A DNA stretch of 64,000 nucleotides, from positions 62,001 through 126,000 of the forward strand of contig NZ_JOAN01000009.1 of NCBI RefSeq assembly GCF_000718555.1. The letters run 5' to 3'. Source of the stretch: Micromonospora chokoriensis. Its GTDB lineage: Bacteria; Actinomycetota; Actinomycetes; Mycobacteriales; Micromonosporaceae. Within the stretch, counting starts at the first letter, position 1. Every line of letters starts with the position of its first letter. A program made the position numbers and the translations under genes. The notes beneath the pieces are model-generated. The model did no database searches, was not told where the DNA came from, and saw nothing but the letters and a program-made list of their open reading frames with translations. Shown piece after piece: positions 1 to 64,000 of this stretch.

Positions 1-111
1 CTGGACGGCGTCCTCGGCGTCGCTGGCCGAGCCCAGCAGGCGATAGGCGATCGCCTCCAGGCGGGCCCTGGAGTGCTCGAACAGCTCGACCTCGTCCGGA
101 CTGAGCGGCAT
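1..111 (-). CDS. ECF RNA polymerase sigma factor, SigJ-like (N-terminal fragment)
   Basis: Only the first 37 codons lie in the window; the gene runs off the left edge. The peptide starts MPLSPDEVELFEHSRARLE and continues through AIAYRLLGSASDAEDAVQ, the region-2.1/2.2 signature of group-4 (ECF) sigma factors that bind the RNA polymerase beta-prime clamp. The RLLGS-x-x-DAEDAVQ form is typical of the large SigJ-type ECF group, which usually carries a SnoaL-like C-terminal domain; that part is outside the window, so the subfamily is inference. The start is the ATG at 111-109. It is transcribed in the same direction as the acetyltransferase gene upstream of it. Confidence 0.85.
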   Translation of the reverse strand, partial: MPLSPDEVELFEHSRARLEAIAYRLLGSASDAEDAVQ

Positions 112-198
112 GGTTCGATAGTCAACCACGCGCGCGACCTCGCCGACCGATCGACGGTGTACGCCGACACAGCCCATCCGGTCACGTAGACCGCGCTC

Positions 199-675
199 TC
201 AGGGCTGCGCCGTCGACGTCCCGGGCGCTTCCGTCGGGTTCGGGAGCCGGACCATGAACACGTCCACCGGGTCCTCGGATTCCAGCGTGAATCCGTGCCG
301 CTCGTACAGCCGCCGGGCCGGGCTGCCCTGCAAGACGTTCAGCCGGACCAGGGTGCCGTCGCGATCGCAGCGGTCCAGCAGCTCGCGCAGCACGGCCGTG
401 CCGATGCCGCTGCCCTGTAGATGCGGGGCCAGGTAGAAGTGCTCCAGCCAGTGGCCGTCCGCGCCGGGCCGCAGCGCCACGCAGCCGGCGAACGCGCCGC
501 CCACCTCGACAACCCAGGTGTACGCCGGTGCGAACCCGTCCCGCAGGCGCTGCCGGACCCGCTGGTCGTCGTACCGCCCGAGCCGCTCCAGATCGGCCCG
601 CAGCACCACCGCCCGCAACTCGGCCACCGCGTCGACGTCCGCCGTCGAGGCTGGCCGAATCTCCCAGTCCGCCAT
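199..675 (-). CDS. GNAT family N-acetyltransferase
   Basis: A 158-residue protein with the GNAT fold. The N-terminal strand IRPASTADVDAVAELR is followed by a central acceptor region, then the acetyl-CoA pyrophosphate loop LQGSGIGTAVLRELL near residue 90 (the Q/R-x-x-G-x-G/A motif), and ends with the LYERHGF motif. Family members transfer an acetyl group from acetyl-CoA to an amine; the substrate cannot be read from sequence. I chose the ATG at 675-673; an in-frame TTG lies two codons upstream. There is no clear ribosome binding site, and a TAGCTT hexamer sits about 7 bases before the ATG, so a leaderless transcript is possible. Confidence 0.85.
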   Translation of the reverse strand: MADWEIRPASTADVDAVAELRAVVLRADLERLGRYDDQRVRQRLRDGFAPAYTWVVEVGGAFAGCVALRPGADGHWLEHFYLAPHLQGSGIGTAVLRELLDRCDRDGTLVRLNVLQGSPARRLYERHGFTLESEDPVDVFMVRLPNPTEAPGTSTAQP

Positions 676-713
676 GATCAATAAGCTATCGCGCGCCGGT
701 CAGACATGAGGCC

Positions 714-778
714 GTCAAGATCGAGAAACACATAGGACACCCAAGATTGTCTATGATCTTGCGGGCTCGTCAAGATCG
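714..778. repeat. CAAGAT-rich short repeats upstream of the protease gene
   Basis: GTCAAGATCG occurs twice (near 714 and 769), CCAAGATTG once between them, and the inverse ATCTTG once (near 757), so the stretch holds direct and inverted copies of one hexamer. It is the most AT-rich part of the 214-base gap between the divergent acetyltransferase and protease genes. It is therefore the likely promoter/operator zone. No regulator is identified. Confidence 0.35.
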
Positions 779-889
779 CAACAGGGTCCCTTGGCGCCCC
801 GGGTGGGGGACGGATTGCACGTCTCGCTGGCTGCGGCATCCAAGGGCCGGGCGAACGGCGGGTAATCCGAGCATCGTGGAAGGGAAACA

Positions 890-3712
890 ATGGAATCCAC
901 CCGATGGCCACGTACGCGCAGAGTGGTGACCCTGCTCGCCGCGAGCGTCCTCGTCGCCGGATCCTCGGCGACCTCAGCTCACGCGAACGGACCGGCCGAG
1001 CCCCAGGCGCGGGCCCTCGCGCAGATCGCTGAGTTGCAGCGACTCAAGAAGTCCCTGTCGGCGGTTGAACGAAAGCTGGACAGCCGGCTCGCGATCGAGA
1101 TGCGTAAGCGCAGCAACAGGACGGCAACCGACGCGACGCCGAAGCTGCGAACCGGGGTCCAGATCTCGGCGAACGGCACCACGCCGGTCGTCATCCACGC
1201 CGACAAGGTCGACGATGGTCTGCTGCGACGGCTGCGTGGGGTGGGTGCGACCGTGCGCTACCCGTCGCAGCGCACGGACACGGTCTTCGTCGACGCTCCG
1301 GTGGCCCAGTTGGACGCCATCGCGTCCTGGTCCGAGGTTGGGCGGGTCACGGTGCCGTCCGGCTTCCAGACCTCCCGTACCGATGCGCCCGGACGCCGGG
1401 TGGAGATCGGGCCGGCGGCCAAGAGCGAGACCGCGGAACAGGTCGCCAGCGCGCTGCGCTCCGCCCCGGTGTCGGCCAACGCCGTCGGCCAGGGCGCTGT
1501 GGTCTCCGAGGGTGACCGCGCGCATGCCGCCGATACCGCCCGGAGCAAGTACAAGGTCACTGGTGTCGGTGTGAAGGTCTGTGCCATCTCGGACGGGGTG
1601 CTGTCACTCAACAACTCCGTCGCCGCAGGTGAGCTGCCGGGCGACGTCGACGTGTTGCCTGGACAGGCCGGCCAAGGCGACGAGGGCACCGCGATGCTGG
1701 AGATCATCCACGATCTGGCGCCCTCCGCGAAGCTCGGCTTCGCCACCGCGTACGAGACCGAGGAGAACTTCGCCGACAACATCCTGGCGCTGCGCTTCAG
1801 CGCGCGTTGCGACATCATCGTGGATGACATCCTCTACTACCACGAGGCCGCTTTCCAAGATGGGCTGGTCGCCCAGGCGGTCAGCCAGGTGATCGCCGAT
1901 GGGGCGTTCTACTTCAGCTCGGCCGGCAACGACGGCAACACCATGGACGGCTCCACCGGCAACTACGAGGCCGACTTCGTCGACTCCGGGCGGAGCGTGG
2001 CCAAGTTCGTCGGCAAGGCGCACGACTTCAACCCCGGGTCGGGTGTCCAGATCTTCAACCCGCTGTCCGCCAGCAGCACCGGCAAGGCGGTCACGCTCTG
2101 GTGGAACGACCCGCTCGGCGCCTCTGCCAACGACTACGACATGTACGTGGTCGACGCCGACGGCAACGTGGTGACGGCCTCGCAGGACACCCAGGACGGC
2201 GACGCCGACCCGTTCGAGTTCCTCGGGACCGAGTACGCGGCCGGGCAACGGCTGGCCGTCGTCAAGTTCTCCGGCGAAGACCGGTACTTCCAGCTCAGCG
2301 CGTTGCGCGGCCGGTTCGCCGACACGACGGACGGGTTGAAGGCATACACCACGCCGGGTGTGACCCGTGGGCACAGCGCCGTGCAGCAAGCGTTCTCGGT
2401 CGCGGCCGCGCCGGCGAGCGTGGCGGCGGGCCAGTCGGAGCCCGGCGACCCGGCCAGCCCGGCCGGCCCGTACCCGCAGACGTTCACCCGCACCTCATCG
2501 CTGGAGCGCTTCACCTCCGACGGTCCGCGCCGAATCTTCTTCCAGGCGGACGGGACGCCGGTCACCCCCGGCAACCTCACCTCATCCGGTGGTGAGGTCC
2601 GCCAGAAGCCCGACATCGCCGCGGCCGACGGGGTGGCCACCTCCGTCTGGGGATTCCAGCCGTTCTTCGGCACCTCCGCAGCCGCACCGCACGCCGCCGC
2701 CATCGCGGCCCTGACGCTGTCCGGCAACCCGGGAATGACAAACGCCGAGCTGCGTACGGCGATGACCCGGACCGCGCTCGATCTTGCCCCGGCCGGCGTG
2801 GACGCCCGCTCGGGGCACGGCATGGTCCGGGCCGATCTGCTGCTCAAGGACACCGGGGCGACGCCGCAGCCGCTGGTGCAGGTCGGCAAGCCGATCACGA
2901 CGCCGAAGTCCGGCGACGGTGACCCGTACCTGGAGCCGGGGGAGAAGGCGACGGTGTCGCTGCCGGCGGTCAACGTCGGCGATGGCAAGGCCACCAGCGT
3001 CAGCGTCACCCTCGCCACCGACGATCCGCGTGCCAAGGTGACCGCCCCGCAGCGGTACGGCACTCTCGCACCGGGGGCCAGCAAGTTCATGGGCTTCACG
3101 CTGACGCTGGCGAAGGACTATCCGGTGGGTCGACCGGTGACCCTCACCGCCAAGGCCACGTTCGTCGGAGTGCTGTCGCCGACGACGGGAAGCCAGTTGG
3201 TGGCGACGGGCCAGGTGTCGACCGAAGACCAGGTCTTCGCGTACGCCGGGCCGCCGGTTGCGATCCCGGACAGTGACCAGACCGGTATCACCGCCACCAT
3301 TGACGTCACCGGAGTCGGGTCGGCGGCCGACATGACCTTCTCGATCGACGGCACGGAATGTTCCAGGGATCCCGAGTCGACGACCGTGGGCCTCAGTCAC
3401 CCGTACATCGAGGACGTCACCGCCATCCTCACGGCGCCGAACGGCACCAGCGCGCGACTCTTCACCGGGGTCGGCTTCGGCGGCGCGAACATGTGCCAGG
3501 TGGTCTTCGACGACAGTGCCGACCAGCCGATCACCAAGGTGCAGTCGGCCCAGGCGCCGTTCACCGGCAGGTGGCGACCCGTCGCCCCGCTCGCGCCGCT
3601 CTACGCCGCACCCGTGGATGGCACGTGGACGCTCTCGATGACCGACACAATCGGCGGCTTGGCGGGGACCCTGCGGGCCTTCTCGCTGCACTTCAAGACG
3701 TACGAGGCCTGA
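890..3712 (+). CDS. Secreted subtilase-fold (S8/S53-like) serine peptidase with C-terminal P domain
   Basis: A 940-residue exported protease. A signal peptide (residues 1-32, twin Arg then LLAASVLVAGSSATSAHA) is followed by a short helical propeptide-like region. The catalytic domain spans roughly residues 215-640: Asp in VCAISDGV (about 236) and Ser in FFGTSAAAPHAA (about 596). The canonical HGT histidine motif is absent; at that place the protein reads GDEGTAMLEIIHDLAP, with Glu at about 265. Known S53-like members of this fold use Glu in place of His, so a Ser-Glu-Asp mechanism is a reasonable inference. Residues 780-940 form a proprotein-convertase P domain (IDVTGVGSAADMTFSIDG to GTWTLSMTDTIGG). 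The start is the ATG at 890, preceded by GGAAGGGAA. A strong terminator follows. Substrate unknown. Confidence 0.88.
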   Translation: MESTRWPRTRRVVTLLAASVLVAGSSATSAHANGPAEPQARALAQIAELQRLKKSLSAVERKLDSRLAIEMRKRSNRTATDATPKLRTGVQISANGTTPVVIHADKVDDGLLRRLRGVGATVRYPSQRTDTVFVDAPVAQLDAIASWSEVGRVTVPSGFQTSRTDAPGRRVEIGPAAKSETAEQVASALRSAPVSANAVGQGAVVSEGDRAHAADTARSKYKVTGVGVKVCAISDGVLSLNNSVAAGELPGDVDVLPGQAGQGDEGTAMLEIIHDLAPSAKLGFATAYETEENFADNILALRFSARCDIIVDDILYYHEAAFQDGLVAQAVSQVIADGAFYFSSAGNDGNTMDGSTGNYEADFVDSGRSVAKFVGKAHDFNPGSGVQIFNPLSASSTGKAVTLWWNDPLGASANDYDMYVVDADGNVVTASQDTQDGDADPFEFLGTEYAAGQRLAVVKFSGEDRYFQLSALRGRFADTTDGLKAYTTPGVTRGHSAVQQAFSVAAAPASVAAGQSEPGDPASPAGPYPQTFTRTSSLERFTSDGPRRIFFQADGTPVTPGNLTSSGGEVRQKPDIAAADGVATSVWGFQPFFGTSAAAPHAAAIAALTLSGNPGMTNAELRTAMTRTALDLAPAGVDARSGHGMVRADLLLKDTGATPQPLVQVGKPITTPKSGDGDPYLEPGEKATVSLPAVNVGDGKATSVSVTLATDDPRAKVTAPQRYGTLAPGASKFMGFTLTLAKDYPVGRPVTLTAKATFVGVLSPTTGSQLVATGQVSTEDQVFAYAGPPVAIPDSDQTGITATIDVTGVGSAADMTFSIDGTECSRDPESTTVGLSHPYIEDVTAILTAPNGTSARLFTGVGFGGANMCQVVFDDSADQPITKVQSAQAPFTGRWRPVAPLAPLYAAPVDGTWTLSMTDTIGGLAGTLRAFSLHFKTYEA

Positions 3713-3724
3713 TCCTGACCACCC

Positions 3725-3759
3725 GCACCGCCCCGAGGTGCCGCACCTCGGGGCGGTGC
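3725..3759 (+). terminator. Rho-independent-like terminator after the protease gene
   Basis: A perfect 16-bp inverted repeat (arm GCACCGCCCCGAGGTG) with a 3-base loop, 12 bases after the protease stop codon. There is no T-run, as is usual for high-GC actinobacterial hairpin terminators. Confidence 0.85.
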
Positions 3760-4207
3760 GGAACCCGGCCGCCCATACCGGTCGGCCTGCCCTGTCGCAA
3801 ACCGGACAAGACGGTAAAGCCCCTGGTAGAGCACTCTTAGGGCAGGTGGAGGTAGACGGGTGGCGGGCCACATCCCGATCCTCCGGCCCGGTGGGGACAA
3901 CATCGTCCCTACCGGTGCCGCCCTCACCCAGCCCGGCCTTGATGCCGCGGCGGTCATGGCATAGCTGCCGTGCCGAGCGCGCACACCACAGGCCACGGCT
4001 GCCAACGACACCCTGCGGGCGCCCGCAGCGGTGCCTCCGCCCACCGGGACCAGGACGTCAGCACCGTCGGCAGTCAGGCGACGCCGCCCACCGGCCGTGC
4101 CATCCGTCCCCGTGCCCCGCCGGCCTTTCGCACTGTGGACCCCGCCGGGGTCCGGCGTTGCTCGACCGCGCGCCGAGCCCTGGCGACCGAGCCAGAAAGG
4201 GCCCGAC
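3760..4207. other. Intergenic stretch, no supported gene
   Basis: About 450 bases with no reading frame that has a plausible start, ribosome binding site and protein-like composition. It holds only the end of the protease terminator region and, at its right edge, the AGAAAGG ribosome binding site of the next gene. A promoter for the downstream pair must lie here, but I cannot place one. Confidence 0.5.
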
Positions 4208-4477
4208 ATGGCCGCTCCCACCGCAACCGCAGCCTTGAACGCATCCGTCTTCGCGCCGGGTGACCAGATGCTGCTGACCGTCACCTACTCGGACGCCGAC
4301 ACCAAACCGTTGACCGTCACCATCGTGGTCACCGACGCGCAGGGCAACAGCAGCGCGCCGGTCAAGGTCACCGCGGTCATCGACCCGCTCACCGTGACCA
4401 TCAGCGACAACTCCGGGCGTACCTGGACCCGGGTCTCCGACAACGGCTCGGTGGCCGTGTACCGGTCGGTGGCGTGA
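4208..4477 (+). CDS. Ig-like beta-sandwich protein, upstream half of a split gene pair
   Basis: An 89-residue protein, MAAPTATAALNASVFAPGDQ onward, rich in Thr/Val strands (LLTVTYSDAD, LTVTIVVTDAQGNSSAPVKV, LTVTISDNSGRTWTRVSDNG). This looks like one or two bacterial Ig-like or fibronectin-type modules of the kind found in phage tail fibres and glycoside hydrolases. No signal peptide is visible. The start is supported by AGAAAGG 6 bases upstream of the ATG. The stop TGA overlaps the next gene's ATG (TGATG). The protein ends in the middle of what looks like a beta-rich module whose remaining strand (RVTVQVRDAAGNTATATADY) begins the next gene, so the two may once have been one protein. Confidence 0.6.
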   Translation: MAAPTATAALNASVFAPGDQMLLTVTYSDADTKPLTVTIVVTDAQGNSSAPVKVTAVIDPLTVTISDNSGRTWTRVSDNGSVAVYRSVA

Positions 4478-5514
4478 TGCCCCGGGTCACCGTCCAGGTC
4501 CGCGACGCCGCCGGCAACACCGCGACGGCAACCGCCGACTACAGCCTGGGCCAAACTGTGCTCGGTGGCTACTACCTGTCCGGCGGCGCCGATCCGAGCG
4601 CCGACATGGCCGGCGGCAACTTCCGGTCGCTCACCCAGTACCGCAGTTTCGCCGACGGCTACATCTTCCCCGGCTACAACCGGCCCTGGCTGGTCAACCT
4701 GGGTAAGGCCGGGGTGCAGATGAACATGGTCCTGGAGTTGAAGAGCTACGGCGCCCCCAACTACGGGCCGCAGAGCTTCGCGGTGGACGGAGTCAGCTAC
4801 ACCGTGCCGGCGCCGTCGATGACCATCCAGCAGCGACCTGGCACGACCTGGCCGAAGGCGTACGGGTACGGCCAGGTGATCAAAGGGCAGTGCGACGGGC
4901 TGTTCGCCCGCGCTCTGTCGCAGTACCGGACGCTCGGTTTCGGGGTGAACATCCAGCTCGCCTCGGAGTTCGACACCGACCACGAGTTCGGCACCACCGA
5001 GGACGGCAAGGCGTACAACTGGGCCGAGTCGGACGCACGAGCGGTGCAGGCCGTGAACTACATCCTCACCTGGTTCAAGGCGCGCACGTTGCCGGCCGGG
5101 ACGACGTTCTCGGTGGGGCTGGGCGGCTTCGACCGGGCCTGCTTCCAGCGCACCCACCCGGAGTCGTTGATGTCCCGACTCGACTACCTCCAGTGGAACG
5201 CGTACGCCACCAACGCCAGCCACACCGCGCTGGCCCGGTTTCGCCGCACCAAGGACTGGGCGGTGGCGGATCTCGGCCCGGTGGCGTTGTCCCGGCCCGT
5301 GATCATCGCCGAGTGGGGGGTGCGGGTGGCGGAGATCCCGAACCAACCAGCCTGGATCGCCACCGTGCCAGCGGCGATCGCCCAGCTCAACGCCGAGGGT
5401 GGGCCACGGATCGTCCGCACCAACTACTTCAACTCCGGGTGGGGCACCCTGACGCCGAAGGCGGCCGGGTTGACCGCGCTCCGCGAGGCGTACGCCAAGC
5501 GGCCGTACGTCTGA
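4477..5514 (+). CDS. Putative TIM-barrel glycoside-hydrolase-like protein
   Basis: A 345-residue protein. The first 25 residues (PRVTVQVRDAAGNTATATAD) are an Ig-like strand pair. A globular domain follows, with GGYYLSGGADPSADMAGGN, FPGYNRPWLVNLGKAGVQMN and, near the C-terminus, RPVIIAEWGVR. An I-x-E-W-G segment at the end of a strand is typical of the nucleophile strand of TIM-barrel (GH26/GH5-like) glycosidases, and DTDHEFGTTED could hold the acid/base. That catalytic assignment is inference. No signal peptide is seen. The ATG sits inside the upstream TGATG; an in-frame GTG precedes it by one codon. Related architectures occur in phage minor tail proteins, but no other phage gene is nearby. 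Confidence 0.6.
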   Translation: MPRVTVQVRDAAGNTATATADYSLGQTVLGGYYLSGGADPSADMAGGNFRSLTQYRSFADGYIFPGYNRPWLVNLGKAGVQMNMVLELKSYGAPNYGPQSFAVDGVSYTVPAPSMTIQQRPGTTWPKAYGYGQVIKGQCDGLFARALSQYRTLGFGVNIQLASEFDTDHEFGTTEDGKAYNWAESDARAVQAVNYILTWFKARTLPAGTTFSVGLGGFDRACFQRTHPESLMSRLDYLQWNAYATNASHTALARFRRTKDWAVADLGPVALSRPVIIAEWGVRVAEIPNQPAWIATVPAAIAQLNAEGGPRIVRTNYFNSGWGTLTPKAAGLTALREAYAKRPYV

Positions 5515-5524
5515 GTGACGCTGG

Positions 5525-5555
5525 CGGCCCGGTCGGCACGCCGCCGACCGGGCCG
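5525..5555. terminator. Bidirectional hairpin terminator
   Basis: A perfect 13-bp inverted repeat (arm CGGCCCGGTCGGC, loop ACGCC) between two convergent genes, 10 bases after the glycosidase-like stop codon and 53 bases before the end of the calcium-repeat gene. Confidence 0.75.
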
Positions 5556-5608
5556 ACCGGGGAGGAGCACCTCGCCGTCTACGCCGATCCCCAGCAGGGC
5601 GCCACCGG

Positions 5609-6031
5609 TCAGGCCCGGTGCGCGCCCGTCCGGACCGCGTGCGGGTCGCCCAGCACGGTGTCCAGCCGACCGTCGCGGTCACTGTCCACGTAGGTGATGT
5701 CCGGGATTCCGTCACCGTCCACGTCGATCTGGACGACGTCGGCGACACCGTCACCGTCGAGGTCGGTGACCACCTCCACCGAACCGTCCAGGTGGCGGGT
5801 CACGATCGACTGTGCGCCGGGCGCACGCGGCGGCGGCCCGGGCGTCGGCACCGGCGTCGGGGCCGGCGCGGGAGCCGGCGTGGGTCGGGGACCAGGCGTG
5901 GGCGACGGGTGGCTCGGCAACCCGCCGACCGGCGGCGCGCTGGCCTGCTCGACCCCGGTGCCGGTGGGGTCCAGCTCCTCCTCCGACGGGAAGACGTCGC
6001 CCCGTGGGGCCGGATCACGGTAGCTGCTCAT
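5609..6031 (-). CDS. Acidic protein with thrombospondin-type-3-like calcium repeats
   Basis: A 140-residue protein in two parts. Residues 1-75 are low-complexity and Pro-rich (TPGPRPTPAPAPAPTPVPTP). The C-terminal part carries tandem Asp-rich loops: DLDGDGVADVV, DVDGDGIPDIT and DSDRDGRLDTVL. The D-x-D-x-D-G spacing matches TSP3/dockerin-type calcium-binding loops. No signal peptide or membrane segment is visible, which is unusual for a protein of this kind. I chose ATG at 6031-6029 (MSSYRDP); an in-frame TTG upstream is less likely. It is divergent from the next gene, whose start is only about 20-120 bases away. Function unknown; Ca2+ binding is inferred from the repeats. Confidence 0.7.
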   Translation of the reverse strand: MSSYRDPAPRGDVFPSEEELDPTGTGVEQASAPPVGGLPSHPSPTPGPRPTPAPAPAPTPVPTPGPPPRAPGAQSIVTRHLDGSVEVVTDLDGDGVADVVQIDVDGDGIPDITYVDSDRDGRLDTVLGDPHAVRTGAHRA

Positions 6032-6051
6032 GGGCGTAGGGTTCCCCGACG

Positions 6052-6903
6052 ATGACGAGAACAACCGTGCCCGATCGACCGGTGTCCTCGGTGCCCGGTT
6101 TGGTGGAAGATGCGGGGACCGTCGCCACGGTCATGAACGGGGGTCCGAGCGTGGAATTGCGCCGGAATCGGGGATCCCGTGCGCTCGCCTCGGTGTGCGT
6201 ACTCGGTGGGGTGCTCTTGTTGGTCTATCCCAGCGACGGCGCCCTGCTTCGGACGGTCATCGCGGTGGGGGCGATCGCGCTCGGCGCGGTGGCGCTGGTC
6301 AGCGCGGTGCGGCCGTTCCGGTTCGGGATTCACGCGGAGGGGCTCAGCATCCGGCGGCCGGGCCTGCGCCGGGAGATCCCGTGGGCCGAGGTGGACGTGC
6401 TGGTCCTCGACGAGCCGCCCCGACGCGACGGCTACGCGAAACCGCCGAGGCTGCTGCTGGTGCCGGCGCAGGGCGTGCCGCGTGAGCTGGTGACCGCCCG
6501 TCACCCGCTCGACGGCCGCCCGGCCATCGAGTTGCTCGTCCTCGACCAGGTCCGCGAGCAGCCCGAGCAGGTGTCCGCCGCGCTCACCAGCTGTGCCGGA
6601 GACCGGTTCGTCGACCTACTCGCTCTGCGTCGCGCCGCCTTCGACGCCCCGGACCTTCCGGTTGGCCTGCGTGGCTACCAGATGGACCGCATCGACCGGT
6701 TGATCCGACGCGGCCAGGACGCCCTGATGTCCGGGGACGCGTCGACCCGGCAGGCGGCCCAGGGGGAGATCGAACGCGCCACCGCAGCCGGTCTGCCGAT
6801 CGCCCAGCGTGGCTACAACACGTTCCAGACGGATACGGTTCTGGGCGCCCTCGTCGCCGCGTTGGCCGACGAGCAGACCACCGATCGGGAGACCGCCACA
6901 TGA
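6052..6903 (+). CDS. PH-like domain membrane protein
   Basis: Up to 283 residues. Two adjacent membrane helices (ALASVCVLGGVLLLVYPSDG, LLRTVIAVGAIALGAVALVS) are followed by a bacterial PH-like module (FGIHAEGLSIRRPGLRREIPWAEVDVLVLDE) and a soluble helical tail (LPVGLRGYQMDRIDRLIRRG). Proteins with this layout are common in actinobacteria and have no assigned role. The start is uncertain: ATG at 6052, ATG at 6133, or GTG at about 6151 with GGGGG in front of it. The stop overlaps the alditol oxidase start by 4 bases (ATGA), so the two are probably translationally coupled. Confidence 0.65.
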   Translation: MTRTTVPDRPVSSVPGLVEDAGTVATVMNGGPSVELRRNRGSRALASVCVLGGVLLLVYPSDGALLRTVIAVGAIALGAVALVSAVRPFRFGIHAEGLSIRRPGLRREIPWAEVDVLVLDEPPRRDGYAKPPRLLLVPAQGVPRELVTARHPLDGRPAIELLVLDQVREQPEQVSAALTSCAGDRFVDLLALRRAAFDAPDLPVGLRGYQMDRIDRLIRRGQDALMSGDASTRQAAQGEIERATAAGLPIAQRGYNTFQTDTVLGALVAALADEQTTDRETAT

Positions 6904-8168
6904 CCGCGCAGGGACCGAACGCCACGTCGGCCGAGGTGCCGCGCCGCAACTGGGCCGGCAACGTGCGGTACGCCGCGAAGGCGTTCCACCGGCCCACCTC
7001 CGTTGACGAACTACGCCGACTCGTCGCCGGCAGCACCCGGATCCGGGCGGTGGGCAGCGGGCACTCCTTCAACCGTTTCGGCGACACCGACGGTGACCTG
7101 GTCAGCCTCGCCGGGCTGCCCCCGGTCGTCGACGTGGACCACGAGCGGGGGCAGGTCACCGTCAGCGGCGCGCTGCGCTACGGCGACATCGCTCGACAGC
7201 TACACACCCAGGGGTACGCGCTGGCGAACCTCGCCTCGCTGCCGCACATCTCGGTGGCCGGCGCGGTGGCCACCGCCACCCACGGCTCCGGCCCGGCCCA
7301 CGGCAACCTGGCCAGCGCGGTAGCCGGCCTGGAGCTGGTCACCGCCGACGGCGAACTGGTCCGGGTCGACCGCGACACCGACACGTTCGCCGGCATGGTG
7401 GTCGGGCTCGGCGCGCTCGGCCTGGTCACCCGCGTCACCCTGGACGTCGTACCGACCTTCGAGCTGCGCCAGTACGTACGCCTCGACCTCGACCGGGCCG
7501 CGCTGGACGAGGCGCTGGGCTCGGCGTACAGCGTGAGTGTCTTCACCGACTTCCGGACGCCCCGGCTGCGCGAGGTGTGGCGCAAACAGCTGGCGGATCA
7601 GCCGCCGCCCTCGGCGGACTGGCTCGGCACCACCGCCGCCGACCAGCCCCGGCACCCGGTGCTCGGGATGTCGCCGGAGAACTGCACCCCGCAACTCGGC
7701 GAGCCGGGCCCGTGGCACGAGCGGTTGCCGCACTTCAAGCTCGGCTTCACCCCGAGCAGCGGCGACGAGTTGCAGTCCGAATACCACGTCGCGCGTACGG
7801 CGGCGGCCGACGCGCTCGCCGCGCTGGACGACGTGGCGCACCTGATCGCTCCGGTGCTGCTGGTGTCCGAGCTGCGTACCGTGGCGGGCGACGAGTTGTG
7901 GCTCAGCCCGAACTACCGGCGGGACAGCTTCGTGCTGCACTTCACCTGGGTCGACGACACCGAGGCGGTGCTGCCGGTGGTGGCCGCGGTGGAGGAGCGC
8001 TTGGCGCCCTTCACGCCCCGCCCGCACTGGGGCAAGGTCTTCGTCACCGACCCGGCCGAGCTGGCCGCCCGCTACCCGAGGTACGCCGACTTCGCCGGCC
8101 TGCTGACCCACCTGGACCCGACCGGGAAGTTCGGCACCGAACTGCTGGACCACTACCTCCCCCGCTGA
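6900..8168 (+). CDS. xyoA: FAD-dependent alditol oxidase (VAO/GMC-independent family)
   Basis: A 422-residue flavoprotein. An FAD-binding PCMH domain occupies residues 1-190, starting NWAGNVRYAAKAFHRP, with the pyrophosphate loop AVGSGHSFN near residue 55 and ISVAGAVATATHGSG near 120. A D-arabinono-lactone/alditol oxidase C-terminal domain follows and ends with PRPHWGKVF near residue 380. The GSGHSFN histidine is the usual covalent FAD attachment site in this family (AldO/XyoA), which oxidises the terminal hydroxyl of sugar alcohols and makes H2O2. The exact substrate is not readable. It overlaps the upstream membrane gene by 4 bases and its 3' end overlaps the convergent protease gene by 16 bases. 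Confidence 0.85.
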   Translation: MTAQGPNATSAEVPRRNWAGNVRYAAKAFHRPTSVDELRRLVAGSTRIRAVGSGHSFNRFGDTDGDLVSLAGLPPVVDVDHERGQVTVSGALRYGDIARQLHTQGYALANLASLPHISVAGAVATATHGSGPAHGNLASAVAGLELVTADGELVRVDRDTDTFAGMVVGLGALGLVTRVTLDVVPTFELRQYVRLDLDRAALDEALGSAYSVSVFTDFRTPRLREVWRKQLADQPPPSADWLGTTAADQPRHPVLGMSPENCTPQLGEPGPWHERLPHFKLGFTPSSGDELQSEYHVARTAAADALAALDDVAHLIAPVLLVSELRTVAGDELWLSPNYRRDSFVLHFTWVDDTEAVLPVVAAVEERLAPFTPRPHWGKVFVTDPAELAARYPRYADFAGLLTHLDPTGKFGTELLDHYLPR

Positions 8169-9298
8169 CCGCCCTGGCCGACCAGGGTGCTGCGTTGGAC
8201 GGCTCGGCTGATGTCGCTGGGGGAGACGATGCCGGTCAGGTGGCCGTCCTCGCTCACCACCAGGGCTCGGCCGTCGGCGCACTCGGTGAGCCGGGGGAGC
8301 AGGTCGTTGAGCTGTTCGTCGGGCTGGGCCAGCACCAGTTGGTCAGCTCGGCAGGCCACCTCGGCCAGCGTGGTCGACGACCGCCGCTCGGCTGGCACGC
8401 CCCGCACCCGGTCGACGGTGACCAGGCCGGTCGGTCGGCCGTCCTCGGTCAGCGGCAGCGCCGAATGCCGGTACGCGAAAAGGTAGTGGTCGACGAAGTC
8501 CGCGACGGTCATCTCCGCCGAGGCGGTCTGCGGCTGCGCGGTCATCACGTCGCCCACCCGAATTCCGCGCAGCGCGTTGCCGGTGCGGGCCTGCCGCTCC
8601 TCCGTCCCGGCCGCGCCGATCAGGAACCAGCCGATCAATGCCAGCCAGAGCCCACCGAAGCCGACCCCGGACAGGAACTGCCACAGCCCCAAGCCGATCA
8701 GCAGCACACCCAGCACCCAACCGGCCCGGGCGGCGACCACGGACGCGCGGGTCCGGTCGCCGGTGGCCTTCCAGACCGCGGCGCGCAGCAACCGACCACC
8801 GTCCAGGGGTGCGGCCGGCAGCACGTTGAAGACGGCCAGCAGCACGTTGATTCCCGCCAGCCAGGCCACCGCCCCGAACAGCAGACCACCCTGCCCGGCC
8901 AGTGCCAGCAGCGCGGCGATCGCGCCGAATAACGCCCCGATCAGCAGGCTGACCAGCGGGCCGACGCCAGCGATCCGCAGCTCCGCGCCGGGGTCACGCG
9001 GCTCGCCCCGCAACTCGGCCACCCCGCCGAACAGCCACAGCGTGATGCCGTCGACCGTCAGCCCGTTGCGCTTGGCCACCACCGCGTGCGACACCTCGTG
9101 GGCGAGCAGCCCGACGAAGAAGACCACCGCCGCGACCAGCCCGGCGATCGCGTACGCCACGGGAGAGCGGTCGGGGTACGAGCGGGGAAACTGGTTGGCG
9201 GCCAACCCCCAGGCGATCAACGCGAAGATGACCAGAACGCTCCAGTTGACGCCGACCGGCACCCCCGCGACCCGGCCAAGCCGGAAACTGGCCCTCAT
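8153..9298 (-). CDS. Site-2 (M50) intramembrane metalloprotease with CBS pair
   Basis: A 381-residue polytopic protein of the Rip3/SpoIVFB type. The zinc motif HEVSH lies in a membrane helix (residues 67-71). The second metal-ligand motif NVLPAAPLDGG ends near residue 168, and the C-terminal 130 residues form two CBS domains (IRVGDVMTAQPQTASAEMTV; CADGRALVVSEDGHLTGIVS). S2P enzymes cleave membrane-bound anti-sigma factors or other helices; CBS modules usually sense adenine nucleotides. I chose the ATG at 9298 because the first helix and the R-x-x-GVPVGV family start follow at once; upstream codons look non-coding. The gene is monocistronic and ends inside the convergent alditol oxidase gene. 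Confidence 0.88.
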   Translation of the reverse strand: MRASFRLGRVAGVPVGVNWSVLVIFALIAWGLAANQFPRSYPDRSPVAYAIAGLVAAVVFFVGLLAHEVSHAVVAKRNGLTVDGITLWLFGGVAELRGEPRDPGAELRIAGVGPLVSLLIGALFGAIAALLALAGQGGLLFGAVAWLAGINVLLAVFNVLPAAPLDGGRLLRAAVWKATGDRTRASVVAARAGWVLGVLLIGLGLWQFLSGVGFGGLWLALIGWFLIGAAGTEERQARTGNALRGIRVGDVMTAQPQTASAEMTVADFVDHYLFAYRHSALPLTEDGRPTGLVTVDRVRGVPAERRSSTTLAEVACRADQLVLAQPDEQLNDLLPRLTECADGRALVVSEDGHLTGIVSPSDISRAVQRSTLVGQGGQRGR

Positions 9299-9394
9299 CC
9301 CGCCGAGATACCCCGCTAGACCGTGGGCATGCCGAGGATCAGCGCACCGTGTGATCAGTCGGCGGTGCCCGGCGGGACGACCCAGGCACTGGGC

Positions 9395-9422
9395 GATATC
9401 AAGATGGCGGGTTTTTGATATC
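9395..9422. repeat. Inverted repeat upstream of the site-2 protease gene
   Basis: GATATCAA and TTGATATC form a perfect 8-bp inverted repeat with a 12-base spacer in otherwise GC-rich DNA. It lies about 100 bases upstream of the protease start and about 60 bases past the hydrolase stop. It could be an operator, but no cognate regulator is known. Confidence 0.4.
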
Positions 9423-9479
9423 ACGCCTCGCCGAGTCTCGCCCTGCTGCTCGAGGGGATGCGGGAGAACTCGCCGGGGT

Positions 9480-10334
9480 TCAGCGGCGGGGGGCTCCGCT
9501 GGCGATTGTCGCTTCTCGGGGTAGCGCCGCCGCTCTGAGCGCCCAGTCCAGCGCGTAGTCGGCGATCCTCTCCCAGCCGTCCTGCCCGACGGTGAAGTGT
9601 GATCGACCGGGGAACTCCTCGTACGCGGTGAGGGCGCGGGACTTCTGGTAGAGGCTGGCGTTGGCGCGGACCACCGACGCCGGCACCACGTGGTCGACCT
9701 CGCCGGCCATCAGCAGCAGCGGCGCACGGTTGTCGCGCCCGACGTCGACGCGGGCGGGTGAGCGTGGGTCGAGGTTGGCGAACGCGCCTTCGAAGAGCAC
9801 CCGCCCGGCACCCGGGACGGCGTAGCGCTGCCAGGCCCGATCGGAGTCCTCGCGGCTCATCGCGTTGCCGAAGGCGTAGGCGAAGTCGTCCTTGGTGAAC
9901 GGGACGGCCTTGTGCCGGTTGGCTGGGTTGCGCAGGATCGAGAACCCCGAGCGCAGCGTGCTCAGTGGCACCTTGAGCACCCCCTTCACCGCCGCGGGGT
10001 GCACTCCGACGGCCGCCGCGCCGAGGCCCCGGTCGACGAGGATCTGGGCGAAGAGGCCACCGAACGAGTGCCCCATGATGATCGGCGGTCGGGGCAGCGC
10101 CCGGATGATCCGGTCGTAGTGCGCGACGATGGTGGCGATGCTCTGCTCGGCGATCGGGCTGGGATCGTCGCGCAACTGCTCCACCGACTTATCCATACCG
10201 GGCCAGGCGGGGGCGATGACGTGCATACCGCGCTCGGTGTACCGCTGGGCCCAACCCTCCCAGCTACGTGGCGTCATCCAGAGCCCGTGGATCAGCACGA
10301 CCGTGTCGACCCGGCCCTGCGGCGTGGCACCCAT
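9480..10334 (-). CDS. Alpha/beta hydrolase
   Basis: A 284-residue single-domain hydrolase. TVVLIHGLWMTPRSWEGWAQ carries the oxyanion HG motif. The nucleophile elbow is GHSFGG (Ser near 97), the acid Asp lies in AGEVDHVVP, and the catalytic His in GRSHFTVGQDGW. The triad is intact, so it should be an active serine esterase or lipase-like enzyme. There is no signal peptide, so it is cytosolic. The substrate is unknown. It stands alone, with the dispersed palindromic repeat about 110 bases upstream. Confidence 0.82.
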   Translation of the reverse strand: MGATPQGRVDTVVLIHGLWMTPRSWEGWAQRYTERGMHVIAPAWPGMDKSVEQLRDDPSPIAEQSIATIVAHYDRIIRALPRPPIIMGHSFGGLFAQILVDRGLGAAAVGVHPAAVKGVLKVPLSTLRSGFSILRNPANRHKAVPFTKDDFAYAFGNAMSREDSDRAWQRYAVPGAGRVLFEGAFANLDPRSPARVDVGRDNRAPLLLMAGEVDHVVPASVVRANASLYQKSRALTAYEEFPGRSHFTVGQDGWERIADYALDWALRAAALPREATIASGAPRR

Positions 10335-10447
10335 CGCGTCCTCCCGGTGTCGCGGCGTTCGGCCGAGCGGTTACCCGCTGCCGCGCCGGGAATTCCTTCG
10401 CCGCTGGCTCGACTCGGCGGGTCGCGCTCGGGGGCGGACGTGGCAGT

Positions 10448-10495
10448 GAGCGTGATGACTCAGGGGCATCGTGATGACTCAGGGACATCACGCTC
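10448..10495. repeat. Dispersed palindromic repeat, copy 1
   Basis: A 48-base element bounded by GAGCGTGATG and CATCACGCTC, containing ATGACTCAGG twice. Its reverse complement shares most bases with the element at 35141-35190 (both contain GAGTCATCACGATG). It lies in the 280-base gap between the hydrolase and the ABC transporter genes. Copies in both orientations outside genes fit a REP-type element. Confidence 0.7.
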
Positions 10496-10616
10496 GTCGC
10501 GGTGTTGGCTCGCAGGGAGGTCACTCTCCGTGGCGCCTGGCCCCTGACAAATGTCACGGCCGGGAGGTGACGGCCGCTCCGGGCATCGGGGTACGCGCCG
10601 CCGGAGCATTGTCGAC

Positions 10617-11516
10617 ATGACCAGTACCCCTCCGGCTGTCGAGTTGGACGGCCTCACCAAGAGCTTCGGCGCGGTCACCGCGGTCGACGGGTTGAGCCTG
10701 CGGGTGCAGCCCGGCGAGGTGGTGGCGTTCCTCGGCCCGAACGGCGCGGGCAAGACCACCACCATCGACATGCTGCTCGGTCTGGCCCGACCGGACGCGG
10801 GCACCGTCCGCGTCCTCGGCGGGACTCCGGACGACGCGGTGGCCCGGGGCCGGGTCGCCGCCGTACTCCAGACCGGCGGGCTGCTCAAGGACCTCACCGT
10901 GGGCGAGACGGTGCAGATGACGGCCCACTTCTACCGGCACACCCGCCCGGTGGCGGAGGTGCTGGAGCGGGCCGGTATCACCAACATCGCCGACCGGGTG
11001 GTCGGGCGCTGCTCGGGCGGTCAGCAGCAGCGGCTGCGCTTCGCGCTGGCCCTGCTGCCCGACCCGGACCTGATGGTGCTCGACGAGCCGACCACCGGCA
11101 TGGACGTCGAGGGACGGCGGGACTTCTGGCAGTCGCTGCGCCGCGACGCACGGGGCGGACGGACCATCATCTTCGCCACCCACTACCTGGACGAGGCGGA
11201 CGCGTATGCCGACCGGATCGTGCTGGTCCGGCAGGGGCGCATCGTCGCCGACGGCACCACCGCGGAGATCAAGAACCTGGCCGCCGGCCGTACGGTGCGG
11301 GCCACCCTGCCCGGTGCCGACCAGGCCGCGCTCGCCGCGCTGCCCGGCGTTGACACCGTCGAGGTACGCGGGGACAGCGTGCTGGTGCGGACCGCCGACT
11401 CGGACGGGATCGCCCGGCACCTGCTCACCCGGACCGCCGCCCGGGACGTCGAGATCACCTCCCGAAACCTCGAGGACGCCTTCCTCGCCCTGACCACCGA
11501 GCAGACCGGAGCCTGA
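10617..11516 (+). CDS. ABC transporter ATP-binding protein (drug-export DrrA type)
   Basis: A 299-residue nucleotide-binding subunit. Walker A is GPNGAGKTT (near residue 43), the Q-loop follows LQTGG, and Walker B is LMVLDEPTTGMD with the switch His in FATHYLDEAD. The signature reads CSGGQQQR rather than the usual LSGGQ, a mild deviation. The C-terminal 80 residues form the extra domain found in ABC-2 exporters. I chose the ATG at 10617 because the ABC domain starts there. It is followed 2 bases later by its permease and then by a sensor kinase/regulator pair, the arrangement of antibiotic- or lipid-export modules that sense their own substrate. Confidence 0.92.
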   Translation: MTSTPPAVELDGLTKSFGAVTAVDGLSLRVQPGEVVAFLGPNGAGKTTTIDMLLGLARPDAGTVRVLGGTPDDAVARGRVAAVLQTGGLLKDLTVGETVQMTAHFYRHTRPVAEVLERAGITNIADRVVGRCSGGQQQRLRFALALLPDPDLMVLDEPTTGMDVEGRRDFWQSLRRDARGGRTIIFATHYLDEADAYADRIVLVRQGRIVADGTTAEIKNLAAGRTVRATLPGADQAALAALPGVDTVEVRGDSVLVRTADSDGIARHLLTRTAARDVEITSRNLEDAFLALTTEQTGA

Positions 11517-11518
11517 CG

Positions 11519-12268
11519 ATGACCACCCTGAGCGGGTTCTACCCGGGCGTCCTGCGCATCGAGCTGCGTCGGGTGCTGCGAAACCGCCGTACCCTCGCCT
11601 TCACGCTGATCATGCCGGGTGTCTTCTTCCTCATCTTCGGCCTGCCGCAGGGCGGGCAGAGCCTGGACAACGGCCGGCCGGTGACCGCGTACGTCATGAT
11701 CAGCCTGGCGGTGTACGCGGCCATGGTGGCGACCACCAGCGCGGGTGGCGCGGTCGCCACCGAGCGCGCGTTGGGTTGGAGTCGCCAGTTGCGGCTCACC
11801 CCGCTGCGCCCGGCGGCGTACGTGGCCACCAAGCTGGTCACCGCGATGTCCCTCGGCCTGCTCGCGGTCGTCGTCGAGTTCCTGGTGGGCGCCGCCGCCG
11901 GGGTTCGCATCCCGGCGTACGTCTGGCTGCTGGCCGGGCTGGCCGCCTGGGTCGGCTCGCTGGTCTTCGCGGCGTTCGGCCTGTTCATCGGCTACCTGGT
12001 GCCGGCCGAGAACGTCATGCAGTTCATCGGCCCGATCCTGGCCGTGCTGGCCATGTTCGGCGGGCTGTTCGTCCCGGTCGAGGTGCTGCCGGACGTCCTG
12101 CAACAGGTCGCCAAGTTCACCCCGGTGTACGGCATGGGTGTGCTGGCCCGCGCTCCACTGACCGGCGAGGGGGTGAGCCTGGCGGCGGTGGCCAACCTCG
12201 TCGCCTGGACGCTGGTCTTCGGCGTCGGCGCGGCCCGGCTGTTCCGCCGGGACACCGCACGGGTCTGA
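11519..12268 (+). CDS. ABC-2 type transporter permease
   Basis: A 249-residue membrane protein with six predicted helices. After LRRVLRNRRTLAFTLIMPG come the first helix, a long loop with NGRPVTAYVM, then paired helices up to the ABC-2 segment ENVMQFIGPILAVLAMFGG and FTPVYGMGVLARAPLTG. It starts 2 bases after the ATPase stop, so the two form a two-subunit exporter that probably works as a homodimer of each. The cargo is not identifiable. Confidence 0.9.
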   Translation: MTTLSGFYPGVLRIELRRVLRNRRTLAFTLIMPGVFFLIFGLPQGGQSLDNGRPVTAYVMISLAVYAAMVATTSAGGAVATERALGWSRQLRLTPLRPAAYVATKLVTAMSLGLLAVVVEFLVGAAAGVRIPAYVWLLAGLAAWVGSLVFAAFGLFIGYLVPAENVMQFIGPILAVLAMFGGLFVPVEVLPDVLQQVAKFTPVYGMGVLARAPLTGEGVSLAAVANLVAWTLVFGVGAARLFRRDTARV

Positions 12269-12294
12269 GCGTCCGGGCCGCTAGCGTGAACCCG

Positions 12295-13425
12295 ATGGAC
12301 CTTCCGACCGGGCAGCCCTGGCCGGTGAGCCGCCGTTGGCGGTTCACCGGCTGGCTGCTGGCCGGCGTGTGGCTGTTCTTCCTCAACGTGCCGCTCGACA
12401 CCGCGCTGCACCAGCCGGAGCCGTGGCGGCGGGCCGTCGGCGTCGCCACCCTGTCCGCCTTCGGCCTCGGCTACGTGGTGTTGTTCCAGTGGGCACGTCA
12501 CCTGCGCGAACACCTTCGACCGATCCCGCAACGCCGGGCCGGGATCGCGCTGCTGGGGTTGGTCGTGCTGGGGCTGGCCGGCATCCCGGGCACCGCCGGG
12601 GACTGGACGGCCACGCTGGTGTTCGTGGCCGCGTCGGCGGTGTTCCTGCTGTCGGCGACGCAGGCGCTGATCATCGTGGCGCTCTGCGCGCTGATCCCGC
12701 TCGTGGGGGCCTGGCTGGTGCCGACCTGGACGCAGGAGAGCACTGTCACGTTCGCGGTGCTGCTCGCCTCGTTCGCCATGTTCGGGGTGTCCCGGTTGGC
12801 GCAGCGCAACAGTGAGCTCCGGGCGGCCCAGCAGGAGATCCGCCGGCTCGCGGTCGCCGAGGAGCGGGCCCGCGCCGCCCGCGACCTGCACGACATCCTC
12901 GGGCACTCGCTGACCGTGGTGGCGATCAAGGCCGAGTTGGCCGGGCGGCTGATCGAGGTGGACCGGGACCGGGCCGCCGTCGAGATCGCCGAGGTGGAGG
13001 CGCTGGCCCGGGCCGCGCTGGCTGACGTACGGCAGACGGTCGGGGCGTACCGGGAGGTCACCCTCGGCGCGGAGCTGGCCGGCGCGCGCTCCGCGCTGGC
13101 CGCGGCGGGCATCGCGGCGGACGTGCCGGACCAGGTGCCGGACCTGCCGGAGGAGTGGGACCAATTGTTCGGTTGGGCGGTACGGGAAGGGGTGACAAAC
13201 GTGGTCCGGCACAGCGGCGCGCGGTGCTGCGTGATCCGGGTACACCCGGATCGGGTCGAGATCAGTGACGACGGTCGTGGTCCGTCCACGCCCGACGCGA
13301 GCGGGCACGGGCTGGTTGGCCTGCGGGAGCGGGCGCAGCGGCTGGACGCGGTGGTGACCGTCGGCCGTCGACCGGAGGGCGAGGGCTTCCTGCTGCGGGT
13401 GCACGCGCCGGGGGAGGCCCGGTGA
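12295..13425 (+). CDS. DesK-type sensor histidine kinase
   Basis: A 376-residue kinase. Five or six membrane helices fill residues 15-165. A coiled linker leads to the HisKA_3 dimerisation helix with the phospho-acceptor His in ARDLHDILGHSL (near 200). A HATPase domain follows, with N-box VREGVTNVVRHSGA and G-box ISDDGRG. Start choice is ATG 12295 (MDLPTGQPW) or GTG 12286; neither has a clear ribosome binding site. Its stop overlaps the regulator start (GTGA). Because it follows an ABC exporter directly, it probably senses the exporter's substrate or membrane state. Confidence 0.9.
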   Translation: MDLPTGQPWPVSRRWRFTGWLLAGVWLFFLNVPLDTALHQPEPWRRAVGVATLSAFGLGYVVLFQWARHLREHLRPIPQRRAGIALLGLVVLGLAGIPGTAGDWTATLVFVAASAVFLLSATQALIIVALCALIPLVGAWLVPTWTQESTVTFAVLLASFAMFGVSRLAQRNSELRAAQQEIRRLAVAEERARAARDLHDILGHSLTVVAIKAELAGRLIEVDRDRAAVEIAEVEALARAALADVRQTVGAYREVTLGAELAGARSALAAAGIAADVPDQVPDLPEEWDQLFGWAVREGVTNVVRHSGARCCVIRVHPDRVEISDDGRGPSTPDASGHGLVGLRERAQRLDAVVTVGRRPEGEGFLLRVHAPGEAR

Positions 13426-14054
13426 GCGGCGGGTCCGCGCCGATCCGGCTGCTGCTCGCCGACGACCAGGCGCTGGTCCGGGGTGCGCTGGCCGCCCTGC
13501 TCTCGTTGGAGGAGGACCTGACCGTGGTGGCCGAGGTGGGCCGGGGCGACGAGGTGGTGCCCGAGGCCCGACGCAGCACTCCCGACGTGGCCCTGCTGGA
13601 CGTGGAGATGCCCGGCCTGGACGGGATCGCCGCCACCGCCGCGCTGCGGGCCGCGCTGCCGACCTGCCGGGTGCTGGTGGTCACCACCTTCGGCCGGCCC
13701 GGCTACCTGCGCCGGGCGATGGAGGCCGGTGCGAGCGGCTTCGTGGTCAAGGACACCCCGGCCCGGCAACTCGCCGACGCGGTCCGCCGGGTGCACGCCG
13801 GCCTGCGGGTGGTCGACCCGACGCTGGCCGCGGAGACGTTGGCCGCCGGGGTCAGCCCGCTGACCGAGCGGGAGACCGAGGTGCTGCGCACGGCGCGGGG
13901 CGGGGGCACGGTCGCGGACCTGGCCAGGGCGCTGCACCTGTCCGAGGGGACGGTACGCAACCACCTGTCGGCGGCGATCGGTAAGACCGGCGCGCGCAAC
14001 CGGGCCGACGCGCTCCGGGTCGCCGAGCAGAACGGCTGGCTGCTCGGCGAGTGA
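13422..14054 (+). CDS. NarL/LuxR-family response regulator
   Basis: A 210-residue regulator. The receiver domain has the acidic pair LLADDQ and the phospho-acceptor Asp in ALLDVEMPGLDG (near 58), then Thr in VVTTFG and Lys in VVKDTP. A LuxR helix-turn-helix follows (LTERETEVLRTARGGGTVAD, then HLSEGTVRNHLSAAIGKTGA). It starts with GTG overlapping the kinase gene by 4 bases, so the two are a cognate pair. The likely target is the ABC operon in front of it. Confidence 0.92.
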   Translation: MSGGSAPIRLLLADDQALVRGALAALLSLEEDLTVVAEVGRGDEVVPEARRSTPDVALLDVEMPGLDGIAATAALRAALPTCRVLVVTTFGRPGYLRRAMEAGASGFVVKDTPARQLADAVRRVHAGLRVVDPTLAAETLAAGVSPLTERETEVLRTARGGGTVADLARALHLSEGTVRNHLSAAIGKTGARNRADALRVAEQNGWLLGE

Positions 14055-14070
14055 CAGTGCGCGGCGGCGC

Positions 14071-14982
14071 TCAGGCGGTCGGCGGCGGGGCGGTCAGTTG
14101 ATCGACCACGACGACGCTGCTGCCGGGGCGTACCTCGGCCAGTAGTTCCCGCTGACCGCTGCGGGTCAGCCGGATGCAGCCGTTCGTGGTGTTCTCGCCC
14201 AGCTCGTCGTCGTGGTGCCAGGTATGCACCCCGATGTGCGCGCCGCGCAGCCCGGACGGCACCGACTCCGGGTCGTCGGGCACCGAACCGAGGGCGTAGA
14301 TGTCCACCCCGCCGTAGACCTCCTCCGGCGGTGGGGTGCGGCCCAGGATGAAGGTCCGCCCGAGTGGGGTTTCCTGCCCCGACTGGCCGAGGCTGACCTC
14401 CCAGGAGCGCACCGCCTTGCCGGCCCGGTACCAGGTGAGCCTGTGGACCTTGCGTTCCACCACGATCTGGTCGCGCAGCGGCACGGTCTCGAACCCGCCG
14501 GGAGGCAGCCAGGCGAGCTGTCGGTTGGCCGAGGGCAGCAGGACGGCGGTCCAGCCGGCACGCCGCTGGGCGATCGGCATGGTCAGCTCGACACCGCGGA
14601 TCGTCGGTTCGAGGAAGGCGCGCGGACGACCGCCCGGCGCGTCGTACGCGGCGATCCGTCTGGTCGGGTGCGCGCCATCGGTCAGCGGCGTGACGTCCAT
14701 GGTGGCTGGATCGGCGGGGAACCCTGCGGGTGCCGGGTCGTAGTCGACCACCGGTAGCCCGTCCGGGGCGGGTGCGGCAGGTGGGACCGACTCCTCCGGG
14801 CTCTGGTCCACACTGCTCGGAGTCGGGTCGGCTACCACCACGTTGCGGTCGTCGGGGGCCGTCGAGCTCGGGGTGAGGGCCTGGCCGACCAGCAACGCGG
14901 TCACCAGCAGCGCGGGTACGCCGATCGCGGCGGCGACCCAGACACCGCGACGACGGTACGGAGTCTTTCGGTCAAACGGCAC
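14071..14982 (-). CDS. L,D-transpeptidase (YkuD domain), membrane-anchored
   Basis: A 303-residue protein. After MPFDRKTPYRRRG comes one membrane helix (VWVAAAIGVPALLVTALLVG), then a Pro/Asp-rich linker. The C-terminal 150 residues carry the YkuD fold: IVVERKVHRLTWYRAGKAV at its start and the catalytic region GAHIGVHTW to TTNGCIRLT (His near 257, Cys near 277). YkuD enzymes make 3-3 cross-links in peptidoglycan. The motif reads NGC where many members have HGC, which is tolerated in the family. An outside location is expected from the anchor. It stands alone and is convergent with the response regulator gene 17 bases away. Confidence 0.9.
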   Translation of the reverse strand: MPFDRKTPYRRRGVWVAAAIGVPALLVTALLVGQALTPSSTAPDDRNVVVADPTPSSVDQSPEESVPPAAPAPDGLPVVDYDPAPAGFPADPATMDVTPLTDGAHPTRRIAAYDAPGGRPRAFLEPTIRGVELTMPIAQRRAGWTAVLLPSANRQLAWLPPGGFETVPLRDQIVVERKVHRLTWYRAGKAVRSWEVSLGQSGQETPLGRTFILGRTPPPEEVYGGVDIYALGSVPDDPESVPSGLRGAHIGVHTWHHDDELGENTTNGCIRLTRSGQRELLAEVRPGSSVVVVDQLTAPPPTA

Positions 14983-15192
14983 GAAACCACTCTATGGTGG
15001 CTGGCGCTTCGGGGCCCTCGGTTCAGCGAGACCCGCCGTGCGGCTTAACGCCAACGCACGCCCACGCCCCTCGGTTCGATTTCGGCCCAGAAATTTTTGT
15101 CGGGTAGTGATCCGCGCGCGCCGCCGGTCCGTACTGGATGGGGGAGCAGGGGTCGGCCGGTGGTACGCCGCCGCGAGACGATCGAGGAGCAG

Positions 15193-16746
15193 ATGGCCCG
15201 GGCACAGCAGGACAAGAAGGCGGCGACCGTCCGGACCAGCGCCAGCAGTCGGGGGGTGCGCACCCGGTCACGGTCGGCGACAGCCCTGCTGATCGCGTCG
15301 GTGCTCGCCGCGCTCTGGGCGGCGATCATGCTGACCGGCGCCGGCCAGACGGCGTACGCGTACGGCTTTTTCTTCACCGAGTTCTTCGCCGGGGTGGTCT
15401 CCCTGGTGTCGTTGAGCCTCACCGTGATGCTCGGTCTACTCGCCACCGACCGGCTGGTGCTGCGCATCTCGCACCGGGTGCTGATGCAGTCGGCGCACCG
15501 GGCCACCGGCGTGCTGGCGGTGGCCGGGCTCGGCTTCCATGTCCTCACCAAGGTCGCCACCGGGCGGGCGGGGGCGACTGACGCGCTGGTGCCGTTCGTC
15601 GGCGGCCGGGGGCTCTACGTCGGGCTCGGCACGGTGGCCGCCCTGCTGATGGTCAGCGTGATCTGGACCGGCATCATCCGGGCCCGCTTCGCCGGCGTCG
15701 GTCCGAAGTGGCTGTGGCGCACGCTGCACTCCACCGCGTACCTGGCCTGGCCGTTCGCCATCCTGCACGGCCTCAACGCCGGCCGGGCCGCGAACTCCTT
15801 GGTGGTGCTCAGCTACCTCGGCTGTGTCCTGCTGGTGGTGCTGGCCCTGCTGGTCCGGTTCTCGGTCACCATCGGTCGGCGCAGCCGCGAGCAGCACCAG
15901 GCCGCGGTGCGCAACGCGGCGCTGGTCGGGCGGGCCAATGAGACGAGCCGTGGCCGAGCGCTGCTGGCCGGGCTGACCCGACGCGGCAAAGCCGACGCCG
16001 ACAAGCGACCCGCCTGGGCGAACACCACCACCGCCACGTGGGCCGCGCCGGCCGCCCGGCGCGACCCCGAACGGTTCACCGTCCCGGTGGTGCCCGAGCC
16101 CGGTTCGCTCGTTGAGCCGACCCGGCCCAGTCGACGTCGGCGGGAGGAGGAGCCGGCGGCCCGCCGCGACACCGAACGGTCCTCGCGCAGCCGACGCGCG
16201 GAGGAAGAGCTGGAGCCGGTGACCCGGCGGCGCGGCTCGCGTAGCCGGGACGAGGCGGTTCCGACCGGCCGGCGACGCGCCGATGAGCCGGCCACCGAGC
16301 GGTCTCGCCGCCGGTCCCGCAGCGAGGACGACGGCAGCCGCTACTCGGCGCCTCCACAGCCGACCCTCGACGAGGCCGAGGAGCCGTGGGACAGCCCGCG
16401 CCGCTGGCAGGCCGCCGAGCCGATCTCCGCCGGCCCGGTCTCCGCCGAGCCCATCTCGGCCGGCCCGGTCTCCAGCAGCCCGATCTCGTCGGCGCCGCGC
16501 AGCGGCAGCGGCCGGCACAGCGTCGAGGACGACCTGCCCGAGGAGCCGGACTACTGGCGCCCGCCGGCCCGGTATGTGCCGGACGAGGTGGAACCGCCGG
16601 TCGACGACACCCCGACCCTTGTCGACCTGGCATCCCGCCGGGCCAAGCGGGCCGCCGGCGAGGGCCGGTCCGCCAAGCGCCGCAAGGCCAGCGCGGACGC
16701 GGTCGACGGGGCGTACTGGGCGGGTCTGCGGGGTGAGGCGAAGTGA
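15193..16746 (+). CDS. Heme-b-like six-helix membrane protein with long charged tail
   Basis: A 517-residue protein. Residues 25-230 hold six predicted helices with His residues suited to heme b: ISHRVLMQSAHRA, GLGFHVLTK and WRTLHSTAYLAWPFAILHG. This is the pattern of ferric-reductase or cytochrome-b-like membrane domains, though I cannot confirm heme. The remaining 270 residues are soluble, low complexity and highly charged (RRREEEPAARRD, RSRRAEEELEPVTRRRGSRS) with a Ser/Pro repeat (ISAGPVSAEPISAGPVSSSP). The ATG at 15193 has GAGGAG in front of it. Its stop overlaps the NuoF-like gene start (TGATG), so it is probably the membrane partner of that dehydrogenase. Confidence 0.75.
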   Translation: MARAQQDKKAATVRTSASSRGVRTRSRSATALLIASVLAALWAAIMLTGAGQTAYAYGFFFTEFFAGVVSLVSLSLTVMLGLLATDRLVLRISHRVLMQSAHRATGVLAVAGLGFHVLTKVATGRAGATDALVPFVGGRGLYVGLGTVAALLMVSVIWTGIIRARFAGVGPKWLWRTLHSTAYLAWPFAILHGLNAGRAANSLVVLSYLGCVLLVVLALLVRFSVTIGRRSREQHQAAVRNAALVGRANETSRGRALLAGLTRRGKADADKRPAWANTTTATWAAPAARRDPERFTVPVVPEPGSLVEPTRPSRRRREEEPAARRDTERSSRSRRAEEELEPVTRRRGSRSRDEAVPTGRRRADEPATERSRRRSRSEDDGSRYSAPPQPTLDEAEEPWDSPRRWQAAEPISAGPVSAEPISAGPVSSSPISSAPRSGSGRHSVEDDLPEEPDYWRPPARYVPDEVEPPVDDTPTLVDLASRRAKRAAGEGRSAKRRKASADAVDGAYWAGLRGEAK

Positions 16747-18209
16747 TGCGGACCGCCGTGCCACCGGTCGCCTGCGTGGGCGAGCCCCGGCTGACCGCCG
16801 GCTTCGCCGAGTACGGCCGACTCGACCTGCTCGCGCACGAGGAGGTGCACGGGCCGATCGGCCCGATGGAGCCGGCGCAGCTGCTCCGGCTCGCCGAGGG
16901 CATGCAGCTCAAGGGCAAGGGCGGGGCGGGTTTCCCGTTCGCCCGCAAACTGCGCGCGGTGCTGGAGTCCTGCGAGCGGCAGGACCTCGCTGCCGTGGTG
17001 GTGGTCAACGCCACCGAGGGGGAGCCGGCCAGCTGGAAGGACAAGGTGCTGCTGACCCGAGCCCCGCACCTGATCCTGGACGGCGCGGCGCTGGCCGCGT
17101 ACGCGCTGGACGCCGACGAGATCGTCATCGGTGTGGCGGACGACGGGGTCGGCCGGGACTCGCTCATGGAGGCTCTCGAAGAGCGCCGGATGCCGGTGCA
17201 GACGACAATCGTCACCGTGCCGCACCGGTTCATCTCCGGCGAGGGCGGCGCGCTTGTCAACGGGATCAACGGGTTGCCGCACATCCCGCCCGGCACCAAG
17301 AAGCGCTCCAGCGACTCCGGGGTCAGCGGCCTGCCCACCCTGCTGTCCAACGCCGAGACGTACGCCCAGCTCGCCATCGGTGCGCGACTCGGCCCGTACG
17401 AGTACGCGGCGCTCGGCACCGACGACGAGCCCGGCACCGTGCTGCTCACCGTGACCGGCGCGGCGGGGCGGCCGGCCGTGGTGGAGTGCACCGCCGGCAT
17501 GCCGCTGCGCGACGTCCTCGACCTGTGCGAGGTCCCGGAGACCCAGGGCATCCTGATGGGCGGCTACCACGGCAAGTGGATCACCGCGGAGGCGGCGGAG
17601 ACGGCCGAGGTCTCCCGCAAGGGCCTGGCCGCGGTTGGTGGCACCCTCGGCGCGGGCATCATCGTCCCGCTCGGTGTCGACACCTGTCCGCTCGGTGAGG
17701 CCGCCCAGGTGGTGCGCTACCTGGCCGGCGAGTCCGCCGGCCAGTGCGGACCGTGCAAGATGGGCCTGCCGGACCTGGCCCGCGCCGTGGACCTGGCCGT
17801 CGCCGGCAGTCAACCCGCGGACGTGGTGCGAGCCGCCGCCGGCGAGGTGAAGGGCCGGGGTGCGTGTAGCCACCCGGACGGCACCGCCCGGTTCGCGCTC
17901 TCCGCGATCGAGGTCTTCGCCGACGACCTGCGGCTGCACAGCACCGGCGACGGCTGTGGCCGGCGGGTCAAGGGCGTGATGGGGCTGCCGGGCGCACCCG
18001 ACGCGAACCCGCAGAAGCTCACCCTGGACTGGTCGCGGTGCGACGGGCACGGCCTGTGCGCGCACGTCGTACCGGACTTCATCCGGCTCGACGCGAACGG
18101 ATACCCCGCCTTCCCCGCCACCCCCGTGCCGACCTGGTTGCGGGAGGGTGCGCTGAAGGCGGTCAAGGTCTGCCCGGAGCTGGCGCTGCGACTCGCCAAG
18201 GCCGAGTAG
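16746..18209 (+). CDS. NuoF-like NADH dehydrogenase subunit fused to a C-terminal ferredoxin
   Basis: A 487-residue protein. Residues 1-250 match the NADH/FMN-binding part of complex I 51-kDa subunits: LKGKGGAGFPFARK, VVVNATEGEPAS, FISGEGGALVNGINGLPHIP and LLSNAETYAQL. An SLBB-like part follows, then the cluster-binding region ESAGQCGPCKMG near 330 and GRGACSHPDG near 373. The last 60 residues are a small ferredoxin with CDGHGLC and KVCPELAL, a three-Cys pattern suggesting a 3Fe-4S cluster. It therefore could pass electrons from NAD(P)H through FMN and clusters to the membrane protein encoded just upstream. There is no NuoE or NuoG homologue nearby, so it is not respiratory complex I. It starts with ATG inside TGATG; one GTG precedes it. 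Confidence 0.82.
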   Translation: MRTAVPPVACVGEPRLTAGFAEYGRLDLLAHEEVHGPIGPMEPAQLLRLAEGMQLKGKGGAGFPFARKLRAVLESCERQDLAAVVVVNATEGEPASWKDKVLLTRAPHLILDGAALAAYALDADEIVIGVADDGVGRDSLMEALEERRMPVQTTIVTVPHRFISGEGGALVNGINGLPHIPPGTKKRSSDSGVSGLPTLLSNAETYAQLAIGARLGPYEYAALGTDDEPGTVLLTVTGAAGRPAVVECTAGMPLRDVLDLCEVPETQGILMGGYHGKWITAEAAETAEVSRKGLAAVGGTLGAGIIVPLGVDTCPLGEAAQVVRYLAGESAGQCGPCKMGLPDLARAVDLAVAGSQPADVVRAAAGEVKGRGACSHPDGTARFALSAIEVFADDLRLHSTGDGCGRRVKGVMGLPGAPDANPQKLTLDWSRCDGHGLCAHVVPDFIRLDANGYPAFPATPVPTWLREGALKAVKVCPELALRLAKAE

Positions 18210-18215
18210 GGCTCA

Positions 18216-18240
18216 GGTCCAGGAAGGTCCCTTCCGGACC
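18216..18240 (+). terminator. Short hairpin between the NuoF-like and thioredoxin-like genes
   Basis: GGTCC-A-GGAAGG pairs with CCTTCC-GGACC around a very short loop. It may attenuate read-through into the next gene; it is too small to be sure it terminates. Confidence 0.4.
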
Positions 18241-18250
18241 GGAAACGGAG

Positions 18251-18889
18251 ATGCGGATGGGCATGGCGTGGACAGGGGCCGGGCGACTGTGCCGCGCCGC
18301 CACCGCCGGGGCGCTCGTGGTGGCCCTGTTCGGCACTGCCGCCTGCACCGGCACCGCGCCGGGCGGGCCCGCCGCCGGCGGGTCGGCCCCGGCCTCGACC
18401 GGTGCGCCGCTCACGCCGACCGGGGCACCGACCGGTGCGCCGCCCACGCCGACTGGCGGGCCGCCCGCCGCCCCGGCGCAGGTCCCGGACGTGCTGCGCT
18501 TCACCGGGACCACTCTCGGCGGAACCCGGTTCGACGCGGCGCAGCTCGCCGGCAAGCCGGTGGTGCTGTGGTTCTGGGCGCCGTGGTGCCCCACCTGTGC
18601 CAGTCAGGCCTGGACGGTGGCCGAGATCGCACCCCAGTACCGGGACACCGTGCCGATCGTCGGCGTCGCCGGGCTAGGTGAACAGCGGGCCATGAAGGAG
18701 TTCGTCACCGAGTTCGACCTCGGCGCGACGCCACAGATCAACGACCGCGCGGGTGCGATCTGGAAGCGGTTCAAGGTGACCGAGCAGAGCATCTTCGTGA
18801 TCATCGACCGGAACGGCACTCTGGTCTACCAGGGATTCCTGGACGGTGAGGCGCTCACCGCCCGGGTCGCCGCCCTGGCCCGGGCATGA
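18251..18889 (+). CDS. Thioredoxin-like (TlpA/ResA-type) lipoprotein
   Basis: A 212-residue exported redox protein. The signal peptide ends in a lipobox, LFGTAAC, so the mature Cys is likely lipidated. A Pro/Thr/Gly linker (residues 40-80) with repeated TPTGAPTGAPPTPTG leads to a thioredoxin fold with active site FWAPWCPTC near residue 115. Such proteins reduce disulfides on the outer face of the membrane, often in heme or copper maturation. Starts at 18251, 18257 and 18263 are all possible; GGAAACGGAG lies directly upstream. The stop overlaps the CcdA gene by 4 bases. CcdA would supply its electrons. Confidence 0.88.
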   Translation: MRMGMAWTGAGRLCRAATAGALVVALFGTAACTGTAPGGPAAGGSAPASTGAPLTPTGAPTGAPPTPTGGPPAAPAQVPDVLRFTGTTLGGTRFDAAQLAGKPVVLWFWAPWCPTCASQAWTVAEIAPQYRDTVPIVGVAGLGEQRAMKEFVTEFDLGATPQINDRAGAIWKRFKVTEQSIFVIIDRNGTLVYQGFLDGEALTARVAALARA

Positions 18890-19749
18890 GGGCCACACTG
18901 CTGCTCGCGCTGACCGCCGGCATGCTCGGCGCGGTCAACCCGTGCGGCTTCGCGCTGCTGCCCGCGTACCTCTCGCTGTTGGTCGCCGGGAAGTCGGACA
19001 CCCGCGGCGCGGTCGGCCGCGCGCTCACCGCGGCGGCCGGGCTGACCCTGGGGTACGTGCTGGTCTTCGGCGCGTTCGGCCTGGCGCTCGCGCCGCTGGC
19101 CGGCTGGCTGCGCCCCCGGCTGCCGTGGCTGACCGTGGCGCTCGGCGTGCTGCTGGTGGTGGCTGGCTGCTGGCTGCTCGCCGGTCGACGGCTGCCCGCC
19201 CCCGGCTGGTCCGCCCGGGCACCCCGGTTGACCCGATCCTGGCCGTCGATGGCGTTGTTCGGCGCGGCGTACGCGCTGGCGTCGCTCGGCTGCGCCATCG
19301 CGCCGTTCCTGGCGATCGTGGTGACCAGCCTCCAGGCCGGCACGACCGGCCAGGGGTTGGCGCTGTTCGGCGCGTACGCCCTCGGGATGGGGTTGGTGGT
19401 CGCGGTCGCCGCGCTCGGCGTGGCGCTGGTGCGCGACGGCCTGGTGGCCCGGCTGCGGGTCGCCGGCGCGCTGGTGCCCCGCCTCAGTGGCCTGGTGCTG
19501 CTGCTCGCCGGCACCTACGTGGCCTGGTACGGCTGGTACGAGCTACGCCTAGCCGCCGGCCGCCGAGACGCCCGCCAAGACCCGGTCATCCAAGCAGCGT
19601 CAAAGGTGCAGCACACCATGACCAACGCCCTGGACACGGTCGGCCCAGCGTTGCTGCTGACCGCCCTCGTCCTGCTCGCCGTGCTGGGCGTGTGGATGCG
19701 TCGACGGGGGCACGGGGTGGACCCGGCCCCCGTCGAACGACCCGGTTAG
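18886..19749 (+). CDS. CcdA/DsbD-type transmembrane thiol-disulfide carrier
   Basis: A 287-residue membrane protein with six main helices plus two near the C-terminus. The redox Cys residues sit in AVNPCGFALLPAYLSL (helix 1) and SLGCAIAPFLAIV (helix 4), the classic CcdA positions. It moves electrons from cytosolic thioredoxin to extracytoplasmic partners, here almost certainly the lipoprotein encoded just upstream with an ATGA overlap. An extra C-terminal helix and Arg-rich tail (LGVWMRRRGHG) are not part of the minimal family. The stop overlaps the convergent serS stop by 4 bases. Confidence 0.9.
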   Translation: MRATLLLALTAGMLGAVNPCGFALLPAYLSLLVAGKSDTRGAVGRALTAAAGLTLGYVLVFGAFGLALAPLAGWLRPRLPWLTVALGVLLVVAGCWLLAGRRLPAPGWSARAPRLTRSWPSMALFGAAYALASLGCAIAPFLAIVVTSLQAGTTGQGLALFGAYALGMGLVVAVAALGVALVRDGLVARLRVAGALVPRLSGLVLLLAGTYVAWYGWYELRLAAGRRDARQDPVIQAASKVQHTMTNALDTVGPALLLTALVLLAVLGVWMRRRGHGVDPAPVERPG

Positions 19750-21029
19750 CGGGGGGTCAGGCGGTCGGTGCCTAGGCGGTCTTGGAGGACCTCGGGGACC
19801 AGGACGCTGCCGTCGGCCTGCTGGTACTGCTCCAGGATGGCCGGGAAGAGCCGGCTGGTGGCCAGCGCCGACCCGTTGAGGGTGTGCACGAACCGGGTCT
19901 GCTTGCCGCCCGGCTCGCGGTAGCGGATCGCCGCCCGACGCGCCTGGTAGTCGCCGGCCCAGGAGACCGACGACACCTCCTTGTACTTGCCGGTGCTCGG
20001 CATCCACACCTCGATGTCGAGCGTCTTCTTCATCGAGGCGCTGGCGTCACCGGCCGAGAGCAGCGTGCGCTGGTAGTGCAGACCCAGCCCCTCGACCAGA
20101 CCCTCGGCGTGGGCGAGCATCTCCTCCAGCGCCGCGTCGGCCTGCTCCGGCAGGGTGAACTGGAAGATCTCCACCTTGTTGAACTGGTGCCCCCGCACCG
20201 TGCCGCGCTCGTCCGAGTGCGAACCGGCCGACTCCCGCCGGTAGCACGGGGTGTACGCGAAGGCCTTCAGCGGCAGCTTCGGGGTCTCCAGGATCTCGTC
20301 CTGGTATGCCCCGAGGATCGCCGTCTCCGACGTGGGCAGCAGGAACTGACCGCGCGGGGCGGACGCTGAATCCAGGTGGTAGACGTCGTCGTAGAACTTG
20401 GGGAACTGCCCGGCGGCGAAGCCGGCCGAATCCAACAGCAGGTGCGGCGGGAGCAGGAACTCGTAGCCAGCCTTGATGTGCTGGTCGACGAAGTAGTTGA
20501 GCAGCGCCCACTCCAGCCGGGCGCCGATCCCCGTGTAGATCCAGAAGCCGGACCCGCCGAGCTTGACGCCCCGCTCGTAGTCGACCAGGCCCAGCGCGCG
20601 GCTCAGCTCCACGTGGTCGCGGACCTTCTCGATCACCGGAGGCGCACCGAAGGTCTTCACGACCTGGTTGGCTTCCTTGCCGCCGGCCACGACGTCGTCG
20701 CTGGGCAGGTTGGGCAGCTCACTCATCGCGTCGCGCAGCCGAGCCTGCACCTCGTCCAGCTGAGACTCCAGCTCGGCGAGCTGCTTACGCTCGGCCTCCG
20801 GCGCGGCGATCTGCGGCTCCTCGCCGGCCCGCTTCGCCTGCGCGTACGCCCGGGCCTCGGCCTTGCGGCGCTGCCGCTCGGCGTCGATCTCCGTGATCAG
20901 GGCGCGGCGTTCCTGGTCGAGCCGCTGGATCTCGTCCAGCGCTCGGGTGACCTCGGCGGGATCCAGACGCTTCGCCAGCGCGGTTGCCACCGCCTCGCGA
21001 TCCTTCCGGATCAACTCCATGTCGAGCAT
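19746..21029 (-). CDS. serS: Seryl-tRNA synthetase
   Basis: A 427-residue class II synthetase that charges tRNA-Ser (and tRNA-Sec where present). An N-terminal antiparallel coiled-coil arm (residues 25-110, IQRLDQERRALITEIDAERQ) binds the tRNA long arm. The catalytic core follows, with the motif 2 region ACYRRESAGSHSDERGTVRG near residue 260 and motif 3 NGSALATSRLFPAILEQYQ near residue 390. Length and order fit the family. The gene appears to be alone; the gap to the MerR-type gene on the same strand is about 100 bases downstream of the latter's stop. Confidence 0.97.
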   Translation of the reverse strand: MLDMELIRKDREAVATALAKRLDPAEVTRALDEIQRLDQERRALITEIDAERQRRKAEARAYAQAKRAGEEPQIAAPEAERKQLAELESQLDEVQARLRDAMSELPNLPSDDVVAGGKEANQVVKTFGAPPVIEKVRDHVELSRALGLVDYERGVKLGGSGFWIYTGIGARLEWALLNYFVDQHIKAGYEFLLPPHLLLDSAGFAAGQFPKFYDDVYHLDSASAPRGQFLLPTSETAILGAYQDEILETPKLPLKAFAYTPCYRRESAGSHSDERGTVRGHQFNKVEIFQFTLPEQADAALEEMLAHAEGLVEGLGLHYQRTLLSAGDASASMKKTLDIEVWMPSTGKYKEVSSVSWAGDYQARRAAIRYREPGGKQTRFVHTLNGSALATSRLFPAILEQYQQADGSVLVPEVLQDRLGTDRLTPR

Positions 21030-21125
21030 GCTGCTCCGTACGCCTCCGTCCGGGGTTCACTGGTGAACCATCAGATGTTACCGTCGCGCACGTTTCCACC
21101 CCGGGACGGGGAGCGCGAGGGATTT

Positions 21126-22208
21126 CTACAGCCGGATCGGCATGAGCACGGAGTAGGTGTCCGCGTCGTCCGGTCGTCGTACGGCCAACGGGGCGATCGG
21201 CCCGTCCAGCTCCAGCACCAGTTGCGGCGCGCCGGCCGCGTTCAGCGCGTCCAGCAGGTAGCCGCCGTCCACCCCGACCCGCAGCGCGTCGGTGCTCACC
21301 TCGGCGGCGGGGAGCAGCCGCAGCCCGCCCTCATCGTCGACGCCGAGCACGGTGACCTCCCGGGTCGTGCCGTCGTGGTGGCAGGCGACAGTGGGGGCCG
21401 CCGGGTCGGCAAGCGCGGCGCGCAGCGTCGCCACGTCGACCGGGATCCGGCGTGCCCGGGGACGCTCACCGACGGAGCTGCGCAGCAGCCGGCGGTAGTC
21501 CGGGAAGTCGTACGGCAGGGCGGTGCCGGTGAGCGTCCGGTCGGCCACCCGCACCCGCAGGTCCGCGCCGGCCAGGCTCAGCCGTACCGGCCAGGGGTCG
21601 GCGGTGTCGAGCAGCGGCCGGAGCTGGTCGACGAGCGCCACCGGCACGAAGACCCGCACCGGCGGCCCGTCGACGTCGGCCCCGGCCCGTGCCAGCGCCA
21701 GCCGGAACCGGTCGGTGGCGACGAGCCGGACGCCGTCGGGCTCCACGTCGAACAGCACGCCGGCGAGCATCGGCAGCTCCGGGTCGACGCCGACGGCGAA
21801 GCGCACCGCGTCGAGCGCGGCGGCCAGGGCGGCGGGGGAGAGCAGGAGCGTGGTGGCCGCCGGCTGGGCCGGGGACACCAGGGCCCGGAGCCGGTCGACC
21901 TCGCGGCGGGCGTCGCTGAGCCCGTCGGCGAGCCGCCGCAGGTGCGCGTCGAGCAGCTGGTGCACCGCGGCCGGCTCGGCGCGCACCGCGGCGGCGATCT
22001 CCGGCACCGGCATGCCGATCCGGCGCAGCCCGGCCACCAGCCGGGCCGGGGCGATCTGCTCCGCCGTGTACCAGCGGTAGCCGGTCACCGGGTCGACAAG
22101 GGTCGGCGTCAGCACCCCCGCCGAGTCGTAGAAGCGCAGGGCGCTGACGGTCAGGCCACTGGCCCGGGCCAGCTCGCCGATGCTGTGCAGGTCGCTCACG
22201 CTGGGCAT
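21126..22208 (-). CDS. MerR-family regulator fused to a sliding-clamp-like domain
   Basis: A 360-residue protein. Residues 8-75 are a MerR winged helix (HSIGELARASGLTVSALRFY, then GYRWYTAEQIAPARLVAGLR) followed by a dimerisation helix to about 125. The C-terminal 230 residues look like DNA polymerase III beta-clamp domains: GVLFDVEPDGVRLVATDRFR, then a linker and VDGGYLLDALNAAG, ending DADTYSVLMPIRL, close to the LLMPVRL-type end of DnaN. No ligand-binding Cys pair of metal-sensing MerR proteins is seen. The fold assignment rests on these motifs. The ATG at 22208 has a strong GGGGGGAGG in front of it. It is 25 bases after the upstream enoyl-reductase-like gene and probably co-transcribed with it. 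Confidence 0.8.
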   Translation of the reverse strand: MPSVSDLHSIGELARASGLTVSALRFYDSAGVLTPTLVDPVTGYRWYTAEQIAPARLVAGLRRIGMPVPEIAAAVRAEPAAVHQLLDAHLRRLADGLSDARREVDRLRALVSPAQPAATTLLLSPAALAAALDAVRFAVGVDPELPMLAGVLFDVEPDGVRLVATDRFRLALARAGADVDGPPVRVFVPVALVDQLRPLLDTADPWPVRLSLAGADLRVRVADRTLTGTALPYDFPDYRRLLRSSVGERPRARRIPVDVATLRAALADPAAPTVACHHDGTTREVTVLGVDDEGGLRLLPAAEVSTDALRVGVDGGYLLDALNAAGAPQLVLELDGPIAPLAVRRPDDADTYSVLMPIRL

Positions 22209-22233
22209 CCTCCCCCCTCGACCCGGTCGAGGG

Positions 22234-23415
22234 TCAAGCCGAGCGTTCCAGCACCCGGAAGGTGAGGCCGGCCCGGATGAGCCGGTCGAGCAGCGCGTCA
22301 CCCATCGCGGCGACCGGAGTCAGCTGCCCGGTGGTCGGCGGCAGCTCGTCGAGCGCCAGGCACAGCGCCGACTCGGCGAGCATCTTCGCCGTCTCGTCGT
22401 AGCCCGGGTCACCGCCGGCGACCTCGGTGACCACCCGCTGCCCGCCGCCGGTGCCGACGAACCGCACCCGGAACCAGGACGCCGCCCGCTGCTGCGCGGT
22501 GGGCCCCTGCCCGGAGGTGAGCCGGCCGAGCAGCCAGCGTCGGCTGGGTGGCAGCTTCACCAGCCCGATCAGCGCGCCGAGCCCGGCCGCGCCGGCCAGC
22601 ACGGTGGGCAGCCGCTTCACCGCGGCGAAGTGCCGGTAGCGGAAGTCCGGGCCGTACTCCGGGCGGGCCGCCGCCGAGCGACGGACCACCTGCGGGTCGA
22701 TTGTCGGCAGCGGCACGGTCCAGATGCCCAGCTCCGCCGAGCGGGCCAGCCGGCCGGGCACCGCCCGGACCCGACGGTCGGTGGGACGCGGCTCGACCGC
22801 CCGGCGCTCCCGGGCGGCCTGGCTGGCCTGCGTCGTACGGGAGAACGCGGTGAGCGCCGAATGGTAGGTGCCGGCGGAGAACCGGCCGCCGGCGCGCACG
22901 TACCCGTCCACGGTGATCGGGGCGTCGGCGGGCAACTGCTTGACGGTGAACCAGGCGCCCAGGTCGTGCGGGACGGAGTCGAAGCCGCAGGCGTGCACCA
23001 GCCGCGCGCCGGTGCGGGTCGCCTCGGCGTGGTGGCGCACGTACATCAGGTCGACGAACTCCGGCTCGCCGGTGATGTCCAGGTAGTCGGTGCCGGCTCG
23101 CGCGCACGCCGCGACCAGCGGTTCACCGTGGTGGATGTACGGGCCGACCGTGCTGGCCACCACCCGGGTGCTCTCGGCCACCGCCCGCAGCGAGTCGGCG
23201 TCGGTCACGTCGGCGGTGAGCAGCGGCAGCTCGGCCCAGCTCGGGTCGATGGCGGCGAGCCGATCCCGTACGGCGGCGAGGCGCTGCGGATTGCGCCCGG
23301 CCAGCGCCCAGCGCAGCCCGGCCGGCGCGTGTCGGGCCAGGTACTCGGCGGTCAGGCCGCCGGTGAACCCGGTCGCCCCGAACAGCACCACGTCGTACGT
23401 TCGCTCCCCAGTCAT
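22234..23415 (-). CDS. Saccharopine-dehydrogenase-like / trans-acting enoyl reductase family protein
   Basis: A 393-residue NAD(P)-dependent oxidoreductase. The N-terminal Rossmann motif is VVLFGATGFTGGLTAEYL, and VASTVGPYIHHGEPLVAAC, TDYLDITGEPEFV and HACGFDSVPHDLGAW follow. These match the actinobacterial family that includes the mycobacterial trans-acting enoyl reductase of phthiocerol lipid synthesis and many uncharacterised homologues. The substrate is unknown. I chose the ATG at 23415 since the Rossmann strand begins 8 residues later. It precedes the MerR/clamp gene by 25 bases on the same strand. Confidence 0.85.
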   Translation of the reverse strand: MTGERTYDVVLFGATGFTGGLTAEYLARHAPAGLRWALAGRNPQRLAAVRDRLAAIDPSWAELPLLTADVTDADSLRAVAESTRVVASTVGPYIHHGEPLVAACARAGTDYLDITGEPEFVDLMYVRHHAEATRTGARLVHACGFDSVPHDLGAWFTVKQLPADAPITVDGYVRAGGRFSAGTYHSALTAFSRTTQASQAARERRAVEPRPTDRRVRAVPGRLARSAELGIWTVPLPTIDPQVVRRSAAARPEYGPDFRYRHFAAVKRLPTVLAGAAGLGALIGLVKLPPSRRWLLGRLTSGQGPTAQQRAASWFRVRFVGTGGGQRVVTEVAGGDPGYDETAKMLAESALCLALDELPPTTGQLTPVAAMGDALLDRLIRAGLTFRVLERSA

Positions 23416-23464
23416 CCTCGGAGTCTGCCATTCGTGGTCACCGATCGCGCTCACGAGTTGGGCG

Positions 23465-24613
23465 TCACGGCGTGAACACGGCCCGTACGCAGCCGTCGGC
23501 CCGGTCCCGGAACAGCGCGTACCCCTGCGGGCCCTGCGCCAACGGCAGTCGGTGGGTGGCCAGGTGTTCGGTGCGCAGCTCGTCGCGGGCCATCCGGTCG
23601 AGCAGCATCGGCACGTCCCGCAGATCCGGTCGACGGGCGCCGCGCAGCGTGAGCCGTCGCTCGGTCATCGTGCCCAGCGGGAACGCGTCGACGAACCCGT
23701 CCGTCCCGCCGAGCACCACCACCACGCCGCCCTTGCGACATGCGTGCACGGCTTCCCGTAGCGCGTCCGGTCGGTCGGCGTACTGGCCACCGAACCGATC
23801 GAGCGCCGACCGGGCCGGCGGCGTGCCGACCGCCACCACGCACACGTCCGGCCCGCGTCCACCGCTGCGGTCGCTCAGCTCCGCCGCGACGTCGGTGCGG
23901 CGGTAGTCCAGCGGCTCGGCGCCAGAGTGTCGCTCGGCCATCCGCAGCCGCTCCTCGTGCCGGTCCACGATCAGCACCCGGGCGGCACCGCGCAGCTCGG
24001 CGGCTCGGGCGGTCAACTGACCCACCGCCCCGGCGCCCCAGATCGCCACCACGTCGCCGGGGCGCACCGCACCCAACTCGGCGGCCAGCCACCCGGTCGG
24101 CGCCGCGTCCGCGGCGAAGACCGCCCGGTCGTCGTCGACCGCGTCCGGCACCCGGAACGCGCTCACATCGGCGTACGGCACCCGCACGTACTCGGCGTGA
24201 CCGCCCGCGAAGCCGCCCGCCGCGCGGGGCCGACCGAAGCAGCCGCCGTCCGCGCGGGCCCAGTCGGGGTCCGCGCTCGCCGGGTCGGCATGGGCGTTGT
24301 CGCAGCAGGAGTGCAGGCCCTGGCGGCAGTACCAGCAGCCACCGCAGGCGACGCTCGCGCCGACGACCACCCGGTCGCCGGCGCGGTGTCGGCGGACAGC
24401 GGGGCCGACCTCGACCACCTCGCCCAGAAACTCCGCGCCGAGCACGTCGCCGGCCCGCAGCAGCGGGTGCCGGCCGGCCAGCAGCGGCAGGTCGGCGCCG
24501 CAGGTGGCGCTGCGGCGGACCTGGACGATGACGTCACGCTCGTTGCGCAGCTCCGGGTCGGGCACCTCGCGTACCGCTAGCTCGCCGGCGGCCGCCCAGC
24601 ACAGCGCTCTCAC
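23465..24613 (-). CDS. Zinc-dependent alcohol dehydrogenase family protein
   Basis: A 382-residue MDR dehydrogenase. The catalytic-zinc Cys lies in SATCGADLPLLAGRH and the GE-x-x-G pattern reads GAEFLGEVVEVG. The structural-zinc cluster is CGGCWYCRQGLHSCCD (four Cys near 88-105). The Rossmann motif is AIWGAGAVGQLTARAAE near 190. The glutathione-independent formaldehyde dehydrogenase-like subgroup is the nearest fit; substrate unknown. The start overlaps the stop of the next small gene upstream by 4 bases, so the two are coupled. Confidence 0.88.
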   Translation of the reverse strand: MRALCWAAAGELAVREVPDPELRNERDVIVQVRRSATCGADLPLLAGRHPLLRAGDVLGAEFLGEVVEVGPAVRRHRAGDRVVVGASVACGGCWYCRQGLHSCCDNAHADPASADPDWARADGGCFGRPRAAGGFAGGHAEYVRVPYADVSAFRVPDAVDDDRAVFAADAAPTGWLAAELGAVRPGDVVAIWGAGAVGQLTARAAELRGAARVLIVDRHEERLRMAERHSGAEPLDYRRTDVAAELSDRSGGRGPDVCVVAVGTPPARSALDRFGGQYADRPDALREAVHACRKGGVVVVLGGTDGFVDAFPLGTMTERRLTLRGARRPDLRDVPMLLDRMARDELRTEHLATHRLPLAQGPQGYALFRDRADGCVRAVFTP

Positions 24614-25011
24614 CCGCGGGCCCCGGGACGGTCCAGCGCCGAGCGGTCCGCGCGCAGCACCTCACCGGCCTCCACCCGCTGCTTGACCTGGCGCAGTGTC
24701 CGGCGGACCAGCAGACCCGGGTCGTCGCCGACCAGGTGCGCGGCGAGCCCGGTGGGCGGGGTGCGGCCGGCCAGCGGCCGGGCCGCCAGCTCGGTGCCCC
24801 GGTCGCCGGGGGCCGGGCGGACCCGCACCTCGACCGCGCCGTCCAGGCGGCGCAGTGGCTCCGGCCAGCGTCCGTCGGGAAGCACCTGCTCCGGGGGTCG
24901 GTCGACGGTGACCACCTCCCACCGGGCCGGCGCGGCGGGGTCGCCGTCCGCGCCGGTCGGGCCACCCCACCGGGGTACGCGCAGCAACCGCGCCCGCGCC
25001 AGCCGTCGCAT
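24610..25011 (-). CDS. Conserved hypothetical protein coupled to the alcohol dehydrogenase
   Basis: A 133-residue protein with a basic N-terminus (MRRLARARLLRVPRW), then EVVTVDRPPEQVLPDGRWPE, VEVRVRPAPGDRGTELAARP and a helical C-terminus LVRRTLRQVKQRVEAGEVLR. The middle resembles the end of a polyketide-cyclase/SRPBCC-like sheet found beside oxidoreductases in actinobacteria, but I do not assign a fold. It overlaps the dehydrogenase start by 4 bases (ATGA) and likely acts with it. It is divergent from the LAL regulator gene, with a 142-base shared promoter region. Confidence 0.75.
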   Translation of the reverse strand: MRRLARARLLRVPRWGGPTGADGDPAAPARWEVVTVDRPPEQVLPDGRWPEPLRRLDGAVEVRVRPAPGDRGTELAARPLAGRTPPTGLAAHLVGDDPGLLVRRTLRQVKQRVEAGEVLRADRSALDRPGARG

Positions 25012-25153
25012 CGGTACCACCCGTCCTCCCGGTTCACGTCCCCCGATCGTCGGTCGCGCCCGGGTGAAGCGCGCTCGCCCGGAAGGGGTGAACCGGCCCG
25101 CGCCGGGTAACCGCTCGCCGACCGGGGGCGGAACGTGGTGGGGGTGGGGCTGG

Positions 25154-28009
25154 GTGCCGGAACAGAATCGCGTGCGGGTCGAGCCGGCACCGGGGCCACT
25201 GCTGTTGGCGTCCCGGCTGACCCCGGCCGTGCCGCCGGAGCCGGTGGTGGCCCGGCCCCGCCTGCTGCGCCGGTTGGACGAGGGCAGTGCGGGCCCGGTC
25301 ACCCTGGTGGCCGCCCCCGCCGGCTGGGGCAAGACCACCCTGCTCGCCTCCTGGGTACGGCTGGGCGGCGCTCCACCCGACGTCGAGCCGGGTGCGGTCG
25401 TGCCCGACTCCGGCGACCTGTCGGTTTCGTCCGCTGCCGACCCGGTCTCGGCGTGGATGTCGGTGGAGGCCGGCGACGACTCCGACCGCCTCTGGGCGTA
25501 CCTCGCGGCGGCGCTGCGATCGGCGACCGGGTCGGCGGGCGGGTTGGAGGGCGGGCCGGTGCCCGACCGGCCACCGCGGCCCGACCAGCTGGAGGCGCTG
25601 GCCGCCACGCTCGCTGCCGCCGACCGGCCGGTGCTGCTGATCCTGGACGACCTGCACCGGGTCGCCGACCCAGCGGCGCTTACCGGCCTGGAGTTCTTGC
25701 TGCGCCATGCCGAGCAGCGGCTCCGCCTGGTGATCGGCGCGCGGGCCGGGCTGCACCTGCCACTGCACCGGCTCCGCCTTGCCGGCGAGCTGACCGAGAT
25801 CGGCCCGGACGAGCTGGCGTTCACCGACGACGAGGTGGCCGACCTGCTCACCGCGCACGGCGCGGCGCTGCCGGCGACCGCCGTGCACCGGCTACGCGAA
25901 CGCACCGGCGGCTGGCCGGCCGCGCTGCGCATCGCGGCCCTGGCGGTACGCGGGCAGCCCGACCCGGAGCGCTGGGTGGGGCAGTTCGGTGGTGACCAAC
26001 CGGAGATCGCCGGTTACCTGCACGAGGAGGTGCTGGCGACGCTCGACCCGGCCCAGCAGGACCTGCTGCGCCGTACCGCCCTCGTCGACAACGTCTGCGC
26101 CGACCTGGCCGAGGCGCTGACCGGCCGCGCCGATGCCGGGCAGGCGCTGGCCGACCTGGCCGGGACCGGTGGTCTGCTGCACCGGGAGGACACCCGACCG
26201 CCCTGGTACCGCTGCGACTCACTCCTCGCTGACCTGCTCCGCGCCGACCTGGCCCGGCTGCCCGTCGACGAGCTGCGTGAGCTGCACGTCCGGGCCGCCG
26301 ACTGGTACGCGGGCGACGGCCGACCCGCCGACGCTCTGCGGCACGCGCTGGCCGCCGGCCGGTGGGACCTGGCCGGCGACCTGTTCGTCGCGCACTGGCC
26401 CGAGTTGACCCACTACGACCGTGACCCGGTGTACGCCCCGGCACCCGCGCCGCCGCCAGCGGAGGTGATCCGCGCCGACCCGGAGGTGGCGTTGGCCTGC
26501 GCCGCCGAGCGCGCGTACGCCGGTGATCTGCCGGCCGCCACCGCCCACCTGCACGCCGCCGCCGGGCACGCCCCGGGCCTGCCGGTGCCGCGCCGGGATC
26601 GGTTCCTGCGGTTGGTCGCCGCGCTGGAGCTGACCGTGGCCCGCCTCGCCGACGACCGCGCCGAGGTGCGGGCCGCCGCCGCTCGACTGCTGCGCACCCG
26701 CCCGGCGCAAGCCTCACCGACCGGGGCTCCGACCGGGCTGGCCAGCTCCGCCCCGACGGCCGGGGGCGGCGGCGCGGCCGACGATCTGGACCTGCGGGCG
26801 TTCACCGGCACCGCGCTGGGGCTTGTCGAGTTGGCCGACGGCCGGTTGCCCACCGGCCGGTTCGTTCGGGCCCGATCGGCGGCTCGGGCGGCCGGCCGGG
26901 CCCGCACTGAGCTGGTCGCTGCCAGCCGCGCGGCGCTGCTGCTCGCGGTGCGCGGCGAGCTACGGGCGGCCGAGCAGGCGGCCCGTGACGCGCTCGGCAT
27001 GCCACCCTGTCGAGGCTGGTCCTGCCGGCTCGACTGCGGCTACGCGTACCTGGCTCTCGCCGTGGTGGCGCTGCTGCGCGACCAGCCTGAGGAGGCCACG
27101 ACCAATCTCGCCCTCGCCGTCGCGGCGCTCGACGTCGCCGGCGGCTGGGCCGGAAGCCCCGACGCGGGCGACGACTGGCTCGCCGCCGCCTCCAGCGAGC
27201 CGGTGGCGGTGGCGGTGGCCGCGCTGTGCCGAGCGCAGCTACGCCGCGACTCGGGTGACCCGGCGGCCGGCCAACGGCTGCTCGTCCGGGCTCGGGAGGC
27301 GCTGGCCGACCGGCCGTCCGCCGCCGAGTTGACCGACCTGCTGCGAGCCGCCGAAGCTCAACTGCGGGCCGAGCGGGGCGACCTGGACTCCGCCCGTGAC
27401 CTGCTGGCCGGCGCCGCCGACGACGGGGCCGACCCGGCGCTCGCGGTGACCTTGGCGAAGGTGCAGCTGCTGGCCGGCGACGCCGCCGCCGCCGAACGGA
27501 CCCGGCCAGACTGGCAGGCGCCGACCGCCACGGACTGGCCCCTTCCGGTACGCCTGGACGCGGGACTGCTGGCCGCGGTGCTGGCCGAGCGCGCCGGGGA
27601 CGGACGTCGGGCGGGCCGGATCCTGGAGCAGCTCCTGGACCTGGCCGGCCCGCAGGGCTGCCGAAGGGTCTTCACCCGTGCCGAACCGCCCGTGCGGGAC
27701 CTGCTCGCCGCGCACCTGGACGCGGGCACCGCGCACTTCGCGCTCGTCGGCGACCTGGTGCGGGGTGCGGGGCAGAGCACAGCCGGGCCGGCTGCCGGGC
27801 CGAGGGGCACGCTCGACGAGCCGCTCACCGAGCGGGAGCTGACCATCCTGCGCTACCTGCAGAGCATCCTGTCCAACGTGGAGATCGCCAGCGAGCTGTC
27901 CCTCTCGGTCAACACGGTGAAGACCCACGTCCGCAACATCTACCGCAAACTCGACGCGACCCGCCGGCGCGAGGCGGTCCGGCGGGCGCGCGAGTTGCGG
28001 CTGCTCTGA
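25154..28009 (+). CDS. Large ATP-binding LuxR-type transcriptional regulator (LAL/MalT type)
   Basis: A 951-residue regulator. A STAND-class NTPase domain has Walker A AAPAGWGKTTLL near residue 55 and Walker B LLILDDLHR near 160, followed by the winged-helix region GGWPAALRIAALAV. Helical, TPR-like repeats fill residues 400-860 (Ala/Arg/Leu-rich). The C-terminal 65 residues are a LuxR helix-turn-helix (LTERELTILRYLQSILSNVE, then LSVNTVKTHVRNIYRKLDA). Such proteins bind an inducer, oligomerise with ATP and activate transcription. The GTG at 25154 is chosen because the conserved region starts 12 residues on. Target genes and inducer are unknown; the divergent dehydrogenase pair is the obvious candidate. 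Confidence 0.88.
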   Translation: MPEQNRVRVEPAPGPLLLASRLTPAVPPEPVVARPRLLRRLDEGSAGPVTLVAAPAGWGKTTLLASWVRLGGAPPDVEPGAVVPDSGDLSVSSAADPVSAWMSVEAGDDSDRLWAYLAAALRSATGSAGGLEGGPVPDRPPRPDQLEALAATLAAADRPVLLILDDLHRVADPAALTGLEFLLRHAEQRLRLVIGARAGLHLPLHRLRLAGELTEIGPDELAFTDDEVADLLTAHGAALPATAVHRLRERTGGWPAALRIAALAVRGQPDPERWVGQFGGDQPEIAGYLHEEVLATLDPAQQDLLRRTALVDNVCADLAEALTGRADAGQALADLAGTGGLLHREDTRPPWYRCDSLLADLLRADLARLPVDELRELHVRAADWYAGDGRPADALRHALAAGRWDLAGDLFVAHWPELTHYDRDPVYAPAPAPPPAEVIRADPEVALACAAERAYAGDLPAATAHLHAAAGHAPGLPVPRRDRFLRLVAALELTVARLADDRAEVRAAAARLLRTRPAQASPTGAPTGLASSAPTAGGGGAADDLDLRAFTGTALGLVELADGRLPTGRFVRARSAARAAGRARTELVAASRAALLLAVRGELRAAEQAARDALGMPPCRGWSCRLDCGYAYLALAVVALLRDQPEEATTNLALAVAALDVAGGWAGSPDAGDDWLAAASSEPVAVAVAALCRAQLRRDSGDPAAGQRLLVRAREALADRPSAAELTDLLRAAEAQLRAERGDLDSARDLLAGAADDGADPALAVTLAKVQLLAGDAAAAERTRPDWQAPTATDWPLPVRLDAGLLAAVLAERAGDGRRAGRILEQLLDLAGPQGCRRVFTRAEPPVRDLLAAHLDAGTAHFALVGDLVRGAGQSTAGPAAGPRGTLDEPLTERELTILRYLQSILSNVEIASELSLSVNTVKTHVRNIYRKLDATRRREAVRRARELRLL

Positions 28010-28021
28010 GCAGCGTGGCGA

Positions 28022-28570
28022 TCAGGCGTTGGCGGCGGCGTCCGCGGCGGCCAACAGATCGGGCAGGTCGTACCCGCCCTCGTGCCGAACACCGTTCACG
28101 AACAGGGTGGGGGTGCCGTTCACCCCGCTCCGGATGCCCCCCACGAAGTCCCGCCGCACCCGGTCCGCGTGCGCACGGTTCTCCACCTCGGCGTTCAACT
28201 CGTCCGGCGGCAACCCGACCTGCTCGACACCGAGCGAGAGGTGCACCGGGTCGAGCTGGTCCTGATGCTCGTAGAGCCAGTCGTGCATCTCCCAGAACCG
28301 GCCCCGGACGGCGGCGGCCTCGGCCGTCTCGGCGGCGCGTTCGGCGTACGGGTGCACGTTGGCGATCGGGAAGTAGCGGTAGACCAGCCGCACGGTGTCG
28401 GCCCGCTGCCGCAGCAACTCGTGCAGGTTCGGGTACGCGGCACCGCAGAACTGGCACTGGAAGTCGCCGTACTCGACGATGGTCACCGCCGCGTCGGCCG
28501 GCCCCCGGATGTGGTCCGCGGTGGTCACCGGGTCCCGAAGTCGGGCGGTGACCTGCAGTGGCGTGGTCAT
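28022..28570 (-). CDS. DsbA-family thioredoxin-fold protein
   Basis: A 182-residue cytosolic protein with the DsbA fold: strand VTIVEYGDFQCQFC carries the active-site pair CQFC (near 39-42), an inserted helical domain follows, and the cis-Pro loop is VNGTPTLFVNG. No signal peptide is present, which sets it apart from export-pathway DsbA. It resembles the FrnE/thiol-oxidoreductase group. Its start overlaps the stop of the peroxiredoxin gene by 4 bases, so it may reduce or work alongside that enzyme. Confidence 0.88.
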   Translation of the reverse strand: MTTPLQVTARLRDPVTTADHIRGPADAAVTIVEYGDFQCQFCGAAYPNLHELLRQRADTVRLVYRYFPIANVHPYAERAAETAEAAAVRGRFWEMHDWLYEHQDQLDPVHLSLGVEQVGLPPDELNAEVENRAHADRVRRDFVGGIRSGVNGTPTLFVNGVRHEGGYDLPDLLAAADAAANA

Positions 28571-29064
28571 CCGGCCATCACCTTCCGATCGGCGGCGAGC
28601 TGGTCCAGCGCGTCGAAGATGCCGTCGGCACCGGGGTTGACGTCGGGCGGCGACAGGTAGCTCCAGGTCACCGTCCCCGCCGGGTCGAGCACCACCAGCG
28701 CCCGGGCCGCCTCGCCCTGTGGCAGGTACGCGCCGTAGCGGCGAGCCACCTCGCCCTTCGGCTCGAAGTCGGCCAGCAGCGGGAACTCGATGCCCCGGCT
28801 CTCGGCGAACGCCCGGTGCGACCAGATGCTGTCGACCGAGATGCCGAGCACCACCGCCTGGTACTGGGCGAATACGGGTGCCGCCGACTGGTAGAGCGAC
28901 ATCTGGTCACCGCAGACCGGGCTCCAGTCGGCGGGGTAGAAGGCGAGCACGACCGGCCGGCCCCGGAACTGCTCAGGCCCGATCAGACCCCCGTCCGGGG
29001 TGGCCGGCAGGGTGAAACCGGGTGCGGTACGCCCCGGTTGGATCAGCCCGTTCGGATCACTCAT
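28567..29064 (-). CDS. Peroxiredoxin (AhpC/TSA, redoxin family)
   Basis: A 165-residue peroxiredoxin. The conserved strand VVLAFYPADWSPVCGDQMSL carries the peroxidatic Cys near 48 in a P-x-x-x-S-x-V-C context (Ser instead of the more usual Thr). The family Arg is not obvious. LADFEPKGEVARRYGAY follows. It should reduce peroxides or hydroperoxides through a thiol. The ATG at 29064 is used; an upstream in-frame start would add only non-conserved residues. It is the first gene of a two-gene operon with the DsbA-like gene. Confidence 0.88.
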   Translation of the reverse strand: MSDPNGLIQPGRTAPGFTLPATPDGGLIGPEQFRGRPVVLAFYPADWSPVCGDQMSLYQSAAPVFAQYQAVVLGISVDSIWSHRAFAESRGIEFPLLADFEPKGEVARRYGAYLPQGEAARALVVLDPAGTVTWSYLSPPDVNPGADGIFDALDQLAADRKVMAG

Positions 29065-29078
29065 GCCACCAGCCTGCT

Positions 29079-29113
29079 CCCGGGGTGGGTGAGGCGGGCT
29101 CACCCACCCCGGG
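29079..29113 (-). terminator. Strong hairpin terminator after the BON gene
   Basis: A perfect 15-bp inverted repeat (arm CCCGGGGTGGGTGAG, loop GCGGG) about 50 bases after the BON protein stop. It separates that gene from the peroxiredoxin operon. The bases between it and the stop are a GCGCTGGCTGG-type short tandem repeat. Confidence 0.8.
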
Positions 29114-29159
29114 TGGTTCCGCGCTGGCTGGTTCCGCGCGCTGGCTGGTCCGCGCTGGC

Positions 29160-29846
29160 TCAGCGCAGCACCGGGGCGACCGCGATGTGGTTCTGCACCT
29201 CCCGGATGCCCGGCGCGGACCAGGCCACCTGCTCCACCTCGGCCCGCTCGGGCATCGAGTGCACCAGCCCGGCGAGAATCGCGGTGTCACCGTGCACCCG
29301 GACGCTGATCCGTTCGGCGTCGGTCGCTCCGGCCCGGGCGAGGGCGTCGACGATCCGGTCGGCCAGGTTGCGCCCGTCCGGTGCGGAGACCGGCCGGACG
29401 GTGATGCCGTTGCTCACCCCGCGTACGCCGGTCAGCCGAGCGACCGCGCGTTCGGCGGCCCGGCGCTGGTACTCCCACTCGACGTCGCCGTGCAGCGTCA
29501 CCCAGCCGGCCGAGACGGTGACCTGGAGCTTCTCGATGGGCACGAACGCGTCCCACTCCAGCCCGTGGCTGGCCGCAGCGGCCAGGTCAGGGTCGGCGCG
29601 CTCGGTGCCGCTGGTGAGCTGAACGGCCACGTCGTTGGCGACTGCCCGGACCGAGGCGACCCGGTGGGCGGCCCGTTCGGCGGCCCACTTCTTCGCGTAG
29701 CTGTCCACGCGGCCGGTCAGGGTGACGACGCCCTCGGCGACGGTCACGCCGATCTCGTGCGGCTGCACCCGCGGTTCCCAGGTCAGCTCGTCGAGGACGG
29801 CGGACTGGATGTCCTGGTCGGTGCGGTTGATCTCCGCGATGGCCAT
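29160..29846 (-). CDS. Triple BON-domain protein
   Basis: A 228-residue protein made of three BON domains, each about 60-70 residues: QSAVLDELTWEPRVQPHEIG with GVVTLTGRVDSYAKKWAAER; EWDAFVPIEKLQVTV with GWVTLHGDVEWEYQRRAAER; IVDALARAGATDAERISVRV with DTAILAGLVHSMPER. BON modules bind phospholipid membranes or act as stress-protein scaffolds (OsmY type). No signal peptide is visible, so a cytosolic, membrane-associated place is more likely. The start ATG has GGAGGAGGG in front. Monocistronic. Confidence 0.9.
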   Translation of the reverse strand: MAIAEINRTDQDIQSAVLDELTWEPRVQPHEIGVTVAEGVVTLTGRVDSYAKKWAAERAAHRVASVRAVANDVAVQLTSGTERADPDLAAAASHGLEWDAFVPIEKLQVTVSAGWVTLHGDVEWEYQRRAAERAVARLTGVRGVSNGITVRPVSAPDGRNLADRIVDALARAGATDAERISVRVHGDTAILAGLVHSMPERAEVEQVAWSAPGIREVQNHIAVAPVLR

Positions 29847-30013
29847 CTGTCCCTCCTCCGCTGTTGCGATGGCGGACCGGGTGGCTGCGCCCCAGGTCTG
29901 GCCGCTGCCGAAGGTCCGCCGTGCTGCGATCCTGCCGCCGCCCGGGGTGAGCCGCCCTCGCCCGGACCGGGTGGGGACGCCGCCGCCAGTCTCGCTCCCG
30001 ACTCCGCAGCGGT

Positions 30014-30063
30014 AGATCTTGGAAGAATTCGGCCCCTCCAGGGGCATTTTCCTTCCAAGATCT
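30014..30063. repeat. Long inverted repeat in gene-poor region
   Basis: AGATCTTGGAAG and CTTCCAAGATCT are perfect 12-base arms around a 26-base spacer that itself holds CCCCTCCAGGGG. It lies about 170 bases upstream of the BON gene. It could fold as a two-tier hairpin in RNA or act as an operator. It is notably less GC-rich than its surroundings. Confidence 0.6.
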
Positions 30064-30114
30064 CTTGGCGTTCACGGCGGTTGAGTGGGCAGGCGTACGG
30101 ACGAATATCGATGA

Positions 30115-30128
30115 TGGGAGCGCTTCCA
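30115..30128. promoter_or_regulatory. LacI-family (CebR/BglR-like) operator box
   Basis: TGGGAGCGCTTCCA fits the T-G-G-(G/A)-A-GCGCT-(T/C)-C-CA consensus of actinobacterial sugar repressors such as CebR. No sugar gene follows within 500 bases, so the box looks orphaned. The binding protein is inferred, not shown. Confidence 0.55.
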
Positions 30129-30306
30129 AAGCGAGCGACTTTCGGCTACGGTTAGTTGCGTTCCTCGATCGCGGGAGCCGTCGCGTCGGGTGGTGGGGCC
30201 AGGGCAGCTCCAACCGTCCCCGTCGTCGTGCTCGTCCCCCGGGCCACGGCGTCAGCCCAGACGATCGACCCCGTCCCCCGGGGTTCCCTCCCGAGAGGAA
30301 CCGCAG

Positions 30307-30447
30307 ATGCGGAGACTCAGTCCGGCGGCCTCCACCAGCCCCGACGTCCACCTCGGCCACCACGGCCTGCCCCATCGACCGACAAATTCCGAGCACTCCG
30401 CCGATAGCCACCCAGGCCTGGATACCAGCACCTGCGCGAGCCGCTGA
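30307..30447 (+). CDS. Possible small ORF, 46 residues, no known relative
   Basis: An ATG with GAGAGGA 9 bases upstream opens a 46-codon frame (MRRLSPAASTSPDVHLGHHG onward, ending STCASR). It has no hydrophobic core or recognisable domain, and the His/Ser/Pro-rich composition is not convincing. The good ribosome binding site and the sugar-repressor box about 180 bases upstream suggest either a leader peptide or the remnant 5' end of a lost secreted carbohydrate gene. Low confidence that it is translated to something functional. Confidence 0.25.
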   Translation: MRRLSPAASTSPDVHLGHHGLPHRPTNSEHSADSHPGLDTSTCASR

Positions 30448-30487
30448 GCAGGTGATCCGGACGGGACCCCCGGATCACCCACATGCA

Positions 30488-30532
30488 CCGGTCCGCCGGG
30501 CCGCCTGAGGGGTCCGGCACCCGGCGGACCGG
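30488..30532. terminator. Hairpin after the small ORF
   Basis: A 13-bp perfect inverted repeat (CCGGTCCGCCGGG and its complement) with a 19-base loop, 40 bases after the small ORF stop. It probably ends transcription coming from the left. Confidence 0.55.
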
Positions 30533-30573
30533 CCCACCCCCACTCCGATGTGGGCGAAGTGGGGTGCGCGACG

Positions 30574-30608
30574 AGGCCCCGCTCTACCTCTGGGGTCGAG
30601 CGGGGCCT
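30574..30608 (-). terminator. Hairpin terminator of the small membrane protein gene
   Basis: An 11-bp perfect inverted repeat (AGGCCCCGCTC ... GAGCGGGGCCT) with a 13-base loop, 17 bases beyond the stop of the gene on the minus strand. Confidence 0.75.
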
Positions 30609-30624
30609 GTGGTGGTGCTGCCGT

Positions 30625-31023
30625 TTAGACGGCGGGGGAGTTGGGGCGGTCGACGTCGACGAACTCCACGTCGTCGATGGCGGGGTCGTCCCGGCTGCCG
30701 GCGGCTCGCGCGGCGGAACCGACGGCCCAGCCGACCGCCGCGCCGACGAGCGCCGCGCCGATCAGGAGCGTCCAGGGCAGTGCCGGCTGGCGGCCGGCGA
30801 GCGCGTCGAAGGCCAGTGAGGCACGACGTCGCGCCTCGTCGGCGGCGGATTCCACCAGGTCACCGGCCCCGTCGGCGAGGTCGCTGCTGTTGCGTCGGGC
30901 TGAGCGGGCGGTGTCCCGCACACTGTCTCCGGCGGTGCTGACGGCGGAGAGCAGGTGCTCCCAGGCTTGCTCCGCGATCCGCTCCGGCTTGCTGCGGCGG
31001 TCCAGCAGGTTGGTTCCGAACAT
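30625..31023 (-). CDS. Small membrane protein of unknown function
   Basis: A 132-residue protein. The N-terminal 80 residues form an amphipathic helical region (EQAWEHLLSAVSTAGDSVRD, then SARRNSSDLADGAGDLVESA). One membrane helix follows (LPWTLLIGAALVGAAVGWAVGSAARA), then an acidic tail DDPAIDDVEFVDVDRP. This layout recalls DUF883/YtxH-like ribosome- or stress-associated membrane proteins, but the match is only by shape. The start ATG has an excellent GAGGAGGT in front. It is followed by its own terminator and preceded by the tiny lipoprotein gene on the same strand. Confidence 0.8.
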   Translation of the reverse strand: MFGTNLLDRRSKPERIAEQAWEHLLSAVSTAGDSVRDTARSARRNSSDLADGAGDLVESAADEARRRASLAFDALAGRQPALPWTLLIGAALVGAAVGWAVGSAARAAGSRDDPAIDDVEFVDVDRPNSPAV

Positions 31024-31175
31024 CGTGGTTACCTCCTCGGGTGCCGAAGCCGCCGGCCACTTCGGACTTCGGCGTCTTTCCAGCGCGTCACGGTTTCGCC
31101 TATCCCGCAGTGCCCCGCGTCGGCCGGGCGCAAACCCGACCTCGCGGAGCACCTGCAGCTCAGCGCACCGCTGGC

Positions 31176-31316
31176 TCAGCGCACCACGGTCACGGCGATG
31201 CCCCGGGCGAAGTCATCGTCGTCATCATCGTCATCGCCCCCACCACCGAAACCGCAGGCCAGGACGAGGGCGAGCAGAACGCCGACGCCGGCCAGCCCGG
31301 CAAGTCGCTTGATCAT
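31176..31316 (-). CDS. Tiny predicted lipoprotein with an octa-aspartate run
   Basis: A 46-residue protein too short for most gene finders: MIKRLAGLAGVGVLLALVLA, then the lipobox Cys (LVLAC), GFGGGG, eight consecutive Asp, and FARGIAVTVVR. A basic start, a hydrophobic stretch and a Cys at position 21 make a classic lipoprotein signal, leaving a mature peptide of only 26 residues. GGAGAGGA lies 6-13 bases upstream of the ATG. The Asp block is a plausible divalent-cation or surface-charge element. It lies 152 bases upstream of the small membrane protein gene. No characterised relative is recognised. Confidence 0.65.
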   Translation of the reverse strand: MIKRLAGLAGVGVLLALVLACGFGGGGDDDDDDDDFARGIAVTVVR

Positions 31317-31702
31317 CGAAGATCCTCTCCGTCATGGGGTGTCCCGGCCGATGCTAGGGCGCGTCGGCAACCGTGGGCATGGGCTCGCACCGGCCGGCGG
31401 TGGGCGACACGCCGATGGCGCGCGGGGCCGGCGTACGTCAAGGGCCGGTTGTCGGGTGCACCGGCTTCGGACCGCTACCCTGGTTCGGCGGCGCGTCGGT
31501 CACGACTGATCGCCGATGGTCAGATAACAAAAAGTCTTGAGTAATCAGATACTGAAAAGTGCGGATATGGGCGGCTTTGTGGGTCGGGATCCGCGAATTG
31601 CTCATCCCGAGGGGTGGCGACCGAGGCCGTCGGAGGAATACTCTCGGTCGCGGCCCGCGTACTGATGAGGCGCCCGGGGGACGGGCGGGTGGAGGTGCTC
31701 GC
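31317..31702. other. Divergent intergenic region
   Basis: 386 bases between the lipoprotein gene and the STAS gene. It contains an AT-rich tract around 31504-31570 (ATAACAAAAAGTCTTGAGTAA and following) that stands out sharply from the GC-rich surroundings and is the likely promoter for one or both neighbours. No gene is supported. Confidence 0.5.
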
Positions 31703-32065
31703 GTGAGCCTGTCGATCGTGAAGTCGGTTCTGTCCGGTGGTGTCGTGGAGATCGCCCCGCGGGGCGAGATCGACGTCGACACAGCGTACGAGGTGCGCGA
31801 AGCGATCGCGGAGGTGCTGGCCAAGGGCCGCCCGCTGCGCATCGAACTCAACATGAGGCTGGTCACCTTCATCGACTCGGTCGGCATCAGCGCCATGGTT
31901 GCCGGCTTCCAGACCGCCGAGGTCAGCGACGTCAAGCTGGTGGTCACCGAGCCGAGCCGGTTCGTGCACCGGCAGCTCTGGGTGACCGGCCTGCTCGGCC
32001 TGTTCGGTGCCCCGGAGCCATACTTCGCTGGTGCTGCCACCCCCGAGGTGCTGCCCGGCGCCTGA
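31703..32065 (+). CDS. STAS-domain anti-sigma factor antagonist
   Basis: A 120-residue single STAS domain of the SpoIIAA/RsbV/BldG type. GGVVEIAPRGEIDVDTAYEV is followed by the phospho-acceptor loop RLVTFIDSVGISAMVAGF, where the Ser of D-S-x-G is the usual site phosphorylated by an anti-sigma kinase. In the unphosphorylated form such proteins bind the anti-sigma factor and free a sigma factor of the SigF/SigB group. The GTG at 31703 has GGAGGT at the ideal distance. The partner kinase and sigma factor are not in this window. Confidence 0.9.
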   Translation: MSLSIVKSVLSGGVVEIAPRGEIDVDTAYEVREAIAEVLAKGRPLRIELNMRLVTFIDSVGISAMVAGFQTAEVSDVKLVVTEPSRFVHRQLWVTGLLGLFGAPEPYFAGAATPEVLPGA

Positions 32066-32081
32066 GCACGCCCGGCACTCG

Positions 32082-32909
32082 TCACGGCTGCTCGTCCAGT
32101 CCGGTCAGGTCGATGTCGGTCGCCTCGGTGACCGCTCGGATCGCCGTCACCGACGCGTACCCGGCGGCCAGCAACGCCACGTCCGTGCCGGGCTGTGCGG
32201 CCTGCCCCGGCTCCTCCAGCGAGGTACGGACAAAACCGTGGCCGGATTCGGCCACCGTCATCTGCACCTGACCGAAGCTGGCCAGCGTGCCCCGACGCAC
32301 CCCGCGCAGCTGCCCGTGCGGAAGGTCCGGGGCGTTCACGTTGAGCACGCTCTCCATCGGCGCTGAGGTCAACCGGGGGAGCAGGTCCAGGGCAACCCGC
32401 GCGGCGGTGCTCCAGTGCCGCTCGGCGTCGCGTACCCGGGCGGCGGCGTCCACCGCGGCGCCACCGCTCGCTGCCGTCGCCTCGCCGGCCGAGAGCACGT
32501 CGAGGGAGACCGCCATCGCCCGGCAGCCGTTCGTGGCGGCGGTGAACGCGGCGCCCACGGTCCCGGAGTGCAGCACCGCACGGCCGGCGTTGGCACCCCG
32601 GTTGACGCCGGAAAGCACCACCGACGGCGGGGGGCCGAACGCCCCGTGCAGGGCGATCAGCGTGATGAAGCCGGGGGATCCGGCGACCCCGTACGCCGGC
32701 ACACCCGGCAGGTCCGGCAGCGGGTGGTCGTTGACGACGACCCGCCCGTCGCGTTCTACGGCGCTCATCGCGGCGCTGGTGCCGCTCGCCTCCTCCATCG
32801 GCGCGGCGATCACCACGTCCAGGCCCCGCTGCGTGGCCGCCCAGGCCAGCGCCTGGATGCCCGGCGCGGCGATCCCGTCGTCGTTGGTGATCAGCACCCG
32901 CAGTGTCAT
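32082..32909 (-). CDS. surE: SurE-type 5'/3'-nucleotidase
   Basis: A 275-residue survival-protein-E phosphatase. The metal-binding start is VLITNDDGIAAPGIQAL (Asp-Asp near 9-10), then AAPMEEASGTSAAMS, and VVLSGVNRGANAGRAVLHSG holds the conserved Asn and the HSGTV motif. The family dephosphorylates nucleoside 3'- or 5'-monophosphates and some sugar phosphates with a divalent metal. It overlaps the PfkB gene by 4 bases (ATGA) and is the second gene of that operon, an unusual pairing. Confidence 0.9.
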   Translation of the reverse strand: MTLRVLITNDDGIAAPGIQALAWAATQRGLDVVIAAPMEEASGTSAAMSAVERDGRVVVNDHPLPDLPGVPAYGVAGSPGFITLIALHGAFGPPPSVVLSGVNRGANAGRAVLHSGTVGAAFTAATNGCRAMAVSLDVLSAGEATAASGGAAVDAAARVRDAERHWSTAARVALDLLPRLTSAPMESVLNVNAPDLPHGQLRGVRRGTLASFGQVQMTVAESGHGFVRTSLEEPGQAAQPGTDVALLAAGYASVTAIRAVTEATDIDLTGLDEQP

Positions 32910-33883
32910 CGCTCGGCTACCCGGTCGGCCAGCTCGTCCGGGGTGGTCCGCTCCTGTTGCCGGCTGTCCGCCGGCACCAACTGGACCCGGTCCACCAGGC
33001 CGGTGATCGAGTCCAGCCGCCCGGTGCCCAGGCCGTGCCGGGTCACGTTCAGCGCGCCAGCGGCAGCGCCGGTGCGGATGGCGGTCCGGATGTCTCCACC
33101 CTTGGCCACGACGGCCGCCACCCCGGCGGTCATCGAGTCGCCCGCGCCGCGCGGGTCGGCGGCCTCCAGCCGGGGCATCTCGACCTGGAACAGCTCCCCG
33201 TCGATGAGCGCCAACGCCGGTTGGTCGGCGCGGCTCACCACCACCGTCTCCGCGCCGCCGGCGTGTAGCTCGTACATGGCCCGGGTCAGCTCCAGGCTGT
33301 CGTCGCTGCGGGCGCGGCCGTCGCGGATCAACTCCTCGTGACTCACCTTGAGGAAGAACACCCCGCTCTCCAACACCGCACCGAGGTGATCGCCGGAGAG
33401 GTCGACCACCACCCGGCCGCCGTTGGCGCCGAGGTCGGCGGCGAAGCGCCGGTAGAGGTCGGCCGGGACCAGCCACGGCTCGTTCGGCCCACTGAGGATG
33501 CTCACCGCGGCCCGCAGGCCCTCACCGAGGGCCAGGTTGTACAGCTCGTCGATCTCGTGGCGGCTCAGCGGTTGCCCGGGTACGTCGGCGATCTCCTGCC
33601 GGGAACCCTCCCGGCGATCGTGCACGTACCCGCCGCTGCCGGAGTCTCGGACCACCGCCTTGAGGTCCACGCCCTCGCTGATCAGCAGCGGCTCCAGCAC
33701 CTGGCCGATCTCGCCACCGAGGGCGGCACAGAGCACCACGTCGACACCGAGGGAGATCACCATCCGGGCCTGCCAGACGCCCTGCCCGCCGGGGTGCAGG
33801 TGCAGCTCAGGGTGGTCGTTGGGCTGGTCTAGGGTCACCGTCAGCTGTGGTGTTGGCGCGAAGACCATCACGTGCCCACTCAT
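32906..33883 (-). CDS. PfkB-family carbohydrate kinase (1-phosphofructokinase-like)
   Basis: A 325-residue ribokinase-fold kinase. The substrate motif near the N-terminus reads HLHPGGQGVWQAR, a departure from the GGKG-x-N-x-A of hexose-phosphate kinases. The ATP/catalytic motif is EAADPRGAGDSMTAGVAAVV near 260 with the base Asp intact. FruK/LacC-type members phosphorylate sugar phosphates; the altered first motif means the substrate may differ. The ATG at 33883 overlaps a short leader ORF and has only a weak ribosome binding site of its own. It is coupled to surE by a 4-base overlap, so a kinase and a phosphatase are co-translated. Confidence 0.85.
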   Translation of the reverse strand: MSGHVMVFAPTPQLTVTLDQPNDHPELHLHPGGQGVWQARMVISLGVDVVLCAALGGEIGQVLEPLLISEGVDLKAVVRDSGSGGYVHDRREGSRQEIADVPGQPLSRHEIDELYNLALGEGLRAAVSILSGPNEPWLVPADLYRRFAADLGANGGRVVVDLSGDHLGAVLESGVFFLKVSHEELIRDGRARSDDSLELTRAMYELHAGGAETVVVSRADQPALALIDGELFQVEMPRLEAADPRGAGDSMTAGVAAVVAKGGDIRTAIRTGAAAGALNVTRHGLGTGRLDSITGLVDRVQLVPADSRQQERTTPDELADRVAER

Positions 33884-33903
33884 CGTTCGTCGTCGCCGTT
33901 CAT
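33880..33903 (-). CDS. Seven-codon leader ORF overlapping the PfkB start
   Basis: ATG AAC GGC GAC GAC GAA CGA TGA encodes MNGDDER and ends in an ATGA overlap with the kinase ATG. A GGAGGG ribosome binding site lies 8 bases upstream of this ORF, while the kinase itself has none as good. Translation of the leader would deliver ribosomes to the kinase start by re-initiation. Whether it is used is inference. Confidence 0.4.
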   Translation of the reverse strand: MNGDDER

Positions 33904-33926
33904 GCTGGCCGCCCTCCGGCACCGTC

Positions 33927-33942
33927 CGGTTAGTACTAACCG
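33927..33942. promoter_or_regulatory. Perfect 16-bp palindrome, probable operator
   Basis: CGGTTAGTACTAACCG is a perfect dyad in the 190-base gap between the PfkB operon and the divergent SRPBCC gene. The size and symmetry fit a TetR-, MarR- or GntR-type dimer site. It is much less GC-rich than its surroundings. The regulator is not encoded next to it. Confidence 0.65.
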
Positions 33943-34072
33943 ACCTTAATGGGACAGATAGGGCCAGGGCATGCCATCGGCCCGGTCCGTCGCGACGCTG
34001 GGGGGCCGTCGGGCGTTGCCAGCAAGACATCGGTACGGGACGATCGTGCGACCAACGACGGCAGGAGACGGT

Positions 34073-34540
34073 GTGCTCAGCAGCGATACCTTCAGCTACA
34101 CCGTCCAGGCCCGGTGCTCACTCGGCGAGGCGGCGGCGCTGCTCAGCGACCTGACCCGGCAGGGTGAGCTGCACCCGCTGATCGTCCGGGTCCGCCGGGT
34201 GCCGCCCCGGCCCGGCGCGCAGGCCAGCTACACGATCAACGACCGGTTGGCAGCAGGCCCCCTGCGCTTCCGGACCACCTACCACGCGGACGTGCTGATC
34301 AACGAGCCCGACGAGATCGTCATGGTGGCCCGCCAGTGGCCAGCCACCACGGTGCGCAACCACACCCGGCTGCGCCCTGAGCCGGACGGCCTGGTCCGCA
34401 TCGACGTCGAGATCACCCTGACCGCGCCGACCCCGCTGTTCCGTTACGCGTTCCGCCAGGCCCGGGCCGCTCACCTCGCCCTCGCCACCCGGCTGGGCGC
34501 AGCCCTCGACCGCACCGACAACCCGCCACCCCCCGCCTGA
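34073..34540 (+). CDS. SRPBCC-fold (START/cyclase-like) protein
   Basis: A 155-residue protein with the SRPBCC/Bet v 1 pattern: SYTVQARCSLGEAAALLSDL, helix-strand TRQGELHPLIVRVRRVPP, then strands RFRTTYHADVLINEPDEIVM and LVRIDVEITLTAPTPLFRYA, and a C-terminal helix LATRLGAAL. Such proteins bind hydrophobic ligands or act as cyclases. The ligand is unknown. The GTG at 34073 has AGGAGA in front. It is divergent from the PfkB operon across the 16-bp palindrome and convergent with a membrane protein gene 7 bases away. Confidence 0.78.
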   Translation: MLSSDTFSYTVQARCSLGEAAALLSDLTRQGELHPLIVRVRRVPPRPGAQASYTINDRLAAGPLRFRTTYHADVLINEPDEIVMVARQWPATTVRNHTRLRPEPDGLVRIDVEITLTAPTPLFRYAFRQARAAHLALATRLGAALDRTDNPPPPA

Positions 34541-34546
34541 CCCGCC

Positions 34547-35053
34547 TCACCCCACGCCGTCCCGCTCATGGTTCGTGCGGACGGGTCTGGCTGTGCGCCG
34601 TCGGCCCCACGGCTTGTACGTGGACAGCACCGTCGCAATGATCATCAGGCTGGTCGACACCGCCGGCGCGATCACCAGGTCGGCGCGCTCCCGTGCGGGC
34701 AGGGCGGCACCCACCGCTGCGGCGTGCCGCAGGTTCGGGGTGAGCAGAAACAGCACCAACCCGACCATCACCGTGGTGAGTACGAGCTTGACCAGCACCC
34801 AGCGGTGGCGCAGCAGGCCCCACGGGGTGAGCAGCGAACTGGCGACACCGATCAGCCAGACCAGGACGCTCAGCGGCGCGAACAGCACCGTGCCGACCAG
34901 CGCCATGACCGGATAGACCACTGCCGGGTCGGCGCCGCGCTGCACGGCGATGCCGAGGGTGAGCAGCACCAGGTCGGCGCCGAGCCAGCCGAGCGAGGTG
35001 ACGAGGTGCAGGGTGAGCAGCGCCTTGCGGGCGGTGGGTCGGATCCGAGGCAT
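34547..35053 (-). CDS. Four-helix integral membrane protein (DUF2269/CopD-like shape)
   Basis: A 168-residue protein. Helices run through LLTLHLVTSLGWLGADLVLL, VYPVMALVGTVLFAPLSVLV, LVKLVLTTVMVGLVLFLLTP and LVIAPAVSTSLMIIATVLST, ending in a basic tail. A His in helix 1 followed by GWLGAD recalls small membrane proteins of the DUF2269 group. No function is known. It sits alone beside the second copy of the palindromic repeat. Confidence 0.8.
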   Translation of the reverse strand: MPRIRPTARKALLTLHLVTSLGWLGADLVLLTLGIAVQRGADPAVVYPVMALVGTVLFAPLSVLVWLIGVASSLLTPWGLLRHRWVLVKLVLTTVMVGLVLFLLTPNLRHAAAVGAALPARERADLVIAPAVSTSLMIIATVLSTYKPWGRRRTARPVRTNHERDGVG

Positions 35054-35140
35054 GCCGCGATGCTGCCCGCCGGTCGCTGCCGGGTCGTCCGACCGCCGAC
35101 GACATCAGGGGTACGCCCGGCGACGTAGGCCGGCCCGGAC

Positions 35141-35190
35141 GAGCGTGATGCCTGTGAGTCATCACGATGACTCACAGGCATCACACGCTC
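35141..35190. repeat. Dispersed palindromic repeat, copy 2
   Basis: GAGCGTGATGCCTGTGAGTC then ATCACGATGACTCACAGGCA and TCACACGCTC. Its two halves are near-perfect inverted copies of each other (GATGCCTGTGAGTCAT against ATGACTCACAGGCATC). It matches the reverse complement of the element at 10448-10495 over most of its length. It lies between two genes and just past the stop of the secreted cell-wall protein. Confidence 0.75.
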
Positions 35191-35206
35191 TGGGGAACGG
35201 GTGGGG

Positions 35207-36274
35207 TCAGTAGACCGACAGGTGTACGTGGTTGGTGTGGTCGGTGGACGGGGTGCCGTTCGCCCCGCTGTACGACTTCCACCCGCTGCTGGGCAGCCAG
35301 ATCTGCCGGTACCAGATCACGTAGAGCACGGCGAGCCGGTCCGCGTTGCGGATGAAGTACGCCGCCAGGTTGTTGCCGTACGTCTTGTCGCCGCCGGTGG
35401 CGTTTCCGCCGAAGCCGCCCTTCTGCGCCGCGAAGTCGCAGGCCCGACCCTTCGGGTGTTCACCGGAGCCGCTGGGGCGGTGGCAGGAGACGTAGCGGGT
35501 GAAGCCGGCGGCCTTGGCCTGGTTGAGCGCGTGCAGGGTGCGCGGGGTGATGCAGCCGCTGGCCGGTGTGGGGTCGTTGACGCTGCACGACTCCGATGGC
35601 CAGGAGCCGTCGGAGTTGCGCGGCGCGGCCTGCGCGTTGACGGCGGAGGTGCCCCGGTTGGAGTCGGTGTCGGCGGTGGTGGTCTGCGGCTTGGGTGTGG
35701 TGGCCACGGTCAGGGCCCGTTCGGCCTGCTCCTTGCGTTTGGCCATCACCGCGACCTGCTTGCGTTGCTCGTTGATCTCGCCGTTCAGGGCGACCTGGGT
35801 GCGGTTGGCCTGTTCCTTGCTGTTCAGCAGGTCGCGCAGCGCCCGGTCCTCGTTGGCGGCCACCGCGTCCAGTGCCCTCGCCCGGTCCATGAAGCGTTCC
35901 GGGGTGTTGCTGTTGAGCAGCGCCGACATCACGCCGAGCCGGCCGGTGCGGTACGCCAGTTCGGCGATCTCGTCGACCTTGCCGTTGCGCTGGGCGATCT
36001 CGACCTCGATGGTCTTCAGCTGGGTGGCGAGCTGCTGCTGCCGTTGCACGGAGGTGTCCAGGGCGCGTCTCGCGTCCAGGTAGCCCTTGCTGGCCGCCTC
36101 GAGTTGGGCACGCAACGCCGGGGTGCCGCCCTCTTCGTCGGAGTCGGGTGCGGCGGCCCGCTGGCCGGTCGGGGGAGCGGCCGAGGCGGTGCCGGCCGGG
36201 AGCGCGACGCCGAGGGCGAACATCGCGACGATCAGGGCCGCCAATCGGGCGGCGGGTGGTCGTGCTGGTGCCAC
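35207..36274 (-). CDS. Secreted coiled-coil protein with C-terminal ARB_07466-like domain (cell-wall associated)
   Basis: A 355-residue exported protein. The signal peptide (Ala/Leu-rich, LAALIVAMFALGVALPAG to TASAAP) precedes a long coiled coil (residues 50-195; EIAQRNGKVDEIAELAYRTG, ALNGEINEQRKQVAVMAKRK). A linker leads to a Cys-bearing C-terminal domain: PASGCITPRTLHALNQAKAA, FTRYVSCHRPSGSGEHPKGR, and THHVHL-like end DHTNHVHLSVY. This resembles M15/VanY-type peptidoglycan-active folds, with His residues suited to bind metal, but catalysis is unproven. The GTG at 36274 has GGAAGGA in front. Expression is under the c-di-AMP riboswitch directly upstream. Confidence 0.85.
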   Translation of the reverse strand: MAPARPPAARLAALIVAMFALGVALPAGTASAAPPTGQRAAAPDSDEEGGTPALRAQLEAASKGYLDARRALDTSVQRQQQLATQLKTIEVEIAQRNGKVDEIAELAYRTGRLGVMSALLNSNTPERFMDRARALDAVAANEDRALRDLLNSKEQANRTQVALNGEINEQRKQVAVMAKRKEQAERALTVATTPKPQTTTADTDSNRGTSAVNAQAAPRNSDGSWPSESCSVNDPTPASGCITPRTLHALNQAKAAGFTRYVSCHRPSGSGEHPKGRACDFAAQKGGFGGNATGGDKTYGNNLAAYFIRNADRLAVLYVIWYRQIWLPSSGWKSYSGANGTPSTDHTNHVHLSVY

Positions 36275-36291
36275 TGCGCATGTCCTTCCGT

Positions 36292-36410
36292 CAGCCGCCG
36301 ACCGGGTTAGCTGACGGGTTCGGGACGGAAGATCCCTACCGCTGACGCGGATGCACCCCAGGAACATGGTTCCCCGGTTCGCCCAGGTGGGCGATTAGGC
36401 GGCGACCGCC
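36292..36410 (-). promoter_or_regulatory. c-di-AMP riboswitch (ydaO-yuaA class)
   Basis: Read on the minus strand, the leader contains the conserved blocks CGAACCGGGGAACC, then GGGGTG, and finally TCCCGAACCCGTCAGCTAAC followed by CCGGTCGGCGG, close to the ydaO consensus in order and spacing. It ends about 18 bases before the GTG of the secreted coiled-coil protein, with GGAAGGA just after it. This class binds cyclic di-AMP and usually turns genes off at high ligand; in actinobacteria it precedes NLP/P60, Rpf and similar wall-remodelling genes, as here. Confidence 0.93.
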
Positions 36411-36531
36411 ACCGGCGCCGGGAGGGCGCCGCCTCGTGGAGGCCGGGACCGAGCTTACCGGTGCCGGTGGGGCGGCTGCAGCGAATGTGACGGACGGTGC
36501 GTGCGTCGTCACGAAAAATGACGGCACTCCG

Positions 36532-37458
36532 TCACCACTCGATGGAGCCGCACGCCCCGGAGGCGGCGCCGGGCTCGATCTGCAACGTCGCGTGCTCAAT
36601 GCGGAAGTCGTCGTGCAGGGCCGTACGCGCTGCGGTGAGCACCGCGCCGACCTCCGCGCCGGGGGCCATGGTCAGGTGTGCGGAGGCCACGTCCATGCCC
36701 GAGGTGAGCGTCCAGACGTGTAGGTCGTGCACCTCGACGACACCGGGGACCGCGGCCAACCGGTCGTGCACGGCTGTCACCTGGAGGTGCTCCGGGGCGG
36801 CCTGCACCAGGATGCGGACGGCGGCGCGCGCCAGCCGCCAGGTGCGCGGCAGGATGAACACGCCGATGGCGACGGCGACCAGGGGGTCGGCCCACCACCA
36901 GTCGGTGACGGTGATGAGCAGCGCCGCGCCGATGACGCCAAGCGAGCCGAGCAGGTCGCCGAGCACCTCCAGATAGGCGCCCTGGAGGTTGATGCTCTCC
37001 CGGGCCCCGGCGCGCAGGAGGGCGAAGGCGGCGACGTTCGCGAGCAGGCCGAGTACGGCCACCGCGAGCATCGGGCCGGCGATGACCTGGTGTGGGTCGC
37101 CGAAGCGGCGGATCGCCTCGATCACCACGTAGATCGCGACGCCGGAGAGCAGAACGGCGTTGGCCAGCGCGGCGAGCACTTCGAGTCGATAGAGCCCGAA
37201 GGTGCGCTGCGGGTCGCCGGTGGCCCGCCGGGTCGCGGTGATCGCGGCCAGCGCCATCCCGATGCCGAGCACGTCGGTGAACATGTGCCCGGCGTCGGAG
37301 AGCAGGGCCAGCGAGCCGGTGTGCAGGGCGACCACCGCCTCGACCACCATCAGGGTGGCGAGCAGCGCGAATGCCGCCCAGAGTCGACCCCGGTGCTGGT
37401 GTGCGGCATTGGCGACGGACCCGTGGTGGTGGTCATGACCTGCACCCACGAGAATCAC
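36532..37458 (-). CDS. czcD: Cation diffusion facilitator (Zn2+/Cd2+/Co2+ efflux)
   Basis: A 308-residue CDF transporter. A His-rich start (AGHDHHHGSVANAAHQHRG) precedes six helices. Helix 2 carries the metal site ALLSDAGHMFTDVLGIGMAL (D-x-x-H-x-x-x-D) and helix 5 ESINLQGAYLEVLGDLLGSL. A cytosolic ferredoxin-like C-terminal domain follows (VVEVHDLHVWTLTSGMDVAS). It exports divalent metal in exchange for protons. GTG at 37458 is used; another GTG lies 3 codons on. A dyad at 37492-37513 suggests metal-responsive control. Confidence 0.92.
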   Translation of the reverse strand: MILVGAGHDHHHGSVANAAHQHRGRLWAAFALLATLMVVEAVVALHTGSLALLSDAGHMFTDVLGIGMALAAITATRRATGDPQRTFGLYRLEVLAALANAVLLSGVAIYVVIEAIRRFGDPHQVIAGPMLAVAVLGLLANVAAFALLRAGARESINLQGAYLEVLGDLLGSLGVIGAALLITVTDWWWADPLVAVAIGVFILPRTWRLARAAVRILVQAAPEHLQVTAVHDRLAAVPGVVEVHDLHVWTLTSGMDVASAHLTMAPGAEVGAVLTAARTALHDDFRIEHATLQIEPGAASGACGSIEW

Positions 37459-37491
37459 CTTCCGCCGCTGGTCGGGGCCGGGTCAAATGTA

Positions 37492-37513
37492 TGCTCACAT
37501 CGCTATGTGTGCA
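37492..37513 (-). promoter_or_regulatory. Probable metal-regulator operator upstream of the CDF gene
   Basis: TGCTCACAT-CGCT-ATGTGTGCA is an imperfect dyad (one mismatch per 9-base arm) centred 45 bases before the transporter start, in a locally AT-rich stretch. ArsR/SmtB-type metal sensors bind similar imperfect inverted repeats. The sensor gene is not adjacent, so the assignment is inference. Confidence 0.5.
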
Positions 37514-37555
37514 AGTGTACGTGCTGCGCCTCTCGCGGGCGGCAGTCCGCGCAGA

Positions 37556-39670
37556 TCAGCCCGTCGGATCGATGGTGGTGAGCCGCTGGGTGGCCCGGGA
37601 CAGCGCCACGTACAGCGTGCGTACCCCGGCACCCGGATCCGCCCGGATCTCGCTCGGAGCGACGAGCACCACCCCGTCGTACTCCATGCCCTTGGCCTCC
37701 AGGCTGGTCACCACCTGCAACCTCGGCGCGTCGAGCGCGTCGAGCCAACCGGCGACCTCGTCGCGGCGGGGGACCGGCGTGATCACGCCGACCGTGCCCT
37801 CCACCTCGGCCAGCAGGCTGGCGGCCGCCTGCACGGTCGCGGTCTGCAACCCCGTCGCGGGCACCACCAGCTCGACCGGCTCGACCCCGGTGGAGCGGAC
37901 GGCGGTCGGCAGTGGCAGGTCGGGGTAGAGCCGGCGGATCTCCGCCGCCGCCACCGCGAAGATCTCCGCCGAGTTGCGGTAGTTGGTGGTGAGCGTGAAG
38001 TCGTGTCGCTTGCGCCGGCCCAACGCCTGGTCGCGGGCTCGGTTCAGCTCCTCCGGGTCACCGGTCCACGCGGTCTGCGCGGGGTCGCCCACCACGGTCC
38101 AGGAGGCGAGCTTGCCGCGCCGACCGATCATCCGCCACTGCATCGGCGAGACGTCCTGGGCCTCGTCCACCACCACGTGCGCGTACTCCCGGTAGTCCTC
38201 CGGGCGTTCCCGGGCCGCCGCGCGGGCGGCCCGCTGCCGGTCGCCGAGGGTGCTCAGCTCGCGGACGCCGCCCGCGAGCTGGAACGGGTCGCGTCGCGCG
38301 CGGGCCGGCTGCACGGGCTTACCGAGCAGCGCGTCCAACTCGTCCAGCAGCGCCACGTCGGCGATGGTCAACCCGACCGAGTCCAGATTCCGGTACGCGG
38401 CGTTGAGCAGTCGGATCTCCGCCGAGGAGAGGATCCCCCCGGCGTACCGGCGCAGCCGGTCCGGCTGCGCCAGCCAGCCGAGCACGTGTCGGGGGTGCAG
38501 CCGAGGCCACCACGCCTTGAGAAACTCCCGGAACTCCGACCGCTCGGCGATCTCCGCCTCGAAGGCCGGCTGCTCCGGCAGTCGGACGCCCACCTCCCGG
38601 GCCTGCGCCCAGAGCGCGGCGAACACCCCGTCGAACCCGGCCCGGCGCACCTCGTTGCGCCGTCCGCCACGTTGCAGCACGCGGTCCCGGATCCGGTCCA
38701 GCGCGGCCCGGTCCAGCCGCAGCAGCGTGCCCCGGTAGAGCAGCCGCAGCTCACTCGGGCCGCCCGGCACGGCGTCGCGGGCCGCCCGTTCCAGCACTCG
38801 GCGCATCCGTAGCGAGCCCTTCACCGCCGCCACCTCGGGCGGGTCGGGGCGGGTGGCGGTCATCCCGGGAAAGAGCGTGCCCAGCGAGTGCAGGGTCGCG
38901 GTGTCCTCACCGAGCGACGGCAGCACGGAGCCGATGTACTCGACGAAGACCGACGACGGGCCGACCACCAGGATGCCGCCGCCGGCGTAGCGGCTGCGGT
39001 CGGAGTAGAGCAGGAACGCGGCCCGGTGCAGGGCGACCGCGGTCTTGCCGGTGCCGGGGCCGCCCGCGACGATCGTCACCCCGGAGCCGGGCGAGCGGAT
39101 CGCCTCGTCCTGCTCCCGCTGGATGGTCGCCACGATGTCCCGCATGCCCCGGCCGGTGGCCTTGGACAGGGTGGCCAGCAATGCGCCGTCACCGACGACA
39201 GTCATCCCCTCCGGGGCGGCGGTCGGGTCGAGCAGGTCGTCCTCGATCCGGGTGACCCGCTCGGCGCGGGACTGGATCGTGCGGCGCCGCACCACGTCCA
39301 GCGGCTGCGCCGGGGTGGCCTGGTAGAAAGCGGCGGCGGCCGGCGCGCGCCAGTCGACGACGAGCGTGGTGGCGTCCTCGTCGCGGATCCCGAGTCGCCC
39401 GACGTGCAGCACCTGACGGTTGTGCAGGTCCAGCCGGCCGAAGACCAGCCCCTCATGCTCGGCGTCCAGGATGTGCCGCCGCTGCGCCGCGTGGAAGACC
39501 ATCGCGTCGCGCTCGACCAGCGCGCCGTGCGTGCCCACCCGGGCCATCCGGTAGCCGTCGCGTTCGGCGCGGACGGCCGACCGCCGCAACTCGGCCAGTC
39601 GGGCGTACACCCGGTCGAGGTGTCGTTGCTCGACGGCGATCTCCTGCTCGAGGCCGGTCTGGTCGGTCAA
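37556..39670 (-). CDS. helR: HelD/HelR-type RNA polymerase-recycling ATPase
   Basis: A 704-residue UvrD-like ATPase. The N-terminal antiparallel coiled coil (LEQEIAVEQRHLDRVYARLA) and the insert region before the NTPase are typical of HelD factors that enter the RNA polymerase channels. Walker A is AGGPGTGKTAVALHRAAF near residue 205; DEAQDVSPMQWRMIG is Walker B, with GDPAQTAWTG and, near the end, LEAKGMEYDGVVLVAPS and LYVALSRATQRL. Known HelR proteins of actinobacteria dislodge stalled polymerase and give tolerance to rifampicin. I chose a TTG at 39670 with GAAGGAG in front. The gene stands alone. Confidence 0.85.
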   Translation of the reverse strand: MTDQTGLEQEIAVEQRHLDRVYARLAELRRSAVRAERDGYRMARVGTHGALVERDAMVFHAAQRRHILDAEHEGLVFGRLDLHNRQVLHVGRLGIRDEDATTLVVDWRAPAAAAFYQATPAQPLDVVRRRTIQSRAERVTRIEDDLLDPTAAPEGMTVVGDGALLATLSKATGRGMRDIVATIQREQDEAIRSPGSGVTIVAGGPGTGKTAVALHRAAFLLYSDRSRYAGGGILVVGPSSVFVEYIGSVLPSLGEDTATLHSLGTLFPGMTATRPDPPEVAAVKGSLRMRRVLERAARDAVPGGPSELRLLYRGTLLRLDRAALDRIRDRVLQRGGRRNEVRRAGFDGVFAALWAQAREVGVRLPEQPAFEAEIAERSEFREFLKAWWPRLHPRHVLGWLAQPDRLRRYAGGILSSAEIRLLNAAYRNLDSVGLTIADVALLDELDALLGKPVQPARARRDPFQLAGGVRELSTLGDRQRAARAAARERPEDYREYAHVVVDEAQDVSPMQWRMIGRRGKLASWTVVGDPAQTAWTGDPEELNRARDQALGRRKRHDFTLTTNYRNSAEIFAVAAAEIRRLYPDLPLPTAVRSTGVEPVELVVPATGLQTATVQAAASLLAEVEGTVGVITPVPRRDEVAGWLDALDAPRLQVVTSLEAKGMEYDGVVLVAPSEIRADPGAGVRTLYVALSRATQRLTTIDPTG

Positions 39671-39778
39671 CGCACGCTCCTTCAAAGGTCGCCGGCAGGC
39701 GGCGGAAACCGCGCGGGCCAACCGCAGAAGGGTACGGCCCCGGGCCCGACCCGCCGCGCCCGAGGTGCGGGAACGCGC

Positions 39779-40726
39779 TCAGGCACCCGTCTCGGCGGGT
39801 GTTCCGGCACGCTGGGTCGGCGGCGTTTCGGTGAGCACCCGCCGCACCACGCCGGTGAGCGCGGCATTGACCTCGTCCGGGCGTTCCATCATCAGCATGT
39901 GCCCGGCACCTGGGCAAACGGTCAGCTCGGTGGCCGGCAGAGCGGCCGCGATCGACTCGGCGCACGGCGGTGGGGTCAGTCGATCCCGGTCGCCGACCAG
40001 CGCGGCGGCCGGCAGGTGGGCCAACGCCGCGAGGGTGTCCAGACGATGTTGGGTGCCGATGGAGGCGCGGAACCCGCCGATCGAACGCAGTGAGGCCCGG
40101 GCCACCGCCGACGTCACCAGGCGGATGTCGGCCGGCTCACAGCGGTCACCGAAGAGCATCCACCGGATGCTCGGCTGCAGCGCGTTCAGCAGTGCCCGGG
40201 GCGCCCGCCACGAGCCACACCGGGCCAGCACGCCGGCGCCTGTCGTCTCGGCCAGCCGGATCAACCGGGCGATCCGCGGTGAGAGCCCGTAGACGGTGTG
40301 CGCGTGCCCCTCGGCGGTGGTCGAGACGAAGACCAGCCCGGCGGTACGGGCGGCGAAGTGCGCGGGGTGGCGGTGGGCGTACTCCATGATCGTCATGCCG
40401 CCCATCGAGTGCCCGACCAGCACCACCGGGCCGGTCGGCGCCACCGCGTCGAGCACGGCGGCCAGATCGTCGCCCAGCTGGGCCAGGGTGGCCGTGGGCA
40501 GCGCCATGCAACTGGAGCGGCCGTGCCCTCGCGCGTCGTAGGCGACGACCCGCACCGCCGGGCCGAACGATGCGCCGGTGAGCGCGTCGACCTGCCGATG
40601 CCAGGCGCGCCGGTCCAGCGTCCAGCCGTGCAGCAGGATGGCGGTGACCTGGGCGTCCGTCGGGCCGCTCGCCTCGACGTTGAGCCGTACGCCGTCCGGC
40701 AGGCCGACCTCGAACCGCTCTGGCAT
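39779..40726 (-). CDS. Alpha/beta hydrolase
   Basis: A 315-residue hydrolase. VTAILLHGWTLDRRAWHRQV holds the oxyanion HG, then YDARGHGRS, the nucleophile elbow GHSMGG (near 115), the acid region VGDRDRLTPP and the catalytic His in GAGHMLMMERP. All triad parts are present, so it should be active, perhaps as a haloperoxidase-like esterase. Start ATG 40726 is preceded by GGGGAGG. It lies 108 bases upstream of HelR on the same strand but with its own spacing; substrate unknown. Confidence 0.85.
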   Translation of the reverse strand: MPERFEVGLPDGVRLNVEASGPTDAQVTAILLHGWTLDRRAWHRQVDALTGASFGPAVRVVAYDARGHGRSSCMALPTATLAQLGDDLAAVLDAVAPTGPVVLVGHSMGGMTIMEYAHRHPAHFAARTAGLVFVSTTAEGHAHTVYGLSPRIARLIRLAETTGAGVLARCGSWRAPRALLNALQPSIRWMLFGDRCEPADIRLVTSAVARASLRSIGGFRASIGTQHRLDTLAALAHLPAAALVGDRDRLTPPPCAESIAAALPATELTVCPGAGHMLMMERPDEVNAALTGVVRRVLTETPPTQRAGTPAETGA

Positions 40727-40875
40727 CGCCACCTCCCCAGGGCCGCCCGGCATCACCAGCACCTCCGATACCCGCCGGTAACACCGGCTACCCGTCATGA
40801 CACCACGCCAATCGCGCCGTGGCGAACATTCCCGACCGCGCCCGTGCTGGGCGGCGGCGGGCCAAGCTGAACGGC

Positions 40876-41520
40876 ATGGGGTCGTCGGGAACGCCGATGG
40901 GTGCGACGCCGGGGCAGGAGCGGCAGGCCGGCGGTACGCCCCGCGCCGCGCTGGCCGACCTGCTCGCCGGTAATCGGCGGTTCGTGAGCGGCCGACCGGT
41001 GCACGGGCACGACGTCACAGCCGCGGCCGCGGCCTCCGGTGACCAGCAGCCGTACGCAGTGGTGCTCGGCTGCATCGACTCCCGGGTGCCGCTGGAGGCG
41101 ATCTTCGACCAGACGTTCGGCGCGATCTGTGTGATCCGTACCGGGGGGCACGTGCTCGATCGCGCGGTGTGCGGCTCGATCGAGTACGTGGTCGGGCAGC
41201 TCGGCGTACCGCTGGTGATGGTCCTCGGCCACGAGCGGTGCGGCGCGGTGGCTGCCACCGTGGAGGCGCTGCGCACCGGGCAGCGTCCCGGGGGGTCGCT
41301 GGCGCACCTGGTGGACGAGATCGCCCCGGCGGTGACCGAGGCGGGGATCGACGATCCGGCGGTGCAACCGCTGGCGATTCGCCGGCACGTCCGGCGCACG
41401 GTGCGCATCCTGCGCGAGGACGATCTGCTGGCGGGGCCGGTGGCCGCCGGCCGGGTGGCCGTGGTCGGCGGCCTCTACGACCTGGCCACCGGCGAGGTCG
41501 CCCTGCTCGATTCGGGCTGA
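40876..41520 (+). CDS. Beta-class carbonic anhydrase
   Basis: A 214-residue zinc enzyme that converts CO2 and water to bicarbonate. The metal ligands are clear: [20 protein letters not shown] (first Cys and the catalytic Asp-Arg dyad) and [10 protein letters not shown] (His and second Cys). [14 protein letters not shown] lies between them. No signal peptide, so cytosolic. The start is ATG 40876 or 40897, neither with a strong ribosome binding site. It is followed by a bidirectional terminator. Bicarbonate for fatty-acid carboxylation is one likely use. Confidence 0.93.
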
Positions 41521-41540
41521 ACCGGCGGCCCTGGACGCGC

Positions 41541-41576
41541 GAAACCGCCCGCCGGGAGATCCCGACGGGCGGTTTC
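41541..41576. terminator. Bidirectional hairpin terminator
   Basis: An 11-bp perfect inverted repeat (GAAACCGCCCG ... CGGGCGGTTTC) with a nested CGGGA/TCCCG stem. It sits between the convergent carbonic anhydrase gene and the small hypothetical gene. Confidence 0.85.
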
Positions 41577-41598
41577 AGGTGATGCGGTGGGGGAGGGC

Positions 41599-41928
41599 TC
41601 AGCCCTCGAAGACACCGGCCGCGACCAGGCGCTTCTCGGTGGCCTCCCAGCCGTCGCCCGGGTAGGACGCGGCCAGGTTGTTGATCTCCGCCCGGATCTT
41701 GGCGGCGTGGCCGGCGGCGGCCAGCACGCGGATCTCCTCGACGAAGGCGTCGGAGTCCGTGCGCAGGTGCGCGGTCTTACCGTTGGTGAGGTTCCGCACG
41801 TAGGCGTGCTTGCCGCCGTTGAGCGGGATGAGGTACTTGAACTCGCCCAGCACGCTGAGGGCGCCACCCTGGCCAGCCTGGCCGGCCCGGACGGACGCGC
41901 GCGCGGTCTTAGAGGTGTTGCTCGCCAC
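41599..41928 (-). CDS. Small conserved hypothetical protein
   Basis: A 109-residue protein: a basic low-complexity start (MASNTSKTARASVRAGQAGQ), then GALSVLGEFKYLIPLNGGKH, AYVRNLTNGKTAHLRTDSDA, FVEEIRVLAAAGHAAKIRAE and YPGDGWEATEKRLVAAGVFE. It looks compact and soluble. No family is recognised. The GTG at 41928 has GGAG 8 bases upstream. It is divergent from the DUF3145 gene. High-quality codon use and the strong terminator argue that it is real and expressed. Confidence 0.78.
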   Translation of the reverse strand: MASNTSKTARASVRAGQAGQGGALSVLGEFKYLIPLNGGKHAYVRNLTNGKTAHLRTDSDAFVEEIRVLAAAGHAAKIRAEINNLAASYPGDGWEATEKRLVAAGVFEG

Positions 41929-42237
41929 GGAGGTACTCCTTGCAAGACGTACGGGAGGACTGGACGTCCGGGGGCTGTGTGCGGGTCGTACTTGACTCGA
42001 CCCGCGAAGGTGTAACGCGGCATAAGCCGCCGGTGGAACTGTACAGGACCACGACATCATGCTGGTCGTCGCGGTGTCCTGAGGGGTAACCGCAGCCACC
42101 CGTCCGGCTATTCCACCCGGCGTTTTTTCCGATTCCCTGGCGCACCACGCGTCACACAAGTCATCATGTGTTGCAGCAGCCACCTGGGTGGACGAGGTCG
42201 TAGGGGAAGACGCACCTCGCTCTCCCGGGAGGTCACC
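41929..42237. other. Divergent promoter region
   Basis: 309 bases between two divergent genes. It holds a short stem (GCGGC-ATAA-GCCGC near 42018), an AT-rich patch CGTTTTTTCCGATTCC near 42120, and the GGGAGG ribosome binding site of the DUF3145 gene. I see no gene in it. Confidence 0.5.
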
Positions 42238-42729
42238 GTGCCAACGCGTGGCGTCGTATACGTCCACTCGACCCCGCTCGCCGTGTGCTCACACGTCGAG
42301 TGGGCGATCGCGCGCGTCCTAGCCGCGCCGGTCAACCTGCAGTGGACGGCTCAGCCCGTCGACCCCGGCGCCCGCCGGGCCGAATGCGGGTGGACCGGTC
42401 GTCCGGGGACGGGCGCCGAGCTGGCTGTTGCCCTCCGGCAGTGGCCCATGATCCGTTTCGAGGTCACCGAGGAGCCGAGTCCCGGTGCCGATGGTGAGCG
42501 CTTCATGTACGTGCCGGCCCGTGGCCTGTTCCGGGCCACCGTCGGCGTGGCCGGTGACATCCAGCTCGGCGAGGACCGGCTCCGGGCGCTGATGGCGGCC
42601 TCCCGGGCCCCGGAAGCGCTGGCGCACGCTCTGGACAAGGCGCTCGGCACGGCGTGGGACGCTGACCTGGAGCCCTACCGGTACGCCGGCGACGGTGCCC
42701 CGGTGACCTTGCTCACTCGGGTTGGCTGA
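42238..42729 (+). CDS. DUF3145 protein
   Basis: A 163-residue protein of the actinobacterial DUF3145 family. It opens PTRGVVYVHSTPLAVCSHVE and continues with WAIARVLAAPVNLQWTAQP, MIRFEVTEEPSPGADGERFM and LGTAWDADLEPYRYAGDGAP. The family has no known biochemical role. In many actinobacteria it lies close to the fatty-acid synthase cluster, as here (2.2 kb from fabF). The GTG at 42238 is preceded by GGGAGGTCACC. Confidence 0.85.
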   Translation: MPTRGVVYVHSTPLAVCSHVEWAIARVLAAPVNLQWTAQPVDPGARRAECGWTGRPGTGAELAVALRQWPMIRFEVTEEPSPGADGERFMYVPARGLFRATVGVAGDIQLGEDRLRALMAASRAPEALAHALDKALGTAWDADLEPYRYAGDGAPVTLLTRVG

Positions 42730-42834
42730 TCCGACGGCCGGCGAGTTGGGTGACGTGCACGCGCGCCGCCGATGAGGTGTGCGGGCGGAAAGGTCAAGTT
42801 GCCCCGATAAGGGGGAACTGATGGGATAGGCGGC

Positions 42835-44562
42835 GTGTCGAATCGCCCGTGGCGAGCCTGTGTCGCTGTCGCCGCCCTGACCGCCCTGCTCGCCTCCGGC
42901 TGCACGGGCGGCTCGCCCCGCAACGCCCCGACGCCCAGCCCCGGCGCCACCTCCGCCGGCCCCAGCGTCCCTGCCGCGCCGCCGGCCGGCGACCCCGCCA
43001 GCCGCGCCGCCGCGCTGGTGGCGACGCTCTCCGACGAAGACCTGGTCGGCCAGGTGCTGATGCCGTACGCGTACGGCGACTCGGCGACGAAGGTCTCCGC
43101 CGGCTCGGCGGCCGGTAACCAGGCTCTCGCCGGGGTCGACACTCCCGCCGACATGATCACCAAGTACCGGCTGGGTGGCCTCATCCTGGTCGGCTTCAGC
43201 GCCGACGACCCGACCAAGGGCAACCAGGAGACCACGAACGTCGACAACCCCAAGCAGGTACACGAGCTCACCACCGGGCTGCGTACCGCCGCCGGCCGGC
43301 TCGCCGCCGGTCCCGCGCCGCTGCTGATCGGCACCGACCAGGAGTACGGCGTCGTCACCCGGGTGACCGACGGGGTCACCGTGCTGCCCAGCGCCCTCGC
43401 GGCCGGCGCGGCCGGCGACCCGAAGCTCACCGAGGCCGCCTGGCGGGCCGCCGGCGCCGAGTTGGCCGCGATGGGCATCAACCTCGACTTCGCCCCGGTA
43501 GCCGACGTGCTGGCCACCCGCAGCACCGTGATCGGCTCCCGGTCGTACGGGGCCGACCCGAAGCAGGCCGCCGCGCAGGTCGGCGGCGCCGTCCGTGGCC
43601 TTCAGGCGGTCGGGGTCGCGGCCACCCTGAAGCACTTCCCCGGCCACGGCCACAGCGCCGACGACTCGCACCAGGATCTGCCGGTGCTCACCCAGTCCGC
43701 CGCGGCGTTGCAGAGCGGCGCGTGGCCGCCGTTCACCGCCGGAATGGACGCGGGGGCGATGGCGGTGATGTCCGGTCACCTGGACGCGCGCGCGATCGAC
43801 CCGGGGACCCCGGCGACGTTCTCGCACAAGCTCCTCACCGACGTGCTGCGCGGCCAACTCGGCTTCAAGGGCGTGGTGATCACCGACGGGATGAACATGC
43901 CGCCCGCGAAGCGCTGGGCTCCCGGCGAGGCGGCGGTCCGGGCGCTCAACGCCGGAAACGACCTCATCCTGATGACCCCGAACGTGGGTCAGGCGTACGA
44001 CGGGCTGCTCGCCGCGCTGCGCGGCGGATCGCTGCCCCGGACCCGGCTCGTCGAGGCGGTCACCCGGGTGCTGACCATGAAGTTCCGGCTCGCGGAGTCG
44101 CCGGTGGCGCCGATGTCCACGCTCAACACCCCGGAGCACCGGGCGGCGGCCGACGCGCTCGCCGCCGCCGCCGTCACCGTGCTGCGGGGCGCCTGCGGGG
44201 CAGCGGTGAAGGGGCCGGTCACCGTCACCTCGTCCGGCGGTCGGGACGGCACCCGAGCCACCCTCACCGCCGCGCTGACCGCTGCCGGGGTGCAGGTCAA
44301 GCCCAGCGGCGGCACGATCGTGCACCTGGTGGGCTACGGCGACGCCGCCAGCGACCTGCGACCCGACGCGGCGGTCACGGTCGCCATGGACACCCCGTAC
44401 GTGCTGAGCGGAGCGAAGTCACCGACCCTGCTGGCGACGTACTCCTCCAGCCGGGCGTCGATGACCGGCCTGGCCGCCGTGCTCGCCGGCAAGACCCGGC
44501 CGGGCGGCCGGTCCCCGGTGGCCGTCCCCGGCCTACCCGCCACCACCTGCCCCAGCAGCTGA
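42835..44562 (+). CDS. Beta-N-acetylhexosaminidase-like GH3 lipoprotein
   Basis: A 575-residue exported glycoside hydrolase. The signal peptide ends with the lipobox LLASGC, then a Pro/Ser/Thr linker. The GH3 catalytic domain includes GINLDFAPVADVLATRSTVI and the diagnostic KHFPGHGHSADDSHQDLPVL near residue 265, where the Asp/His of the DSH motif acts as acid/base in NagZ-type enzymes; the nucleophile Asp is in GVVITDGMNMPPA near 350. A C-terminal Ig-free domain follows. It probably trims N-acetyl-sugars from peptidoglycan or chitin outside the cell. GTG start at 42835. Confidence 0.9.
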   Translation: MSNRPWRACVAVAALTALLASGCTGGSPRNAPTPSPGATSAGPSVPAAPPAGDPASRAAALVATLSDEDLVGQVLMPYAYGDSATKVSAGSAAGNQALAGVDTPADMITKYRLGGLILVGFSADDPTKGNQETTNVDNPKQVHELTTGLRTAAGRLAAGPAPLLIGTDQEYGVVTRVTDGVTVLPSALAAGAAGDPKLTEAAWRAAGAELAAMGINLDFAPVADVLATRSTVIGSRSYGADPKQAAAQVGGAVRGLQAVGVAATLKHFPGHGHSADDSHQDLPVLTQSAAALQSGAWPPFTAGMDAGAMAVMSGHLDARAIDPGTPATFSHKLLTDVLRGQLGFKGVVITDGMNMPPAKRWAPGEAAVRALNAGNDLILMTPNVGQAYDGLLAALRGGSLPRTRLVEAVTRVLTMKFRLAESPVAPMSTLNTPEHRAAADALAAAAVTVLRGACGAAVKGPVTVTSSGGRDGTRATLTAALTAAGVQVKPSGGTIVHLVGYGDAASDLRPDAAVTVAMDTPYVLSGAKSPTLLATYSSSRASMTGLAAVLAGKTRPGGRSPVAVPGLPATTCPSS

Positions 44563-44632
44563 CCGTCTGCGCGGATCGCGTGCGATCGAAATCCCCTCGC
44601 CTCGCCCCTGGTCGGTCTGCCAACCTGCACGG

Positions 44633-44851
44633 ATGGGAGCGGCAGAAGGATTCCGGCACGTGCAACGGGCGGACGGCACGGTGGTGATCACCCACCACGG
44701 ACGGGTCGCCGGCACCCTGCGCGGTGCTCGGGCAGCGGAGTTCCTGGCCGAGGTCGACGACGACCCGCAGTTGGTGATGGCCCGCTGGACCGGCAACTAC
44801 CGCCACGGCAACGAGCGCACCGCGAAGCAGCACCCCCGCAACCGGGGCTGA
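44633..44851 (+). CDS. Small hypothetical protein
   Basis: A 72-residue soluble protein (MGAAEGFRHVQRADGTVVIT, HHGRVAGTLRGARAAEFLAE, VDDDPQLVMARWTGNYRHGN, ERTAKQHPRNRG). Its beta-beta-alpha pattern with a basic tail is protein-like and codon use matches neighbours. No function recognised. The ribosome binding site is weak. A hairpin terminator follows 5 bases after the stop, which supports it being a transcribed gene. Confidence 0.68.
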   Translation: MGAAEGFRHVQRADGTVVITHHGRVAGTLRGARAAEFLAEVDDDPQLVMARWTGNYRHGNERTAKQHPRNRG

Positions 44852-44855
44852 ACGG

Positions 44856-44890
44856 CGAAAGGCCCCTCCTCGACGAGGAGAGGCCCTTCG
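44856..44890. terminator. Bidirectional hairpin terminator
   Basis: CGAAAGGCCCCTCCTCG pairs with CGAGGAGAGGCCCTTCG through 17 positions with two wobble pairs and almost no loop. It lies between the small hypothetical gene and the convergent end of fabF. Confidence 0.82.
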
Positions 44891-44899
44891 CGCAGGAAC

Positions 44900-46126
44900 T
44901 CAGGGGCGGGTGAAGACGAGCGCCACGTTGTGGCCGCCGAAGCCGAACGCGTTGTTCAACGCGGCCGGGATCTCCATGTGGCGAGCCTTGTGCGCGGCGA
45001 CCTCCAGGGTGAGGCCCGGCTCCGGGTCGTCCAGGTTGATCGTCGGAGGAACGACACCGTCGCGGATCGCCAGGATGGTGGCGATCGACTCCAGCGCGCC
45101 GGCCGCACCGAGCAGGTGACCGGTCATCGACTTCGTCGCGGCCAACACCGGGTGGTCGCCGAGCGCCTTGTGCAGCGCGCCGATCTCCAGCATGTCCCCG
45201 ACCGGGGTCGAGGTGGCGTGCGCGTTGACGTGCACGATGTCCTGCTTGGCCACGTCCGCGTCGGCGATCGCCTTGGCGATGGCCCGGATGGCGCCCTCAC
45301 CCTCGGCGTGCGGCTGCACGATGTCGTACGCGTCGGAGGTGACGCCGGCGCCGGCGAGGCGCGCGTACACCCGGGCGCCCCGGGCGGCAGCGTGGTCGGC
45401 CCGCTCCAGCACGAGAACGCCAGCGCCCTCGCCGAGGACGAAGCCGTCCCGACCCTTGTCCCACGGGCGGGAAGCCCGCTCCGGGTCGTCGTTGCGGGTC
45501 GACATGGCCCGCATCGAGCTGAACCCGGCGATCGGCAGCGGGTGGATGACCGCCTCGGTGCCGCCGGCAACCACCACGTCGGCGCGGCCGGAACGGATGA
45601 TGTCCAGGCCCAGGGCGATCGCCTCGGCGCCGGTGGCGCAGGCGCTGGCCACCGCGTGCACGCCGGCCTTGGCGCCCAGCTCCAGCCCGACCCACGCGGC
45701 CGGACCGTTCGGCATCAGCATCGGGATGGTGTGCGGGGAGACCCGCCGCGGCCCGGACGCCTCCAGGATGTCGTCCTGGGCGAGCAGGGTGGTGGCACCG
45801 CCGATGCCGGAGCCGACACTGACAGCCAGCCGCTCCCCGTCGAGGTCGGAGCCGGCGAGGCCGGCGTCCGCCCAGGCCTGCTGCGCCGCGATGATCGCGA
45901 TCGCCTCGGAGCGATCCAGGCGGCGCAGGCGGATCCGGTCCAGCACCTCGGACGGCTCCACAGCCAACTGGGCGGCGATCCGGACCGGCAGTTGCTCAGC
46001 CCACTCCTGGGTGAGGGCACTCACCCCGGAGCGGCCGGCGAGCATTGCGTCCCAGGTGGACGCGACGTCCCCGCCAAGCGGGGTCGTCGCGCCGAGCCCG
46101 GTGACGACGACGTCTGGACGAGTCAT
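44900..46126 (-). CDS. fabF: Beta-ketoacyl-ACP synthase II
   Basis: A 408-residue elongating condensing enzyme. The N-terminal VVVTGLGATTPLGGDVASTW is typical. The active-site Cys lies in VASACATGAEAIALG, and the two His residues in NAHATSTPVGDMLE and SMTGHLLGAAGALE. It extends acyl-ACP by two carbons from malonyl-ACP. Last gene of the fabD-fabH-acpP-fabF operon, 2 bases after the acpP stop. Confidence 0.96.
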   Translation of the reverse strand: MTRPDVVVTGLGATTPLGGDVASTWDAMLAGRSGVSALTQEWAEQLPVRIAAQLAVEPSEVLDRIRLRRLDRSEAIAIIAAQQAWADAGLAGSDLDGERLAVSVGSGIGGATTLLAQDDILEASGPRRVSPHTIPMLMPNGPAAWVGLELGAKAGVHAVASACATGAEAIALGLDIIRSGRADVVVAGGTEAVIHPLPIAGFSSMRAMSTRNDDPERASRPWDKGRDGFVLGEGAGVLVLERADHAAARGARVYARLAGAGVTSDAYDIVQPHAEGEGAIRAIAKAIADADVAKQDIVHVNAHATSTPVGDMLEIGALHKALGDHPVLAATKSMTGHLLGAAGALESIATILAIRDGVVPPTINLDDPEPGLTLEVAAHKARHMEIPAALNNAFGFGGHNVALVFTRP

Positions 46127-46128
46127 GA

Positions 46129-46368
46129 TCAGGACTGCGCCGCGATGTAGCTGACAGCGTCACCGACGGTCTTGAGGTTCTGCACCTCGTTGTCCGGGAT
46201 CTTGACGCCGAACTTCTCCTCGGCGGCGACCACGACCTCCACCATGGAGAGCGAGTCGACGTCGAGGTCGTCGGTGAAGGACTTCCCCTCGGCCACGTCG
46301 TCCGGGTTCACCCCGGCAACCTCTTCGAGGATCTCGGCGAGGCCGGTGGTGATCTCGTCACGGGTCAT
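46129..46368 (-). CDS. acpP: Acyl carrier protein
   Basis: A 79-residue acidic four-helix protein (MTRDEITTGLAEILEEVAGV onward). The phosphopantetheine attachment Ser is in DDLDVDSLSMVEVVVAAEEK; note DSLS where most ACPs have DSLD. It carries growing acyl chains between the fab enzymes. The gap to fabH is about 85 bases, longer than other spacings in the operon, and holds its own ribosome binding site. Confidence 0.97.
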   Translation of the reverse strand: MTRDEITTGLAEILEEVAGVNPDDVAEGKSFTDDLDVDSLSMVEVVVAAEEKFGVKIPDNEVQNLKTVGDAVSYIAAQS

Positions 46369-46453
46369 TGCGGTTGGTTCCTTTCATCGGGGTTCTCCGG
46401 CGGACGGCGTCGCCGACCGCCACTCCTCGACGCGTACGCGCCCGAGGGGGTCA

Positions 46454-47398
46454 TCAGGGGCAGCGGACGACCTGACCGGCGTAGGTCAGGCCACCGCCGA
46501 AGCCGAACAGCAGCACCGGTGCGCCCGAGGGCACCTCCCGGCGCTCGACCAGCTTGGACAGGGCCAGTGGCACGCTCGCCGCAGAGGTGTTGCCGGACTC
46601 GACGATGTCCTTCGCGATGATCGCGTTGGGGATGTTGAGTCGCTTGGCGATGCCGTCGATGATCCGGGAGTTCGCCTGGTGCGGCACGAACGCGGCCAGC
46701 TCCGACGGGTCGACCCCGGCCCGCTCGCAGGCCTGTAGCGCGAGCGGTGCCAGCGCGGTGGTGGCCCAGCGGAACACCGCCTGCCCCTCCTGCTGGATGT
46801 ACGGGCGCCAGCCCTCGATGCGGACCGCGTCGCTCTTCTCCGGCACCGAACCCCAGACCACCGGGCCGATCCCGGCCGGCTCGTCGTCGGCGGTGGCGGA
46901 GACCACCGCGGCGCCAGCCCCGTCCGCGAAGATGATGCAGGTGGAGCGGTCGGTCCAGTCGGTGAAGTCGGAGAGCTTCTCCGCGCCGATGACGATCGCG
47001 TTGCGCGAGGCCCCGGCCCGGATGGCGTGGTCGACGGTGCCCAGCGCGTACGCGAAGCCCGAGCAGGCGGTGTTGACGTCGAACGCGCCGGGGGCGGTGA
47101 TGCCCAGCTTGGCGGCGACCCGGCAGGCCACGTTGGGGCTGCGGTCGATGGAGGAGCAGGTGGCGACGACGACCAGGTCGATGTCGGCGGCGGTCAGGCC
47201 CGAGTTCGCCAGCGCCTTGCCGGCGGCTGCGGCGGCCATGTCGGCCACCGTCTCACTGTCGGCGATCCGCCGGCTGACGATGCCGACCCGGTCGCGGATC
47301 CACTCGTCGTTGGTGTCGACGAGCTTGGCGATGTCGTCGTTGGTCACCACCCGGGAGGGCTGGTAGTGCCCCATCGAGACGATGCGACTGCCAGTCAT
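46454..47398 (-). CDS. fabH: Beta-ketoacyl-ACP synthase III
   Basis: A 314-residue initiating condensing enzyme. The Cys nucleophile is in AFDVNTACSGFAYALG, the His in AAFVPHQANSRIIDG and the Asn in IVESGNTSAASVPLAL, so the Cys-His-Asn triad is complete. It joins an acyl-CoA primer (acetyl or branched in actinomycetes) to malonyl-ACP. It overlaps fabD by 4 bases. Confidence 0.96.
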   Translation of the reverse strand: MTGSRIVSMGHYQPSRVVTNDDIAKLVDTNDEWIRDRVGIVSRRIADSETVADMAAAAAGKALANSGLTAADIDLVVVATCSSIDRSPNVACRVAAKLGITAPGAFDVNTACSGFAYALGTVDHAIRAGASRNAIVIGAEKLSDFTDWTDRSTCIIFADGAGAAVVSATADDEPAGIGPVVWGSVPEKSDAVRIEGWRPYIQQEGQAVFRWATTALAPLALQACERAGVDPSELAAFVPHQANSRIIDGIAKRLNIPNAIIAKDIVESGNTSAASVPLALSKLVERREVPSGAPVLLFGFGGGLTYAGQVVRCP

Positions 47399-48321
47399 GA
47401 ACGACCTCCGATGCGGGCGATCAGGTCCCGTGCGGCCGGCAGGTCGTCCGGGGTGTTCAGGGTGACGATCTCCGGGGCGCCGTCGCCCTTGAGTTCCCGC
47501 TTGACCAGGCCGGCGAGGGTGCCGGCCGGGGGCAGCTCGATCACGCCGGTGACCCCGAGGTCGGCCAGCGTACGCATGCACAGGTCCCAGCGCACCGGCG
47601 CGGTGACCTGACGGACCAGGCGCTGCACCATGGCCGGACCGTTGTAGACCGCGGTGCCGTCGAGGTTCGACAGCAGGGTCCGGGCCGGGTCGGCGGGGGT
47701 GATCTGCGCGGCCTCCGCGGCGAGCGCGGTCTCGGCCGGAGCCATGTACGGGGTGTGGAACGCGCCCGCCACCTGGAGTCGAATGATCCGGGTTCGGGCG
47801 GGCGGCGCGGCGGCGAGCTTGTCCAGCCCGTCCAGGGCCCCAGCGGCGACGATCTGCCCGGCACCGTTGCGGTTGGCCGGGTAGAGCCCGTTCGCCTCGA
47901 TCGCGGCGATCACCTCGTCGGGATCGCCGCCGAGCACCGCGGCCATCCCGGTCGGCTCCAGCGCGCACGCGGCGGCCATCTCCCGGCCGCGTACACCTGC
48001 GAGGGTGATCGCGGCGTCGGCCGTCAGCACACCGGCCAGGGCGGCGGCACCCAACTCGCCGACGCTGTGGCCCGCGGTGAGCGAGACGCCGTCCAGCGGC
48101 AGGTGCTCGGCCGCGAGCAACGCCGCGGCGACCAGCAACGGCTGGGTGCGGGCGGTGTCCTTGATCTCGTCGGCGTCGGCGGTGGTGCCCAGGTGCAGCA
48201 GGTCGACCCCGGCCAACGCCGACCACTCGCGCAGTCGCGCCTCAGTGCCGGTCAGGTCGAGCCAGGGGGTCAGGAAGCCGGGTTTCTGAGAACCCTGGCC
48301 GGGACTAAGTACGGCGAGCAC
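47395..48321 (-). CDS. fabD: Malonyl-CoA:ACP transacylase
   Basis: A 308-residue acyltransferase. MLAVLSPGQGSQKPGFLTPW holds the oxyanion GQGSQ, GHSVGELGAAALAGVL the active-site Ser (near 91), and AGAFHTPYMAPAETAL the His. It loads malonyl groups onto AcpP. GTG start at 48321. It is the first gene of the operon and lies 79 bases downstream of the regulator gene. Confidence 0.95.
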   Translation of the reverse strand: MLAVLSPGQGSQKPGFLTPWLDLTGTEARLREWSALAGVDLLHLGTTADADEIKDTARTQPLLVAAALLAAEHLPLDGVSLTAGHSVGELGAAALAGVLTADAAITLAGVRGREMAAACALEPTGMAAVLGGDPDEVIAAIEANGLYPANRNGAGQIVAAGALDGLDKLAAAPPARTRIIRLQVAGAFHTPYMAPAETALAAEAAQITPADPARTLLSNLDGTAVYNGPAMVQRLVRQVTAPVRWDLCMRTLADLGVTGVIELPPAGTLAGLVKRELKGDGAPEIVTLNTPDDLPAARDLIARIGGRS

Positions 48322-48383
48322 ACCTATGACTCTCCCGGATGCGGGCTGGTAACGCTGTGCCGCCTTCGACCAAACCGCACTAG

Positions 48384-48397
48384 AACCTTTAGAGGTT
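48384..48397. promoter_or_regulatory. Inverted repeat in the fasR-fabD junction
   Basis: AACCTTTAGAGGTT (5-bp arms AACCT/AGGTT) lies about 65 bases upstream of fabD, just after the regulator's stop codon. It could be the operator of the fab operon, but no FasR consensus is known to me to confirm it. Confidence 0.4.
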
Positions 48398-48399
48398 TC

Positions 48400-49665
48400 C
48401 TACAAAGATCGGCGGGGATCATCCTCGGTTTGGGGGGATTTCCGGGTGGCCGGGGTCATTGTCTGAGTCGGGACGGTCGAGGTGAGCGGGGCGACCGGAT
48501 CCAACCGGCCCACGGTCAGCGCGACCTGAAGGGCGAACGCGTCCCGGGGAGACAGCGGCGAGAACCCGGTCACCTCGGCGATCCGGCGCAATCGGTAACG
48601 CACCGTGTTCGGGTGCACGAACAGCGCCCGGGCCGCGCTCTCCAGCGTGCCACCGGCAGCCAGGAAGGCGTCCAGGGTCGCCAGCAACTCCCCACCGGCG
48701 CGCACAAGCGTCGCGTACACATCATGGCGTAGCCGCCGCCGGGCCTCCGCGTCGCCCGCGAGGGCCCGCTCCGGCAGCAGGTCCGCGGCCGGCACCGGCC
48801 GAGGCGCGCCGGGCCAGGCCGGCGCGGCCCGGAAACCGGACAGCGCGGCCCGGGCCGACTCGGTCGCCTCGTCCAGGCTCGGTACGGCCGGACCGACCAC
48901 CACCGGGCCGTCCCCGAACGCGCTCAGCAGCTTCGCGGTGGCGGTCAGCGGGTCCGGTGCGCCGCCCAGCACGATGACCAACCGGTCGCCGTGCACGCCG
49001 CCGATCACCTCGACCCCGATCCGGCGAGCCTGCCGGTAGACCACGTGCAGCACCGCGGAGACCTCGCCGCCGGGCGACCGGCCGACCGCCACCGCCACCG
49101 GCGGCGCGTCCGTCCAGCCGAGCGCGGCGGCCCGACTGGCCAGGACGTCCGGCGAGTCACCGCGCAACAACGCGTCGACAAGCAGCGCCTGCAACCGGGC
49201 GTCCCAGGCGCCGCGCGACTCGGCGGCCCGCGCGTACACCCGGGCGGCGGCGAACGCGATCTCCCGGGAGAAGCGCAGCACCGCCTCGCGCAGCTGCTGC
49301 TCCTCGCCTTCGGCGGCCAGTTGCGACACCTGCTCCTCGACCACGTCGATCATCACTTTGATCAACGCCACGGTCTGCTGGAGGGTGATCGACCGGGCCA
49401 GCGCCTGCGGGGCGGCGTCGAAGACGTCGTCCGAGACCTCCTGGGTGCTGTCCGCCGTGCCGCCGCCATCGCGCAGCCACTGCACCAGCGACCGGGCGCC
49501 CGCCTGGGCGACAAGCATCACCCAGGAGCGCTGATCGGCCGGCAGTGCCCGGAACCACGGCAGCGTCTCGTCCATCCGGGCCACGCTGGAGGTGGCCAAC
49601 GCCCCCGCCGATCGTTCGATTCGGCGCAGCGTGGCCGACAGCTCCCCACCGCCCGGCGTGCTCAC
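48400..49665 (-). CDS. fasR: PucR-family transcriptional regulator of fatty-acid synthesis (FasR-like)
   Basis: A 421-residue regulator. Residues 10-160 are an N-terminal sensory part (SATLRRIERSAGALATSSVA), a central GGDEF-like degenerate region follows (VAVGRSPGGEVSAVLHVVYR), and the C-terminal 60 residues hold the PucR helix-turn-helix (TLESAARALFVHPNTVRYRL, RRIAEVTGFSPLSPRDAFAL). In Streptomyces the same gene sits directly before fabD and activates the fab operon; the identical order here supports the same role. GTG start at 49665 with AGGAC in front. Confidence 0.88.
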   Translation of the reverse strand: MSTPGGGELSATLRRIERSAGALATSSVARMDETLPWFRALPADQRSWVMLVAQAGARSLVQWLRDGGGTADSTQEVSDDVFDAAPQALARSITLQQTVALIKVMIDVVEEQVSQLAAEGEEQQLREAVLRFSREIAFAAARVYARAAESRGAWDARLQALLVDALLRGDSPDVLASRAAALGWTDAPPVAVAVGRSPGGEVSAVLHVVYRQARRIGVEVIGGVHGDRLVIVLGGAPDPLTATAKLLSAFGDGPVVVGPAVPSLDEATESARAALSGFRAAPAWPGAPRPVPAADLLPERALAGDAEARRRLRHDVYATLVRAGGELLATLDAFLAAGGTLESAARALFVHPNTVRYRLRRIAEVTGFSPLSPRDAFALQVALTVGRLDPVAPLTSTVPTQTMTPATRKSPQTEDDPRRSL

Positions 49666-49740
49666 CGTCCTAGCCTGACACGTCGTGAGCAGGCCATCCA
49701 CGTCGGCACCGGTCAGCGCGGCGAGCCCAGCGGGTCGGTC

Positions 49741-50442
49741 TCACGGGTGCGGGGGAGTGGGCAGGCCCAACTCCTGGGCCAGGATCGCGGCCTGCACCCG
49801 GCTGCGCAGGTCCAGCTTCGCGAGGATCCGGCTCACATGGGTCTTGGCGGTGCTCTCCGCCAGCGTCAGCCGATCGGCGATCTGCTGGTTGGAGAGGCCC
49901 AGCCCGAGACAGGCCAGCACATCCCGCTCGCGCGGGGTGAGGGTGCCCAGCGCGGCCCTGGTGTCCGCCGAGGCACCCGGCGCGGTGGCCGCGAACGCGG
50001 TGATCAGCCGGCGGGTCACCGCGGGGGCGATGAACCCGTCGCCCCGCGCCACCGTCCGCACCGCGCTCACCAGGCCGTCGGCGTCGGTGTCCTTGAGCAG
50101 GAACCCGGCGGCACCGGCCCGCAACGCCCCGAAGACGTACTCGTCGAGGTCGAAGGTGGTGAGCACCAGCACGTCGGCGAGGCCGTCGGCGACGATCGCC
50201 CGGGTCGCGGAGATCCCGTCTCGGCGGGGCATCCGCACGTCCAGCACCGCCACGTCCGGGCGCAACTCCCGACACAGTCGCACCGCCGCGTCGCCGTCGG
50301 CCGCCTCGCCGACCACCTCGACACCCGGCGAGCCGCTCAGGATCAGGGCCAGACCGGCCCGTACCGCCGGTTGGTCGTCGGCGAGCACCACCCGTACCGT
50401 CGCTGAGCTTGCGTCGCGCGGTGGCCGCGCCGGCCCGGTCAC
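49741..50442 (-). CDS. NarL/LuxR-family response regulator
   Basis: A 233-residue regulator. Receiver: VVLADDQPAVRAGLALIL, phospho-Asp in DVAVLDVRMPRRDGISATRA, Thr in VLTTFD, Lys in FLLKDTD. LuxR helix-turn-helix: LTPRERDVLACLGLGLSNQQ, then LAESTAKTHVSRILAKLDLR. GTG start overlapping the sensor kinase stop by 4 bases. Targets unknown; no transporter lies in the operon. Confidence 0.92.
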   Translation of the reverse strand: MTGPARPPRDASSATVRVVLADDQPAVRAGLALILSGSPGVEVVGEAADGDAAVRLCRELRPDVAVLDVRMPRRDGISATRAIVADGLADVLVLTTFDLDEYVFGALRAGAAGFLLKDTDADGLVSAVRTVARGDGFIAPAVTRRLITAFAATAPGASADTRAALGTLTPRERDVLACLGLGLSNQQIADRLTLAESTAKTHVSRILAKLDLRSRVQAAILAQELGLPTPPHP

Positions 50443-51623
50443 CCGCCCTCCCCGGTGGGCAGGGCGGCCCGCACCTGCCAGCGGCCGTCGCGTGGCCCGG
50501 CGGTGAACCGGCCGGCCAACAGCGTGGCCCGCTCCCGCATACCGATCAGCCCAGCCCCGGCGCCCGGCAACCCGGCCCCAGCCCGGCGCACCGGGTTCTC
50601 CACCGTCAGCACCACCTCGGCCGGCCGGTACGCGATCGTCAGCTCCGCCTCACCCGTGCCGTGCTTGAGCGCGTTCGTCAGCGACTCCTGCACGATCCGG
50701 TACGCGGCGAGGTCCACCCCCACCGGCAGCTCCCCCGGCGTGCCGTCGGTACGGACCCGCACCGCGAGGCCGGCCGCCCGGATCCGCTCGACCAGTCCGT
50801 CCGCCTCGGCCAGCCGGGCGGTGACCACCTCCGGCGCGGCCGGGCCCGCGCGGGTCCCGGGCTCCCGCAGCACCTCGATCATCTGACGCATCTCCGCCAG
50901 GCCCTGCACGCTGCTCTCCCGGATCACCCGCAACGCCGACTCCACCTGGATGCGATCCAGCCCGGGTACGGAGAGCACGGCGGTGGCGTGGATGGCCACC
51001 GCGCTGAGGTGGTTCGCGACGACGTCGTGCAGCTCACGCGCCATCCGGGCCCGTTCCGCGCTGACCGCCTGCCGACGGTCCAACTCGACCAGCCGGGCGG
51101 TCTGCTCGGCCCGGGCCCGCTCGGCGGCGGCCTGGTCGCGGTACTGCCGCACACTGATGCCGGTCAGGACCGGCAGCACCCCGGCGAGCACCACCAGCAC
51201 GCCGAGCGCCGCTCCGCGCCATTGGCCGTACCCGACCACGCCGACGACCACCCCGGCCAGGCTCAGCGCCACGGTGACCCGCAGCAGCCACCGCCACAGC
51301 CGGGGCGGTCCGTACACGCAGGCGTCGTAGAGCACCTGCGTGTAGACCAGGACCGTGCCCAGCGAACTGCCCAGCACGGTGTCGACCACCAGCGCGCCGG
51401 TCCCCACGGCCAGGCTGGCGCGCGGTGCGACCCGCCGCAGACCGACGGCGACGCACACCGCCAGCAGCGGGGGCAGGAACAGCGCCGACGGCACGTCCGC
51501 GTTCGGCCGGACCTGTGGTTGCCAACCCAGGGCGTACAGCACCAGGCCGCCCGCCAGCGACGCGCCGGCGAGCGCGACATCCCGTGCGAGGGTGCCGGAA
51601 CCGAGCCATGGTGGCGGACGCAT
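50439..51623 (-). CDS. DesK-type sensor histidine kinase
   Basis: A 394-residue kinase. Four or five membrane helices (residues 15-150) are followed by the HisKA_3 helix with the acceptor His in MARELHDVVANHLSAVAIHA, then a HATPase domain with N-box QESLTNALKHGTG and G-box GAGLIGMRERATLL. ATG start at 51623 with a strong GGGATCGGGG. It is the first gene of the two-component operon and is divergent from pyrE, 111 bases away. Confidence 0.9.
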   Translation of the reverse strand: MRPPPWLGSGTLARDVALAGASLAGGLVLYALGWQPQVRPNADVPSALFLPPLLAVCVAVGLRRVAPRASLAVGTGALVVDTVLGSSLGTVLVYTQVLYDACVYGPPRLWRWLLRVTVALSLAGVVVGVVGYGQWRGAALGVLVVLAGVLPVLTGISVRQYRDQAAAERARAEQTARLVELDRRQAVSAERARMARELHDVVANHLSAVAIHATAVLSVPGLDRIQVESALRVIRESSVQGLAEMRQMIEVLREPGTRAGPAAPEVVTARLAEADGLVERIRAAGLAVRVRTDGTPGELPVGVDLAAYRIVQESLTNALKHGTGEAELTIAYRPAEVVLTVENPVRRAGAGLPGAGAGLIGMRERATLLAGRFTAGPRDGRWQVRAALPTGEGG

Positions 51624-51734
51624 GCCCCGATCCCACCACAACCGCCAGCCCTCGGACTCCGACCGGAGGAGGACCTCGACGGCACCGCCATGCGCCGAAA
51701 GGGGTACGCGCAGCGCAGCCCCAGGCAAGCAAGA

Positions 51735-52286
51735 ATGATCATCATGACTGATCTGGAGACCTTGGCCGCGCTGGCTCGCGAGATCGACACCACCTGCCGA
51801 CTGACCGGCACGTTCGTGCTCCGCTCCGGGCGGACCGCCGACGAGTACTTCGACAAGTACCGCTTCGAGGCGGATCCCCGTCTGCTGGACCGGGTGGCAG
51901 CCCAACTCGTGCACCTGGTCCCGCCGGGCACCGAGGTGCTGGCCGGGCTGGAGATGGGTGGCATCCCGGTGGTGACCGCGCTCAGCCGGCACACCGGGCT
52001 GCCCTGTGCCTTCGTCCGCAAGAGCGCCAAGCCGTACGGGACGGCCCGGCTGGCCGAGGGGGCCGAGGTGGTCGGCCGGCGGGTTTTGGTGGTCGAGGAC
52101 GTCGTCACCTCCGGTGGTCAGGTGGTCATCTCCACCGGGCAGCTACGCGATCTGGGTGCCCGGGTGGAGCACGCCCTGTGCGTCATCGACCGCGCCGAGG
52201 GTGGGGCGGAGGCGCTCGCCGGCCATCAAGTGGCGCTGCGGGCGCTCTTGCGCCGGGCCGACCTGGAGGCCCACCGCACCCACTGA
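51735..52286 (+). CDS. pyrE: Orotate phosphoribosyltransferase
   Basis: A 183-residue type I phosphoribosyltransferase that makes orotidine 5'-phosphate from orotate and PRPP in pyrimidine synthesis. The PRPP-binding motif is VLVVEDVVTSGGQVVISTGQ, and LRSGRTADEYFDKYRFEADP and CAFVRKSAKPYGTARLAEGA are typical. ATG at 51735 or 51744. It stands alone, away from the usual pyr operon. Confidence 0.92.
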   Translation: MIIMTDLETLAALAREIDTTCRLTGTFVLRSGRTADEYFDKYRFEADPRLLDRVAAQLVHLVPPGTEVLAGLEMGGIPVVTALSRHTGLPCAFVRKSAKPYGTARLAEGAEVVGRRVLVVEDVVTSGGQVVISTGQLRDLGARVEHALCVIDRAEGGAEALAGHQVALRALLRRADLEAHRTH

Positions 52287-52487
52287 GCGCCGGTGCGGGC
52301 GCGGAGGTGAACGGTGCGAAAAGAAGCTGTGAACTGCGCAACCGGATCCCGTGCTCAGGCCGTTCTTTGGGGACCGGCTGGCCCGGACCCCGGGTACGCT
52401 GCGCGCGGCCCGTCGGTCCCGGCCAGTACGGTGACAGGGGCACGTCGGGGGGACACCCGCGGGTGAGTGAGCGTGAGGAGACCGGGA

Positions 52488-52802
52488 ATGGCGCACGGGG
52501 AGGCCGAGCACGGCTGCGCCCAGGGCGAGCCCTGCCGGCTGGGGCACCACGACCCGCAGGTGGCGGCTGGCAAGCCTCGCCGGCAGGTCGGTGGCGCGTC
52601 GGCGCACCCGATGGAGCCGCTCGCCGGGCGGGTCGACGACGAGCCCGTGCTTCCGCGTCAGCGTTCCGCCGAGCCCGACTCCGACGTTCCGGGTGGTTGC
52701 CTCAGCGAACTTCCCGGCTGGGCCGGGGGGCACCGGCACGGCGCGGTCCGGCCACGTCCTCGGGCCACCCGCCGGGAGCGCCCACCGCGCCGCTGGTGCT
52801 GA
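52488..52802 (+). CDS. Possible small hypothetical protein
   Basis: A 104-codon frame, MAHGEAEHGCAQGEPCRLGH onward, preceded by a good ribosome binding site GAGGAGACCGGGA. The first 60 codons have high third-position GC and two Cys-His clusters; the last 30 codons turn Arg/Pro-rich (RPRPRATRRERPPRRW) like a frame-shifted or non-coding end. It could be a real small metal-binding-like protein with a broken tail. No family recognised. Confidence 0.35.
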   Translation: MAHGEAEHGCAQGEPCRLGHHDPQVAAGKPRRQVGGASAHPMEPLAGRVDDEPVLPRQRSAEPDSDVPGGCLSELPGWAGGHRHGAVRPRPRATRRERPPRRWC

Positions 52803-52910
52803 CCACCTTCGAACAGCAGGGCGGCCCGCGAGCGCTGCCCGACCGGCAAGGCTGCCGACTAACGCCGACGCGGCGCTGACCAGCGAGTGCAGCGGGTCAG
52901 CGCCGCGTCG

Positions 52911-52983
52911 GCTCAGCGCGTGCGGCGGGTCAGCGTCAGCTCAGCGCGTGCGGCGGGTCAGCGTCAGCTCAGCGCGTGCGGCG
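52911..52983. repeat. 28-bp tandem repeat spanning a stop codon
   Basis: A 28-base unit beginning GCTCAGCGCGTGCGGCGGGT is present twice exactly and a third time in part (52967-52983), with a degenerate copy before it (near 52878). The last copy contains the stop codon of the membrane-anchored protein on the minus strand, so the repeat arose by duplicating the 3' end of that gene. Confidence 0.85.
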
Positions 52984-53619
52984 GCGGATGAGCAGGGCGA
53001 TCCCGGCGAGGCCGACCGTGATGGTCAGCATCACGCCGACGTTGAGCAGCAGCAGGCGTTGCAGGTCGCCGAGCGCCTCGTCGAGGTCCTTGGCCGGGTC
53101 GAGCGTGTCCTCCGGGAGCACCCGCTCGCCGCCGCCCGCACCGCCGCTGAGCGTGTCGAACTGCCGCTCCAGCGGCACACCGGCGGTGCGCAGGGTCTCG
53201 GACATGCTGAGCCGGCCCAGGAACCACCCGGCGCTGGTCTTGCGGCCGTCCGGCTGCTTCGCCGGCCGGTAGACGCGGGGGCCACCGACCGCCTTGGGAT
53301 AGAGGTCGTACGTCTGCTTCGGCGTCTCGCCAGCGAGCACCACGACCGTGTACTTCGGACCGAGGCTGCTCGCCTTCGGGCCGGTCGGCATGCCGGTGCG
53401 AGCGAGGAAGTTGACCTGGTCGATGATCGCGCCCACGAGGGCGGGCTCATCGTCCTCGTGCATCCGCAGTGGCGTGGACAGCCCCACGCCGCTGATGTCC
53501 ACCCCGGCGGGTGCCGGCTTCGGCGCCGCCGAGGCCGAGCCGGTGGTGCCGAGCGACAGCACAGTCGCCGCCAGCGTGCCCGCCAGCACGGCGGCCAACC
53601 GCCTCATGTGTCGGACCAT
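52969..53619 (-). CDS. Secreted, membrane-anchored protein of unknown function
   Basis: A 216-residue protein. A signal peptide (MVRHMRRLAAVLAGTLAATV, cut near SASAAP) precedes a soluble domain: PAGVDISGVGLSTPLRMHED, DEPALVGAIIDQVNFLARTG and KYTVVVLAGETPKQTYDLYP, GWFLGRLSMSETLRTAGVPL. One C-terminal membrane helix with an RRRTR tail anchors it outside. The shape (signal, domain, helix, basic stop) is that of actinobacterial surface proteins. The ATG at 53619 has GAGGAGG. It is divergent from a CopC-like gene, so a link to copper handling is possible but not shown. Confidence 0.78.
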   Translation of the reverse strand: MVRHMRRLAAVLAGTLAATVLSLGTTGSASAAPKPAPAGVDISGVGLSTPLRMHEDDEPALVGAIIDQVNFLARTGMPTGPKASSLGPKYTVVVLAGETPKQTYDLYPKAVGGPRVYRPAKQPDGRKTSAGWFLGRLSMSETLRTAGVPLERQFDTLSGGAGGGERVLPEDTLDPAKDLDEALGDLQRLLLLNVGVMLTITVGLAGIALLIRRRTR

Positions 53620-53838
53620 CCCGCCTCCTCGCCCCGTTCGATGGATGGCTTCGTCGTGACGTCTGGACCGGCCTGCCGGTGCGGCATCGACCAGATGGTC
53701 GGGTCCACTCCTACAGACTCCGCAGAACATCGATGAGTTGCAGCTTTCGGAACAGTATTTGGAACTATCTGCGATCTCTGCTCGACTAATGAGGAGCCGT
53801 TTGATCAGCGGGCGGATCGTACCCTTACGGAGGGGTTC

Positions 53839-54456
53839 ATGGGGGGCAGGGTTACACGTACGGTGCGGGTCGTGCCAGTGGTGCTCGGCGTGGCGTTCGG
53901 TGTGTCGTTTTTGGTGCCGGCGACACCGGCCGCTGCCCACAACGAGCTGACCGGCAGCAACCCACGCGACGGTGCCCGCGTGGCGACGGCACCGGCCCGG
54001 ATCGAGCTGCGGTTTCTCGCCAAGCCGGCACCGGCTACGACGAAGATCACAATAACCGGACCGGACAATGTGGTCGCTGGCGGCCCACCCGCTTTCGACG
54101 GCAGTCGCGTCCGAGTGCCGTTCAAGCCGGCCGCCGCGGGCCTCTACATCGTCGGCTACCAGCTCGCGTCATCCGACGGGCATCCGGTGAAGGGGGAGGT
54201 GCGGTTCACCCTGACCACCGGCACCGCCGCCGTCCCGTCCGCCTCGCCGTCGGCCGTTGGCGCACCCTCCACCGGCCCTGCGTCGGCGACACCTGGCGGC
54301 TCGACGGCGTCCACCGTGCCGGCGTCCACCGTGCCGGCGGCGTCGGAGCGGCCAGACTCCAGCAGCCGCTGGTGGCTCTGGGCTCTCGGCGGCCTGGTGC
54401 TGCTCGCTGCCCTCGCGGCCGGCCTCATGTTCCGCCGCCGGCAACGGGTTCGGTGA
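53839..54456 (+). CDS. CopC-domain copper-binding protein, membrane-anchored
   Basis: A 205-residue exported protein. The signal peptide is cut so that the mature chain starts at or near AHNELTGSNPRDGARVATAP; the first His is the known CopC copper ligand, and the second is likely the His of SSDGHPVKGEVRFTL, with an Asp nearby. A Ser/Thr/Pro linker (residues 135-175) leads to one C-terminal helix and RRRQRVR, so it stays on the outer face. CopC delivers copper to or guards the membrane. The ATG at 53839 has GGAGGGG in front. Confidence 0.87.
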   Translation: MGGRVTRTVRVVPVVLGVAFGVSFLVPATPAAAHNELTGSNPRDGARVATAPARIELRFLAKPAPATTKITITGPDNVVAGGPPAFDGSRVRVPFKPAAAGLYIVGYQLASSDGHPVKGEVRFTLTTGTAAVPSASPSAVGAPSTGPASATPGGSTASTVPASTVPAASERPDSSSRWWLWALGGLVLLAALAAGLMFRRRQRVR

Positions 54457-54502
54457 CCCTCTGACACTCACCGATCCTGGTGGGTCAGGTGTGCGGGTCA
54501 TC

Positions 54503-54571
54503 CTTTGCTCTGCACCCGCGGATGCGACGGCTACGGTCTGTGACCGGTGCCTATTGGGGTGCAGAGCAAAG
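54503..54571. repeat. Large inverted repeat (REP-like) between convergent genes
   Basis: CTTTGCTCTGCACCC and GGGTGCAGAGCAAAG are perfect 15-base arms around a 39-base centre. It lies between the CopC-like gene and gltX, both of which end towards it, so it could terminate both. The arms and centre look like a structured element rather than a simple terminator. I see one copy in this window. Confidence 0.75.
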
Positions 54572-54628
54572 TCAGGGCGAAGCGGAGTTAGGCCGGCGAC
54601 ACGCTCGTGACGCGTCGACGAGCGACAG

Positions 54629-56038
54629 TCAGACCAGGCGCAGGCGGGCGGCGCGGATCCGGGCCAGGGTGCGCTCGCGGCCGAGCACTTCCAGCGACTC
54701 GAACAGCGGCAGACCAACGGTGCGGCCGGTGACCGCGACGCGTACCGGCGCCTGCGTCTTGCCGAGCTTGAGGCCCCGCTCGGCGCCGACCGCCTCCAGC
54801 GTCGACTTCAGCGACTCGGCATCCCAGGACTCCAGCGCCTCGAACGCCGCGACGGCGTCGTCCAGCAGCTCGGCGGAGCCGTCCTTCATCGTCTTGGTCC
54901 AGGCGGCCTCGTCGATCAGCGGCGAGGCCAGGAAGAGGAAGTCGACGTTCGGCACGATCTCGCTGAGGACCGCGATCCGGGTCTGGGCCAGCGGCGCCAC
55001 GGCGGCGAACGCGTCGGCGTCGAACTCCTCGGGCTGCCACGGGGGCGGCGCGATGGTCCCGGTGCCGGTCAGCCAGGGCTGGCAGGCGTCGATGAACTCG
55101 GCCACCGGCAGCGCCCGAATGTACTCGCCGTTGAACGCGCGCAGCTTCTTCTCGTCGAAGAACGCCGGGGAGGGGTTGACCTCCTCCAGGCGGAACTCGT
55201 CCTCGATCACCGACCAGGGAACGATCTCCCGGTCGTTGGAGGGCGCCCAGCCGAGCAGCATGAGGTAGTTGCGCATCGCGCCGGCGAGGTAGCCCTCATC
55301 GCGGTACGCCTCCAGGGCGACCTTGTCCCGGCGCTTGGAGAGCTTCTGCCGCTTCTCGTTGACCACCACCGGCACGTGCGCCCAGATCGGCGGCTTGACC
55401 CCGAGGGCGTCCCAGAGCAACTGCTGCTTGGGGGTGTTGGGCAGGTGCTCCTCGGCCCGGATCACGTGGGTGATCCCCATGGTCATGTCGTCGACGACGT
55501 TGGCGAGCAGGAAGACCGGCGAGCCGTCGCCCCGGGCGATGACGAAGTCCTCGATGAGCTTGTTCTCGAAGGTGGGCTCACCACGGATGAGGTCGACCAC
55601 CACTGTCGCGCCCTCGTCCGGCGTACGGAAGCGAAGCGCGTGCCCCGGGCCCGGGCCGAGGCCACGGTCGCGGTGGTAGCCGTCGTAGCCCTGGTGCTGC
55701 GAGCCGGTGCGGGCCTGCACGTCCTCGCGGGTGCAGTCGCAGTAGTAGGCGCGGCCCGACTCGTAGAGGCGTGCGGCGGCGGCCCGGTGCTCGCCGGCGT
55801 TCTCCGACTGGAAGTGCGGGCCCTCGTAGCTGCCCCGGGAGATCCCGATCCAGTCCAACGCGGTGAGGATGCCCTCGGTCCACTCGGGCTTGTTGCGTGC
55901 CGCGTCGGTGTCCTCGATGCGCAGCACGAACACGCCGCCCTGCTGCTTGGCGTAGATCCAGTTCTGCAGCGCCGAGCGGGCGCCGCCGACGTGGAACATG
56001 CCGGTCGGGGAGGGGGCGAAACGCACGCGTACTGTCAC
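54629..56038 (-). CDS. gltX: Glutamyl-tRNA synthetase
   Basis: A 469-residue class I synthetase. The ATP motif HIGH appears as [20 protein letters not shown] (HVGG) and the second motif as [20 protein letters not shown] (near 240). The middle and C-terminal parts fit bacterial GltX. In many actinobacteria it also charges tRNA-Gln as the first step of the amidotransferase route. It precedes an MFS gene on the same strand with about a 50-base gap. Confidence 0.96.
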
Positions 56039-56089
56039 GTCCCCCAGCCTACGGCGCTGCGCGACCGGTTTCCGCCACGGCCCCCTGAC

Positions 56090-57367
56090 TCACGGGACTG
56101 AGCGGATCTTGATGACCAGGGCGCTGCCGAGCAGGGTGACCACGGCGGTGACCGCGTAGAGCGTGGGATAGCCGCCCAGGTACACCACGAGCGGGGCGGA
56201 GAGCGCCGGGCCGAGCACCTGCGGCGCCGAGTTGGCGATGTTGATGACGCCCAGGTCCTTGGCCCGATCGGTGGCCCGGGGCAGCACCTGGGTGATCAAC
56301 GCGGCGTCCACCGAGAGGTAGACGCCGTAGCCGGCGCCGAGCAGCAGCGCCGCGACGATGGCCATCGGCCAGACCGGCGCGACCGCGAGCAGCAGCGCCG
56401 CCACCGCCATGATCAGCCCGGAGACAATCACGTAGATCTTGCGGCGCCCGGAGCGGTCCGACAGGCGGCCGGCGATTACCGCGGTCAGCATCATCCCGAG
56501 CGTGTAGAGCAGGATCAGCACCAGCAGGCCGCCCTCGGGGTCGGGGTGGCGCACCCCGTCGCTGAGGAAGTACAGCAGGTAGAGGGTGCCCAGCGCGTTG
56601 CCGAGCTGGACCAGGAACCGGGTGATCCAGGCCCAGGCGAAGTCCGGGTGCCGGCGAGGGCTGATCCACATCGAGGCCAGCAGCGCCCGCGTCCGCAGCA
56701 CCGGCCGATGGGTACGCGGCAGCGGCTCGTCGGGAGTGAGCAGCGCGAACGGCAGCGACAGCAGCAGGATGGCCACGGCGATGGCCAGGTAGCCCGCGCC
56801 GTTGCCGGTGACCACGGCGGTGACCAGCACCGCGCCGAGCACCAACCCGAGCGCCTGGGGGATGCCCACCCAACCCGAGACCCCGCCGCGCTGGGTCACC
56901 GGGACGCGGTCCGGGATGGCGGCGGTGAGGCTGGCCAGCATCGCGTTGAAGCAGACCTGCGCGGCGACCCAACCGAGGGCGACCCCGAGGATGGTCCGTT
57001 GCTGGGCCAGCAGCACCAGGGCCGCCGCGCCGAGCAGGGCCCCGCCCGCCGTCCAGACGTGCCGGCGACCGAACTCGCGGCCGGCCACCCGCAGGCAGGT
57101 CCGGTCGGAGAACGCGCCCGCGAGGGGGTTCGCCAGCACCGCGGCCAGCGCGCCGAGGCCGGTGACCACGGCCAGTATGTTCTCCTTGTCGCCGGGTGCG
57201 ATCTGCTCGATCTGCTGTGGCAGCAGCACCTGGATGGGAGTGAAGAACGCCATCCAGACGCCCAGGTTCGCGGCGAAGATCAGACCGATCCAGCCGCGTC
57301 GCACCGGCACCGTCGGCTCGGCGAGCGCCGCCGGCAGCGACGACGGCGTCGGGTCGAGGGTGGTCAC
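56090..57367 (-). CDS. MFS transporter, likely for (oligo)saccharides
   Basis: A 425-residue permease with twelve predicted helices (for example WIGLIFAANLGVWMAFFTPI, AVVTGLGALAAVLANPLAGA, then the charged loop FSDRTCLRVAGREFGRRHVW, and ALGLVLGAVLVTAVVTG). The GD/R-rich loop after helix 2 (AGAFSDRT) is the MFS signature. GTG start at 57367 overlaps the beta-glucosidase gene by 4 bases, so it probably imports the disaccharide that the glucosidase splits. It is the second gene of that operon. Confidence 0.88.
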   Translation of the reverse strand: MTTLDPTPSSLPAALAEPTVPVRRGWIGLIFAANLGVWMAFFTPIQVLLPQQIEQIAPGDKENILAVVTGLGALAAVLANPLAGAFSDRTCLRVAGREFGRRHVWTAGGALLGAAALVLLAQQRTILGVALGWVAAQVCFNAMLASLTAAIPDRVPVTQRGGVSGWVGIPQALGLVLGAVLVTAVVTGNGAGYLAIAVAILLLSLPFALLTPDEPLPRTHRPVLRTRALLASMWISPRRHPDFAWAWITRFLVQLGNALGTLYLLYFLSDGVRHPDPEGGLLVLILLYTLGMMLTAVIAGRLSDRSGRRKIYVIVSGLIMAVAALLLAVAPVWPMAIVAALLLGAGYGVYLSVDAALITQVLPRATDRAKDLGVINIANSAPQVLGPALSAPLVVYLGGYPTLYAVTAVVTLLGSALVIKIRSVP

Positions 57368-58713
57368 CGCGCCGACCCCGGCCGGCTGGCCGCGATCACG
57401 TCCCGCAACCAGGTGTACGACGACTTCGGCGTACGGGTCTGGGTGGCGTAGTCGACGTGCACCAGACCGAAGCGCTTGGTGAACCCCTCGGCCCACTCCC
57501 AGTTGTCCAGCAGCGACCAGACGAAGTACCCGCGTACGTCCACTCCGTCGTCGATGGCGGCCCGGACCGCTCGCAGGTGCCCGTCGAGGTACGCGATCCG
57601 CTCCGGATCCGCCACCTGCCCGTCGGCTCCCGGTGCGTCGTCGTAGGCGCAGCCGCTCTCGGTGATCTCGATGGGCGGCAGCGCGTCGCCGTAGGTGTCG
57701 CGCAGCCAGCCGAGCAGCTCGTGTAGCCCGTCGGGGGCCACCGGCCAGTCGAAGGCGGTACGCGGGTAGCCGTCGAGCGCAACGAGGTCGAACGGCAGGG
57801 GCGAACCCTCCTCGGCGGCGCGTACCCCGGTGGGGTTGTAGTAGTTGACCCCGAGCACGTCGATCGGCGCGGCGATCGTGTCGAGGTCGCCGGGGTGGAT
57901 GATGCTCGGATCGAAGCCGGGCAGCTCCGGGTAGCCGCGGCCGAGCAGCGGGTCGGTGAAGAGCCGGTTGTGCAGCACCTCGTACGCCGCCCCGGCGGCC
58001 CGGTCGGCGTCGCGGTCGCCGAGCACCCGTACGGGCGAGTAGTTGTTGGCGATCGCCACCGGGCTGGCGGTGTGGGCCCGCAGCGCGGCGACTGCGAGCC
58101 CGTGCCCGAGCAGTTGGTGGTGGGCGACCGGAAAGGCGTCGAACAGCAGCGTCCGGCCGGGGGCGTGTTCGCCCGTGCCGTACCCGAGGCTCATGTGGAT
58201 GAACGGCTCGTTGAGGGTGATCCAGAGCCGGACCCGGTCGCCGAGCCGGGCGGCGGTCTTCTCGGCGTACTCGGCGAATCGGGCGGCGGTGTCGCGGCGC
58301 AGCCAGCCGCCGTCGTCTTCGAGGGGTTGCGGCAGGTCCCAGTGGTAGAGGGTGGCCACCGGGTCGACGCCGGCGGCCAGCAGCTCGTCCACCAGGCGGT
58401 CGTAGAAGTCCAGGCCGGCGGCGTTGACCGGGCCGGCGCCGGTGGGCTGGATCCGGGGCCAGGCGATGGAGAAGCGGTACGCGCGGACGCCCAACCCGGC
58501 CAGTAGCGCGACGTCCTCGGTGTGCCGGTGGTAGTGGTCGCAGGCCACCTCGCCGCTGCTGCCGTCGCTGATTCGCCCCGGGGAGTGCGCGAACGTGTCC
58601 CAGATGGATGGACCGCGTCCGTCGGCCGTGGTGGCGCCCTCGATCTGGTGGGCGGATGTGGAGACGCCCCAGCGGAAGCCGGTGGGGAACTGGGGCATCG
58701 GTGCGGTCGACAT
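57364..58713 (-). CDS. bglB: Family GH1 beta-glucosidase
   Basis: A 449-residue cytosolic retaining glycosidase. It starts FPTGFRWGVSTSAHQIEGAT, has the acid/base Glu in WITLNEPFIHMSLGYG (near 160), and the nucleophile Glu in IEITESGCAYDD (near 350; TESG where most members have TENG). It should hydrolyse beta-glucosides such as cellobiose after uptake. A GGGAGGG ribosome binding site lies 3-9 bases upstream of the ATG. A LacI-type palindrome lies about 45 bases upstream. Co-transcribed with the MFS gene. Confidence 0.93.
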   Translation of the reverse strand: MSTAPMPQFPTGFRWGVSTSAHQIEGATTADGRGPSIWDTFAHSPGRISDGSSGEVACDHYHRHTEDVALLAGLGVRAYRFSIAWPRIQPTGAGPVNAAGLDFYDRLVDELLAAGVDPVATLYHWDLPQPLEDDGGWLRRDTAARFAEYAEKTAARLGDRVRLWITLNEPFIHMSLGYGTGEHAPGRTLLFDAFPVAHHQLLGHGLAVAALRAHTASPVAIANNYSPVRVLGDRDADRAAGAAYEVLHNRLFTDPLLGRGYPELPGFDPSIIHPGDLDTIAAPIDVLGVNYYNPTGVRAAEEGSPLPFDLVALDGYPRTAFDWPVAPDGLHELLGWLRDTYGDALPPIEITESGCAYDDAPGADGQVADPERIAYLDGHLRAVRAAIDDGVDVRGYFVWSLLDNWEWAEGFTKRFGLVHVDYATQTRTPKSSYTWLRDVIAASRPGSAR

Positions 58714-58751
58714 GCGCCCTCCCGGTCAACATGAAACGTGTTCGGGACTTT

Positions 58752-58761
58752 AGAGCGCTCT
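58752..58761 (-). promoter_or_regulatory. LacI-family operator upstream of the beta-glucosidase operon
   Basis: AGAGCGCTCT is a perfect 10-bp dyad within TTAGAGCGCTCTCGA, which fits the GAGAGCGCTCTC-type sites of actinobacterial sugar repressors. It is 39 bases from the glucosidase start. The repressor gene is not nearby. It shares the GAGCGCT core with the orphan box at 30115-30128. Confidence 0.65.
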
Positions 58762-58901
58762 CGATGAATGCGCCATAGGTCGGCCTGACGCATTCCGCAA
58801 TGGTTGATCGGCGTGTCTTTTTCCGAACCCGTCCAGGTAAGTCCGATTTAGCGCATAGAGTGCCGATATCGTGGGATGTCCTCACCGGAGGAAAGACGGA
58901 A

Positions 58902-59348
58902 ATGATCCTCGTGGAACGCAGTGCGCACGTGGCGGCGCCAATTGAAGTGGTCTGGGATGTCGTGCAGCGGGCCGAGCAGTTGCCGGCCTGGCTGGCCGGG
59001 GTCCGCGCGGCCGAAGTGCTCTCGGGAGAGGGCTTCGGGCGGCGACAACTTGTCCAGGCGGGGCGCGGCTCGGCGCATGAGGCCGAGGTGATCGCCTACC
59101 AGGAGCCGACACTGATCGGCTGGCGGGAACGGGCCAAGGGCGCCGGATCTCGGGCGGAGGCACGCACCGAGATCTACGTCCAACTCACCGGAGACGAGGA
59201 GGAGGGCGGGACCATCGTGCGGCTCATCGTGGTCCGCTGGCCGGCCGGCCCGGTCAAGGCTGCCCTGCTGCGCCTCGGACTCCGTCGGGTCGGCGCCGAC
59301 CTGGAGGACTCGCTGGCCCGGCTCACCGACCTGGCCGCCGTCGGCTGA
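58902..59348 (+). CDS. SRPBCC-fold protein
   Basis: A 148-residue protein with the SRPBCC pattern: ILVERSAHVAAPIEVVWDVV, then the helix RAEQLPAWLAGV, strands and TLIGWRERAKGAGSRAEART, and a C-terminal helix ALLRLGLRRVGADLEDSLAR. It probably binds a hydrophobic ligand. ATG at 58902 is preceded by GGAGGAAAG. It is divergent from the beta-glucosidase operon and followed by a strong terminator. Confidence 0.8.
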   Translation: MILVERSAHVAAPIEVVWDVVQRAEQLPAWLAGVRAAEVLSGEGFGRRQLVQAGRGSAHEAEVIAYQEPTLIGWRERAKGAGSRAEARTEIYVQLTGDEEEGGTIVRLIVVRWPAGPVKAALLRLGLRRVGADLEDSLARLTDLAAVG

Positions 59349-59380
59349 CGAGCGCTCATCCTCCCGGCGTCACCCGCGAC

Positions 59381-59422
59381 GGCGGTGGTCCGGATCCCCG
59401 CCAGGGCCCCCGGACCACCGCC
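59381..59422 (+). terminator. Hairpin terminator of the SRPBCC gene
   Basis: A 13-bp perfect inverted repeat (GGCGGTGGTCCGG ... CCGGACCACCGCC) with a 16-base loop, 33 bases after the stop. Confidence 0.78.
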
Positions 59423-59438
59423 GCTCCGTACGTACAAA

Positions 59439-59470
59439 GCAGGGCCCGGCGCGGGTGCGCCGGGCCCTGC
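59439..59470 (-). terminator. Hairpin terminator of aceE
   Basis: A perfect 14-bp inverted repeat (arm GCAGGGCCCGGCGC, loop GGGT), 15 bases beyond the aceE stop on the minus strand. It lies back to back with the SRPBCC gene terminator. Confidence 0.87.
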
Positions 59471-59484
59471 TCAGTGGTGCGGGA

Positions 59485-62223
59485 CTAGCTGTCGCCGCCG
59501 GTCTCGCCGACCGGGGCGGCGTTGACGTCGTCGATCGCGTACTTCTTGGCGGCCTCGGCCGGCACAGTGACCGCAATCGCGCCGCTGCGGGCGAGCTGCC
59601 GCAGCGTGGCCACCACGATCGACTCCGCGTCGACGTGGAAGTGCCGGCGCAGCGCGTGCCGAGTGTCCGACATGCCGAAGCCGTCGGTGCCGAGCGACGT
59701 GTAGTCACCGGGCACCCAGCGGGCGATCAGATCCGGCACCGCACGCATCCAGTCGCTGACCGCGACCTTCGGCCCGTCCGCGTCGGCCAGCTTCTGCTGG
59801 ATGTACGGAACCTTCGCCTCGGCACCCGGGTTGAGCAGGTTGTACTCCTCGGTCTCCACCGCGTCGCGGCGCAGCTCGGTCCAGGAGGTCACCGACCAGA
59901 CGTCGGCGGCCACCCCCCAGTCCTGGGCGAGCAGCTGCTGGGCCTTGAGCGCCCACTGCATCCCGGTGCCGGAGGCGAGCAGGTTGGCCTTCGGACCGTC
60001 GACCTGCGGTGCCGGCGCGAAGCGGTAGATGCCCTTGAGCAGGCCCTCCACGTCCACGTCGGCCGGCTCGGCCGGCTGCAGCGTCGGCTCGTTGTAGACC
60101 GTCAGGTAGTAGAAGACGTTCTCCTGCGCGTCCCCGTACATCCGGTGCAGACCCTGCTCCATGATGTGCGCGATCTCGTAGGAGAACGCCGGGTCGTACG
60201 CGACCACCGCCGGGTTGGTGGCGGCGATCAGCAGCGAGTGTCCGTCCTCGTGCTGGAGGCCCTCACCGTTGAGCGTGGTCCGACCCGCGGTGGCGCCGAG
60301 CAGGAAGCCCCGGGCCATCTGGTCGGCCGCGGCCCACAGCCCGTCGGCGGTCCGCTGGAACCCGAACATCGAGTAGAAGATGTACATCGGGATCATCGGC
60401 TCGTCGTGCGTGGCGTACGCCGAGCCGGCCGCCGTGAACGAGGCCACCGAACCGGCCTCGTTGATCCCCTCGTGCAGGATCTGCCCGGTGGTCGACTCCT
60501 TGTACGACAGGAACAGCTCCCGGTCGACCGAGGTGTAGCGCTGGCCGTGCGGCGAGTAGATCTTCGCGGTCGGGAAGATCGAGTCGAGACCGAAGGTGCG
60601 GGCCTCGTCCGGGATGATCGGCACCCAGCGCTTGCCGAACTCCTTGTCCTTCATGATGTCCTTGAGCAGGCGGACGAAGGCCTGCGTGGTGGCCACCTTC
60701 TGCTTGCCCGAGCCGCGCTTGATGTCGGCGAAACGCTCCGGGCCGGGGATGGCCAGCCGCTTCGTGCTGGTCCGCCGGGACGGCAGGTATCCACCGAGCT
60801 GCTCGCGCCGCTCCTTGAGGTACGCCAGCTCCTCGGACTTCTCGCCCGGGTGGGCGTACGGCGGCAGGTAGGGGTTCTCCTCCAGCGCCGAGTCCGGGAT
60901 GTCCAGGTAGAGCCGGTCGCGGAAGGTCTTCAGGTCATCCAGCGTCAGCTTCTTCATCTGGTGGGTCGCGTTGCGGCCCTCGAAGTGCGAGCCGAGCGTC
61001 CAGCCCTTGATCGTCTTCGCCAGGATGACGGTGGGCTGACCGGTGTGCTCGGTGGCAGCCTTGTAGGCCGCGTAGAGCTTGCGGTAGTCGTGCCCACCCC
61101 GCTTGAGGTTCCAGATCTCGTCGTCGCTGAGCGGCTCGACCATCTTGCGGGTCCGTGCGTCACGGCCGAAGAAGTGCTCCCGCACGTACGCGCCCGACTC
61201 CGCCTTGTAGGTCTGGTAGTCGCCGTCGGTCGTCGTGTTCATGAGGTTGACCAGCGCGCCGTCGGTGTCCGCGGCGAGCAACGGGTCCCACTCACGGCCC
61301 CAGACGACCTTGATCACGTTCCAGCCGGCACCCCGGAAGTACGCCTCCAGCTCCTGCATGACCTTGCCGTTGCCCCGGACCGGGCCGTCCAGCCGCTGCA
61401 GGTTGCAGTTGATCACGAAGGTGAGGTTGTCCAGCTCCTCGCGGGCGGCGACGCCGATGGCGCCGAGCGTCTCCGGCTCGTCCATCTCGCCGTCACCGAG
61501 GAACGCCCAGACGTGCTGCTGCGAGGTGTCCTTGATGCCGCGGTGCTGCAGGTACCGGTTGAACCGGGCCTGGTAGATCGCGTTCAGACCGCCGAGGCCC
61601 ATCGAGACGGTGGGGAACTCCCAGAAGTCCTGCATCAGCCGAGGGTGCGGGTACGAGGGCAGCCCGCCGCCGGGGTGCGACAGCTCCTGTCGGAACCCGT
61701 CGAGCTGGTGCTCGCTGAGCCGCCCCTCCAGGAACGCCCGCGCGTACATGCCGGGGGAGGCGTGACCCTGGTAGAAGATCTGGTCGCCACCGCCCGGGTG
61801 GTTCTTGCCCCGGAAGAAGTGGTTGAAGCCCACCTCGTAGAGCGACGCCGAGCTGGCGAACGTGGAGATGTGACCGCCGACGCCGATCTCCGGACGCTGC
61901 GCCCGGTGCACCAGCATGGCGGCGTTCCACCGGACGTACGCCCGGATCCGCCGCTCGACGTGCTCGTCACCCGGGAACCAAGGTTCGCGCTCGGACGGGA
62001 TGGTGTTGATGTAATCGGTGGTGGTCAGGGGCGGAACCCCGACCTGGCGCTCACGGGCCCGCTCCAGCAGGCGCAGCATGACGTAGCGGGCGCGTTTGGC
62101 GCCGCGTTCGTCGATGACACCGTCAAGCGACTCGACCCATTCGCTTGTCTCTTCAGGGTCGATGTCCGGAAGCTGGCTCGGTAGGCCGTCGCTGATCACC
62201 GGGCGCTTGCGTTCCGTAGCCAC
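59485..62223 (-). CDS. aceE: Pyruvate dehydrogenase E1 component, homodimeric type
   Basis: A 912-residue thiamine-diphosphate enzyme that decarboxylates pyruvate and passes the acetyl unit to the E2 lipoyl domain. The ThDP/Mg motif is [16 protein letters not shown] (GDG) continuing to [16 protein letters not shown] (near 260-280). [20 protein letters not shown] and [13 protein letters not shown] are conserved, and the transketolase-like second domain follows. Length and order match the E. coli/actinobacterial AceE type, not the alpha/beta heterotetramer. It stands alone, with no E2 gene next to it, as in Streptomyces. Confidence 0.97.
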
Positions 62224-62401
62224 AGGCGTTCCCTCGGTTGTGTGTGGGATAGGTCTCTAGCGCCATCCTGCCCCCTGGTGGCACCCGTCGTCACGTCTAG
62301 GTCCCCCCGACGCGATGCTGAACACAGGTACTCGCCGGTAACTTAGGGCGACGGCCGCGCGGACCCTGAGCTGTTTGACCGCCACTCCTACCGTCACAAC
62401 C

Positions 62402-62887
62402 ATGAACAGGGGCCATGTCGCGGTCGCCGCGAGCATGATCGTTATTGGGGTAGCGGGCCTGGTCATCGGCGGGGTCGCCCTCGCCTCGGGCGACCTGACG
62501 CTGGTGGGAGTGGTGGTCCTCGGCGCATTGGTGGTCGTGCTCGGGGCGGCCCTGCTGCGCTCGACGATCCGCGCGGCCCGGCTGACCGGCGGCTCCGGCC
62601 GTCGCCGCCGCCGTCCGGACTCGGACGGCGGCGGGTACACCGCCTACCCGGGGCCCGTCGGGGACGCCGGGAGCGGGCACCCCGGCCGCCAACGGGACGG
62701 CGACCACGACAACTCCGACGGTGCGGAACCGGTCGGCGGCAGCACCGGCGGCGACTCCGGTGGCGGCTGGTCCGGCTGGGGCTGGTCCAGCGGCGACTCC
62801 GGGGGAGGTTGGTCCGGTGGCGGCGGTGACTCCGGCGGTGGTTGGTCTGGTGGCGGCGACTCCGGTGGCGGTGGCGGCAGTTCCTGA
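62402..62887 (+). CDS. Two-helix membrane protein with Gly/Ser/Trp-rich repeat tail
   Basis: A 161-residue protein. Two membrane helices (VAVAASMIVIGVAGLVIGGV, LTLVGVVVLGALVVVLGAAL) are followed by a basic stretch RRRRRPDSDGGG and a tail of near-repeats GGDSGGGWSG, GDSGGGWSGGGG, GDSGGGWSGGG. The repeat DNA (62747-62880) is internally duplicated. Function unknown; the tail resembles low-complexity surface-exposed or elastic segments. The ATG at 62402 lacks a good ribosome binding site, so the transcript may be leaderless. It is divergent from aceE. Confidence 0.7.
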   Translation: MNRGHVAVAASMIVIGVAGLVIGGVALASGDLTLVGVVVLGALVVVLGAALLRSTIRAARLTGGSGRRRRRPDSDGGGYTAYPGPVGDAGSGHPGRQRDGDHDNSDGAEPVGGSTGGDSGGGWSGWGWSSGDSGGGWSGGGGDSGGGWSGGGDSGGGGGSS

Positions 62888-62891
62888 CCTC

Positions 62892-62931
62892 GCCCTGCGG
62901 CAGAATGCGATGCCCTGCGGCAGAATGCGAC
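62892..62931 (+). repeat. 20-bp tandem duplication before the YjbQ gene
   Basis: GCCCTGCGGCAGAATGCGA occurs twice in a row (62892-62910 and 62912-62930), each carrying an ATG. The second copy's ATG (62925) is in frame with the following gene. The duplication could place two alternative initiation contexts side by side. Confidence 0.8.
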
Positions 62932-62933
62932 GT

Positions 62934-63338
62934 ATGCGCAGCGACGTGATCACCGTCCAGACCGGGTCCCGGCCGACCGTCCGGGACATCACCGCGGAGG
63001 CCCAGCAGTTCGTCTCGACTGAGGGCGACGGCCTGCTGCACGTCTTCGTGCCGCACGCCACCGCCGGCCTGGCGATCATCGAGACCGGGTCGGGCTCCGA
63101 CGACGACCTGCTCAGCGCGCTGGCCGACCTGCTCCCCGCCGAGGACCGCTGGCGGCACCGACACGGCTCACCCGGCCACGGCCGTGACCACGTGCTGCCG
63201 GCGTTCATCCCGCCGTACGCCACCCTGCCGGTGCTCGGCGGCCAGCTGGCGCTCGGCACCTGGCAGTCGATCTGCCTCGTCGACACCAACGGCGACAACC
63301 CGACCCGCCAAGTCCGCTTCTCCTTCCTGCCCGGCTGA
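62934..63338 (+). CDS. YjbQ/UPF0047 family protein
   Basis: A 134-residue protein of the YjbQ family: TVQTGSRPTVRDITAEAQQF, the diagnostic LLHVFVPHATAGLAIIETGS, HGSPGHGRDHVLPAFIPPYA and QLALGTWQSICLVDTNGDNP. The His residues in PHAT, H-x-H and GHGRDH fit the family's metal site. Members have thiamine-phosphate synthase side activity in E. coli but their real role is unclear. Start ATG 62934 (MRSDVITVQ) or ATG 62925, inside the duplicated repeat. Confidence 0.88.
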   Translation: MRSDVITVQTGSRPTVRDITAEAQQFVSTEGDGLLHVFVPHATAGLAIIETGSGSDDDLLSALADLLPAEDRWRHRHGSPGHGRDHVLPAFIPPYATLPVLGGQLALGTWQSICLVDTNGDNPTRQVRFSFLPG

Positions 63339-63493
63339 CCCGCGTACCCGGCCCGGCTCGCGCTCGCCCCGGCCACTACATCCATGTTCTTGCGCGAGGC
63401 GGAGGGGTGCGATCGGTTCTGGCCGTCCGGTCGGTCTGCCCGGACCTGATCGATGAGCTGCGCGAACGGCCCGCTACGTACGATGTGGTCGTG

Positions 63494-63970
63494 ATGCGGC
63501 AGGTGGGTTCCGCAGTGGGCGGGCAGGTGGATCGGGCCGGGCTCGCCGTCGACGTGGTGCGCCGGATGGCGCACGTGACCGCTGCTCTGCGGCACCGGCA
63601 GGGGTCCGCGTTCACCGAGTTGGGCCTCACCCCGGCGGTGGCCCGGGCGCTGCACGAGTTGGACCCGGACCACCCGCTACCGGCCCGCGACCTCGCCGGT
63701 CAGCTGGGCTGCGACAGGTCGAACGTGACGGTGCTGGTCGACAAGCTGGAGCAGGCCGGGCTGGTCGAGCGCCGTACCGACCCGACGGACCGCCGACAGA
63801 AGACGCTGTTGGTGACCGAGGAGGGCCGCGTCGTACGGGCCCGGGTGGTCGAGGTGATGTCCGACTCCCGACTCCTGTCCGGTTTGAGTGACGAGGAGTT
63901 GAGCACCCTTCGTGACCTGGTGTGGAAGGTGTCCGACGGTGGTTGTCCGGAGCCCTGCGGGCCGGAGTGA
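63494..63970 (+). CDS. MarR-family transcriptional regulator
   Basis: A 158-residue winged-helix regulator: LAVDVVRRMAHVTAALRHRQ (dimerisation helix), FTELGLTPAVARALHELDPD, the recognition helix GQLGCDRSNVTVLVDKLEQA, and the wing LVERRTDPTDRRQKTLLVTE. Ligand and targets unknown. The start is ATG 63494 or GTG 63491; no ribosome binding site is seen, but TACGAT lies about 8 bases upstream, as in leaderless actinobacterial genes. Confidence 0.9.
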   Translation: MRQVGSAVGGQVDRAGLAVDVVRRMAHVTAALRHRQGSAFTELGLTPAVARALHELDPDHPLPARDLAGQLGCDRSNVTVLVDKLEQAGLVERRTDPTDRRQKTLLVTEEGRVVRARVVEVMSDSRLLSGLSDEELSTLRDLVWKVSDGGCPEPCGPE

Positions 63971-64000
63971 GCGCACCCCCGCTGGCCGTGTCCCACTGGG

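Follow-up and report, generated by a model that had tools for sequence, protein, structure and literature searches.

NuoF-like genes were reported in 31 flavinylation-linked clusters with MsrQ-like membrane proteins in an earlier survey (Meheust et al. 2021, PMC8238504). MsrPQ, NOX and STEAP share six helices with histidine pairs on the third and fifth, and complex I NuoF, HydB and NfnB share an FMN motif, the Complex1_51K and NADH_4Fe-4S domains and a common fold. CcdA proteins have two membrane cysteines, and CcdA alone is the usual electron supplier of thioredoxins of the kind found here (DsbD/CcdA family). We compare these systems with a locus of Micromonospora chokoriensis that lies in a 64-kb stretch of DNA, hereafter the window. 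Four open reading frames follow one another on one strand, as the original prediction had it:

15193-16746, + strand: di-heme b type membrane protein (ferric-reductase/NOX/MsrQ-like), 517 residues, so named from its histidine pattern and predicted fold (gene 1)
16743-18209, + strand: NuoF-like flavoprotein with a C-terminal ferredoxin, 488 residues, starting at GTG 16743 or ATG 16746 (gene 2)
18216-18240, + strand: hairpin between the nuoF-like and thioredoxin genes, without terminator features
18251-18889, + strand: lipoprotein-type thioredoxin of the DsbF/MPT53 kind, with Cys32, CPTC at residues 113-116 and Ser180 in place of the cis-proline (gene 3)
18886-19749, + strand: CcdA-like membrane protein, its two conserved cysteines being Cys20 and Cys136 (gene 4)

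Only two of the three junctions overlap, not all three as first described: genes 1 and 2 and genes 3 and 4 each share 4 bp, and a gap of 41 bp (18210-18250) separates gene 2 from gene 3. On balance, we read genes 1 and 2 as a conduit that carries electrons from NAD(P)H across the membrane; the thioredoxin and CcdA would be accessory to it.

The membrane protein and its charged tail

The gene 1 product has six long helices inside residues 27-259 and several membrane histidines, both as originally proposed. Two predicted heme-ligand pairs sit on helices 3 and 5, and two conserved motifs lie near the far end of the protein:

15496-15540, + strand: predicted heme-ligand pair 1, His102 (15496-15498) and His116 (15538-15540), H-x13-H in helix 92-122
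15727-15768, + strand: predicted heme-ligand pair 2, His179 (15727-15729) and His192 (15766-15768), H-x12-H in helix 172-195
16603-16644, + strand: tail motif DDTPTLVDLASRRA, conserved in the family sample
16714-16743, + strand: C-terminal tip YWAGLRGEAK, a candidate docking motif at the conserved tail end

None of the four histidines varies among the 24 sequences aligned. The best fold matches are SpNOX, STEAP and NOX5; it is with NOX and STEAP that the fold was found to be shared. The protein differs from MsrPQ, NOX and STEAP in that it has no fused flavin/NAD domain, and the separate NuoF-like protein would supply its electrons. Sequence similarity to these systems is marginal. The window protein has neither a Pfam match (up to E 1) nor an NCBIfam match (up to E 0.1), and it is not among the 10 of 24 A1 members for which PF01794 scores E ≤ 0.1, the best of them 1.5e-9. 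The histidine pattern and the modelled fold identify the product as a divergent ferric-reductase/NOX/MsrQ-type protein with two predicted hemes b, which supports the heme-b likeness first suggested for it.

Behind the membrane domain, a charged low-complexity tail runs for 286 residues from residue 232, against the 270 residues first claimed. Its length varies from 64 to 619 residues among loci, and two motifs near its far end are kept nonetheless, as expected of the docking arm that the original prediction imagined. A looser form of DDTPTLVDLASRRA occurs in 51 family-sample loci, 40-60 residues before the C-terminus, with the P, the D after V and the second R each present in 51 of 51 and with varying synonymous codons. 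The YWAGLRGEAK-type pattern is found in 131 of 149 tails, and near-variants account for 10 of the 18 exceptions. Synonymous codons also vary in the tip among 58 family-sample rows picked by a looser form, where E is kept in 55 and A in 53. Flexible and conserved at its tip, the tail is a probable tether for the flavoprotein.

The NuoF-ferredoxin protein

Gene 2 matches Complex1_51K, NADH_4Fe-4S and Fer4_15, in keeping with the NuoF-like identity given to it at first, and its product shares the fold of complex I NuoF, HydB and NfnB. Three predicted cofactor sites can be placed along the protein:

16914-16937, + strand: FMN-site motif GKGGAGFP, residues 58-65, placed by alignment
17736-17867, + strand: N3-like cluster site, its three cysteines being C335, C338 and C375; the first cysteine of complex I is Ala332 here
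18015-18206, + strand: C-terminal ferredoxin (Fer4_15), C433-x2-H-x2-C439 ... C477-P, a [3Fe-4S]-type motif

Within GKGGAGFP, which we take to be the FMN-site motif, G58, G60, G61, A62, F64 and P65 are invariant in 11 of 11 sequences, the complex I NuoF L111 included. Three features set the protein apart from complex I NuoF, HydB and NfnB. First, the position of the first N3 cysteine, a cysteine in L111, holds A in 154 of the 156 window-type frames and S in the other 2; among 54 apbE-type frames it holds A in 52. Second, the nucleotide site reads GEGG for GEET, which, to judge from complex I mutants, may indicate a preference for NADPH. Third, a [3Fe-4S]-type ferredoxin is fused to the C-terminus; its middle position is H in 153 of 156 frames, the other three being unmatched. 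The earlier view that this is not complex I holds: the score against the complex I NuoF equivalog TIGR01959 is 144.4 bits, below the cut-off of 558.65, and no NuoE or NuoG was recognised in the neighbours read.

P450-linked ferredoxins are among the nearest PDB sequences of the ferredoxin part, and NuoF-type flavins are reversible. Both would suit a reverse flow, in which NAD(P)+ or a cytosolic ferredoxin partner would receive electrons from quinol or from a donor outside. We regard such a flow as very improbable: no subunit is seen that could supply the energy which the reduction of NAD(P)+ would then require, and the describers of the apbE-type relatives take these to be fed by NAD(P)H (PMC8238504).

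A relative of the flavinylation-linked clusters

The locus resembles the clusters of Meheust et al. in that a ferric-reductase-type membrane gene stands directly 5′ of a NuoF-like gene, in mostly actinobacterial genomes, and the NuoF-like partner is present in the window too. It differs in lacking apbE and a strict-tag one-helix protein, in the fusion of the ferredoxin to NuoF, in the long tail with its conserved tip and, in part of the loci, in a thioredoxin lipoprotein 3′ of nuoF. A tblastn search with four ApbE queries of the sequence around 153 window-type loci found apbE beside none of them. The ApbE matches of the window's own genome all lie outside the 64-kb window, as does its only FMN_bind match, at C9:148693. 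The strict-tag one-helix protein is likewise absent from all 153 loci, and a relaxed tag, in a form picked after the strict misses had been inspected, occurs in seven, each time in a frame of about 290 residues at the place of CcdA. FMN_bind and CcdA matches with E from 1e-4 to 1e-10 were judged from their scores and places to be low-complexity chance. We conclude that the window branch is a flavinylation-free variant of the NuoF-like/MsrQ-like clusters.

Paralogous apbE-cytb-nuoF trios occur in the same bacterial family. Upstream frames of the parent apbE clusters include a protein with a single helix and a C-terminal (S/T)xGS tag; an internal motif search in proteins near apbE clusters gave one chance match. 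These clusters suggest the one-helix (S/T)xGS protein as a minimal candidate ApbE substrate, and a covalently flavinylated, tethered tail may serve them.

Gene order, the thiol module and the end of the proposed conduit

Gene 1 stands next to gene 2 in 77 of 80 and in 72 of 73 family loci, and the four exceptions are all at contig ends. The pair is conserved across the family and outside it, beyond chance. The four genes together are not an obligatory set. The gene next after nuoF encodes an intact thioredoxin in 64 of 73 loci and in 32 of 68. By a trimmed profile, the family loci that offer 2 kb or more of downstream sequence, 68 in number, divide into 20 with thioredoxin and CcdA, 12 with thioredoxin alone, 2 with a decayed thioredoxin and 34 with no match. 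Class-wide, the NuoF-ferredoxin conduit branch without flavinylation genes occurs in 34 of 296 sampled genomes. A thioredoxin match (E ≤ 1e-12) is present in 63 genomes of the class, and NuoF-ferredoxin (E ≤ 1e-90) accompanies it in 12; of these, 9 have the two genes on separate contigs or with 30 kb or more between them. Because the thioredoxin and CcdA are often absent beside the pair, and thioredoxin-CcdA pairs occur without the conduit, they are accessory to it. A single set of four, as first written, is unsupported, since pair and thiol module each occur separately.

The hairpin at 18216-18240 is present as described. As a terminator it was dropped: no terminator-like site was found within 14900-19900, no T run follows it 3′, the folding of its stretch is no stronger than that of shuffled sequence (z -0.08), and of 102 thioredoxin-bearing loci 8 have an AAGG..CCTT core within 60 nt 3′ of nuoF.

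The gene 3 product matches Redoxin and AhpC-TSA, so that its thioredoxin fold stands. Its best PDB relatives are DsbF (1e-30) and MPT53 (3e-26) of M. tuberculosis, from which it differs in its lipoprotein-type signal, in having the conduit as genomic neighbour and in Ser180, which replaces the cis-proline before strand 3 where both align Pro. Cys32, both CxxC cysteines and Ser180 are kept in 63 of 63 thioredoxin sequences. The organism-named homologues among the matches listed (120 of 622) are all Micromonospora. The CcdA identity of gene 4 is less firm, with DsbD_TM (PF02683) at 24.7 bits just below the cut-off of 27.1; its cysteines are conserved at positions 20 (57 of 58) and 136 (56 of 58).

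A conduit that reduces the thioredoxin directly, from the outer heme to the CxxC and perhaps through a bound metal or Fe-S, with CcdA as a second or back-up feed, is possible, if unlikely. Several observations speak for it. In the NuoF tree, the loci with thioredoxin right behind nuoF group into three separated clades, with 6 label changes where shuffles give 24.6. Thioredoxin lacks an adjacent CcdA in 12 of 73 loci and in 12 of 68, whereas an intact CcdA is never seen without thioredoxin in these loci. The invariant Ser also fits, given that replacement of the cis-proline lets thioredoxins bind metal or Fe-S, according to Su et al. (2007) as cited in passages of PMC2757866 and PMC8161271. Against it, many actinomycete genomes carry the same Ser-type thioredoxin with CcdA at sites that are not next to the conduit, and the Ser was therefore rejected as an adaptation to the conduit. 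Among the 30 class-wide thioredoxin loci that best match a Ser-type query, a biased choice, the residue is by eye Ser in 19, Tyr in 10 and Pro in 1, and 28 have a CcdA match in reach. Moreover, the pair lacks the thioredoxin in the 34 of 68 family loci and in 3 of 3 outgroup loci. These solitary pairs, and best folds that are oxygen and metal reductases, would suit instead a conduit that ends on quinone, ferric iron or oxygen in the manner of MsrQ, STEAP or NOX, with the thioredoxin unrelated to the acceptor. We consider this unlikely as well; among the neighbours inspected by eye, no iron-uptake, MsrP-like or quinone-linked gene was recognised.

An L,D-transpeptidase gene lies upstream of the cluster (14071-14982, minus strand). 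In the 80-locus set, 67 loci reach far enough to show such a gene, and 54 of them have it near the pair. As a client of the thioredoxin it was dropped: 30 of 33 thioredoxin-bearing family-sample loci have no match, weak evidence because the upstream reach is only about 3.5 kb, and it is present in 6 of 8 and 4 of 34 loci without thioredoxin.

In the conduit reading that we favour, the cytosolic NuoF-like flavoprotein would take a hydride from NAD(P)H on FMN, and single electrons would pass from there to the three-cysteine cluster and on to the protein's own [3Fe-4S]-type ferredoxin. From the ferredoxin they would enter the six-helix protein at the inner of its two hemes b and leave it from the outer one for an extracytoplasmic acceptor, while the charged tail with its conserved tip would hold the flavoprotein near the membrane protein. 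The thioredoxin lipoprotein and CcdA would form a thiol-reducing module, joined to the unit in Micromonosporaceae and normally powered by CcdA. Since CcdA normally supplies such a thioredoxin, heme-to-thiol transfer is unneeded to explain the genes, and the module is probably self-sufficient.

It is a rather improbable further idea that the tethered thioredoxin took the place of the flavinylated tail and receives single electrons from a b heme, without DsbD/CcdA chemistry. The layout of anchor, disordered linker and redox head would then have been kept, and the head would be a CxxC domain with Ser for cis-Pro, perhaps metal-loaded. If true, it would give a heme-to-thiol membrane route, perhaps needed by the thioredoxin loci without adjacent CcdA.

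In the open-licence literature, we met the NuoF-like/MsrQ-like conduit only as two sentences in the flavinylation survey; it now has a branch without flavinylation genes, for which three-cysteine clusters, two b hemes and a docking tip on the tail are predicted. In the Micromonospora family of soil bacteria, this conserved two-gene unit probably moves electrons from the inside to the outside through a two-heme protein, and natural species in which this conduit has, or lacks, thioredoxin and CcdA as neighbours could decide whether a heme feeds an outer thiol.

The conserved gene pair

In the window, four open reading frames lie in a row on one strand, as the original prediction held, but two of the three junctions overlap rather than all three: genes 1/2 and genes 3/4 share 4 bp each, and a 41-bp gap separates genes 2 and 3.

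15193-16746, plus strand: gene 1, six-helix membrane protein with charged tail
16743-18209, plus strand: gene 2, NuoF-like protein
18251-18889, plus strand: gene 3, thioredoxin
18886-19749, plus strand: gene 4, CcdA-like protein

The unit is the gene 1-gene 2 pair. Gene 1 precedes gene 2 in 77 of 80 loci (the best 80 of 223 from a search of genome contigs), the other three having less than 600 bp upstream. The same order holds in 72 of 73 loci of a family sample that shares species with the 80-locus set (the window plus 72 of 83 further orthologue places), the single miss lying at a contig end. The expectation that all four genes stay together in related genomes thus stood for the pair, but thioredoxin and CcdA are often absent downstream; three loci of another family in the class have the pair without thioredoxin. 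The closest loci, with 98% identity in the NuoF-like protein, are from Micromonospora species. Of 160 family genomes, 88 match this protein at E <= 1e-60, a handful of them only through an apbE-linked paralogue; class-wide, orthologues at E <= 1e-90 occur in 34 of 296 genomes and 10 of 114 genera.

An L,D-transpeptidase (YkuD, NGCIRL motif; 14071-14982, minus strand) diverges from gene 1, and one lies near the pair, 1.8-4.0 kb from nuoF, in 54/67 loci of the 80-locus set. In one genus, a ~190-residue, one-helix protein bearing the motif EHAAHGHEVN recurs 3' of the unit, downstream of nuoF or thioredoxin (loci L155, L184, L185, L187).

The NuoF-ferredoxin protein and its apbE-linked relatives

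Gene 2 joins a NuoF-like domain to a Fer4_15 ferredoxin. As originally proposed, it is not the complex I subunit: it scores far below the complex I cut-off, and the first N3 cysteine is replaced by Ala (154/156) or Ser (2/156) in window-type frames; in apbE-type frames this position is Ala in 52/54, with one Leu and one not matched. FMN-site residues are retained. GEET has become GEGG in 151/156 window-type frames, which may relax the choice between NADH and NADPH. The model (pLDDT 84.2 overall, about 60 in the ferredoxin part) resembles NuoF, HydB, and NfnB subunits. The ferredoxin motif, CxxHxxC...CP (H in 153/156 window-type frames), is one of the CXX?XXC(X)nCP motifs that PMC6237146 gives for mycobacterial [3/4Fe-4S] ferredoxins; the nearest PDB sequences include P450-linked ferredoxins. 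Another family of the order, perhaps Mycobacteriaceae (loci L120, L123, L124, L126, L127), puts the same NuoF type to another use: the ferredoxin is separate, the neighbouring genes look like amidohydrolase and Rieske-protein genes, and no membrane partner was seen there.

Paralogous NuoF sits within apbE-cytb-nuoF trios in 7/7 family loci examined, out of 24 such places; four loci among the more distant ones have such trios too. In Meheust et al. 2021 (PMC8238504), 31 of 1797 MsrQ-like flavinylation clusters contain a NuoF-like protein, and NAD(P)H is proposed as electron donor. These parent clusters carry apbE, whereas apbE was not found in the available stretches of 153 window-type loci. 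The genome's own flavinylation system lies outside the window, on contig C9 at about 146.9-149.7 kb (L136 3918-6705), where the genes for a 472-residue protein that by eye resembles a ferric reductase, for an FMN_bind protein carrying VSGATE, and for ApbE stand in a row.

Directly 5' of apbE in apbE-type clusters ends a frame (from 95 aa) for a one-helix, low-complexity protein. In 44 loci, apbE precedes nuoF and 400 bp or more of upstream sequence is available; there the protein's C-terminus is (S/T)G(G/A)(S/T) in 23 (L125, L141-L147, L250, L252, L264, L271-L274, L277, L279-L284, L288; tag at the very end) and (S/T)x(G/A)(S/T), a relaxed form picked after inspecting the strict-form misses, in 37. 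Other helix-bearing frames of these loci have the strict tag in 6/860 and the relaxed tag in 13/846. The tag resembles the ApbE site [S/T]GA[S/T]; 'SGGS' was not found in the main text of either flavinylation paper checked. The protein is a candidate minimal ApbE substrate, possibly a tethered, flexible flavin carrier. The strict tag is absent from the 153 window-type loci, and the relaxed tag occurs in seven, each time in a ~290-residue frame at the CcdA place.

The thiol module and the proposed conduit

The closest PDB relatives of the gene 3 protein are DsbF and MPT53; it carries a lipoprotein-type Cys32 (63/63) and has Ser at the expected cis-proline (63/63; 82/83 by a cruder count). Where 2 kb or more of sequence lies beyond nuoF, the 80-locus set (n=73) has thioredoxin plus CcdA in 52, thioredoxin only in 12, a decayed thioredoxin in 1, a CcdA remnant only in 1, and neither in 7; the family sample (n=68) gives 20, 12, 2, 0, and 34. 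On the NuoF tree (74 rows, short or truncated ones excluded), the thioredoxin label changes 6 times versus 24.6 in shuffles and marks three separated clades at the same genomic place, so the linkage is best read as old, with several losses.

The class-wide distribution speaks against obligatory coupling: of 296 genomes, 63 match the thioredoxin, 34 the NuoF-ferredoxin, and 12 both, with adjacency only in three, all of the window's genus. Among the 30 best-matching class-wide thioredoxin loci, 28 have a CcdA match within reach and 29 (by eye) Ser or Tyr at the cis-Pro place; Ser therefore belongs to this thioredoxin-CcdA module rather than to the conduit. By eye, CcdA-adjacent DsbF-like actinomycete thioredoxins (L223-L249) mostly have Ser or Tyr there (EQS, TQQY).

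The conduit proposal is based on gene order, residues, predicted folds, and distribution; its cofactors, electron direction, acceptor, and tail docking are what we infer. NAD(P)H would deliver electrons to the FMN of the gene 2 protein, from which they would pass through a three-Cys cluster and the [3Fe-4S]-type ferredoxin to the inner and then the outer heme of the gene 1 protein, and on to an acceptor. Direct transfer from heme to thioredoxin is possible; the thiol module beside the conduit would more probably draw its electrons from CcdA. Most likely, the four genes encode an NAD(P)H-to-outside heme conduit beside a CcdA-fed thiol module.
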